This document shows positions 1 through 30,967 of a DNA stretch of 30,967 bases, in pieces. A model generated the notes under the pieces. It was not told where the DNA came from. It was given only the letters and a program-made list of their open reading frames with translations, and ran no database searches. Position 1 is the stretch's first letter. Every line of letters starts with the position of its first letter. Source of the DNA: a virus; the IMG/VR virus record IMGVR_UViG_3300025083_000143, positions 1-30,967 of that record; one strand, given 5' to 3'. Both the position numbers and the translations under genes were made by a program.

Positions 1-165
1 TATTGGTGCTTTTGCATTACCGCTCAACATATCCCTCATTGACCTAAGCGCTAGGATAGCTTGGCGAGCCCCCTTAACTCCGCCGTCAAGAATTAAATCC
101 TCAATATGTGTCATATGAGTATTTTTACCTGCGGCTTCTGATAAGTAGTTAGTTAGTGATTTCAT
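1..165 (-). CDS. DUF6267-like protein, N-terminal fragment
   Basis: This is the first ~55 residues of a protein that continues beyond the left edge. It starts at an ATG (165-163) that overlaps the TAA of the preceding 464-aa gene by one base. The N-terminus reads MKSLTNYLSEAAGKN, followed by a THMTHIEDLILDGG segment that I recognise from the DUF6267 family of marine T4-like phages; the biochemical role is unknown. The first residues resemble the T4 capsid-targeting peptide, and LSE followed by A fits the gp21 prohead-protease cleavage rule (I/L-x-E). It would be transcribed with the upstream gene from the late promoter at 1587-1594. Family call is from memory; head packaging is inferred. Confidence 0.6.
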   Translation of the reverse strand, partial: MKSLTNYLSEAAGKNTHMTHIEDLILDGGVKGARQAILALRSMRDMLSGNAKAPI

Positions 166-1559
166 TATTTTCCTGCTTTTACATATGCACTTGATTCTGA
201 TAATTCAGAACCTGCATAGTTAATAAAATTTGTAATTGTATCATTTAATTTTGTACCACCTAATTTTTCTAATTGATAAGCTACCATCGTAATAGCAAAT
301 TTAGATGATATCCATTGTCCATCTTTTTCTTTTAAATTCTTTTTAAATTCTTCATAAGAAACATTATTATAAAAATAATTAAAATATGTATAATATTCTT
401 TTATTGCTCTTTCATCGCCTTTATCCATTTTTTTAGCTTGTTTAACAATATATGCAGTGTGAGGTTTTAATCCATATTGACGGCCATTTCTAACTAAATA
501 GTCATGCATAATTCCCCATGACAATCCTCCGCCTCTTGCTTTACCGCCTTTAATTTCAGCTTTAATATTTCCAAACTGTTTATTATCTTTAAACATTAAT
601 ATGCCAGAGCTATAAATTAGTGAACCGTTTTTAGCAGACCAATAGTTTCCACCTTTTGTTTCTAATTCAAAGCGTATATATTTGTATTTTTTTAATGAAG
701 ACACATCGACATTATATTCTTTTATTGGAACATTTTTAGTCATAGGACCTTTAAGAGATATACCAATTAATTTTTTATCTACAAAATTTTCTAATATGTT
801 ATTATTTAATGATTTAATATTTGACGCATCAAGCGATTCTACATTAAATCCTTTGTCTATTGCCCATACATCTCCTGGATTCCATTTATCATCTTTAAGT
901 TTAGTTAATCCCATATTTTTATATGCTTCATTTTTCTTAGCATATATACGTATCATTTCTGAACTACCTCGATGTATGGTCATTCCTTTTTTAACATAAC
1001 CTTTTTTTATTAGTTCTTTCGAAATATTATATGATGATAATATCCAGGCATCTGGCATATCAGATAATTCATTCCATGATGCATCAACGTTTGCTAGATT
1101 GTAAGCATTTTTTAATATATCATTAGTAAAAAATTCTAATGGCTGGTTATAACCATGCTCTAACATCGCATGTATCATTACAGCATTATGAGATTCATTT
1201 CTTTTTGTATCTTTGGTACCACTTCCTGCGCCGCCGCCTCCGCCACCAAATACTTTTGATTTAGCTAATTGATTTGACATATAGGTGCCTGAATCTGTTT
1301 CTAATGGAAATCCTTTTTTACCGTAATGTAATGGATTTTTTTTAAAATTAGCTATGTGAATTAAAGCAGCTTCTATATTTGTTACAACAATAGAACCACC
1401 TTTTGCCAATTCTAATGGCTTTTTTTGTACAACTAATTGTTTAAGAATATCAATTCTTGCTTTTCCAGTTTTTGAATTATTTGCATCTAATTGTGCAGGA
1501 GTTAAAGCCACTGCTTCAATAATAATATCTTTGTTTATAAAAGTTTTAAGGCTTTTCAT
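165..1559 (-). CDS. Putative packaged internal head protein with nuclease-like core (464 aa)
   Basis: The function is not established. Residues 1-15 (MKSLKTFINKDIIIE, then A) resemble the capsid-targeting peptide of T4 internal proteins, ending in an I-x-E site as cut by the gp21 protease. Residues 104-115 form an FGGGGGG-AGSGT glycine loop followed by an NESH segment. Residues 225-234 (KWNPGDVWAI) and 262-271 (KKLIGISLKG) recall a D...xLK variant of the PD-(D/E)XK nuclease core, with D230 and K270 as candidate catalytic residues. A T4 late promoter lies 28 bp upstream, and AGGAG sits 4 nt before the ATG. Together this suggests a late virion protein, possibly injected with the DNA. A structural protein without enzymatic activity is the alternative. 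Confidence 0.5.
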   Translation of the reverse strand: MKSLKTFINKDIIIEAVALTPAQLDANNSKTGKARIDILKQLVVQKKPLELAKGGSIVVTNIEAALIHIANFKKNPLHYGKKGFPLETDSGTYMSNQLAKSKVFGGGGGGAGSGTKDTKRNESHNAVMIHAMLEHGYNQPLEFFTNDILKNAYNLANVDASWNELSDMPDAWILSSYNISKELIKKGYVKKGMTIHRGSSEMIRIYAKKNEAYKNMGLTKLKDDKWNPGDVWAIDKGFNVESLDASNIKSLNNNILENFVDKKLIGISLKGPMTKNVPIKEYNVDVSSLKKYKYIRFELETKGGNYWSAKNGSLIYSSGILMFKDNKQFGNIKAEIKGGKARGGGLSWGIMHDYLVRNGRQYGLKPHTAYIVKQAKKMDKGDERAIKEYYTYFNYFYNNVSYEEFKKNLKEKDGQWISSKFAITMVAYQLEKLGGTKLNDTITNFINYAGSELSESSAYVKAGK

Positions 1560-1586
1560 AGTACTCCTAGAAAAATTAATTTATAC

Positions 1587-1594
1587 TATTTATA
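1587..1594 (-). promoter_or_regulatory. T4-type late promoter (TATAAATA)
   Basis: The minus strand carries an exact TATAAATA octamer 28 bp upstream of the 464-aa gene, in the AT-rich gap after the preceding gene. This is the late -10 element recognised by gp55-containing RNA polymerase, and gp55 is encoded at 29033-29608. No good -35 is present, as expected for late promoters. Confidence 0.65.
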
Positions 1595-1599
1595 AACTT

Positions 1600-1767
1600 T
1601 TAATGTTTAAAAAATTTATTTGGAACAATATCACCATTTAATTTAATGGATATAATTCTTTCGTCAATTAATTTTCTTACTGTTCTTTCACAACCTTCTT
1701 TAATACCAATTTGAAATGATTGATATGCACAAGCACCAATCATAATAAAGAAAATAATATATTCCAT
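1600..1767 (-). CDS. Small membrane-anchored protein, unknown (55 aa)
   Basis: The family is not recognised. The frame encodes 55 residues beginning MEYIIFFIMIGACAY, so roughly residues 3-16 form a hydrophobic N-terminal anchor. A charged tail follows (IKEGCERTVRKLIDERI) and the protein ends in KFFKH. Its ATG overlaps the TAA of the 53-aa gene by one base, the same TAATG junction used elsewhere in this genome, which supports translation by coupling. It is the last gene of the unit driven from 2682-2710. A late promoter for the next gene lies just past its stop. Confidence 0.6.
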   Translation of the reverse strand: MEYIIFFIMIGACAYQSFQIGIKEGCERTVRKLIDERIISIKLNGDIVPNKFFKH

Positions 1768-1928
1768 TATAGGTATACCTTTTCAACCCAAACTTGATAT
1801 CCTTTTTCTTTCATTTTACTGGCAAAAGCTGCAGCAGATTCCTCTAGTTCATAGAGATATTCAGCTACAACCTTTTGATTTTTCTTAGCTATTATTTTAT
1901 AAGCTTTATCTTTGGTAGACATAGACAT
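1767..1928 (-). CDS. Small protein, unknown (53 aa)
   Basis: No family is recognised. The frame is open up to 1967, but the ATG at 1928 is preferred because GGAG lies 7 nt ahead of it; the longer reading would overlap the preceding gene more and has no such site. The product (MSMSTKDKAYKIIAKK...) is lysine- and glutamate-rich, with a central EELEESAAAFASKMKEKG helix, and looks like a soluble helical protein. It overlaps the preceding 107-aa gene by 23 nt and the next gene by 1 nt, so it sits inside a tightly packed operon. Confidence 0.6.
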   Translation of the reverse strand: MSMSTKDKAYKIIAKKNQKVVAEYLYELEESAAAFASKMKEKGYQVWVEKVYL

Positions 1929-2229
1929 CCATTTTCTCCGCAAATTTAAGAGGTAATGATTGGTCAAAAGCTCTAGGATGTCTTCCTAATGCTTTTGCAA
2001 ACTTAGTTCTAGGACCTCTTGCTTGGCACTTAACATAGTACCTAGGAAGCTTTGTTGGTTGTTTTACAGAATAACCATTTTCAAATCTAATTTTAGACCA
2101 TTTTTCATTATCTTTTGCATGTTTATTAACTATACTTATAGTCTTTCTAAGTGTTTTTAATTCAAGCATATCGCCTGCGCTTTCTGTATGTACTGTCATG
2201 ACATAACTAGTTGTTCTTGTATTTTTCAT
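1906..2229 (-). CDS. Conserved-looking hypothetical protein (107 aa)
   Basis: The function is unknown. The protein is basic and probably soluble, with an N-terminal MKNTRTTSYVMTVHTES strand region, a helical middle (LKTLRKTISIVNKHAKDNEKWSK) and a basic GPRTKFAKALGRHPRAFDQ segment that could bind nucleic acid. The nearest purine-rich site, GGAGG, lies about 13 nt before the ATG, which is long. Translation may instead be coupled to the preceding gene, whose stop is one base upstream. It is the third gene of the small-gene unit driven from 2682-2710. Confidence 0.6.
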   Translation of the reverse strand: MKNTRTTSYVMTVHTESAGDMLELKTLRKTISIVNKHAKDNEKWSKIRFENGYSVKQPTKLPRYYVKCQARGPRTKFAKALGRHPRAFDQSLPLKFAEKMDVYVYQR

Positions 2230-2230
2230 A

Positions 2231-2443
2231 TTAATGTAATGGCCTCCCGCCTAAAGTTTCAATTTCAAATTCACCTGGTATATTGTGACCAGTTCTTACT
2301 CTGACTGATTCACATAATTTATCCCAGGATTCGTTTATGGTTTTTGGATTTTTATCTTTGGCCCAAGTCATTTCAACCAGGTCCAATTCAATTTCTACAG
2401 GTATGTTTGTAGCAAGATGTGTTAGTGATAATATGTTTTTCAT
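2231..2443 (-). CDS. Small hypothetical protein (70 aa)
   Basis: This acidic 70-residue protein (MKNILSLTHLATNIPVEIEL...) has no family I recognise. It starts with ATG in a 4-base ATGA overlap with the preceding gene's stop. GGAGG is placed 7 nt ahead of the ATG, so both translational coupling and independent initiation are possible. There are no membrane segments or cysteine clusters. It contains a NESWDKLCESVRVRTGH segment, and the preceding 70-aa protein has a similar ICESWDMRVG stretch; I read that resemblance as too short to prove homology. Confidence 0.6.
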   Translation of the reverse strand: MKNILSLTHLATNIPVEIELDLVEMTWAKDKNPKTINESWDKLCESVRVRTGHNIPGEFEIETLGGRPLH

Positions 2444-2652
2444 TGTGGACCCTCCGGCATAGCTTCGAATCTTTTAGTTATTAAAGATTCTACAGCCCAG
2501 TTTCTGTCGGTCATTCCAACTCTCATATCCCAGGATTCACAAATACCTGGTTTCATTCCACCATCTAATTCTCTTAGAATTTGGCTAGTGGACATTTGCT
2601 CTACATCCTCTGCAATTCTTTCGAGGATTTGTTCGTTTATGTGATGTGACAT
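2440..2652 (-). CDS. Small hypothetical protein, first gene of unit (70 aa)
   Basis: No function is recognised. The 70-aa product starts MSHHINEQILERIAEDVEQM, has an acidic amphipathic N-terminal helix and ends EAMPEGPQ. It is the first gene behind the promoter at 2682-2710, with a short leader carrying AGGAG 7 nt before the ATG. The leader matches those of the CobS- and CobT-like genes, so this gene is probably expressed at the same time. Five small genes follow from this promoter, an arrangement typical of phage early regions that act on the host; that role is inference. Confidence 0.6.
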   Translation of the reverse strand: MSHHINEQILERIAEDVEQMSTSQILRELDGGMKPGICESWDMRVGMTDRNWAVESLITKRFEAMPEGPQ

Positions 2653-2681
2653 TTATATTCTCCTTATCAATTTATAGTTAT

Positions 2682-2710
2682 ATTATACCATAGTACATCG
2701 CAAATGTACA
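2682..2710 (-). promoter_or_regulatory. Phage promoter, TGTACA-N17-TATAAT family
   Basis: On the minus strand, TGTACA (2710-2705), a 17-bp spacer ending TGG, and TATAAT (2687-2682) form an extended -10 promoter for the small-gene unit 2652-1600. The flank upstream of the -35 (CACAAAAAGGG) and the leader (CTATAAATTGATAAGGAG) match those at 23630 and, more loosely in the leader, 25898. Confidence 0.85.
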
Positions 2711-2761
2711 CCCTTTTTGTGAAAAAAAGTATATAAATTTTATATATATTTTTGAATAAAA

Positions 2762-2780
2762 GGGGAGTATGAAACTCCCC
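2762..2780 (-). terminator. Intrinsic terminator after the bS21-uvsX-41 unit
   Basis: Minus-strand RNA forms a perfect 7-bp stem (GGGGAGT/ACTCCCC) with a 5-base loop, followed by TTTTATT. It ends the unit that finishes with the 60-aa membrane protein. The next promoter's -35 lies about 50 bp further on, so it insulates the next unit. Confidence 0.8.
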
Positions 2781-2806
2781 CACGAATTGTCATTATTAAA
2801 AGGTTA

Positions 2807-2989
2807 TTATACTTCCTTTTTTACAAAAGTGTAAATACCATAAGCAAGGGCTACCCAAGCTACTAAGTCAACTAAGCCACCTAATAGTAGGTAAGATAAT
2901 GATAGACCGACAATAAGTCCGCCGTCCCAAGATGTTCTTTCTGACCATCTTGCCATTACCCAAGCTTTTGCGTTATTTAACATATTCAT
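2807..2989 (-). CDS. Small membrane protein (60 aa)
   Basis: The product has a short basic, tryptophan-containing N-terminus (MNMLNNAKAWVMARWSERTS) followed by two close hydrophobic stretches, about residues 24-37 and 39-55, and a KKEV tail, so it is probably a hairpin in the inner membrane. I have a general memory of similar MARWSERTSWDGG proteins in marine T4-like phages, without a known function. AGGAG stands 6 nt ahead of the first ATG. It is the last gene of the bS21-uvsX-41 unit and is followed directly by a terminator. Confidence 0.65.
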   Translation of the reverse strand: MNMLNNAKAWVMARWSERTSWDGGLIVGLSLSYLLLGGLVDLVAWVALAYGIYTFVKKEV

Positions 2990-3000
2990 ATAGTTCTCCT

Positions 3001-4398
3001 TTATATTTTAAAGTCAGCAAACGAGTCATTGCTTTCGCGTTCACCAAACTTGTTAATCGGCTTATCTGGCACCATGTCTGACATAATGTCTGATTGAGCC
3101 GACTCCTCTACATCATATAGTTTCATGCGGGAACGATCGACGCCTACCACAAACCTGCGATATTTCGTCGGGTCGTTATAACGATTCTTCAATTGTTTTA
3201 CCATTATCTGGCCTAATTCTTCAAGTTCCTCTGTTGATATAAGAGCAAACATTAAATCAGCCGTTGCTGGTAAACCAAATGATTCAGATGTATCCTCTAG
3301 ACCAACATCAGTATTACTGAAACCAGACCTCGTGGTCTGAGTTGCCGATACTATCGGTACATTGAATTCCACAGCTAAACCACGGAGTTCTTCCGCTATA
3401 GCTTTTATATAAGTATAACTATTTATACTTCCGCCCATGCCTTTCATACGACTTGATGCACAAATATTTAAATAGTCAATATATATCATATCAGGACTAA
3501 AGTTCTTTTTCAATCTTAATTCATTGAGTAAAGCCCTGAAATGACCTGTATGTGCAGAACCTGTAGGATATTCTTTTACTATAAGTTTACCTACTGATGC
3601 TTTTGCAATCTTTCCAATCTTATCATCAAATACATTCTTAGGTAAAGACCCAAGAGATTCGATTGGTAAGTTCATTAGATTCGCATCAATTCTTTCTGCA
3701 ATTCTTTCTTCAGCCATTTCCATTGTCACATACAAAACATTCTTTCCTTGACTTAGAACGCCAGCTGCACAATGACACATGAACAATGACTTACCTACAC
3801 CTGTTCCGGCTAAGGCAATATTAAGTGTCTTATTAGGTAGACCACCTTTTGTTATTTTATTAAAATAATCTAAATCGAATGGTATTCTATCTTCCTTACG
3901 ATTGTAAAATTCAAACCTTTCCTCTGAGTTATCAATATAATCATGACCTATTGCTTCATCGAAAGAAACACCTAAAGCTGTTGAAAGTATTTCAGGTATA
4001 GCACCTTCACTTCGTTCTTTATCTTTGCCATCAATAATTTGTATTGAATCCATGATGGCATTATATACTGCTCTTTCTTTACACCACTTTTCAGATTCAT
4101 CTAATAGATAATCAGTATCGATATCTGATTTAGTAGCAATTTCATTGATTAACCTGGAAGCATTATTTAATATATCTTCAGGTGCATTTATTTTCTTTAA
4201 CTCAAGGTCTAAAATTTTGGATGTTGGCAACTTATTATGTTTACCAACAAATCTGACAATCAGGTCGAATACCGTTCTATATGTACCTTCAAAATAATCT
4301 GGCTTCAGATAAGGTACTACTCTTCTACAATAATCTTCGTTATTAAGTAGATGATTGAGTATGTGTGTCGGTAGTTGATTCTCCAATATGTCCTCCAT
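3001..4398 (-). CDS. 41: Replicative DNA helicase (T4 gp41, DnaB-like)
   Basis: This hexameric 5'-3' helicase unwinds the fork and pairs with the primase. The 465-residue length is close to T4 gp41. The N-terminal domain (about 1-160) has the gp41 pattern VVPYLKPDYFEG. The RecA-like core has Walker A GTGVGKS (198-204), then the VTMEMAEERIAERIDANL stretch, the DYLNICASSRMKG Walker B region, SATQTTRSG, and SFGLPATADLMFAL, all closely matching gp41. Its start overlaps the preceding 110-aa gene by 56 nt. I keep the first ATG because the N-terminal domain aligns from there. It sits in the unit bS21-uvsX-110aa-41. Confidence 0.95.
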   Translation of the reverse strand: MEDILENQLPTHILNHLLNNEDYCRRVVPYLKPDYFEGTYRTVFDLIVRFVGKHNKLPTSKILDLELKKINAPEDILNNASRLINEIATKSDIDTDYLLDESEKWCKERAVYNAIMDSIQIIDGKDKERSEGAIPEILSTALGVSFDEAIGHDYIDNSEERFEFYNRKEDRIPFDLDYFNKITKGGLPNKTLNIALAGTGVGKSLFMCHCAAGVLSQGKNVLYVTMEMAEERIAERIDANLMNLPIESLGSLPKNVFDDKIGKIAKASVGKLIVKEYPTGSAHTGHFRALLNELRLKKNFSPDMIYIDYLNICASSRMKGMGGSINSYTYIKAIAEELRGLAVEFNVPIVSATQTTRSGFSNTDVGLEDTSESFGLPATADLMFALISTEELEELGQIMVKQLKNRYNDPTKYRRFVVGVDRSRMKLYDVEESAQSDIMSDMVPDKPINKFGERESNDSFADFKI

Positions 4399-4675
4399 TT
4401 TCTAAACTATCTGTTATTATATATTGTAATACTGCACCAAGATAATTTTTAAAAGGTTCATCTTTATTTAATTCATCTATATTAAAATCAGCTGGGTCTT
4501 GTACTGTGTAGTTAAAACTTAGTGTAGCCATATCTAGATTTTCATCTTCTTTAATACCTACTTGTCCGTATATTACAGTTACATCTTTCCATGTTCCTGT
4601 CTTTAACTTTACACCATAAAAAGCACTATTCTCGTGTTCTACGATTGAGTAATCTTTATCAGTTACTGTATACAT
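4343..4675 (-). CDS. Conserved hypothetical protein between uvsX and 41 (110 aa)
   Basis: The 110-residue acidic protein begins MYTVTDKDYSIVEHENSAFYGV and looks like an all-beta domain with a helical end (DEPFKNYLGAVLQYIITDSLENGG). I recognise it as a small protein recurring between uvsX and 41 in marine T4-like phages, with no assigned function. T4 has gene 40, a similar-sized head-vertex chaperone, at this place, but I see no sequence evidence for equivalence. The ATG overlaps the uvsX TAA by one base. The 3' end runs 56 nt into gene 41 in another frame, encoding a polar tail (ESTTDTHTQSST). Confidence 0.75.
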   Translation of the reverse strand: MYTVTDKDYSIVEHENSAFYGVKLKTGTWKDVTVIYGQVGIKEDENLDMATLSFNYTVQDPADFNIDELNKDEPFKNYLGAVLQYIITDSLENGGHIGESTTDTHTQSST

Positions 4676-5727
4676 TAGCTTTCCATTTCAAGGTCAAGGT
4701 CAATATCAATCATTGGTCTATGGCCAATTGAATAATATGTTTTGACAAATTCTTTAAAATCTGTATCTTTAAAGATTGGTTCCCAGAACTTTTTCTTTAG
4801 AGTATCTTTTTCTCTTACTTTTGGTTCTAGTATTTCACCTGTCTTCATATCAACAGCAGCATACCAACCAACATTTGGTTTTGTTACATATCCACCTGCC
4901 ATTGCAACTGTTAACAGACCACTATATTGTTCGATACCACCTTCCCATGATACTGAGATTGGCACTTTAGATTTTTCTTTTACAAACCTTGATTTCTCTA
5001 CATTGATTACAAAGTGATATCCTTGAATCTCTGTACCTTTTTTATCTTGTTGTCTTCCAATAATCCAAATGTTATCAGCTGAGTAATAGATACCTGTACC
5101 GCCTGAAACAACTGCTTTAGGAAATAATCCAATTTCTTGATAAGTGTGGTTCACAGCAAGTAAAGGGATATTCTTCATAGTAAGATAAGGAGTGACCATT
5201 CTGAATAATCCCTTTAATGCTTTAGCTCTTGTCATATCAGCGACTGACTTTTCATTAAGAGCATCTTCCAACTCTTTCTTAGAGGCAAGGTTACCAATAG
5301 AATCAATAACAACTATGACCTTATCTCCTCTTTCGATATTTTCGAGTTGGCCCACTAAGTCAAACTTTAACTGTTCGACATCTGTGATTGGTGTATGTAA
5401 TACTCTTGATGTATCAATACCAAATGATTCGAAATAAGATTGAGGTGACCCAAACTCTGAATCATAAAAAAGCATTACTGCATCTTCATGTTGTTTTAAA
5501 TAGGCAGCACCCATTAGTAAAGCAAATGAAGTTTTAAAATGTTTAGATGGACCTGCTAGAACTGTAAGTCCTGATGTTAGTCCACCCTCAATATCGCCTG
5601 ACAATGCAACATTAACCATTGGCACGTCTGTTGTAATGATATCTTTTTCAGCGAATAATTTCGACTTTGAAAGAATAGCAGTTTCTTTTACTTTACTATT
5701 CTTTTTTAATTTATCCATTATAGACAT
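4675..5727 (-). CDS. uvsX: UvsX RecA-like recombinase
   Basis: UvsX forms filaments on single-stranded DNA and drives strand invasion for recombination-dependent replication and repair. The 350-aa product has Walker A GPSKHFKTS (59-67), the FYDSEFGSP segment, Walker B VIVVIDSIGNLASKKE, and AVNHTYQEIG followed by VSGGTGIYYSAD, the UvsX form of loop L2. The acidic C-terminus (IDIDLDLEMES) fits T4 UvsX, whose tail modulates DNA and partner binding. GGAG lies 9 nt ahead of the first ATG. It follows bS21 and precedes the 110-aa gene and helicase 41 in one unit. Confidence 0.95.
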   Translation of the reverse strand: MSIMDKLKKNSKVKETAILSKSKLFAEKDIITTDVPMVNVALSGDIEGGLTSGLTVLAGPSKHFKTSFALLMGAAYLKQHEDAVMLFYDSEFGSPQSYFESFGIDTSRVLHTPITDVEQLKFDLVGQLENIERGDKVIVVIDSIGNLASKKELEDALNEKSVADMTRAKALKGLFRMVTPYLTMKNIPLLAVNHTYQEIGLFPKAVVSGGTGIYYSADNIWIIGRQQDKKGTEIQGYHFVINVEKSRFVKEKSKVPISVSWEGGIEQYSGLLTVAMAGGYVTKPNVGWYAAVDMKTGEILEPKVREKDTLKKKFWEPIFKDTDFKEFVKTYYSIGHRPMIDIDLDLEMES

Positions 5728-5729
5728 AA

Positions 5730-5996
5730 TTATCTTCTCCTGGCTTTTGACGGCCTGTTGTATGCATCATTTATGCGTTGTAGTTTACGAGCTCTTGAAA
5801 CAGCTTCTGCTTTTTTTCTTTTTCTTTTAGCAGTAGGTTTTTCATAGAACTCTCTATTTCGTACTTCTTGTACAATACCTGCTTTCTCACAGGCCTTTTT
5901 AAATTTTCTTAAAGCAATATCAAAAGGCATTTCCTTTTGTGGTCGCTTATCTCGTTTGTTTCGATTTGGCTTTGGCCTTAAATCAATACTTGGCAT
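5730..5996 (-). CDS. rpsU: Phage-encoded ribosomal protein bS21
   Basis: Residues 23-75 match bacterial bS21 closely: [18 protein letters not shown], then [21 protein letters not shown]. bS21 binds the 30S platform near the anti-Shine-Dalgarno end of 16S rRNA and affects initiation. At 88 aa it is longer than the usual ~70 because of a basic N-terminal extension ([20 protein letters not shown]) and an arginine-rich tail. AGGAG is 7 nt ahead of the ATG. It is the first gene behind its own phage promoter, ahead of uvsX and 41. bS21 is the ribosomal protein most often reported in phages; replacement of the host copy to favour phage mRNAs is inference. Confidence 0.92.
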
Positions 5997-6030
5997 ATAG
6001 TCACTCCTAGTTTTTTATTTTAATATGTAT

Positions 6031-6059
6031 ATTATACCATAAATTCAGACAATTGTACA
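6031..6059 (-). promoter_or_regulatory. Phage promoter for bS21-uvsX-41
   Basis: TGTACA (6059-6054), a 17-bp spacer ending ATGG, and TATAAT (6036-6031) lie on the minus strand. The TAA stop of the preceding methyltransferase-like gene is inside the -10 box, so the whole promoter is embedded in that gene's 3' end. Confidence 0.85.
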
Positions 6060-7219
6060 CTGTTTTTTTCATATTCGTAGGTTCTTTTTTTATTATCTTG
6101 AACCATAAACTTTGTATCAATCATATCTAAATCATTGTTTAAATATTTCTGTACCATTCTTGCTGGATGTTCTGCAGTGGTAACAGGTACGTTTTGACAT
6201 ATATGATTAAGTGACCTCTTAGGGTTTAATAATATAAAGTCAAAAGGTAATTTCATAAGTGATAGAGCTTCTCTTACTGTAAGATATCTATCCTCATCTG
6301 GATGAGTCAACATAGTTGGCATATGACCTACAAAAGCTCCTATTTTATCTTTAGGAATCTCTGTGGTTTTTCTCATGATATTACCACCAGCTTTTAGCTT
6401 ATGATATTGCCTATCACATTTCTTTGCCATACTTTCATAGCCATTTTCTCTCATCCATTGCGCTACTTCTTTATATGTTGTTCTTTCCTCTATGTAATCC
6501 ATAGGGTTTGTTGTCTTTTCTATTTTATCTTGAAACTCACTATGTGATATTCCACCTTCTAATACTTCAAGTACATACCGATAATACGGTTCTTCAGATG
6601 GTTTCTTTTCATTACAAAGTATTCGACTCATTGGGTCATTATCACATCTTTTTACTGCACGTATATCATCAGCAATCATTGTAGGTTGTTCTTGTATATA
6701 ATCAAATAATGGTATTCTATCATCTTTCCAAAAGAAATAAAATGTTCTATCTCTTACTTGACTTAAACCATGTAATAATGATTTTGTTTTAAATATACTA
6801 AACGTATATCCATTCTCCTCTCCAATTTTTCTCAGTCTCTTTACAACTGGCTCTCCCATTTTACTTGCTAATCTTGGTGCATTCTCTCCCCAGAAAACTT
6901 TAGGTTGTACTTTATTTAATATATATTCTGCTGATGTATACATCCATTCATTCATTGGATTGTTGCTTGAAGCAGATGGACTTAAAGAACTTAAACCTGC
7001 ACAAGGACAAACTGTATTAATAACATCTACACTATGAGGATGTTTCTTTCCTTCTGATAAATTTAAGTAAGGTACTTCATGTTTATAGTAATTATTTAAA
7101 TGAGTTTCATTTGCTTGAAATCCATCAAAGGTTAACATATAATCTGGCCTTTTGCCAAATACATTTTCCATTGCAATGGTTTCACCACCTATCAATGGTA
7201 CAATACTTGCATAATTCAT
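6032..7219 (-). CDS. C5-cytosine DNA methyltransferase-like protein
   Basis: The 395-aa protein has the ordered motifs of C5-cytosine methyltransferases: motif IV P72-C73 in VCPCAGLSSL (catalytic cysteine), motif VI ENA (112-114), motif VIII QVRDR (154-158), motif IX RYLTVREALSLMKLP, and a motif X-like QNVPVTTAEHPARMV near the C-terminus. Motif I is degenerate (VPLIGGETIAMEN rather than F-x-G-x-G), so cofactor binding may be altered. The start overlaps the glf stop by four bases (ATGA). It is the last gene of the gp42/sugar-nucleotide unit, which is odd because hydroxymethylcytosine already blocks C5. It may methylate unmodified cytosine, act on host DNA, or have diverged to another reaction. 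Confidence 0.8.
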   Translation of the reverse strand: MNYASIVPLIGGETIAMENVFGKRPDYMLTFDGFQANETHLNNYYKHEVPYLNLSEGKKHPHSVDVINTVCPCAGLSSLSPSASSNNPMNEWMYTSAEYILNKVQPKVFWGENAPRLASKMGEPVVKRLRKIGEENGYTFSIFKTKSLLHGLSQVRDRTFYFFWKDDRIPLFDYIQEQPTMIADDIRAVKRCDNDPMSRILCNEKKPSEEPYYRYVLEVLEGGISHSEFQDKIEKTTNPMDYIEERTTYKEVAQWMRENGYESMAKKCDRQYHKLKAGGNIMRKTTEIPKDKIGAFVGHMPTMLTHPDEDRYLTVREALSLMKLPFDFILLNPKRSLNHICQNVPVTTAEHPARMVQKYLNNDLDMIDTKFMVQDNKKRTYEYEKNSVQLSEFMV

Positions 7220-8223
7220 TTGTCTAAAAATCTCCTTGCAGTTGCCAAAGCAGAACTAATCGCCTGGTGCATATCAACATAAACATACATTCCACATCTT
7301 CCAATAAAAGTCATTTTATCTTCATTGACTTTATCTTTATATTTTTTGTATGTTTCTCTATTTGTTCCTTCTAAATCTTTTACTGGATAATATCTTTCAT
7401 AGTTATTATCTTTATAGTCACATGGTTCTTCGTAAGTAAGAACCGTTGTATAATCATTTGTACCATGAGCTGGAATATTCTTCCATTCAGTGACTCTTGT
7501 ATATGGACCATCGTGCGTAAAGTTTACTGTTCCTGTAGGTAATACTTTTGGTTGTTGAAGTGTAACATTATGAAACTTAATTGAACGATATGGAAGTTCA
7601 CCATAATCATAGTTAAAGTACATGTCAATTGGCATTGAATTAAATACATAATCGTATTCTTCTTCCATTGATTGATGAAACTCTACATTACATTCTACTT
7701 CAATATTTGAATGATTAAATATATTCTTAAATATTTCTGTATAACCATTCTTTGGCATCATTTGATATTCATCATTTGGAAAGTATAACTCATTGTCATC
7801 ATCACGAATAGGTACACGATTTATAATTGATGGGTCTAATTCATCAAGTGTTTTGCCCCACATCTTTTTTGTGTATGGTCGAAAGAAAATATCTAACACA
7901 TTCTCTTCACCTACAATCTTTTTTGTTTCTTTATTTACCGGTAATGTAACATAAGTTCCATCATTTAATTGTGCTTTGACTTTATGTTGATATGGAACCC
8001 ATTCAGTAAATTGTGATAGCCATTGCACTACCTTTTCGTTATTTGTGTGAAATAAATGTGGTCCATATTTGTGTATACGTATTCCATTTGAATCAGTATA
8101 ATCATAAGCGTTACCGCCTATATGGTCTCTCTTATCGATTACTTTTACTAAATGACCTGCTGCTGCACATTCTCTTGCTATCACAGCACCGGAGAATCCG
8201 GCTCCTACGATTAATATTCTCAT
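7216..8223 (-). CDS. glf: UDP-galactopyranose mutase (Glf)
   Basis: This flavoenzyme interconverts UDP-galactopyranose and UDP-galactofuranose. The N-terminus is an FAD-binding Rossmann motif (VGAGFSGAVIARECAAAGH, then IDKRDHIGGNAYD). It continues with the family hallmark GPHLFHT, the RPYTKKMWGK segment, the RVTEWKNIP stretch and the C-terminal GRCGMYVYVDMHQAI flavin segment. At 335 aa it is slightly shorter than bacterial Glf (~370). It overlaps both neighbours by ATGA junctions, so epimerase, glycosyltransferase and mutase are translationally linked. The context suggests supply of a furanose donor to the adjacent glycosyltransferase. Bacterial Glf can also act on UDP-arabinopyranose, so the sugar is not settled. 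Confidence 0.92.
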   Translation of the reverse strand: MRILIVGAGFSGAVIARECAAAGHLVKVIDKRDHIGGNAYDYTDSNGIRIHKYGPHLFHTNNEKVVQWLSQFTEWVPYQHKVKAQLNDGTYVTLPVNKETKKIVGEENVLDIFFRPYTKKMWGKTLDELDPSIINRVPIRDDDNELYFPNDEYQMMPKNGYTEIFKNIFNHSNIEVECNVEFHQSMEEEYDYVFNSMPIDMYFNYDYGELPYRSIKFHNVTLQQPKVLPTGTVNFTHDGPYTRVTEWKNIPAHGTNDYTTVLTYEEPCDYKDNNYERYYPVKDLEGTNRETYKKYKDKVNEDKMTFIGRCGMYVYVDMHQAISSALATARRFLDK

Positions 8224-9329
8224 AATATAACTTTCAATTCTTTTTGTTGTTTCTCTTTATCAAGTGGATGTCTTTCATATAGAGCATCTCTTTGTCTTTT
8301 TGCTAATATTGTAAGTTTATTTATATTACTTATTTCTAGGTCTCTTGCAGTAAGATTAGCAAGTTCTTCATCGCCATATAATAAAAACATTTCATCATAT
8401 TCACCTATTAGAATAGAGCCAGCATCTGCAACTTGATAAGGTCTTGCTCTCCACCAGCCTGAACCAGCATGATGATAACCTGGCATAAGACTTCCCCATT
8501 GTTCTGCATATACTTTACACATATCACCTTCAACTAATCTTCTTTGCTTTTCTTTTCTTGAGCCAAAGAATTCAATGTCCCAATCAGTTACATTTTGTTG
8601 CTTTAACCATCTTTTAGTTTTACCTTGTACTAATGAAGCAAAGTTAAAACACTTTAGTTTATCTTCTGGCACCACAGTATCTTCTTCAATTGTTGGCATC
8701 ATTTGTTGTTCCATGAATTCCATATCTTCAATTTCAACATCACCTCTATTACCTGGTGCTCTGTTTCTATGATATGGATTTGGGTCATAACCGACTAATA
8801 AATCTTTTGGATAATCGATAAGCTTTGTCATATCGCCGCCCATAAACACTGATAATAGCATTGGTGCTTGTTTTGAACCAATGAAGTTAACTGCATCTAA
8901 TAATGTTTGTGTATGTGGTTCAAGTAATTCATATGACATATCAGGGTCAGTCATTTTGTTTTGACCAATTGTAAATTCTTTTAAAAGAGATTCTTTATCT
9001 TTACATGATTGAATACCTTTAAAGATATCTTCTGTTTGCCAATCATCCATTGCAAGAACTAAATTTTCTTTTGGTGTAGAATGTATTGCCCATAGTCCAT
9101 TATAAAATGCAAGTTGTAATGCTTGTCTTGGTGAAGCAAGAAAACATATGACTTTATCGTAATCACTTAAGTCTTCTCCAATCTTGACTAATCTTTGTTC
9201 TACTTCATAACCCATATCTTCTAAACATCGTATTAACGAATAGTGAGATGGTACAACTTTTAATTGTTGTCTTAAATAAAAATCTTTTGTTGTTTGATTC
9301 TTATTCATTCCTGTAATTAATATCTTCAT
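8220..9329 (-). CDS. Putative GT-B glycosyltransferase
   Basis: The 369-aa protein begins with a Rossmann-like half (MKILITGMNKNQTTKDFYLR..., then VICFLASPRQALQLAFYNGLW). It ends like a GT-B nucleotide-sugar site: ARPYQVADAGSILIGEYDEMFLLYG, a helical region, and a final helix crossing back. A mid-protein PKDLLVGYDPNPYHRNRAPG segment and the acidic EIEDMEFMEQQMMPTIEED loop are distinctive. I recognise it as glycosyltransferase-like by fold pattern, not by a specific family. It lies between the epimerase and Glf with 4-base overlaps. Its likely role is transfer of the sugar made by those enzymes, with hydroxymethylcytosine in phage DNA as a plausible acceptor; lipopolysaccharide or a protein acceptor cannot be excluded. 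Confidence 0.6.
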   Translation of the reverse strand: MKILITGMNKNQTTKDFYLRQQLKVVPSHYSLIRCLEDMGYEVEQRLVKIGEDLSDYDKVICFLASPRQALQLAFYNGLWAIHSTPKENLVLAMDDWQTEDIFKGIQSCKDKESLLKEFTIGQNKMTDPDMSYELLEPHTQTLLDAVNFIGSKQAPMLLSVFMGGDMTKLIDYPKDLLVGYDPNPYHRNRAPGNRGDVEIEDMEFMEQQMMPTIEEDTVVPEDKLKCFNFASLVQGKTKRWLKQQNVTDWDIEFFGSRKEKQRRLVEGDMCKVYAEQWGSLMPGYHHAGSGWWRARPYQVADAGSILIGEYDEMFLLYGDEELANLTARDLEISNINKLTILAKRQRDALYERHPLDKEKQQKELKVIL

Positions 9330-10174
9330 AATTTAACTATATCCTCTAGTGTTTTTTGAGGGCTCATAAACTTACTCATAAATGGTACCTCACTTGATTC
9401 ATTATCTCCTTCTCTTCTTGGACCATATTCTACTTTAAATTTAGGACCATTGACTTCTAAGAAAGCATTTACATATTCAGAAACTGTATAGGACTTACCA
9501 GAACCTAGTGGTTCATAATCTGAATTAGCTCCTGGTTCATGAATTGCTTTTATAATCGCATCACATAAATCATCTACATGAACATAATCTCTTACACATG
9601 TTCCATCTTTTGTATTATAATCGTTACCATGAATTGTAAACGTTCCTGATTCACATGCATTCATTGTTGCTGCGTATAAACCTTCAGGATTTGTTGGTTG
9701 TCCTCCACCTACGTTGAAGAAACGAAAGATTGTATATTCATCACACATTTCTTTTACAATATCTTCAGCAGCAACTTTAGACCTGGCATACGGAGATGTT
9801 GGGTCAAATGCTGCACCGGTAGAAGCAAATATAAACTTAGCACCATGAAAAGCTTCAATGACTTTCTTTGTGCCATTTACATTTGTATCATAGTAGTCCC
9901 ACGGTCTTTTAACACTCTCTCCTACTTTTACTAATGCTCCTAAATGTACTACACAATCAAAGTTTATCCAATGCCAAGGTAGTCCACCATGATTTGGAGT
10001 ATTACGAATATTCCAATAAGTTTCAGAAGCTCTATGTTTTACTTCATTTATACCTGCAGGATGTCTATGGTCTTCATTCATATCAATACAAAGTAATTCA
10101 TGTTCTGTATCTTTTAATTTTTCTACTAGGCATTGACCTATATAACCATCACTTCCTGTTATTGCTATTTTCAT
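9326..10174 (-). CDS. NAD-dependent UDP-sugar 4-epimerase (GalE-like)
   Basis: This extended short-chain dehydrogenase has the NAD loop GSDGYIG (7-13), a D31 that would favour NAD over NADP, the LGALVKVGESVKRP segment, catalytic Y129-x-x-x-K133 (SPYARSK) with upstream S118/T119, and the GalE-type GTCVRDYVHVDDLCDAI stretch. At 282 aa it is shorter than E. coli GalE (338). It probably interconverts UDP-glucose and UDP-galactose, or UDP-xylose and UDP-arabinose, feeding the mutase two genes downstream. Its start lies 26 nt inside the cytidylyltransferase gene and its stop overlaps the glycosyltransferase by 4 nt. Specificity is inferred. Confidence 0.88.
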   Translation of the reverse strand: MKIAITGSDGYIGQCLVEKLKDTEHELLCIDMNEDHRHPAGINEVKHRASETYWNIRNTPNHGGLPWHWINFDCVVHLGALVKVGESVKRPWDYYDTNVNGTKKVIEAFHGAKFIFASTGAAFDPTSPYARSKVAAEDIVKEMCDEYTIFRFFNVGGGQPTNPEGLYAATMNACESGTFTIHGNDYNTKDGTCVRDYVHVDDLCDAIIKAIHEPGANSDYEPLGSGKSYTVSEYVNAFLEVNGPKFKVEYGPRREGDNESSEVPFMSKFMSPQKTLEDIVKL

Positions 10175-10595
10175 TTAATCTTTCCCTCAAACTTGTAGTA
10201 CTAAAACTGTGTTTCCTACTATTATATATGATTTTAATTTTCTGTTGTATACAAAGCTCTTTACCAGTAAAGTCTTTGCCTTTATAATCTTCACCTACTA
10301 CTCTTACACTAATTGGTAACGTAAGAAGTAAGTCAATAATATCTTCTTCAGATTGATACGTGACAATTTCATCTACGTATTTTAATCCTGCTAATTGTAT
10401 TTGTCTTTCAACTATTGATTGAATTGGTTTATTTTTATCTGGTCTATCGATGGTCGGGTCAGTTTGTAATCCTACAATTAAATAATCACAATGTCTTTTG
10501 GCTTCTTCTAACATTGTAACATGACCTGCATGTAATAAATCAAAACATGAAAATGTAATACCTATCTTGCCTTTTTCTTTATAATCTAATCTCAT
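10149..10595 (-). CDS. Cytidylyl/adenylyltransferase (TagD/HldE-C type)
   Basis: The 148-aa protein is a single nucleotidyltransferase domain. TFSCFDLLHAGHVTMLEEAK contains the H22-A-G-H25 nucleotide-binding motif, IVGLQTDPT follows, VVGEDYKGKDFTGKELC resembles the TagD linker, and HSFSTTSLRERL is the C-terminal STT-type motif. Such enzymes couple CTP or ATP to a sugar- or polyol-phosphate and release pyrophosphate. Which substrate is used is not visible. It opens the sugar-nucleotide part of the unit and overlaps the epimerase by 26 nt, so a role in activating a phosphate sugar for the same modification is the simplest reading. I see no good ribosome binding site; coupling to the preceding gene (ATGA) is likely. 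Confidence 0.85.
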   Translation of the reverse strand: MRLDYKEKGKIGITFSCFDLLHAGHVTMLEEAKRHCDYLIVGLQTDPTIDRPDKNKPIQSIVERQIQLAGLKYVDEIVTYQSEEDIIDLLLTLPISVRVVGEDYKGKDFTGKELCIQQKIKIIYNSRKHSFSTTSLRERLNENSNNRK

Positions 10596-10885
10596 ATTGA
10601 TTGAATTAAGTTTCGTATTAGAAACATTACTCCTACTCCATTTAATAATAATAAAGCTCTATCTTTCCATAAAGCTGCAACAACTGTCCAAAGTGTTACG
10701 CCAATAATTGAAAATATTAAATCATAAAATTGAAATCCATCTACTCCTCGTATTGACATTCCTGCTAATACAAACACAGATGCTATCCATTTAATATACC
10801 AATCAATCGTATATTTTGGTGTCGCACTCTTATATATACGTGTAGAATTTTGTATTTCTTTTGGGTCAAACTTCTGAGAACTCAT
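10592..10885 (-). CDS. Small membrane protein, DUF6552-like (97 aa)
   Basis: The ATG at 10885 is chosen over an earlier one at 10915 because GGAG is 6 nt ahead of it and it shortens the overlap with the deaminase gene. The product begins MSSQKFDPKEIQNSTRIYKS, followed by three hydrophobic helices: WYIKWIASVFVLAGMSI, FYDLIFSIIGVTLWTVVAALW, and ALLLLNGVGVMFLIRNLI. It resembles the small DUF6552 membrane proteins I remember from marine phages, which have no known function. Its place inside a nucleotide- and sugar-metabolism unit gives no clear clue to its job. Confidence 0.65.
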   Translation of the reverse strand: MSSQKFDPKEIQNSTRIYKSATPKYTIDWYIKWIASVFVLAGMSIRGVDGFQFYDLIFSIIGVTLWTVVAALWKDRALLLLNGVGVMFLIRNLIQSI

Positions 10886-11324
10886 ATTCCACTCCAGCTT
10901 CTTTAAATATTTCATTTGTTTTTCCTATTGCTTCTATCCATCTATCTGGAGTTCCTTCTGATATTGAAACAACTCTTGATACTCCAGCTTGTATAATGCC
11001 TAGTGCACAATCACCACAAACTGGTAAACCGTAAATGTATAAAGTAGAATCTCTTAGTGATATTCCATTTTCTGCAGCATTGTATATACAGTTCATTTCA
11101 GCATGCACAACATATTGATACTTTATTTCTCTATTGTTATATCTTTCTTCGCTATCTTCAATACCTTTAGGAAATCCATTATATCCTGTAGATAATATTT
11201 TTCTATTTCTTACTGCAATTGCACCTATCTTTCTACTTGGGTCTTTGCTCCATGTAGATATTTCAGATGCAATACTAAGAAATCTTTTATCCCACTTATT
11301 TAACAAGGTCAAAATGCCTCTCAT
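10866..11324 (-). CDS. Deoxycytidylate (dCMP) deaminase
   Basis: This zinc enzyme converts dCMP to dUMP, the precursor of dTMP, and so sets the dC/dT precursor balance. From the ATG at 11324 the product is 152 aa. It has WSKDPSRKIGAIAV, the zinc and catalytic H74-A-E76 (VVHAEMN) and P101-V-C103-G-D-C106. The frame is open to 11396, deep inside gene 42, so the start is uncertain: ATGs at 11330 and 11324 lack a clear Shine-Dalgarno, while a GAGAGG site precedes TTG codons at about 11310-11302. It follows dCMP hydroxymethylase, so both enzymes compete for dCMP. Confidence 0.88.
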   Translation of the reverse strand: MRGILTLLNKWDKRFLSIASEISTWSKDPSRKIGAIAVRNRKILSTGYNGFPKGIEDSEERYNNREIKYQYVVHAEMNCIYNAAENGISLRDSTLYIYGLPVCGDCALGIIQAGVSRVVSISEGTPDRWIEAIGKTNEIFKEAGVEYEFSEV

Positions 11325-11976
11325 ATACATGTAAGTTTTGTACTTGCCAATAGATATCACCTTCATCGAGTTTATATCCAACATAGTACAAGTCATTTCT
11401 TAGTTTGTTAAGAACATAATGCTGCCAAGCAAAATCATTCTTATAACCAAACACAACATCATTACTACGCATTTGAACTACACAATGTAGTTTATTATCA
11501 CGAATATAATATGTTACTGCATTTGTACAGATAAAATCATTTTTACCGTCTTCGTTAAACTCATGCCAAATACTTGGTCTTTGATAAATCATAGAAGCTC
11601 TACGTGAATCAGGGTTTACTTCAGATAATTCTTCAAGAACTCTTTTATATTGTTTAAAGTATTTCTTACCGAAAATAAGCTTACCATAATTAGAATTAAT
11701 TTCGCCATAATCATTAGCTGAATATAACCAAGCAACTGGAGCTTTTTTAGTACCATAACATTCTGCAAGTTTGTTAACATTAGTGGAACGAGATTCATAC
11801 CATTTTATTTCTGCATCAACATATGTTTGATTTACATCGCCGAATATTGATGGCTTATCAGCAAGAAAAGACGCACCTAATATTTCGATTGTTCTACAGC
11901 CAGTTTTATCTTTAGTAAACTGTTTGCTTTCAAGAGCATTAATAAATATCTCTGCGATATCTTTAGTCGTCTGCAT
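11296..11976 (-). CDS. 42: dCMP hydroxymethylase (T4 gp42)
   Basis: This thymidylate-synthase relative makes 5-hydroxymethyl-dCMP, so the phage probably carries hydroxymethylcytosine. It aligns with T4 gp42 along its length: GASFLADKPSIFG, GEINSNYG, NPDSRRASMIYQRPS, FICTNAVTYYIRD with the catalytic C150, and MRSNDVVFGYKNDFAWQ. D181 replaces the Asn that thymidylate synthases use to select dUMP, and the C150-D181 spacing equals that of C148-D179 in T4. Length is 226 aa (T4 246); the C-terminus is shorter and ends ERHFDLVK. It overlaps the preceding Nmad1-like gene by 14 nt. Confidence 0.94.
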   Translation of the reverse strand: MQTTKDIAEIFINALESKQFTKDKTGCRTIEILGASFLADKPSIFGDVNQTYVDAEIKWYESRSTNVNKLAECYGTKKAPVAWLYSANDYGEINSNYGKLIFGKKYFKQYKRVLEELSEVNPDSRRASMIYQRPSIWHEFNEDGKNDFICTNAVTYYIRDNKLHCVVQMRSNDVVFGYKNDFAWQHYVLNKLRNDLYYVGYKLDEGDIYWQVQNLHVYERHFDLVK

Positions 11977-12298
11977 TATTTACCTTCCTGTTGAACATAT
12001 CTCTTGTTGAATCTTGGCCTTCCATTTGACCACGCATATATGATACTGCAAACGATGCATAGTTAATCATATCTTTATAGGTATCTTCAAGAGATTCAAA
12101 GTTAGGTTCACCATGTGTACCAGCTTCGAGTAATGATTGGGCACGTAACATTTTACCGTTGATGATGTCATGTATACTATCGACACCTCTACGATAATGC
12201 ATTGCTTGAGTTACATTAGATTCTTGATTTTGATAATCGTTTGATTTTTTAGTTTGTAATTCTGCACATTCTTGCAGTACTCTTAAGCTTTCTTTCAT
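11963..12298 (-). CDS. Nmad1/DUF1599-like protein (111 aa)
   Basis: The all-helical 111-aa protein has the pattern of nucleotide-modification-associated domain 1: KSNDYQNQESN, a central IINGKMLRAQSLLE helix, and a final ESLEDTYKDMINYASFAVSYM helix with D/Y residues. This is a MazG-like four-helix arrangement. It is the first gene behind the promoter at 12327-12355, with GGAG 5 nt ahead of the ATG, and overlaps gp42 by 14 nt. Association with hydroxymethylcytosine synthesis agrees with the domain's name. An actual reaction is not established; a nucleotide pyrophosphohydrolase is one possibility. Confidence 0.65.
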   Translation of the reverse strand: MKESLRVLQECAELQTKKSNDYQNQESNVTQAMHYRRGVDSIHDIINGKMLRAQSLLEAGTHGEPNFESLEDTYKDMINYASFAVSYMRGQMEGQDSTRDMFNRKVNNADD

Positions 12299-12326
12299 AG
12301 TATCTCCATAATTTATTAATAGTTAT

Positions 12327-12355
12327 ATTATACCACAGTTTTAAACTATTGTACA
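12327..12355 (-). promoter_or_regulatory. Phage promoter for the gp42/sugar-nucleotide unit
   Basis: TGTACA (12355-12350), a 17-bp spacer ending TGTGG, and TATAAT (12332-12327) lie on the minus strand, with the -35 inside the 3' end of the 200-aa gene. It would drive nine genes, from the Nmad1-like gene to the methyltransferase-like gene. Confidence 0.85.
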
Positions 12356-12948
12356 CTGTTTTTTTCATTTATTTCACTATGAAATATATGACATTCTTCA
12401 TCTCTTGATGCTGTCATGTGGTCATAATAATAAGGTTTGTAGTTGTTAAATTTAGACTGTCTAATATATTTTTCAAAGGTGTGTGGATTTATAACTAATC
12501 TAGGATAAACTTTACTTCCATCTGCTTTTATATCAGGTATATGTGTAGCTACCACAATTGAATCCGGATAACCTCTTGTAATATTCTTTTTGATTTTCAT
12601 ATACATTCCAGTCGTAAAAGACCACCATTTAGATTCTAAGCTCATCCACTTAATTTCTATATGATGTTCTAATAACTTTTCATATATATCCCAAGCATAC
12701 GTAGATGGGTCTCTAAAATCAAACTCCTGTTCATTCAAATAAGAAGATTCAATCATATTTGAAATACCTATTTCGCATGCAACTGAATCCCATGTATTAC
12801 GATATATAACCTCATCAGGTCTTTTATCATTCATTTTTTTCTTATTAGCAATAATACCTTTTGCTTGCCAATCAGTTCTTTCTTTTATAAATTCATTTTT
12901 TGCAAAAGAAACTTCACTTAACCATTCTTTATATTGTTCTTCTATCAT
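12346..12948 (-). CDS. Hypothetical protein, possible PD-(D/E)XK nuclease fold (200 aa)
   Basis: The family is not firmly recognised. E59 (VACEIGISN), D87 (YAWDIYE) and E98-I-K100 (HHIEIKWMS) are spaced and placed in helix-strand-strand contexts as in PD-(D/E)XK nucleases. Aromatic residues follow (ESKWWSFTTGMY). The start overlaps the GroES-like gene's stop by one base. The last codons contain the -35 region of the next promoter. It lies last in the Sm-MazG-primase-SleB-GroES unit. A nuclease acting on host DNA or at replication junctions would fit, but this is inference from three residues and the predicted fold. Confidence 0.45.
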   Translation of the reverse strand: MIEEQYKEWLSEVSFAKNEFIKERTDWQAKGIIANKKKMNDKRPDEVIYRNTWDSVACEIGISNMIESSYLNEQEFDFRDPSTYAWDIYEKLLEHHIEIKWMSLESKWWSFTTGMYMKIKKNITRGYPDSIVVATHIPDIKADGSKVYPRLVINPHTFEKYIRQSKFNNYKPYYYDHMTASRDEECHIFHSEINEKNSVQ

Positions 12949-13211
12949 TATTCTTCGCTTATAACCGCTTTGATATGTTCAGCATCTATTATAACTGCTG
13001 CATTTCCATCAACATTTACTGGCATAGCTTTTGACCAATCTAAATATACTCTATATCCTGTCATTATTGGACCTAAAGCTCTATATGATACAGCTAAAAC
13101 TAAGCCTGGTTTACTTGCATTATCAATTGAATCAGTAAGTATAATACCTCCTGATGATTGATTTTCTTCTTGTACTTCAGTTATTAGTACGTTATTTCCT
13201 AACATTTTCAT
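12948..13211 (-). CDS. GroES-like co-chaperonin (gp31 analogue)
   Basis: The 87-aa protein follows the Cpn10 plan: KMLGNNVLITEVQEENQSSGGIIL, where the SGGIIL mobile loop contacts GroEL, then GLVLAVSYRALG, GYRVYLDWSKAMPV, and IIDAEHIKAVISEE at the end. T4 gp31 replaces host GroES so that GroEL can fold the large capsid protein gp23. No chaperonin partner is in this window, so the host GroEL is presumably used. AGGAG lies 7 nt ahead of the ATG. A TATAAATA sequence immediately upstream coincides with the preceding gene's stop and is too close to serve as its late promoter. Confidence 0.88.
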   Translation of the reverse strand: MKMLGNNVLITEVQEENQSSGGIILTDSIDNASKPGLVLAVSYRALGPIMTGYRVYLDWSKAMPVNVDGNAAVIIDAEHIKAVISEE

Positions 13212-13221
13212 GTTTTATCTC

Positions 13222-13743
13222 CTATTTATAAAATATATGGTTATTAATAATAACCGTTTCATTAAGCGAATCAGCCCAATATGGATGAATTGAATCGTTG
13301 TGGTAATGAGTAGAACCTTCTGTTATATCATCATACCTACCTTGTACTACATCTCTTGCAACATGTAATGATAAAAGCCATGTAGGACTATCTACAGGGT
13401 CATCTGATTTACCATCACAAAACCAGCTAAACTGACATTGATTTCTTATTGGTACCATATTACCTTTCCAATTTTCTTTCCACTTTGCTTGATATATGAC
13501 ATCACACATTGTCGCTGGGTAATTAGGATGTTTTAATCGATTAAGAACTACTTGAGCTACTGCAATCTTTCCTGCTAATGGTTGATTACCAGCTTCAAAA
13601 TAAATGTTTTGTGCCATACAATAAATATCATTGTTTGCATCACTCGCTTTTACTTGACCTGGCAACAGTAATATAAACATTAATAATGCGCCAAATCCCA
13701 TTCCATATAAAAACGCTTTAAATGGGTGTGTTTCTTTATTCAT
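13222..13743 (-). CDS. Exported SleB/CwlJ-type cell wall hydrolase
   Basis: The 173-aa protein starts with a basic stretch, a hydrophobic helix (about 11-28, FLYGMGFGALLMFILLLPG) and a V-K-A cleavage-like site near residue 33, so it is probably exported by Sec. The rest is a Hydrolase_2 domain: IYFEAGNQPLAGKIAVAQVVLNRL with the catalytic-type glutamate, then CQFSWFCDG, THYHNDSIHPYWADS and IINNHIFY. These enzymes cut peptidoglycan glycan strands. It may be the lysis enzyme or may remodel the wall. Being in a middle-type replication unit beside a primase-like gene is unusual for an endolysin. Start overlaps the primase-like gene by 4 nt. Confidence 0.85.
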   Translation of the reverse strand: MNKETHPFKAFLYGMGFGALLMFILLLPGQVKASDANNDIYCMAQNIYFEAGNQPLAGKIAVAQVVLNRLKHPNYPATMCDVIYQAKWKENWKGNMVPIRNQCQFSWFCDGKSDDPVDSPTWLLSLHVARDVVQGRYDDITEGSTHYHNDSIHPYWADSLNETVIINNHIFYK

Positions 13744-14657
13744 ATATTATTTTTAAACACAAACTCAATAGCTCGTGCTGCCTCCTTTTCTAAATCTCTT
13801 TTACCATACCAACCACCTGTATCAATATCTAAATCTCTACAGATATATTCGATTTCTTTTGATGTAATTGGATAACCTCTTGACATTGCATTGCCAGCTG
13901 TTGTTAACATGATTTGATACATTTTAGAATACCAACCTGTGCCGGTGATTCCTTTGTATTCGTCTATTTGTTTTTTATTTACAAAAGGACAATCGCGATA
14001 AGATGTCCATGTAAAATTAGTATTGTTCAATTCATTTCTTTTTCTTTCAAGCAAAGCTTTTTGTATTGCAGGTGGAAATCTATCGAACATTGTTTGATTA
14101 GGTTTGACATAAGGATGTTTATTCATGAGTGTTTCAGGATTCATTATTTCACCAGCATGTGAGAATATAAAATTAAAACTATTCTTATATTTAGCTGGTA
14201 CATAATACATACGACTTAAATCTTTTGTTTGAGCATCAGCAATATCGCCAATCTCTTTATTTAATGCATACCAAAAATGTTTGATATCATCTTTCATTAC
14301 AGCTTGTGTTAGTGGAAACACTAATCTAAATTTGGGATTCTCGACTGTTGATGATGCAGTTGAATAACAGACATATCGATATTGAGAGTATTTCTCTTCG
14401 ATGTCATGCATCTTACCGTCAAAGTCATCTATATCAAGAATCCCGAAGCTGCCCCATGCTGTGACGTTGTCATTAGCCCTTGTTGTATCGGGGATGTATA
14501 CTGCAGGACTGATGAGAGGAGCATCTTTTTTTGTTGGATATTTGGTTGATTCAGATAGCTTATATAGAATAGCCTCGAACTCGTCGAAGCTTGTATAATT
14601 CATACGCTTATCTGTTTTGTTATCGTATATGCTATCAAATATTGTTAAACTTACCAT
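13740..14657 (-). CDS. Archaeo-eukaryotic primase (AEP)-like protein (305 aa)
   Basis: The N-terminal ~180 residues carry AEP-type motifs: I-D75-x-D77 in GILDIDDFDG, S99-T-A-S-S with ENPKFRLVFPL (R111), and D146-L-S-R149-MYYVP. This is the layout seen in primase-polymerase and VirE-N-like proteins. The C-terminal part (after ~185) includes WTSYRDCPFVNKK and a helical ITSKEIEYICRDLDIDTGGWYGKRDLEKEAARA, possibly a PriCT-like or DNA-binding domain. No helicase domain is attached. The T4-type primase gp61 is not in this window, so this could be an additional or replacement priming enzyme. AGGA precedes the ATG. It overlaps the MazG gene by 23 nt. Confidence 0.62.
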   Translation of the reverse strand: MVSLTIFDSIYDNKTDKRMNYTSFDEFEAILYKLSESTKYPTKKDAPLISPAVYIPDTTRANDNVTAWGSFGILDIDDFDGKMHDIEEKYSQYRYVCYSTASSTVENPKFRLVFPLTQAVMKDDIKHFWYALNKEIGDIADAQTKDLSRMYYVPAKYKNSFNFIFSHAGEIMNPETLMNKHPYVKPNQTMFDRFPPAIQKALLERKRNELNNTNFTWTSYRDCPFVNKKQIDEYKGITGTGWYSKMYQIMLTTAGNAMSRGYPITSKEIEYICRDLDIDTGGWYGKRDLEKEAARAIEFVFKNNI

Positions 14658-15045
14658 GATTTCCTTCGTGTGAAGGAGCCTCCCAACCTTCTGGTTTTAT
14701 TAAGTCCGGCAATCCTAGTGGATTTGGTCTTGATTCTTTTACACCTACTTCTTTTGATAGGTTTGCTTTAAGTACTTCATCCCACGCCTTGTATGAGTCA
14801 ATACCAAATGCATCAAGAGTACCAATAGCAACAACACATATATCAATAAGACCATCGACAATTTCTTCTGGGTCATTATGTGTAAGAGCTGCTTCTGTTT
14901 CCATTAGTTCTTCTCTTATAAACTTAACTCTAAATTCAAGATACTTACGTAGTTTTTCAGCATCTTCTTTATTGTTATGCATCCATGACTTTACGCCATA
15001 TTTGTATTGCATATCGGATATATCTTTTACCCAGTCTTTGCTCAT
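14635..15045 (-). CDS. MazG-like nucleotide pyrophosphohydrolase
   Basis: The 136-aa protein has the all-alpha NTP pyrophosphohydrolase signature E45-E46-x-x-E49 (IREELMETEAAL), followed after a short loop by E61-x-x-D64 and D68 (PEEIVDGLIDICVVAIG). These acidic residues hold Mg2+ and hydrolyse NTPs or dNTPs to monophosphates. The C-terminal NLSKEVGVKESRPNPLGLPDLIKPEGW is typical of phage versions. Marine phage MazG has been linked to ppGpp or dNTP control, and the actual substrate is open here. AGGA precedes the ATG. It is the second gene after the promoter at 15340-15368 and overlaps the Sm-like gene by 4 nt. Confidence 0.88.
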   Translation of the reverse strand: MSKDWVKDISDMQYKYGVKSWMHNNKEDAEKLRKYLEFRVKFIREELMETEAALTHNDPEEIVDGLIDICVVAIGTLDAFGIDSYKAWDEVLKANLSKEVGVKESRPNPLGLPDLIKPEGWEAPSHEGNHGKFNNI

Positions 15046-15317
15046 GTAATAATTCCTGATTTTGCTGTTACGATTCCACTATCCATTTGTCTTACCTGGT
15101 CGACTAATTCATCAACTGGTTCTACAATAAAGACAACAAACTTTCTATCAATTAAGATACCTTCCTTTGCTTTTGTATAAGCCATAAACGGCATAAAGCC
15201 TATCTTACCTTCTCCGGCAGGAATAAGTGAATAGCCATCTTTAATAACAATTGAATTTTCGCTTTCTCTTACTTTACCGATTACTTCCTCTCCTGAGGAC
15301 AATCTAACTAATTTCAT
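15042..15317 (-). CDS. Sm-like small beta-barrel protein, paralogue 1 (91 aa)
   Basis: The start is placed at 15317 because GGAG lies 6 nt ahead of it; the earlier ATG at 15329 overlaps that GGAG. The product begins MKLVRLSSGEEVIGKV, an Sm1-like beta strand and turn, followed by VIKDGYSLIPAGEGKIGFMPFMAY and a long DRKFVVFIVEPVDELVDQVRQ end. The same layout (GEE-(V/I)-IG, a 'V.L.P' strand, an F.P.. loop and a hydrophobic pre-helix strand) occurs in the protein at 29760-30149, so I regard them as paralogues. RNA binding is suggested by the fold and is not proven. It is the first gene behind its promoter. Confidence 0.6.
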   Translation of the reverse strand: MKLVRLSSGEEVIGKVRESENSIVIKDGYSLIPAGEGKIGFMPFMAYTKAKEGILIDRKFVVFIVEPVDELVDQVRQMDSGIVTAKSGIIT

Positions 15318-15339
15318 ATTTTTCTCCATAGTTGTATAT

Positions 15340-15368
15340 ATTATACCACATTTTTAAGTAAATGTACA
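15340..15368 (-). promoter_or_regulatory. Phage promoter for the Sm/MazG/primase/SleB/GroES unit
   Basis: TGTACA (15368-15363), a 17-bp spacer ending TGTGG, and TATAAT (15345-15340) lie on the minus strand, in the 56-bp gap between gene 43 and the Sm-like gene. The predicted leader is about 15 nt and contains GGAG. Confidence 0.85.
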
Positions 15369-15373
15369 CTGTT

Positions 15374-17905
15374 TTATCCAAAAAAATCCTCGAGGCTTGC
15401 GACTTCTTTCGATGTCCAACCCACTGCGTCGAGGATTGGCTCGATTGGGTCAAGGAATGTTTTTTGAAACTGTAGCTCATGGTCGATGTATTTGCGTAAG
15501 CCAAACTCTTCTGGAAGATAATCTGGAAAAGCAATAACATTTTCATGAATTGAATTTGGTTGACGAAGATATAAGAACTTAATCTTTTCGCCATTGTTAA
15601 TTGGTTCGTATTTCTTTTTAAGTTGCATGTCTTCGATTAGTTTATTATATAGAATAGAACCACGAACATGAATTGGTGTACCTTTTTTATAAAGCGAATT
15701 TCTATCTTGCCATTTACGAACTTGTGTTACACCTCTTGGAAAAGCAATTTGGTCTGGGTCAAGAGTTTTAAAATAACCTTTAAACTTTTCGATTGCTTCT
15801 TGTACTGTTTTTTCATCTTCTTTCATTATGACTTTAAACATTTTTTTGAGAGCATCTCGACATGGTTCAGGTGTAGAAGATTTGATTGCTTCAATACCCA
15901 TAATCTTTAATTTAGGTTCAGCATATCTTACACCTTCGTTATCATGAACATTCATAATATATCTTTTCTTTGCAGTCCAAAGAGCACGGTCAGCAATTGC
16001 TTCACGTTTCATTACCATACGATTATCTACACCACCAAGTATATCATATAGTTGACTATAAGACTTTTCAAGTTCTGCTTCTAATGCGTCATTACAAACT
16101 TTATCTAGAAAGTCGATTGTATTTTCAGGTTTAAACTTTTGTACAAAATCATCTAAGCATACATACAACGAATCGGTGTCGATTGCAATAACAAAGTCTT
16201 TCCATTTTGAAGTTTTAAGCACTCGATTGAGATAGGCATTAAGTGAATATTCAGCCCATCGAATTGTAAGTTGTCCTGTAAGGGTAATTGCTTCTGCGAT
16301 TCTTTGGTCGAAGAATCTAAAATAGCGATTGCCAAGAGCACCATACAAACTGTTAAGAAGAATCTTAATAGCCATTTGTCTATTCTCGGCAATTGCGATA
16401 TCTCTTTCAATACGATACATTTCTTGTTTGTCATTTTTATCTACCTTTTGCAATTCTTTTTGTGCAGTAATCATTTCTTGTTTTATGCCAACACGTTCTT
16501 TATACATCTCATCAATAATGAATGGAATAATGCCAGGCTTATCAGTTCGAAAATACTGCCCGTTCGCGGCAAGAGCTTTGCCACGATTATCAGGTCTTAC
16601 GGATTTAGTTAGAACATTTTCGATATCGAATTGTGTAATCTCACCTTCTGATATTGTTTCAGGTGACATATTATATTGCATAATGATAGAAGGATAAAGA
16701 GAGTTTAAGTCAAACGATACGACATTATCATGTATTCCTACCTGTGGTTCTTTTACAAAGCCACCTGGATAGTTCGTTTTTACTTTATCTTCTACGAAAG
16801 GAACTACAATATTGTTTGCATATAGTCTACGATATATGATTGTGTCCCATATCATTGTAGTACCAAATGTGTCATTATAGTTTACACCACCTTTATAAGC
16901 CATTGTCATACATAAAGTAATCAAACCGAGTTTGTCTTCGATACGGTCAACCAACTCTACGTCTTTAATATTATAATCAATAAACTTTTGATGATTGTGT
17001 TTATATAGTGTATGTAGGTTCGAATACTCTTCATAGGATAGTTTCTTTTCTCCTAATACGACATGTGCAATATGGTCAAGTTTATATGATTCTTGCGGAC
17101 CATAAGAGTAACCAAACTTTTTAAATAGGTCAAGGTAATCAAGTTGTGATATACCTTTAAGTTCGTATGCTGTTTGAGTTCTACCCATCTTAGTAATTTC
17201 TTGTCTATCAACTAATCCCCACGGACTGAGTCTTTTTACATAGGTTTCACCAAGCATACGATTGATACGATTTACTAGATATGGAATATCAAAGAATCTT
17301 GAGTTCCAACCAGTTACAACATCAGGACTGTGTTGTTGAGAAGACCAATGTGTAATGAAGTTTATAAGCAAATCATCTTCACGGTCAAACTTACGATATA
17401 CTACCATGTGGTCTTTCATAAGAGATTTTTCAGAATCATAATCACCTAAACCCCACACGTAATAAGTTCCACCAATATTGCTTTTCATACAAATTGCTGT
17501 AATCTTATGGTCTGCTTTTTCTGGCTCTGGAAATCCATCATCAGATGCAACCTCAATATCAATTGTACATACATTAATTTTATTTCGATTGAATTCAATA
17601 TCACCAGGATAGTAATCGTTTATAAATGCTGGAATGTATTTTGTATTACCATAAATCTTTTTGCCTGATACGCCTTTGTTTGCATTTACGTATTCATTGG
17701 CTGCTCTCATTGATTCAAATCTTTTACCAGCATTTGCTACACCCACAGGTGCGCTATCAAGTGCTTTCCATTTTGTTGGAAGATTAGTTGATGTAAAAAG
17801 TATTGGTTCGTATTTGATTCGTTTTTCGATACGTCTTCCGTGGTCATATCCTCTGAGTAGAATTTGATTGCCGTAACGAGAAACGTTAGTGTAGAATTGT
17901 AACAT
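15374..17905 (-). CDS. 43: Family B replicative DNA polymerase (T4 gp43)
   Basis: The 843-aa enzyme has a 3'-5' exonuclease with ExoI D116-x-E118 (TIDIEVAS), ExoII GWNSRFFDIPYL and ExoIII YNIKDVELV. The polymerase motifs are A SFDLNSLYPSII, B KILLNSLYGALGN and C DTDSLYV. The C-terminus ASLEDFFG matches the T4 clamp-binding tail ASLDFLFG. The N-terminus aligns with T4 from the first residue (MLQFYTNVSRYGNQI), fixing the start at 17905. No Shine-Dalgarno precedes it: the promoter's -10 ends only 7 nt upstream, so the mRNA should be leaderless. T4's gp43 translational operator therefore has no room to exist here. Confidence 0.96.
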   Translation of the reverse strand: MLQFYTNVSRYGNQILLRGYDHGRRIEKRIKYEPILFTSTNLPTKWKALDSAPVGVANAGKRFESMRAANEYVNANKGVSGKKIYGNTKYIPAFINDYYPGDIEFNRNKINVCTIDIEVASDDGFPEPEKADHKITAICMKSNIGGTYYVWGLGDYDSEKSLMKDHMVVYRKFDREDDLLINFITHWSSQQHSPDVVTGWNSRFFDIPYLVNRINRMLGETYVKRLSPWGLVDRQEITKMGRTQTAYELKGISQLDYLDLFKKFGYSYGPQESYKLDHIAHVVLGEKKLSYEEYSNLHTLYKHNHQKFIDYNIKDVELVDRIEDKLGLITLCMTMAYKGGVNYNDTFGTTMIWDTIIYRRLYANNIVVPFVEDKVKTNYPGGFVKEPQVGIHDNVVSFDLNSLYPSIIMQYNMSPETISEGEITQFDIENVLTKSVRPDNRGKALAANGQYFRTDKPGIIPFIIDEMYKERVGIKQEMITAQKELQKVDKNDKQEMYRIERDIAIAENRQMAIKILLNSLYGALGNRYFRFFDQRIAEAITLTGQLTIRWAEYSLNAYLNRVLKTSKWKDFVIAIDTDSLYVCLDDFVQKFKPENTIDFLDKVCNDALEAELEKSYSQLYDILGGVDNRMVMKREAIADRALWTAKKRYIMNVHDNEGVRYAEPKLKIMGIEAIKSSTPEPCRDALKKMFKVIMKEDEKTVQEAIEKFKGYFKTLDPDQIAFPRGVTQVRKWQDRNSLYKKGTPIHVRGSILYNKLIEDMQLKKKYEPINNGEKIKFLYLRQPNSIHENVIAFPDYLPEEFGLRKYIDHELQFQKTFLDPIEPILDAVGWTSKEVASLEDFFG

Positions 17906-17912
17906 AATGTAT

Positions 17913-17941
17913 ATTATACCATAGTTTACGGTGAATGTACA
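17913..17941 (-). promoter_or_regulatory. Phage promoter for gene 43 (predicted leaderless transcript)
   Basis: TGTACA (17941-17936), a 17-bp spacer ending ATGG, and TATAAT (17918-17913) lie on the minus strand. Only ATACATT separates the -10 from the gene 43 ATG, so initiation at the usual +1 would fall at or next to the start codon. Confidence 0.85.
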
Positions 17942-17960
17942 CCGTTATTTTCAAAAGGTT

Positions 17961-17980
17961 GGGGGTAATTTCTTACCCCC
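17961..17980 (-). terminator. Intrinsic terminator after the 46-aa membrane protein
   Basis: Minus-strand RNA forms a perfect 8-bp stem (GGGGGTAA/TTACCCCC) with a 4-base loop, followed by AACCTTTTG. It separates the hsp20/membrane-protein unit from the gene 43 promoter 20 bp further on. The U-run is short but the stem is strong. Confidence 0.75.
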
Positions 17981-17999
17981 GCATGATTGTCAATGAAAC

Positions 18000-18140
18000 C
18001 TAAAAACTGGATGCTTGAGCTATCATTATTGCTGGTGCTAATCCTAAGATTAACATTGTAACAATGATGCTAAATGTAGCAGTTTTTAAGGCCTCGGCAA
18101 CGTCATCATTTTTGTCCAATAAGTGGATTAAATGCTTCAT
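18000..18140 (-). CDS. Small membrane protein (46 aa)
   Basis: The family is not recognised. The product has a charged, helical start (MKHLIHLLDKNDDVAEALKT) and one hydrophobic segment of about 20 residues (FSIIVTMLILGLAPAIMIAQ), ending ASSF, so it is a single-span membrane protein. GGAG is placed 6 nt ahead of the ATG. It lies between hsp20 and a strong terminator, so it ends the unit started by the late promoter at 18723-18730, or is read from an unidentified start in the 61-bp gap. A late, small, single-span protein could be holin-related, but I see nothing decisive. Confidence 0.65.
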   Translation of the reverse strand: MKHLIHLLDKNDDVAEALKTATFSIIVTMLILGLAPAIMIAQASSF

Positions 18141-18201
18141 GTTGTTCTCCAGTAAATAGTTATAACTTATCTACTGAGTGTCGCTGCTCGCCAGTTTATC
18201 T

Positions 18202-18657
18202 CTATTCAATGAGATATTCTTTCTTCTTTGATGCCCCAGCAGACCCTAATTGAATCTTCCTAGGACGCTTCTCTTCTGGAAGTTCTACTCTAGCATACAC
18301 TACGAGTATTCCATCCTTCAAATCAGCACCGTCTATTACGACAAATTCAGAGAGTCGGAAGGACTTCTCAAATTTGCGGGACGATATACCTTTATAAGCA
18401 TATTCACGCTCGATTGGTTCCACCTCACCTTTGACTTTTAGTATGCCATCTTTAAGTTCAATGCTTATATCATCTTCCTTAAATCCTGCAACCGCAAGCT
18501 CGATGAGAAATTTTTCATCATCGATTTTCACAACATTGTGTGGTGGATAGTTGTCGTTTCCAGACCTGGCACTTTGATGAATCCTTTCCAGGTCTTCAAA
18601 TAAAGTATCAAATCCAACAAAAAGCGAACGTGGTACGTTCAAAGTATTTCTTACCAT
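18202..18657 (-). CDS. Small heat-shock protein (Hsp20/alpha-crystallin)
   Basis: The 151-aa protein has an N-terminal arm (VPRSLFVGFDTLFEDLERIHQSA), then an alpha-crystallin domain from about residue 40: PPHNVVKIDDEKFLIELAVA, GFKEDDISIELKDGILKVKGE, the REYAYKGISSRKFEKSFRLSEFV stretch, and ADLKDGILVVYARVELPEE near the end. Such chaperones hold unfolding proteins without ATP and are common in T4-like cyanophages. AGGAGG lies shortly before the ATG, and an exact T4-type late promoter lies 66 bp upstream, so it may act during virion assembly. The ~60-nt leader is longer than in other units. Confidence 0.93.
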   Translation of the reverse strand: MVRNTLNVPRSLFVGFDTLFEDLERIHQSARSGNDNYPPHNVVKIDDEKFLIELAVAGFKEDDISIELKDGILKVKGEVEPIEREYAYKGISSRKFEKSFRLSEFVVIDGADLKDGILVVYARVELPEEKRPRKIQLGSAGASKKKEYLIE

Positions 18658-18722
18658 TTTTAGTTCCTCCTATATAATAGCAAGGTTGTTGAGAACCGGT
18701 CCAATACCGCATTCTTCAATTA

Positions 18723-18730
18723 TATTTATA
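18723..18730 (-). promoter_or_regulatory. T4-type late promoter upstream of hsp20
   Basis: An exact TATAAATA lies on the minus strand, followed by TAATTG, in the gap between the 48-aa gene and hsp20. Transcription would start near 18717, giving a leader of about 60 nt. No TGTACA-type promoter is found in this gap, so this is the only good candidate for hsp20. Confidence 0.6.
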
Positions 18731-18747
18731 ATAGCTTAATAGCTAGT

Positions 18748-18894
18748 TTAAATAATTTGTGTGATAATACCTAAAATAATTCCTGACACAAATATGTACA
18801 TATACTTAAGTAATGTTATTTGCTCGTCTATCATTCTGTTTCTTGGTATTAAGTTTAATCTTTTAAGTGTTTTAGTTTGTTCTTTTCCTGTCAT
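18748..18894 (-). CDS. Small C-terminal-anchored protein (48 aa)
   Basis: The family is not recognised. Its ATG overlaps the TGA of regA in an ATGA junction, indicating coupled translation. The product is basic in the first half (MTGKEQTKTLKRLNLIPRNR), followed by MIDEQITLLKYMYIFVSGII and a hydrophobic tail to the end, so it probably has a C-terminal membrane anchor. It is the last gene of the clamp/clamp-loader/regA unit. The frame is too short for coding statistics, but the junction and the anchored layout support it. Confidence 0.55.
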   Translation of the reverse strand: MTGKEQTKTLKRLNLIPRNRMIDEQITLLKYMYIFVSGIILGIITQII

Positions 18895-19319
18895 TCCTGC
18901 TTTTGAGTGTTTCCTATATTATATTTTGGACAGAGCTCCCACTGAGATTTTTCCTTAAAGGGAATCACCTTAATTTGTCTTAAAGGAGCAATCTCTTTTG
19001 CAAGACTAGGATTGACTATTGTTACGAGTCCCCAATCTGCTAGTAAAGTTGCTATTGTATTTCTACGTTGTACATCGTTTTCTAATAAATTAGATGGCTT
19101 TCCATCTAATAAAAAGAGCTCTTTGAAATGCGTAATAAAGTATCTGCCTTGCTTATGTAATATATGACAAGACTGGTATAGTTTTTGGTCTTTACGAGAA
19201 GCTACGCCGATTCTCGTTAATGTTTCTCTTATTTTTAAGAAATCATCTGGTTCGTTAAGAGTAACTTCAAGCATACTGCTTGGAGTCCAATCTGTTATTT
19301 GTATGTTATCGTTTTCCAC
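18891..19319 (-). CDS. regA: RegA translational repressor
   Basis: RegA binds start regions of many early phage mRNAs and blocks ribosome access. The protein matches T4 RegA throughout: DDFLKIRETLTRIGVASRKD, LYQSCHILHKQGRYFITHFKEL, NTIATLLADWGLVTIV, and KVIPFKEKSQWELCPKYNIGN. Two starts are possible. The GTG at 19319 (142 aa) has AAGGA about 9 nt ahead and overlaps gene 62 by 14 nt. The ATG at 19274 (127 aa, MLEVTLNEPDDFL) aligns with T4's first residue but has no ribosome binding site. The extra 15 residues (NIQITDWTPSS region) would be new relative to T4. Position 62-regA is as in T4. Confidence 0.95.
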   Translation of the reverse strand: MENDNIQITDWTPSSMLEVTLNEPDDFLKIRETLTRIGVASRKDQKLYQSCHILHKQGRYFITHFKELFLLDGKPSNLLENDVQRRNTIATLLADWGLVTIVNPSLAKEIAPLRQIKVIPFKEKSQWELCPKYNIGNTQKQE

Positions 19320-19683
19320 CTTTATAAATCCTTTGTTTCAATTGTTCAATTTGTTCATTACTCAATAATGATAATACAGATTTAGCCTTTTCATTACTAT
19401 ACCCATAATACTCTTTGATGAGTTCAAGATTGTCGACTTCACTTGTCTTAATCCATTTCGACCATCTTTTCTTCTTTCTTATTATATTTATAAAAAAATC
19501 AAATTGAACACGATGGTCTAGGTGGTGATGTCGATTCATTTCATTTGCGTACAATATTGTATCTTTAAAGAAAGATAATCCACGATTAATTATAAACGGA
19601 TTGTATTGTTTCTCTGCAACATCATCAACCATTATATCCTTTTTGGTTTCGTTGATTGCTTTTAAATATTCAAAAGGATTCAT
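19306..19683 (-). CDS. 62: Clamp-loader small subunit (gp62)
   Basis: gp62 joins four gp44 subunits to load the gp45 clamp. The 125-aa product is shorter than T4 gp62 (187 aa) but resembles the short marine form: MNPFEYLKAINETKKDIMVD, then NPFIINRGLSFFKDTILYANEMNR, KKKRWSKWIKTSEVDNLELIKE and a final LSLLSNEQIEQLKQRI. The NRGLS...F.D...YANEMN stretch is the clearest signature. The ATG overlaps the 69-aa gene by 4 nt; the stop lies 14 nt inside the GTG-started regA frame. Confidence 0.88.
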   Translation of the reverse strand: MNPFEYLKAINETKKDIMVDDVAEKQYNPFIINRGLSFFKDTILYANEMNRHHHLDHRVQFDFFINIIRKKKRWSKWIKTSEVDNLELIKEYYGYSNEKAKSVLSLLSNEQIEQLKQRIYKGGKR

Positions 19684-19889
19684 GATTGTTGTGCAATATA
19701 AGCTTCTGCCATTTCTTTTGTATTAAAGGTTCTTTCAGATATGATAACCTTTTGAGCATTATACTTTACAGCTCTATACTTCTTTTCTTCAAATCCTTCA
19801 TAGTGAACTGTTACGATGTCCCAGTTATTTGGTGTTGTTTCTTCTTCTATTATTTTACCACCAAATGGTATGTTGTTAAATGTCTTCAT
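19680..19889 (-). CDS. Small hypothetical protein between 44 and 62 (69 aa)
   Basis: The function is unknown. The product (MKTFNNIPFGGKIIEEETTP...) has a beta-rich middle (WDIVTVHYEGFEEKKYRAVKYNAQKVIISER) and a terminal helix (TKEMAEAYIAQQS). It overlaps both gene 44 and gene 62 by 4 nt, so it is made together with the clamp loader. T4 has no gene at this place that I recall. An accessory contact with the clamp loader is possible, but nothing in the sequence demonstrates one. Confidence 0.6.
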   Translation of the reverse strand: MKTFNNIPFGGKIIEEETTPNNWDIVTVHYEGFEEKKYRAVKYNAQKVIISERTFNTKEMAEAYIAQQS

Positions 19890-20821
19890 TTAAATTTTAC
19901 TCCTGCCATTACTTCAGTTAAACATGCAACCATATTCAATTCATGGTCTGCAACAAAACTATTTTTATATTGATAATCAGCCAGAATCAAAACAAGTTGT
20001 GGTATTGATTGTGGCTCTACAAAATCATTCATATTATCATATAACTTACGAAACATTGCTGCTGGTTCTGTATCAATATTATCAGCAACCCATTGTCTCA
20101 TTTTCTTAAAGTCTTTTATTTTAAGAGCTTGCATAAGACTATCAAAACTTACATCACTTACGTTAACTAATATTCCACTATCGATTTTACCAAAGTTAGA
20201 ATATCTTTGTAATTCATTTAGTGTTCTACGAAAGTCTGGAAAGTATTTAATAATCAATTCAGCAAGAACTGCTGGGTCTGAATTAATACTTTCAACTGCA
20301 AGTATTTGTTGAATCATTTGCATAAATTGACCAGCCAAAGCATCTCTTTCTTTCTTTGGCATAGCAAATTCAATTACACTTGTTCTAGAATGTAATGGTT
20401 CTATGATTCGATTCTTAAAGTTACATGTAAGAATAAACCTACAATTATTACTAAACTCTTCAATAAACCCACGCAAAGCTGGTTGTGTGGATTGCGGATT
20501 AAGGTAATCCGCTTCGTCTAGAATGACGACTTTGTAGCCGCCTGATAAGGAAACTGACGAAGCGAATTGTTTGATTTTGTTTCTAAGTGTATCGATACCT
20601 GACTCTTCAGAACCATTTATAATAATGTAATCTAAATCAAGTTCATTACATAAGGCTCTTGCAACTGTTGTTTTACCTGTACCTGCTGTACCTGTAAACA
20701 TCATATTTTGAAGTTCACCTTTTTTTAGAATGTTTTCGAAAACCCTTTTAAGGTCTGTTGACAGAATACAATCCTGTACTTTCTTTGGTCTATATTTTTC
20801 AACCCATAGAAATTCTTGCAT
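19886..20821 (-). CDS. 44: Clamp-loader ATPase (gp44)
   Basis: This AAA+ ATPase opens the gp45 ring and places it at primer ends. The 311-aa protein begins FLWVEKYRPKKVQDCILS, has Walker A GTAGTGKT (44-51), Walker B VVILDEADYL, the FILTCNFKNRIIEPLHSRTSVIEF sensor-1/arginine-finger region (SRT in place of SRC), and a C-terminal collar domain. T4 gp44 is 319 aa. Its ATG overlaps the stop of the 85-aa SH3-like gene by one base. It is followed by the 69-aa gene and gp62. Confidence 0.95.
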   Translation of the reverse strand: MQEFLWVEKYRPKKVQDCILSTDLKRVFENILKKGELQNMMFTGTAGTGKTTVARALCNELDLDYIIINGSEESGIDTLRNKIKQFASSVSLSGGYKVVILDEADYLNPQSTQPALRGFIEEFSNNCRFILTCNFKNRIIEPLHSRTSVIEFAMPKKERDALAGQFMQMIQQILAVESINSDPAVLAELIIKYFPDFRRTLNELQRYSNFGKIDSGILVNVSDVSFDSLMQALKIKDFKKMRQWVADNIDTEPAAMFRKLYDNMNDFVEPQSIPQLVLILADYQYKNSFVADHELNMVACLTEVMAGVKFK

Positions 20822-21078
20822 TAGAGTACCTCCCAGCCTTCAACTGTATCTAACCTAAAAGACCTCCATGCGTTTTTATCTAACGACCAAACTGGAAATG
20901 CCTCCATTGAATTAGATGAGTAGTTGATTTCTGTTTTAACACCATTTGCTTTAAGCATTTCTGGATTTAGAGTACAAGGCATAACTCTTATATCGCCTGT
21001 ATCTAATTTTGTAAATGTGACTGTGACTTGCCCTTTTTGTAAAGCCTCGAGCAAATTGGCTTTTTCAGTATTGTTCAT
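20821..21078 (-). CDS. Small SH3-barrel-like protein (DUF2693-like, 85 aa)
   Basis: The 85-aa product (MNNTEKANLLEALQKGQVTVTFTKLDTGDIRVMPCTL...) matches the pattern of small T4-like DUF2693 proteins: an initial helix, 'V.V.FTK.DG..R.MPCTL' strands, and a final VWSLDKNAWRSFRLDTVEGW segment. The conserved WRSFR suggests nucleic-acid or clamp-loader contact, but the function is unknown. It sits between the 85-aa acidic gene and gp44 and overlaps gp44 by one base. A G/C-rich hairpin precedes it, which may partly stop upstream transcription and lower its level relative to the clamp. Confidence 0.65.
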   Translation of the reverse strand: MNNTEKANLLEALQKGQVTVTFTKLDTGDIRVMPCTLNPEMLKANGVKTEINYSSNSMEAFPVWSLDKNAWRSFRLDTVEGWEVL

Positions 21079-21099
21079 AATATATCCTATAATAAATTT

Positions 21100-21118
21100 G
21101 AGGGGACTTTCACCCCTC
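21100..21118 (-). terminator. Hairpin, possible attenuating terminator
   Basis: Minus-strand RNA can form GAGGGG/CCCCTC with a 7-base loop, followed by AAATTTATT. The U-run is poor, so this may be a partial terminator, an RNA-stability or processing element between the 85-aa acidic gene and the gp44 genes, not a full stop. Confidence 0.45.
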
Positions 21119-21123
21119 GTGTA

Positions 21124-21381
21124 TTAACCTTCCGCTGAATCTTCTTCAACAGCTTCGACCTCAGGTACTTGACCTTCTGGTGTTTCACCGTTTTTAGAAG
21201 CTGCGTTAAGAAACTTAACTGTTCTGTTTCTTAAACCGCCAACTGCTTCAAGCTCCGGGCCTTCAAATCCACCTCTTTTAGAACAAATATCAATTATTTG
21301 TACCATTGTAGCGATGTCTTGTAGACTTAACTGGACGCTTTCTTCAGCTTCAGTTTCAACGTTATTTACTTCTTCTGACAT
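21124..21381 (-). CDS. Acidic hypothetical protein (85 aa)
   Basis: The function is unknown. The ends are strongly acidic (MSEEVNNVETEAEESVQ and VEAVEEDSAEG), around a helical core VQLSLQDIATMVQIIDICSKRGGFEGPELEAVGGLRN. I recall similar short proteins downstream of gene 45 in cyanophages. GGAG lies 6 nt before the ATG. The gene follows gp45 after a 73-nt gap that contains a TATAAATA, so it could be expressed both with the clamp and late. DNA mimicry through the acidic tails is a speculation only. Confidence 0.6.
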   Translation of the reverse strand: MSEEVNNVETEAEESVQLSLQDIATMVQIIDICSKRGGFEGPELEAVGGLRNRTVKFLNAASKNGETPEGQVPEVEAVEEDSAEG

Positions 21382-21451
21382 AATTTTCTCCTATGCATAG
21401 TTACGAAAATAAGAAGACCCACCCCATGCGGCATCTTCCATTCCTACAATA

Positions 21452-21459
21452 TATTTATA
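21452..21459 (-). promoter_or_regulatory. Possible T4-type late promoter downstream of gene 45
   Basis: An exact TATAAATA overlaps the TAA stop of gene 45 and lies about 70 bp upstream of the 85-aa acidic gene. Because the octamer shares bases with the coding end, chance is a real alternative in this AT-rich DNA. Confidence 0.35.
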
Positions 21460-22126
21460 CATCGTAGCTTGAGTTTTTCTCAAGAGCGATAAAATAATCC
21501 ACCGGATAGTTACTGTTAGTCCAGTTAGAGATTAGCTTTGAGCTGATGCTAACAAAGTAATCGCCTGGCAATAACTTCAGGTTAGGAATACTTACCACGA
21601 AGTTGAACTCATTTTTACATGAGTTATCTTTATCAAGGTCAATCTCAAATAGGTTTGAAGTTGAGTCTCTTGTATCTAATACAGAGGCTGTTATAACTCC
21701 ATTGCTACCTGTGATTGCCAATTCAGTGTGACCTAGTACTGCAGCAGCTTTACGAATCTGATTTAGTTTATCTTCTTCGATATTGACTCCTACTTCTGGG
21801 TCAGGCATCTGAATGTCTTTTTGAGGAGTGGTAAGTATATCACTTTCTGAAAAGAAATATCTAATCTTTTGACCACTACCTGTTATTAATACTGCTTTGT
21901 CTTCAAAGACCAATGTTGGATTATCTATAAGACTTAGCACAGATAAGAATTCGTTTAAATCATAGATTCCAAATTCTTTTGGAAAGTCTTCTACAATAGT
22001 TGCTGATGCAAGAATTGTTTTAGACTCTGAGATTGTCTTAAGTTTTTGTCCTGGCTTAAAAACTAAGTTAGGATTAATTGTTGAGAAGTTTTTTAACACG
22101 TTCAAGGTGTCATTTGATAGATTCAT
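21455..22126 (-). CDS. 45: Sliding clamp (gp45)
   Basis: The trimeric ring tethers gp43 and, bound by gp55-polymerase, activates late transcription. The product matches T4 gp45: MNLSNDTLNVLKNFSTINPN, FGIYDLNEFLSVLSLIDNP, a central connector, FNFVVSIPNLKLLPGDYFVSI and VDYFIALEKNSSYDV at the end. The ATG at 22126 (223 aa) is preferred because GGAG stands 6 nt ahead of it; the in-frame ATG at 22138 overlaps that GGAG. T4 gp45 is 228 aa. It is the first gene behind its promoter, so the clamp precedes the loader genes. Confidence 0.93.
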   Translation of the reverse strand: MNLSNDTLNVLKNFSTINPNLVFKPGQKLKTISESKTILASATIVEDFPKEFGIYDLNEFLSVLSLIDNPTLVFEDKAVLITGSGQKIRYFFSESDILTTPQKDIQMPDPEVGVNIEEDKLNQIRKAAAVLGHTELAITGSNGVITASVLDTRDSTSNLFEIDLDKDNSCKNEFNFVVSIPNLKLLPGDYFVSISSKLISNWTNSNYPVDYFIALEKNSSYDV

Positions 22127-22146
22127 TATTTTCTCCATAATGTATT

Positions 22147-22175
22147 ATTATACCATGTATTCAAGTAAAAGTACA
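22147..22175 (-). promoter_or_regulatory. Phage promoter for 45-44-62-regA
   Basis: TGTACT (22175-22170, the only -35 variant in the set), a 17-bp spacer ending ATGG, and TATAAT (22152-22147) lie on the minus strand, just past the end of the DUF3310-like gene. The leader is about 14 nt and carries GGAG. Confidence 0.8.
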
Positions 22176-22178
22176 CAG

Positions 22179-22481
22179 TTATTTTTCATTTGCTTTATCA
22201 TGCTCGTTTAAAGCAATAATAGCGTAATGTAAAACTTTTTGTAAGTCTTTTCTATGGTCAGAAGGTATACCTTTTTTACCATAGCGTTGAGCGTACTTAA
22301 GAATGTTACCTATTGCAAATCCAATTCCATGTCCACAATCTGAGATAAACTCAGTGGATTGAAATCTATTCTTTGAATAGTGACCATCATAAGTTACATC
22401 AATATAAGCTTGGAGCTCTTCAATAAGAGCTCCTTCATTAAACTTATAGTTTATTTTATTATTCTTTTTAAACACTTTCAT
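22179..22481 (-). CDS. DUF3310-like protein (100 aa)
   Basis: The protein is helical, with the DUF3310-type sequence YDGHYSKNRFQSTEF, then GHGIGFAIGNILKYAQRYGKKG and HRKDLQKVLHYAIIALN. The GN-xx-KY-xx-R stretch is the family hallmark. The family occurs in many phages and is sometimes loosely labelled nucleotide kinase, but no kinase motif is present here. I use the ATG at 22481; a GTG two codons earlier is also possible. The gene starts inside the 3' end of the AAA+ gene and belongs to the same unit. Confidence 0.72.
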   Translation of the reverse strand: MKVFKKNNKINYKFNEGALIEELQAYIDVTYDGHYSKNRFQSTEFISDCGHGIGFAIGNILKYAQRYGKKGIPSDHRKDLQKVLHYAIIALNEHDKANEK

Positions 22482-23598
22482 CCTCACTTATTTCAGGGTT
22501 GTATTCATCAGCATCTACTTTACTGTATAAATCAAGGAATGCATCTTTTGTATCATCATCAAATCTTGAGATACATAAGTCAATTGCTTTATCTCTTTTT
22601 TGAAAGATTGAGAAAGTTTGAACAATGTGGCAAAGCCTTCTTGTTGAAATAACTTCATCAACACCATCATCATAAAATGTTTTTCTGATAATGTCAGCCC
22701 AAAGTACAAGCTTTTCTGCAAAGTCTTCATCAACATAGTTGAATTTTTCCATGTGCTTGATTACAATTTTCTTTTCGATACCTACACCAGGAAACTTTTG
22801 GTCAACTGATATTGTAAATCTTTCTAAGAAAGCATCATCAATAATTGAAGCTGCGGTAAATCTTCCATCGTCAGAGCCTTTACCTTTTGTATTAGCAGTT
22901 GCTATAACATTAAATCCATTAGCAGGCTCAATAACTTCTCCAGTCTTTTTAACCAGAACAGGTTTGCCTTCGAGGATTCCTTGTAAGCACATAATTTTAT
23001 TTGTAGCTCTATCGATTTCATCCAATAAAAGGATTGCGCCATTTTCCATAGCTTTAAGAACTGGACCTTTTGAGAATACGGTTTCACCATTAATAAGTCT
23101 GAATCCACCCAATAAGTCATCTTCATCAGTTTCAGGATTGATTTGAACTCTTATGAATTCTTTGCCGACTTTAGCACAAGCCTGCTCAACCATGAAAGTC
23201 TTACCATTGCCAGAAAGACCACTGATGTATGTAGGATAAAACATATCCGATTTGATTATTTTAACGATGTCATGATAAGCACCCCATGCAATGAATGTTG
23301 AGTCTGCTTTTGCATATGTTTTTTCATCATTTACGATTGACTGCATTTGTGCAGCATTTGTAGGAATAGAAGCAACAACTGAATTTGATACAGTTGTTTG
23401 TCTTACAGGTTCTAATAAAGTAGCAAGGTCATAAGTACCTATTTTTACTCTATTAGTTTTATCTAGTAAAGGATTCCAATCCTTACCAGAATATCCTAGC
23501 TCTTTACCAGCATCTACAATAGTGCCAGTTCTGAATTGTGTTTGGTCTGGATATTTAACAGCCAATTCTTTCAGTATAATTTCAGTTGATTTTTTCAT
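22468..23598 (-). CDS. cobS: CobS-like MoxR-type AAA+ ATPase
   Basis: The 376-aa protein has an N-terminal helical part (about 1-110) and an AAA+ core: Walker A SGLSGNGKT (126-134), QINPETDEDDLLGGFRLING, Walker B ILLLDEIDRA, GFNVIATANTKGKG with sensor 1, and FLERF with the arginine finger. The loops place it in the MoxR/CobS clade. Phages of this kind are annotated CobS after the cobaltochelatase subunit. MoxR ATPases normally work with a VWA protein, which is the next gene upstream. No other B12 gene is in this window. It has its own promoter and a Shine-Dalgarno leader shared with the VWA gene. Confidence 0.88.
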   Translation of the reverse strand: MKKSTEIILKELAVKYPDQTQFRTGTIVDAGKELGYSGKDWNPLLDKTNRVKIGTYDLATLLEPVRQTTVSNSVVASIPTNAAQMQSIVNDEKTYAKADSTFIAWGAYHDIVKIIKSDMFYPTYISGLSGNGKTFMVEQACAKVGKEFIRVQINPETDEDDLLGGFRLINGETVFSKGPVLKAMENGAILLLDEIDRATNKIMCLQGILEGKPVLVKKTGEVIEPANGFNVIATANTKGKGSDDGRFTAASIIDDAFLERFTISVDQKFPGVGIEKKIVIKHMEKFNYVDEDFAEKLVLWADIIRKTFYDDGVDEVISTRRLCHIVQTFSIFQKRDKAIDLCISRFDDDTKDAFLDLYSKVDADEYNPEISEDESV

Positions 23599-23629
23599 AA
23601 TATAATTCTCCTTATCAATTTATAGTACT

Positions 23630-23658
23630 ATTATACCACAGTTCTCTGTGAATGTACA
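23630..23658 (-). promoter_or_regulatory. Phage promoter for the CobS-like gene
   Basis: TGTACA (23658-23653), a 17-bp spacer ending TGTGG, and TATAAT (23635-23630) lie on the minus strand. The bases upstream of the -35 and the leader CTATAAATTGATAAGGAG equal those of the promoter at 2682-2710. Confidence 0.85.
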
Positions 23659-23687
23659 CCCTTTTTGTGAAAATAATTGCACTTTTT

Positions 23688-25871
23688 TCATTCTGCTACA
23701 GCCTTACCAAAGTTAGTTAATAGCGTTTTATTAAGCTTTTTAGATTTACTGAATCTCTTAAAAGCTTGTGTTATTTGTCCTTTTGAAGCATCTTCAGCAG
23801 GAGTAAATTCTTCGATATCAGTTTCAAGCTGTTGACCTTTTACAACATATAACTGATTGTAACCTAATACATTAGAAAGTGTTACACATTTCTTTTTGTT
23901 ATATTCTTTATTAAATGGTTTTACATCTTCAGCATCCATCCAACTGTTATCAATTGCTTCACCAATTTTATTCTTAAATGAATATCTATCATCGGCAATA
24001 AAGAATCCTAGTGTTGTAGCATTAAATCGCTTTTTAATATTATCAAGTAATGCTTGAGTTCCACCTTTTCTAGAGTCTGGCATTTCTACATTTCTACCCA
24101 TAATATTGACATACATTTTTCTATGATAAGTATATCTATCACCAATATCCGTTCTTTTGATATTTTCGTTATGTGTTTTTACTAATGTACTTCCGTTTGT
24201 ATCACCATCTGATATAACAACAACATTCATGTTTTCAACATTATTTGTCTTTTTAAATGTATCGATAAGTGTATGAGAAGCTACTAATGCTTCGTTTAAT
24301 GGTGTTGAACCATAGTCTTCATTTGGTGATATGATATATCTTTCAGTATAATTATTTGCTTTTGCTAATGAATATCTTAGATACATGTGACATATTGCTT
24401 TTTCGAATTCTGCTTTTTTTAGTTTTGAAGTAACTAGTTGTGGCATTGATAATCTTTGATGATATAATTCACCATCAATTTGTGTTGAAGTATCAAAACC
24501 ATCGTCATTAGACCAGCTGCTTCCACCTAGTTCTTTATTACAAGAGGTAAAGGCATATACTTCAAAAGGTATATTTACTGCTTTACAGAACATAACTAAG
24601 TGAATTAATTGGTCCATTACATTACCCATAACTTGAGACATAGAACCTGAGAAATCAATTATCATTATCATTCCATGATTTTTAGCATCTGCTAGTTGAG
24701 TAACTCTTGAAAAGATATCATCATTTGTTTTGTATGACCATACTTTATTGACATCAATTGAACCTGTTTTTGCAGTTTGAGACCTTGAATATCTGTAAGC
24801 AGCTTTTCTCATTTCAAACTCTTTTACAGCAAAGTTAACATCTTTCTTTACAGCTTTTATATATGCTTTATAATCTGCCATGACAACATCTACATCTTCT
24901 TGTGCATATACTGGCATATTACTTATAACTCTATCTCTTTCTTTTGAAAGAGTTTTAAATGGTATCACTATTTTGCTTTGTGTATCTTTACTAAATCCAT
25001 TGCCAAGTAATGTTTGAGTGCCATCTTTTTTTATATCAAGTAATTCATCTTCTTTATTTCTGAAGTTTTCATCTGATTGAGAAACATCTTCATCTTGTGG
25101 CATAGCTGCATCTGGTGCACCTGGTCCGGCACCGCCAGCTTCTTTACTACCTTCATTAGAATCTTTTGGTTGTTCTTTCTTTTCTTGTTTCTTTTCTTCT
25201 GATTCTGCATCATCATGACCTGGTGAAGATTCTGTTTGCTCTTGTTCAGTTTCTTCTGATTGATTATCCTCTTCTTCAGGTTCAGGAGCAGGAGGTGGTG
25301 TAAGTAACTCTTCTTGATTTTCTTTTGTGTAAGCTAAAACATCTCTTACAAGTTGTAATACTTCATCAAACGTTTCAGTTTTCATAGCTCTATCATAGAA
25401 TACGATTTCTTCATCGTTAAAAGGTACATCTAAATGAGCACCTACTTTTGCTTTTAGATTTATTTTATCGATAAGCTTTACGTTGTCCCAATCCATATCA
25501 TGGAATTCTTTACCAAAGAAACCATCATCGAATAGTTTTTTGTAACCTCTTGCCATTGGAGATATAAGACCAACATAAGCATCTTTGATATGTCTTTCAA
25601 TTCTAGCATCTTCAATAACATTTATATAAGTACGTGGACAACCTTCTAGTTTTTCAGGACTATCATGCCAACCTTCGAAAGGTGTAAATAAAGCATGACC
25701 AACCTCATGACCTATTAATAAATCAGAAACATCTTTACCCATATCTTTCCACATAGGTAGACCAAGGATTCTATCCTTAATGTCAAACCATGCGGTAGAA
25801 TAATTACCATATTGCACGGTAATATTCTCTTTTGCAAGTAATTTAGCTAGTGTTGATTTATGTTTAATCAT
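23688..25871 (-). CDS. cobT: CobT-like protein: zincin domain, acidic linker and VWA domain
   Basis: The ATG at 25871 (727 aa) has AAGGA 5 nt ahead; an upstream in-frame TTG is less likely. Residues 1-185 hold a zinc-metallopeptidase signature H55-E-V-G-H59 (LLIGHEVGHALF), followed by NVIEDARIERHI, which could supply the third ligand. An unstructured acidic, proline-rich linker spans about 192-280. The C-terminal VWA domain has a MIDAS D406-F-S-G-S (IIDFSGSMSQV) and VVISDGDTNGS. It matches CobT-like phage proteins. With the AAA+ partner downstream, it is likelier to be a remodelling or maturation machine than a cobalt chelatase. Confidence 0.87.
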   Translation of the reverse strand: MIKHKSTLAKLLAKENITVQYGNYSTAWFDIKDRILGLPMWKDMGKDVSDLLIGHEVGHALFTPFEGWHDSPEKLEGCPRTYINVIEDARIERHIKDAYVGLISPMARGYKKLFDDGFFGKEFHDMDWDNVKLIDKINLKAKVGAHLDVPFNDEEIVFYDRAMKTETFDEVLQLVRDVLAYTKENQEELLTPPPAPEPEEEDNQSEETEQEQTESSPGHDDAESEEKKQEKKEQPKDSNEGSKEAGGAGPGAPDAAMPQDEDVSQSDENFRNKEDELLDIKKDGTQTLLGNGFSKDTQSKIVIPFKTLSKERDRVISNMPVYAQEDVDVVMADYKAYIKAVKKDVNFAVKEFEMRKAAYRYSRSQTAKTGSIDVNKVWSYKTNDDIFSRVTQLADAKNHGMIMIIDFSGSMSQVMGNVMDQLIHLVMFCKAVNIPFEVYAFTSCNKELGGSSWSNDDGFDTSTQIDGELYHQRLSMPQLVTSKLKKAEFEKAICHMYLRYSLAKANNYTERYIISPNEDYGSTPLNEALVASHTLIDTFKKTNNVENMNVVVISDGDTNGSTLVKTHNENIKRTDIGDRYTYHRKMYVNIMGRNVEMPDSRKGGTQALLDNIKKRFNATTLGFFIADDRYSFKNKIGEAIDNSWMDAEDVKPFNKEYNKKKCVTLSNVLGYNQLYVVKGQQLETDIEEFTPAEDASKGQITQAFKRFSKSKKLNKTLLTNFGKAVAE

Positions 25872-25897
25872 AGGGTTCCTTATCAATGTATGGTTAT

Positions 25898-25926
25898 ATT
25901 ATACACTAGTGCAACGTAAATGTACA
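25898..25926 (-). promoter_or_regulatory. Phage promoter for the CobT-like gene
   Basis: TGTACA (25926-25921), a 17-bp spacer, and TATAAT (25903-25898) lie on the minus strand. The -10 is preceded by GTG instead of TGG, the only such change in the set. The upstream flank matches those at 2682 and 23630, and a four-copy repeat lies further upstream. Confidence 0.83.
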
Positions 25927-25950
25927 CCCTTTTTGTGAAAATAATGAAAT

Positions 25951-25990
25951 TGTAACACGATTGTAACATTCCTGTAACATTCCTGTAACA
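25951..25990. repeat. Four TGTAACA copies at exact 11-bp spacing
   Basis: TGTAACA begins at 25951, 25962, 25973 and 25984, so the period is 11 bp, about one helical turn. The last three copies also share the following TTCC/ATTG-type bases in part. The array lies between the tRNA-Ala 3' end and the promoter of the CobT-like gene, from about 25 bp upstream of its -35. Confidence 0.8.
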
Positions 25991-25997
25991 ATTGAAA

Positions 25998-26073
25998 TGG
26001 TGGAGCTAGAGGGAATCGAACCCACGACCTACTGATTGCAAACCAGTCGCTCTCCCAACTGAGCTATAGCCCC
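25998..26073 (-). tRNA. tRNA-Ala (anticodon UGC), CCA encoded
   Basis: The 76-nt cloverleaf has a 7-bp acceptor stem (GGGGCTA/TAGCTCC with one G-T pair), D arm GCTC..GAGC, an anticodon stem ACTGG/TCAGT around loop TTTGCAA (anticodon TGC), a T loop TTCGATT and an encoded ACCA end. The T stem has one T-T mismatch. It starts 4 bp after gene 46 ends, so it should be cut from that transcript. Confidence 0.95.
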
Positions 26074-26077
26074 ATCG

Positions 26078-27793
26078 CTATTTGATTTTAGAGAAGTTCT
26101 TTTCTTTAAAGAATTCAATCTTACTTCTAAACTTATTCTCTAATACATCGCCTTTGTGTGATATGATAAACACATTGCTTCCATCATCCAATGTATCTAA
26201 TATCTTTGTCAGATTATCAACACCATCTAAATCCAGACTTGAATCAAATGTTTCATCGAGTATTAATAGATTAGAAGCAGCACTGTTTTTCATTTTAGCT
26301 ATTTGTCTCCAGGTGAAAAGAAGAGATAAATCGATTCTTTGTTTCTCACCTTCAGAGAATGAAGCATAGTTAAATGAATCACGATGTCTTGACCTTATTG
26401 TTTCATTGAAGTTTTCGTCTAAATGAAATGATACAAAGAAATCAAGTATTTGTAAATATTGATTAATTAACCTATTCATCACTGGTAAGTATTGCTTAAT
26501 GACTTTAGTTTTGATACCAGTATCTTTAAGCATTTCACCTATGACTTCATTGTAGGTTCTTTCTTCTACATATTCTAATTTCTTTTCAGTAGATGTATCT
26601 TTACTTTTTCTTAGACTGTTTAACTCTTTCTTTGCTTTAGATACATCACCTGTTTGACCTTGTAAACCATTTATTTCTTTTTGTATCTTATCTACTTCTT
26701 TTTGCAGTAAAGCAATAGCATCATTATTTGAATTAATCTTTTGTTGCTTTTGTCTTAGTTTATTTAGACTATTAGATACATCTTGTTGTTCAGTTCTTAA
26801 TTCAGAAATATTCTTAGATAAATCTTCTTTTGCAGTTTGTATTTCTTTTGCTTTATTCTTTATATAAGTAATCTTTTCTTCTTTCTTTTCTTCACCAATT
26901 TCTTGGTCACATGTAGGACATTGGTCATTCTCTTCATAAAATCTACTTTCATCTACTAGACCTTTTATCTTATCATTGAATTGCATATCATAGGAATCAA
27001 GCTGTGACATTTTCTTTACGATATCATTACTATGCTTTTCTTCGGTTGATATTGAAGCCGATAAATTCTTACCAAGCTTTTTACTTTCTTCAAATAGTTT
27101 ATTAATTTCTTCTTTATGTACATCAATTGAATCTCTTTTCTTTTCAATCTGGTCATCATTGAGTTCTTGTAAATCTTTAATATATTTACTTTGTGCATCA
27201 ATCTTTGTTTTAAAGATTTCTATTTGATGATTAATATCAGTTAACTCATCTTTAATTTTAGAGTTTCTTTCTTTTAATAAAGTATTCATCTTAGAAAAGA
27301 TATTAATATCTAATAAGTCTTCGATGATATTTCTTCTTGACCAAACTGGCAATTGCATGAATGGTATAAAAGAAGATGAACCAAGTACAACTACCTGGTG
27401 AAATGACTTATGATTTAACTTAAGAATGTTTTGTTCTAGAAACTTTTGATAGTCTCTTGCATTCGAAGCCTGGTTGATAAGATTACCATTTTGATAAATT
27501 TCAAATTTGCCTGGCTTTATACCTCTTACAATTTTAAAGTCATGACTTCCTATCTTCATTTTAACCGTAACTAATGTACCTTTTTTATTGATACTATTAA
27601 TCATTTGGTCTTTCTTAATATCTCTGTGGGGTTTACCAAAGAGTGCAAAAGATAGAGCATCAAGTAAAGTTGATTTACCTGCTCCATTCTGTCCAACAAT
27701 TAATGTTGATGGCGTTTTATCCAATAAGATTTTTATTGGGTCGCTTCCGGTGGATAGAAAATTCTTCCACTCGATAGATTCAAAATGTATCAT
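26078..27793 (-). CDS. 46: Recombination nuclease ATPase subunit (gp46, Rad50/SbcC-like)
   Basis: gp46 with gp47 processes DNA ends for recombination-dependent replication and host-DNA breakdown. The 571-aa protein has Walker A GQNGAGKS (34-41), long coiled coils on both sides of a zinc hook CPTC (QCPTCDQEIG), the ABC signature FSEGEKQRIDLSLL and Walker B LLILDETFDSSLD, then ISHKGDV with the H-loop. T4 gp46 is of similar size. The start overlaps the gene 47 stop by 4 nt, and the tRNA-Ala follows directly. Confidence 0.95.
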   Translation of the reverse strand: MIHFESIEWKNFLSTGSDPIKILLDKTPSTLIVGQNGAGKSTLLDALSFALFGKPHRDIKKDQMINSINKKGTLVTVKMKIGSHDFKIVRGIKPGKFEIYQNGNLINQASNARDYQKFLEQNILKLNHKSFHQVVVLGSSSFIPFMQLPVWSRRNIIEDLLDINIFSKMNTLLKERNSKIKDELTDINHQIEIFKTKIDAQSKYIKDLQELNDDQIEKKRDSIDVHKEEINKLFEESKKLGKNLSASISTEEKHSNDIVKKMSQLDSYDMQFNDKIKGLVDESRFYEENDQCPTCDQEIGEEKKEEKITYIKNKAKEIQTAKEDLSKNISELRTEQQDVSNSLNKLRQKQQKINSNNDAIALLQKEVDKIQKEINGLQGQTGDVSKAKKELNSLRKSKDTSTEKKLEYVEERTYNEVIGEMLKDTGIKTKVIKQYLPVMNRLINQYLQILDFFVSFHLDENFNETIRSRHRDSFNYASFSEGEKQRIDLSLLFTWRQIAKMKNSAASNLLILDETFDSSLDLDGVDNLTKILDTLDDGSNVFIISHKGDVLENKFRSKIEFFKEKNFSKIK

Positions 27794-28851
27794 ACTACCT
27801 CTAGATTCTGTGCTTCAGTATATAGTTTTCTCAATTCAACCTTTAGATGTTCTTTATCTAAATCTGTATCAACAGCTTCGACATAAGAATCTAGAAGTTC
27901 ATTAGTATCTTCGAGGGATATTTTCTCGTCTTCTACGCTTTCTCCCAAATACTCTTCAAAAGATTCTGCAATCTTTAGTTCATAAGTTTCGATATTGTTT
28001 AGTCTATCAATAAACTTATCAAACATATATAAGTCATTTTTATTTATAACAATAAGTTTAATAAACTTTTTCTCAAATTCTGATACATCTACTTTATCAT
28101 AATCTGTTTTAGTATCATCATATATAACTTTTTTAAACATTGTAATAGGATTACGAACTGGTGTAATCTCTCTTGTTTCTGTATCAAGTACATGAAAATA
28201 CTTAGGGTCATCTACATCCGCCCAAGTAAATTCCATTTGAGAACCAAGATACGTTACATTGCCTTGAGAACTTCTTGTGTGAAAATGACCTGATAAAACC
28301 ATTTCAAATCTTGAGAATACATCAGCATTCATTCCATGTGGATTAGGCATTCCTGCCATCATGTCAAATCCTTTTAATTCCAGATGTGCACCCAAGATTG
28401 GAGCTCCACAATTTTGAGCAAATTCAGTGTATTCTTTATAGTTAGAATTATTAATCCAAGGTATTACTGCAACACCTAGACCATCATAGTCTAGAACTGT
28501 TGGCTTCATTATAATGTTTACATTAGTGGTAAAATAACCGAGCAGTTCTTTGAGGCTACACAATTCATTAGTATTTTTGAAGTAGACATCATGATTTCCG
28601 GGTATAATATCCATAGTAATCCCAGCATCACGCATAGGCTCAAGAAAATGCTTACGATTAGCATTAAGAGCTTTGAAGTTGACGAATTTTCTGTGTTCAT
28701 AATAATCACCTAAGTGTAATATTTGTGTTATGTTATGTTCTTTTAAATAAGGAAAAAACACCTCATTATAAAATCTCTCTTGATATTGTAAAAATATATC
28801 GCTGCTATTTCTTACACCGCAATGTGTATCATTTAAAATTGCTACCTTCAT
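27790..28851 (-). CDS. 47: Recombination nuclease subunit (gp47, Mre11/SbcD-like)
   Basis: The 353-aa metallophosphoesterase carries the Mre11 motifs in order: D8-x-H10 (LNDTHCG), GD at 48-49 (LHLGDYYEHR), GNHD at 85-88 (PGNHDVY), a later histidine in LGAHLE, and GHFHTR. The C-terminal acidic helical region probably contacts gp46. T4 gp47 is about 340 aa. It overlaps gene 46 and the 61-aa basic gene by 4 nt each. Confidence 0.95.
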   Translation of the reverse strand: MKVAILNDTHCGVRNSSDIFLQYQERFYNEVFFPYLKEHNITQILHLGDYYEHRKFVNFKALNANRKHFLEPMRDAGITMDIIPGNHDVYFKNTNELCSLKELLGYFTTNVNIIMKPTVLDYDGLGVAVIPWINNSNYKEYTEFAQNCGAPILGAHLELKGFDMMAGMPNPHGMNADVFSRFEMVLSGHFHTRSSQGNVTYLGSQMEFTWADVDDPKYFHVLDTETREITPVRNPITMFKKVIYDDTKTDYDKVDVSEFEKKFIKLIVINKNDLYMFDKFIDRLNNIETYELKIAESFEEYLGESVEDEKISLEDTNELLDSYVEAVDTDLDKEHLKVELRKLYTEAQNLEVV

Positions 28852-29033
28852 CTTTGCTTAGCTAACTTTACCATTCTTCTTTGTGCTTTTGAAATTCTTC
28901 TATGAGCCAAATTGATTCTTCGCATTTGTTCTAATACTAACTTTCTACGAATCTTTCTTTTAGAATCATTTTTAAGTCTTTTATTCATAACACGTATGTG
29001 TCTTTCGTTTTGTTTTGTACTTACTTTTTTCAT
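28848..29033 (-). CDS. Very basic small protein (61 aa)
   Basis: No family is recognised. The protein has no hydrophobic segment and is extremely basic (for example MKKVSTKQNERHIRVMNKRL, then KRKIRRKL and HRRISKAQRRMVKLAKQR). It would form a cationic helix likely to bind DNA or RNA. The frame is open with an ATG that overlaps the gene 55 stop by one base and a stop that overlaps gene 47 by four, so it is a real member of the unit. It could be a nucleic-acid- or ribosome-binding peptide; its partner is unknown. Confidence 0.68.
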   Translation of the reverse strand: MKKVSTKQNERHIRVMNKRLKNDSKRKIRRKLVLEQMRRINLAHRRISKAQRRMVKLAKQR

Positions 29034-29608
29034 TACATAAACAGCTCAAGTTTTTCTTTCTCTCGCTTCTTCTCCTCTTTTGCAAATTTCTTAATGGCTT
29101 CATCTTTAGTACGAATTGTACCGATTCTTTGTCTTAAGGTGTCTACATAAGCCATTGTTTGTTCAGCACCTTCATTATCCATACCCATTGCAACAAAATC
29201 TTCAATACCCATTTTCTCAATGAACTTAAATTTGATATCTTGTTGTTTCTTTTCTTTGGTGATTCTACGGATAAATGCAAAGTAACATATTTGAGTAAAG
29301 TAACTAAATGCATTAGGCTTACCTGTTCTTGTAGCTGTTTCAATATTATAATTGCCAATAGCTCTTAGACAGTTTTCAACTGCATCCATTACCATCTCTT
29401 CTCTATAAGTGTACCTCACGAAGTTCGGTCTGTGAGACAGGCCTTCTGAGATTCGTATAAAACATCTTGCAATATAATCAGGAACTGTAGGTACTTTCTT
29501 ATCTGCTTTTCTACACTTATGTGCTTCAACCGCATAATCCATTACTGCTTGTGAAAACTCTTTATTGTTTACGTAGTGTGGCTTATCTTTAGGTTTGACT
29601 TTAGTCAT
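29033..29608 (-). CDS. 55: Late-transcription sigma factor (gp55)
   Basis: gp55 replaces the host sigma and directs RNA polymerase to TATAAATA late promoters, working with the gp45 clamp. The 191-aa product matches T4 gp55 in HYVNNKEFSQAVMDY, ARCFIRISEGLSHRPNFVRYTYREEMVMDA and NAFSYFTQICYFAFIRRITKEKK, the sigma region 2-like part. The C-terminus ends KEKLELFM, a hydrophobic tail comparable to the T4 clamp-binding end SLDFLYEAND. GGAG lies 8 nt before the ATG. It is the first gene behind the promoter at 29631-29659. Confidence 0.93.
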   Translation of the reverse strand: MTKVKPKDKPHYVNNKEFSQAVMDYAVEAHKCRKADKKVPTVPDYIARCFIRISEGLSHRPNFVRYTYREEMVMDAVENCLRAIGNYNIETATRTGKPNAFSYFTQICYFAFIRRITKEKKQQDIKFKFIEKMGIEDFVAMGMDNEGAEQTMAYVDTLRQRIGTIRTKDEAIKKFAKEEKKREKEKLELFM

Positions 29609-29630
29609 ATATTTTTCTCCATAATGTTAT

Positions 29631-29659
29631 ATTATACCATACTTTTAAGCATTTGTACA
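29631..29659 (-). promoter_or_regulatory. Phage promoter for 55-47-46-tRNA
   Basis: TGTACA (29659-29654), a 17-bp spacer ending ATGG, and TATAAT (29636-29631) lie on the minus strand. It diverges from the plus-strand copy that begins at 29695, with 35 bp of AT-rich DNA between the two -35 boxes. Confidence 0.85.
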
Positions 29660-29694
29660 CATAAAAATTAATTTAATTTATTTTAAAAAAACTG

Positions 29695-29723
29695 TGTACA
29701 TTTACTCGTTTTTATGATATAAT
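29695..29723 (+). promoter_or_regulatory. Plus-strand copy of the phage promoter
   Basis: TGTACA (29695-29700), a 17-bp spacer ending ATGA (TGn extended -10), and TATAAT (29718-29723) lie on the plus strand. It points into the 3' end of the Sm-like gene and uvsW, antisense to them. RNA would start near 29730 with a small stem-loop, TATCC/GGATA at 29732-29746. No long plus-strand gene follows; a 27-codon frame at 29762-29845 is the only small one seen. Confidence 0.75.
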
Positions 29724-29759
29724 AATATAGTTATCCGGGGAGGATAGAGGTATACTAAA

Positions 29760-30149
29760 TTAATGAATAGTACGTTTCTTATCCAAGTCCGAAATACCTT
29801 CCTCAGCATAATCATTAACCAGACGGTCCTCATACTCTTCAAGTAATTCTTGGTCAGTTCTAGTATCTGGTACTGTGATAGGTGCATCCATCTTAAGAGC
29901 AAAATTGACATACGTATCTTTTATAGACTCTGCTATTGGTACGTGCTGTATTATTGAACTCTTAAGTACTTTAAATTGTTTTGATTCAGAAAAAGGAAAC
30001 CATGCAGTAAATTGTATTCCACCCATTAATCCTGGATTTAATCTTACTGGTCTTTCTATAATAAAATTATCATCATTCTTTACAGCAAGCAATCCAATAA
30101 TTTCCTCGCCATTCATGAGTTTAAAATGTCTTATATTTAATCCTTCCAT
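29760..30149 (-). CDS. Sm-like small beta-barrel protein, paralogue 2 (129 aa)
   Basis: The product starts MEGLNIRHFKLMNGEEIIGLLAV, then IIERPVRLNPGLMGGIQFTAWFPF and a strand FKVLKSSIIQHVPIAESIKDTY. This is the same order as in the 91-aa protein at 15042-15317, so I read both as one family with an Sm/LSM-like barrel. A charged tail (RTDQELLEEYEDRLVNDYAEEG) extends it. The ATG follows the uvsW stop directly and lacks a good ribosome binding site, so coupling is likely. It ends near the antisense promoter at 29695-29723. Confidence 0.6.
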   Translation of the reverse strand: MEGLNIRHFKLMNGEEIIGLLAVKNDDNFIIERPVRLNPGLMGGIQFTAWFPFSESKQFKVLKSSIIQHVPIAESIKDTYVNFALKMDAPITVPDTRTDQELLEEYEDRLVNDYAEEGISDLDKKRTIH

Positions 30150-30967
30150 TTATATATTTATATCCCACATTTTATAGTTAAATCTTTCTCTTGAATATAT
30201 TTTAATTCTTTCTGCTGCATGCTGTAGTGTATAATTCTTTTGATTTTTCCAGTGTAAGTCATCAGCAATATCGTATACTTTTGTATTTCGGCCATCTTCA
30301 CTTTTTCTTAATCCTCTTCCGATACTTTGAAGGACCCTAATTTGTGACTTAGATGGAGAAGCAAAGATAATATTATGTAAGTTACGAATGTTAATACCAG
30401 TGCTAAAAGTTCCAATGGAAGCAACAATAATGGCGTTCTTTTCTTTCTCAGTAATCTCACGGATTGATTCTCTTGTATCGACATCTGTTTCTCCTGAAAC
30501 GTAAAAAAGCTTTCTATCATCTTTTATTTTTTCTTGTAACATAGAATGCATTGGCTTACCATGTTTCTCTACATACTGAAATAATATAAGTGTATTACCT
30601 TCTTGGTCTAAAGCAAGATTAGTAATAAAATTATTTCGAGGTTCATACTTAACAATAAAATCTAGCTCCTGTTGATATTTATTCTTTATTAACTCTTTAC
30701 ATATCTCTTCTTTATACTTAAGTAATATAATATCAATATCCATTTGAGATAGATTGTCACTATCCATTAAAGCTTTTGTTGTTGTGACTTTATATACAGG
30801 ACCAAACAATCCTTCTAATACCAACTGATGAGTTTGAGTTCCATCTAATGTTCCTGTTGTACCAATACGATATCTAGCATTTACACATTTCTCTAATATC
30901 GATGTAAGTGACTTAGCTTTAAAATTATGTGCTTCATCACCTATTACCATACCAAAATTAGAGAACC
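30150..30967 (-). CDS. uvsW: UvsW helicase, C-terminal part (gene runs off the edge)
   Basis: UvsW is a superfamily 2 helicase that reverses forks, branch-migrates junctions and removes R-loops, including those at T4 origins. The window shows the last ~272 residues: the DEAH-type motif II (MVIGDEAHNFKAKS), motif III-like IGTTGTL, the second RecA domain with LILFQYVEKHG, YVSGETD, VASIGTFSTGINIRNLHNIIFASP (motif V) and QSIGRGLRKSEDG (motif VI). The frame is open at the right edge, so the start is outside. It would be transcribed with the Sm-like gene. Confidence 0.92.
   Translation of the reverse strand, partial: FSNFGMVIGDEAHNFKAKSLTSILEKCVNARYRIGTTGTLDGTQTHQLVLEGLFGPVYKVTTTKALMDSDNLSQMDIDIILLKYKEEICKELIKNKYQQELDFIVKYEPRNNFITNLALDQEGNTLILFQYVEKHGKPMHSMLQEKIKDDRKLFYVSGETDVDTRESIREITEKEKNAIIVASIGTFSTGINIRNLHNIIFASPSKSQIRVLQSIGRGLRKSEDGRNTKVYDIADDLHWKNQKNYTLQHAAERIKIYSRERFNYKMWDINI

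Follow-up and report, generated by a model that had tools for sequence, protein, structure and literature searches.

We find that nine genes forming a single unit on the minus strand (12298-6032) of a 30,967-nt viral DNA (the window, that is, the whole stretch analysed) probably serve to make glycosylated hydroxymethylcytosine DNA, with galactofuranose as the most likely sugar. Sequence comparison and structural modelling establish to which families the enzymes belong, that the hydroxymethylase is of T4 type, which fold the transferase is predicted to have, and that the genes are conserved and linked; the sugar, its acceptor, the reactions and the roles of the nearby DenB- and MazG-like proteins are inferred, there being no chemistry. 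In the pathway that we propose, the hydroxymethylase would convert dCMP to 5-hydroxymethyl-dCMP and the polymerase would insert the hydroxymethylated nucleotide instead of dC; a MazG-like enzyme may stand in for the T4 dCTPase, and DNA left unmodified would be cut by a DenB-like nuclease. From host UDP-glucose the epimerase would make UDP-galactopyranose, the mutase would convert the latter to UDP-galactofuranose, and the T4-BGT-like transferase would then place galactofuranose on the hydroxymethyl group of the DNA. The nucleotidyltransferase, the DUF6552 protein, Nmad1 and the C5-methyltransferase lie outside the assigned steps.

Organization of the unit

The genes and signals, with family matches in brackets, are the following:

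11963-12298, minus strand: Nmad1 / DUF1599 protein, 111 aa (PF07659, 8.8e-06; phrog_1485, 2.4e-14)
11296-11976, minus strand: dCMP hydroxymethylase, T4 gp42 type (PF00303, 1.9e-14)
10866-11396, minus strand: dCMP deaminase (PF00383, 2.8e-18; phrog_174, 3.5e-44)
10592-10915, minus strand: DUF6552 protein (PF20189, 2.2e-16)
10149-10595, minus strand: nucleotidyltransferase, HldE-C / glycerol-3-phosphate cytidylyltransferase kind (PF01467, 2.4e-14)
9326-10174, minus strand: GalE-type nucleotide-sugar 4-epimerase, short, 282 aa (PF01370, 2.5e-32)
8220-9329, minus strand: putative DNA glycosyltransferase, T4 BGT-like predicted fold (phrog_14998, 1e-31; no Pfam match)
7216-8223, minus strand: UDP-galactopyranose mutase, 335 aa (PF03275, 2.9e-53)
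6032-7219, minus strand: C5-cytosine DNA methyltransferase (PF00145, 3e-17)
12327-12355, minus strand: promoter-like motif TGTACA-N17-TATAAT, with TGG preceding TATAAT, before Nmad1 (sequence)
6031-6059, minus strand: the following copy of this motif, located where the methyltransferase gene ends (sequence)
12346-12948, minus strand: DenB-like endonuclease IV relative, directly upstream of the unit (phrog_1360, 1e-11)
14635-15045, minus strand: MazG-like nucleotide pyrophosphohydrolase (phrog_671, 8.8e-23)

All genes named in an earlier note on this DNA were recovered by Pfam or PHROG matches at the place given there and on the minus strand; its list had left out the DUF6552 protein and the C5-cytosine DNA methyltransferase. 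The name Nmad1 is ruled out for the gene at 6032-7219, Pfam assigning it to 11963-12298. The DUF6552 protein has a weak similarity to MtN3_slv that remains below the cut-off (E 0.012). Overlaps of 4-26 nt, said to link nearly all the genes, occur at six of the eight junctions (14, 4, 26, 4, 4 and 4 nt), the other two measuring 101 and 50 nt when the longest-ORF starts are used. Transcription from one promoter, also proposed in that note, is plausible without having been demonstrated: on the minus strand, copies of the motif lie at 12355-12327, ahead of Nmad1, and then at 6059-6031, the end of the unit, with none in between. TGTACA-N15..19-TATAAT occurs nine times in the window versus 0.08 expected, a count reached in 0 of 100 shuffles, and a general sigma-70 scan of the window was not above chance (40 found versus 42.2 expected). 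As the order of the genes is kept in other contigs, their arrangement is not due to chance. The unit sits between polB and uvsX, as do gene 42 and b-gt in T4.

The base enzyme is of the T4 type

The hydroxymethylase has intact C150 and D181, as had been claimed; these residues align with C148 and D179 of T4 gp42, the catalytic cysteine and the dCMP-specific aspartate. The dCMP column holds Asp in the 12 cassette sequences aligned and Asn in two true thymidylate synthases. With 51% identity to T4 gp42 versus 28% to RB69 ORF048c (46-52% to five gp42-type sequences versus 26-28% to the RB69/Rgz1 type), the enzyme belongs to the hydroxymethyl (T4) and not to the hydroxy (RB69) type, and on this ground we reject an RB69-type hydroxycytosine base; the production of 5-hydroxymethyl-dCMP is itself inferred. 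According to one paper, Mosigvirus uses a 5-hydroxy-dCMP synthase that is a homologue of the hydroxymethyl enzyme (PMC13390438). Neither T4 gp1 kinase nor gp56 dCTPase had a match in eight records of relatives, in a search without a positive control, a point against the proposed scheme. DenB of T4 cuts DNA with unmodified cytosine, as stated in a review (PMC2993671), and a MazG-like gene is present in 18 of the 37 glycosyltransferase loci described below.

The glycosyltransferase has a predicted fold like that of T4 BGT

T4 BGT was the top PDB match of the AF2 model of the glycosyltransferase (mean pLDDT 82.8) in Foldseek (3.3e-05, TM 0.53), followed by T4 AGT (TM 0.31). Structural alignment in VIA gave Z 17.7 for T4 BGT (1nzd; rmsd 3.9, 297 aligned, 15% identical), Z 15.2 for T4 AGT and Z 13.7-16.4 for other GT-B enzymes. 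By its predicted fold, with T4 BGT first, and by its neighbouring genes, the protein is of the DNA-glycosyltransferase kind, in line with the earlier note; donor and acceptor are not fixed by this modelled similarity. With T4 BGT as a phmmer query, no member of the glycosyltransferase family was recovered, and nothing useful came from searching 14 of its members against Pfam (best E 0.037, each Pfam family being matched by a single member) or from a PDB sequence search with the glycosyltransferase (best E 0.37). The family profile aligned with T4 BGT over 59 columns at a probability of 87%, another hhalign run giving 69% in local and 21% in global mode. None of the catalytic-residue pairings obtained by hhalign mapping to T4 BGT is trustworthy: the conserved D95/D96, which follow a strand, are not paired with the catalytic Asp100 of BGT. 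Sixty-two invariant columns are listed across 14 transferases, the least similar of which is 38% identical to the protein of the window.

The transferase occurs with either of two base-modifying enzymes

Scans with the transferase and the mutase yielded 37 loci with the glycosyltransferase (the window and 36 contigs), near-duplicates included: L008 is almost identical to the window, and L009-L012 are near copies of one another. The mutase adjoins the glycosyltransferase in 34 of them, and at L059, which has transferase and hydroxymethylase, it does not. A hydroxymethylase is found in 21 loci, a TET/JBP oxygenase in nine and both in none, while six of the seven loci with neither end just upstream. 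Because the TET-type loci make up one clade on the transferase tree, which has long branches and an unsure deep order, the exclusivity of the two enzymes rests on few independent events. The replacement of the hydroxymethylase by the oxygenase in these nine loci is a point in common with TET/JBP-associated phage DNA glycosylation, from which the window differs in that a Tet_JBP match is absent among the ten window proteins scanned. No C5-methylase was found in the nine TET loci; since these loci and the complete genome C48C1 lack a C5-methylase match, the base of the TET/JBP route is perhaps hydroxymethyluracil, which would give a furanose counterpart of base J.

These neighbourhoods also bear on an explanation to which we give little credence, namely that the products of the sugar genes modify LPS, tail fibres or other parts of the host surface or virion, and that only linkage places these genes next to the hydroxymethylase. 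Phage mutases do serve other ends, as seen among the 27 loci of the mutase scan, 22 with the transferase and five without (L029, L039, L040, L042 and L046, the L029 contig ending at the mutase): in L039, L042 and L046, mutases 59-68% identical to that of the unit lie in tail-fibre or glycan islands together with other glycosyltransferases. Phage mutases have likewise been interpreted via the cell wall in two papers (PMC6630229, PMC10611076). However, the transferase model is nearest to T4 BGT, the transferase is accompanied in 30 of 37 loci by a hydroxymethylase or a TET/JBP oxygenase, two unrelated base-modifying enzymes, the unit is placed between polB and uvsX, and a member of the family resides inside an RB69-like region (see below), all of which speak against a surface role.

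Supply of the sugar donor

Almost the entire mutase (PF03275, with NAD_binding_8) can be aligned to mutases of known structure (3hdq, 7.8e-78; also 1wam), and the active-site residues of these enzymes (Trp, Arg, Tyr and Asn) are kept in the alignment. It is homologous over nearly full length to the bacterial UDP-galactopyranose mutase (Glf), but has 335 aa, falls below the NCBIfam TIGR00031 cut-off (288.2 versus 303.75 bits) and adjoins a gene for a BGT-like transferase. The nearest kin of the epimerase is GalE (PDB 5gy7, 9e-32), its best 30 PDB matches being nearly all UDP-glucose/galactose 4-epimerases; the protein, which has an SDR fold with S/T-Y-K whose Y and K are aligned to GalE, is short and does not reach the TIGR01179 cut-off (2.8e-45, 154.6 versus 262.3 bits). 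By these matches the enzymes for a UDP-galactofuranose route, which the earlier note had suggested, are present in the unit; their action on UDP-Galp is inferred. With an epimerase and a mutase in the unit, the donor is probably a furanose and not host UDP-glucose.

The mutase or the epimerase might act on another UDP-sugar, and we regard it as unlikely, though tenable, that the same DNA-modifying unit adds arabinofuranose derived from UDP-arabinose (+132), GalNAc-furanose derived from an N-acetylhexosamine (+203), or a sugar extended or capped via a group activated by the nucleotidyltransferase. UDP-arabinopyranose is accepted by mutases, which counts for this alternative, and a tyrosine restricts GalE to unacetylated hexoses; the epimerase may lack that tyrosine (position counted by hand), so that an N-acetyl sugar is possible. 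Further support comes from the Gualtarvirus phages Rgz1 and PSTRCR_127, in which a distantly related family member of the transferase (22-23%) lies amid homologues of RB69 ORF048c, 050c-053c and 055c (the arabinosylation region), and from the nucleotidyltransferase (TIGR02199, 6.7e-26, below cut-off; PDB matches 3elb and 1coz), which occurs in 17 of 37 loci, with either base route. Yet the nucleotidyltransferase is absent from the available DNA of the remaining 20, no supply enzyme for UDP-xylose or UDP-glucuronate was seen among the ten window proteins scanned, and the arabinose-5-phosphate isomerase of RB69 has no match in the window, which is a genome fragment. The unit resembles the RB69/NP-type arabinosyl-hydroxycytosine pathway, whose Gualtarvirus versions include a phrog_14998 transferase, in that phage sugar-donor genes adjoin a TS-like base enzyme, and departs from it in its base enzyme (28% to ORF048c) and in its mutase. 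Galactofuranose remains the sugar that we favour.

A C5-methyltransferase accompanies the hydroxymethylase

The methyltransferase scores 63.5 bits for PF00145 versus a cut-off of 22, and its motifs IV, VI and VIII (PC, ENA and QxRxR) are invariant in 14 distinct sequences including that of the window; it is below the NCBIfam TIGR00675 cut-off (37.7 versus 100.65 bits). Such an enzyme makes little sense if C5 of every cytosine is already substituted, and the simple scheme offers no explanation for it. The unit could be only partly used, with hydroxymethyl-dC receiving little or no sugar and the remaining cytosines being protected by the C5-methyltransferase. In favour of this possibility are the intact motifs of the methyltransferase and its downstream position at 18 of the 21 loci with a hydroxymethylase, the remaining three contigs ending there (L079 keeps the first 23 residues), but we give it very little credence, as the reading frames of transferase and mutase are uninterrupted and conserved (the invariant columns above), favouring their use.

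Discussion

The unit is akin to the hydroxymethylcytosine glucosylation system of T4 in its hydroxymethylase (51%), the BGT-like predicted fold of its transferase, the DenB-like nuclease and the position between polB and uvsX, whereas the transferase is only 15% identical to BGT and an epimerase, a mutase and a C5-methyltransferase are added. We know of no galactofuranose in DNA so far; if our reading is true, this would be the first, and a further sugar for hydroxymethylcytosine DNA. No description of phage cytosines bearing galactose or galactofuranose was found in the open-access literature searched, although Lee et al. 2025 or Mahler et al. 2025, which lie outside it, may already mention such phages. 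In a furanosyl DNA coat, if real, host defences (CRISPR, type IV restriction and DNA glycosylases, for example Brig1; PMC13216743) would face a new form of DNA. The transferase is also a possible tool to label hydroxymethylcytosine.

More broadly, and tentatively, the phrog_14998 family could consist of general DNA furanosyltransferases of T4-BGT-like fold with three acceptors, namely hydroxymethylcytosine in hydroxymethylase loci, a hydroxymethylpyrimidine made by TET/JBP, and hydroxycytosine in Gualtarvirus, galactofuranose being used where a mutase adjoins and arabinofuranose where an arabinose cluster is present; we hold this to be possible rather than probable.

The galactofuranose reading is directly testable, since the transferase-mutase pair occurs in isolated phages (Aeromonas phage 25, phiAS4 and Erwinia FBB1). 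The transferase adjoins the mutase in Aeromonas phage 25 and FBB1, and also in the actinophage DSL-LC01; each of the three has a TS homologue with the dCMP-type Asp. In 44RR2.8t, a sodium:solute symporter gene occupies the position of the mutase and transferase genes of phage 25. The 2010 review (PMC2993671) describes gene 42 as present and glucosyltransferase genes as absent in Aeromonas phages 44RR, 31 and 25, and leaves open whether RB69- and JS98-like phages carry other modifications; for Aeromonas phage 25, our reading, if true, is the likely answer as to its modification. A scan of genome contigs with the transferase returned two relatives, one on a Bacteroidetes MAG contig that carries a unit of this kind, the other on an Omnitrophota MAG contig.

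Organization of the unit

The window, a 30,967-base virus record whose replication module resembles that of T4 (DNA polymerase, clamp, clamp loaders, RegA, gp46/47, late sigma factor, UvsX and gp41), carries a nine-gene unit on the minus strand between polB and uvsX:

12298-6032, minus strand: Nmad1 (DUF1599), dCMP hydroxymethylase, dCMP deaminase, DUF6552, nucleotidyltransferase, GalE-type epimerase, glycosyltransferase, UDP-galactopyranose mutase, C5-cytosine DNA methyltransferase, in that order
2682-29723: nine sites of a promoter-like motif, TGTACA-N17-TATAAT, in most of which TGG precedes TATAAT
12355-12327: copy of the motif upstream of Nmad1
6059-6031: copy of the motif at the end of the methyltransferase gene

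The seven genes named in the earlier note are all present, but DUF6552 and the C5-methyltransferase, the latter within the stretch it described, had gone unmentioned, and the overlaps of 4-26 nt claimed for nearly all junctions were found at six of eight. With a spacer of N15..19, the motif occurs nine times in the window versus 0.08 expected (nine was reached by 0 of 100 shuffles); a general sigma-70 scan by itself gave 40 sites against 42.2 expected, no more than chance. No copy lies on the unit's strand between 12355-12327 and 6059-6031, and the motif positions agree with a single transcript, as the previously claimed lone promoter would give, without demonstrating it. The DUF6552 protein (10592-10915) is weakly similar to MtN3 sugar transporters (E 0.012); in phage C48C1 a relative is encoded some 0.8 kb beyond the mutase gene.

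The probable modified base

RB69 and its kin were formerly believed to bear arabinosyl-hydroxymethylcytosine (PMC6024577), and their base is now given as 5-hydroxycytosine, made via a 5-hydroxy-dCMP synthase that is a homologue of the hydroxymethylating enzyme (PMC13390438), as far as the available portions of these papers go. The window's hydroxymethylase groups with the gp42 type (46-52% identity to the five enzymes of T4, JD18, myPSH1140, Aeromonas phage 25 and FBB1) and not with the RB69/Rgz1 type (26-28%). Since, in addition, the Cys is kept in 23 of 23 aligned sequences of the hydroxymethylase/thymidylate synthase set, and Asp stands in its 12 cassette sequences versus Asn in two true thymidylate synthases, the unit's base is, judging from sequence, likely hydroxymethyl-dC, which bears out the original proposal. 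By motif, the ThyA of cyanophage S-TIM61 (L078, 1769-2605) also has Asp where thymidylate synthases have Asn; three genes separate it from a relative of the window's C5-methylase.

Fold of the transferase

Searches with 14 family members gave no useful Pfam match for the 369-aa transferase (8220-9329), nor was there a useful sequence match in the PDB. In an AlphaFold2 model (mean pLDDT 82.8, pTM 0.82), the protein appears to adopt a two-domain GT-B fold. Foldseek against the PDB placed T4 BGT first (3.3e-05, TM 0.53) and T4 AGT second (1.6e-04, TM 0.31), and VIA-align likewise put T4 BGT on top (Z 17.7, rmsd 3.9, 297 aligned, 15% identity), glycogen synthase scoring Z 16.4 and AGT Z 15.2. The lead of BGT over other GT-B enzymes is small, and the function of the transferase is therefore not settled by fold alone; its profile alignment with BGT was weak.

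Gene neighbourhood

Across 37 loci (the window and 36 contigs), the mutase adjoins the transferase in 34; two of the remaining contigs (L060, L080) end inside the transferase, and the third, L059, has the methyltransferase gene directly after it. L059 (6970-10302), with transferase, hydroxymethylase and C5-methylase, may use another donor. Counting against a DNA role, phage mutases also have other surroundings: those of L039, L042 and L046, 59-68% identical to the window's, are found within islands of tail-fibre or glycan genes, amid other glycosyltransferases or tail-like genes, where the enzyme is put to another use, and published readings, in the parts available, invoke the cell wall (PMC6630229; PMC10611076).

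Of the 37 loci, 21 hold a T4-type hydroxymethylase and nine a TET/JBP oxygenase (in L045, PF12851 at 1.1e-23), never both; of the seven with neither, six are truncated immediately upstream of the transferase and L044 is not. Of 15 records taken whole, several being fragments, five contained TET, nine the thymidylate-synthase family and none both; 14 contained the mutase. In a phylogeny of 27 transferases, those labelled TET form one clade (support 98/100), so the base enzyme appears to have been swapped only a few times. Phage C48C1, whose genome is complete, encodes TET, transferase and mutase; since no TS-family protein and no C5-methylase was matched in it, the base oxidised in TET loci could be thymine. 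The oxygenase replaces the hydroxymethylase beside the transferase in L003 (C48C1), L045, L052-L058 and L060, mostly with epimerase and mutase.

Mutase and transferase are also adjacent in Aeromonas phage 25 and kin and in Erwinia phage FBB1, with a gp42-type enzyme elsewhere in the genome, and in actinophage DSL-LC01, with a TS homologue bearing the dCMP-type Asp and a C5-methylase nearby. Close to its transferase relative, Gordonia phage GMA2 (L063, 7368-12992) carries a second glycosyltransferase and a C5-methylase; a TS homologue with the dCMP-type Asp lies elsewhere, and the genome gave no mutase match. Gualtarvirus Rgz1 and PSTRCR_127 encode a 22-23% relative between homologues of RB69 arabinose-5-phosphate isomerase and ORF053c, within a region that also holds homologues of RB69 ORF048c (81%), 050c, 051c and 052c:

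L005 9001-10068; L082 7001-8068: Gualtarvirus transferase-family member in the RB69-like arabinosylation region

With relatives beside hydroxymethylase, TET/JBP and RB69-like genes, members of the family thus occur alongside three apparent types of hydroxylation of DNA bases.

The inferred sugar

Glycosylated hydroxymethylcytosine is already known in T4-like phages, and the unit would be a variation on it in which the furanose, an inferred sugar, would be the new element. The 335-aa mutase (7216-8223) aligns over almost all of its length with mutases of known structure, among them 3hdq (7.8e-78) and 1wam, and the residues that we take to be catalytic in these are conserved. The epimerase, present in 29 of 37 loci, is closest to GalE; UDP-glucose from the host, together with the epimerase and the mutase, would be enough to yield UDP-galactofuranose. 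Given this route, and as no pentose supply genes were seen in the unit, galactofuranose is our inferred first choice, with arabinofuranose or an N-acetyl sugar as alternatives. No epimerase relative was found in phage 25, FBB1 or DSL-LC01 (among 10 records searched only C48C1 matched, weakly), where host GalE could stand in. No step in this scheme falls to the nucleotidyltransferase (17 of 37 loci), DUF6552 or Nmad1.

A mutase-fed furanose on hydroxymethylcytosine was not found in the portions of the literature searched, 2025 work on arabinosyl or glycosylated 5-hydroxycytosine being outside their scope. According to the available part of a 2010 review (PMC2993671), Aeromonas phages 44RR, 31 and 25 have gene 42 and lack glucosyltransferase genes; how DNA is modified in such phages is now directly testable. 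At the site of mutase and transferase in phage 25, 44RR2.8t has a sodium:solute symporter gene.

The C5-methyltransferase

The C5-methyltransferase, whose motifs are intact, sits downstream in 18 of the 21 loci with a hydroxymethylase (the other three are cut off at that point) and was found in none of the nine TET loci, the opposite of what a TET pathway would require if it acted on 5-methylcytosine:

Window 6032-7219; L008-L017, L019, L033-L035, L041, L043, L059: C5-methyltransferase tied to hydroxymethylase-type units

Were all cytosine replaced, the enzyme would have no free C5, an unexplained paradox; residual cytosine, host DNA or hydroxymethylcytosine itself are guesses at its target. 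A relative occurs in another putative cluster, in the unannotated record of Pseudoalteromonas phage XG4 (L077, 100-6580), together with a gp42-type gene (50% to T4 gp42), a gene matching RB69 ORF051c at 36%, a long gene resembling nucleotidyltransferases and further genes, perhaps another sugar-modified DNA system.
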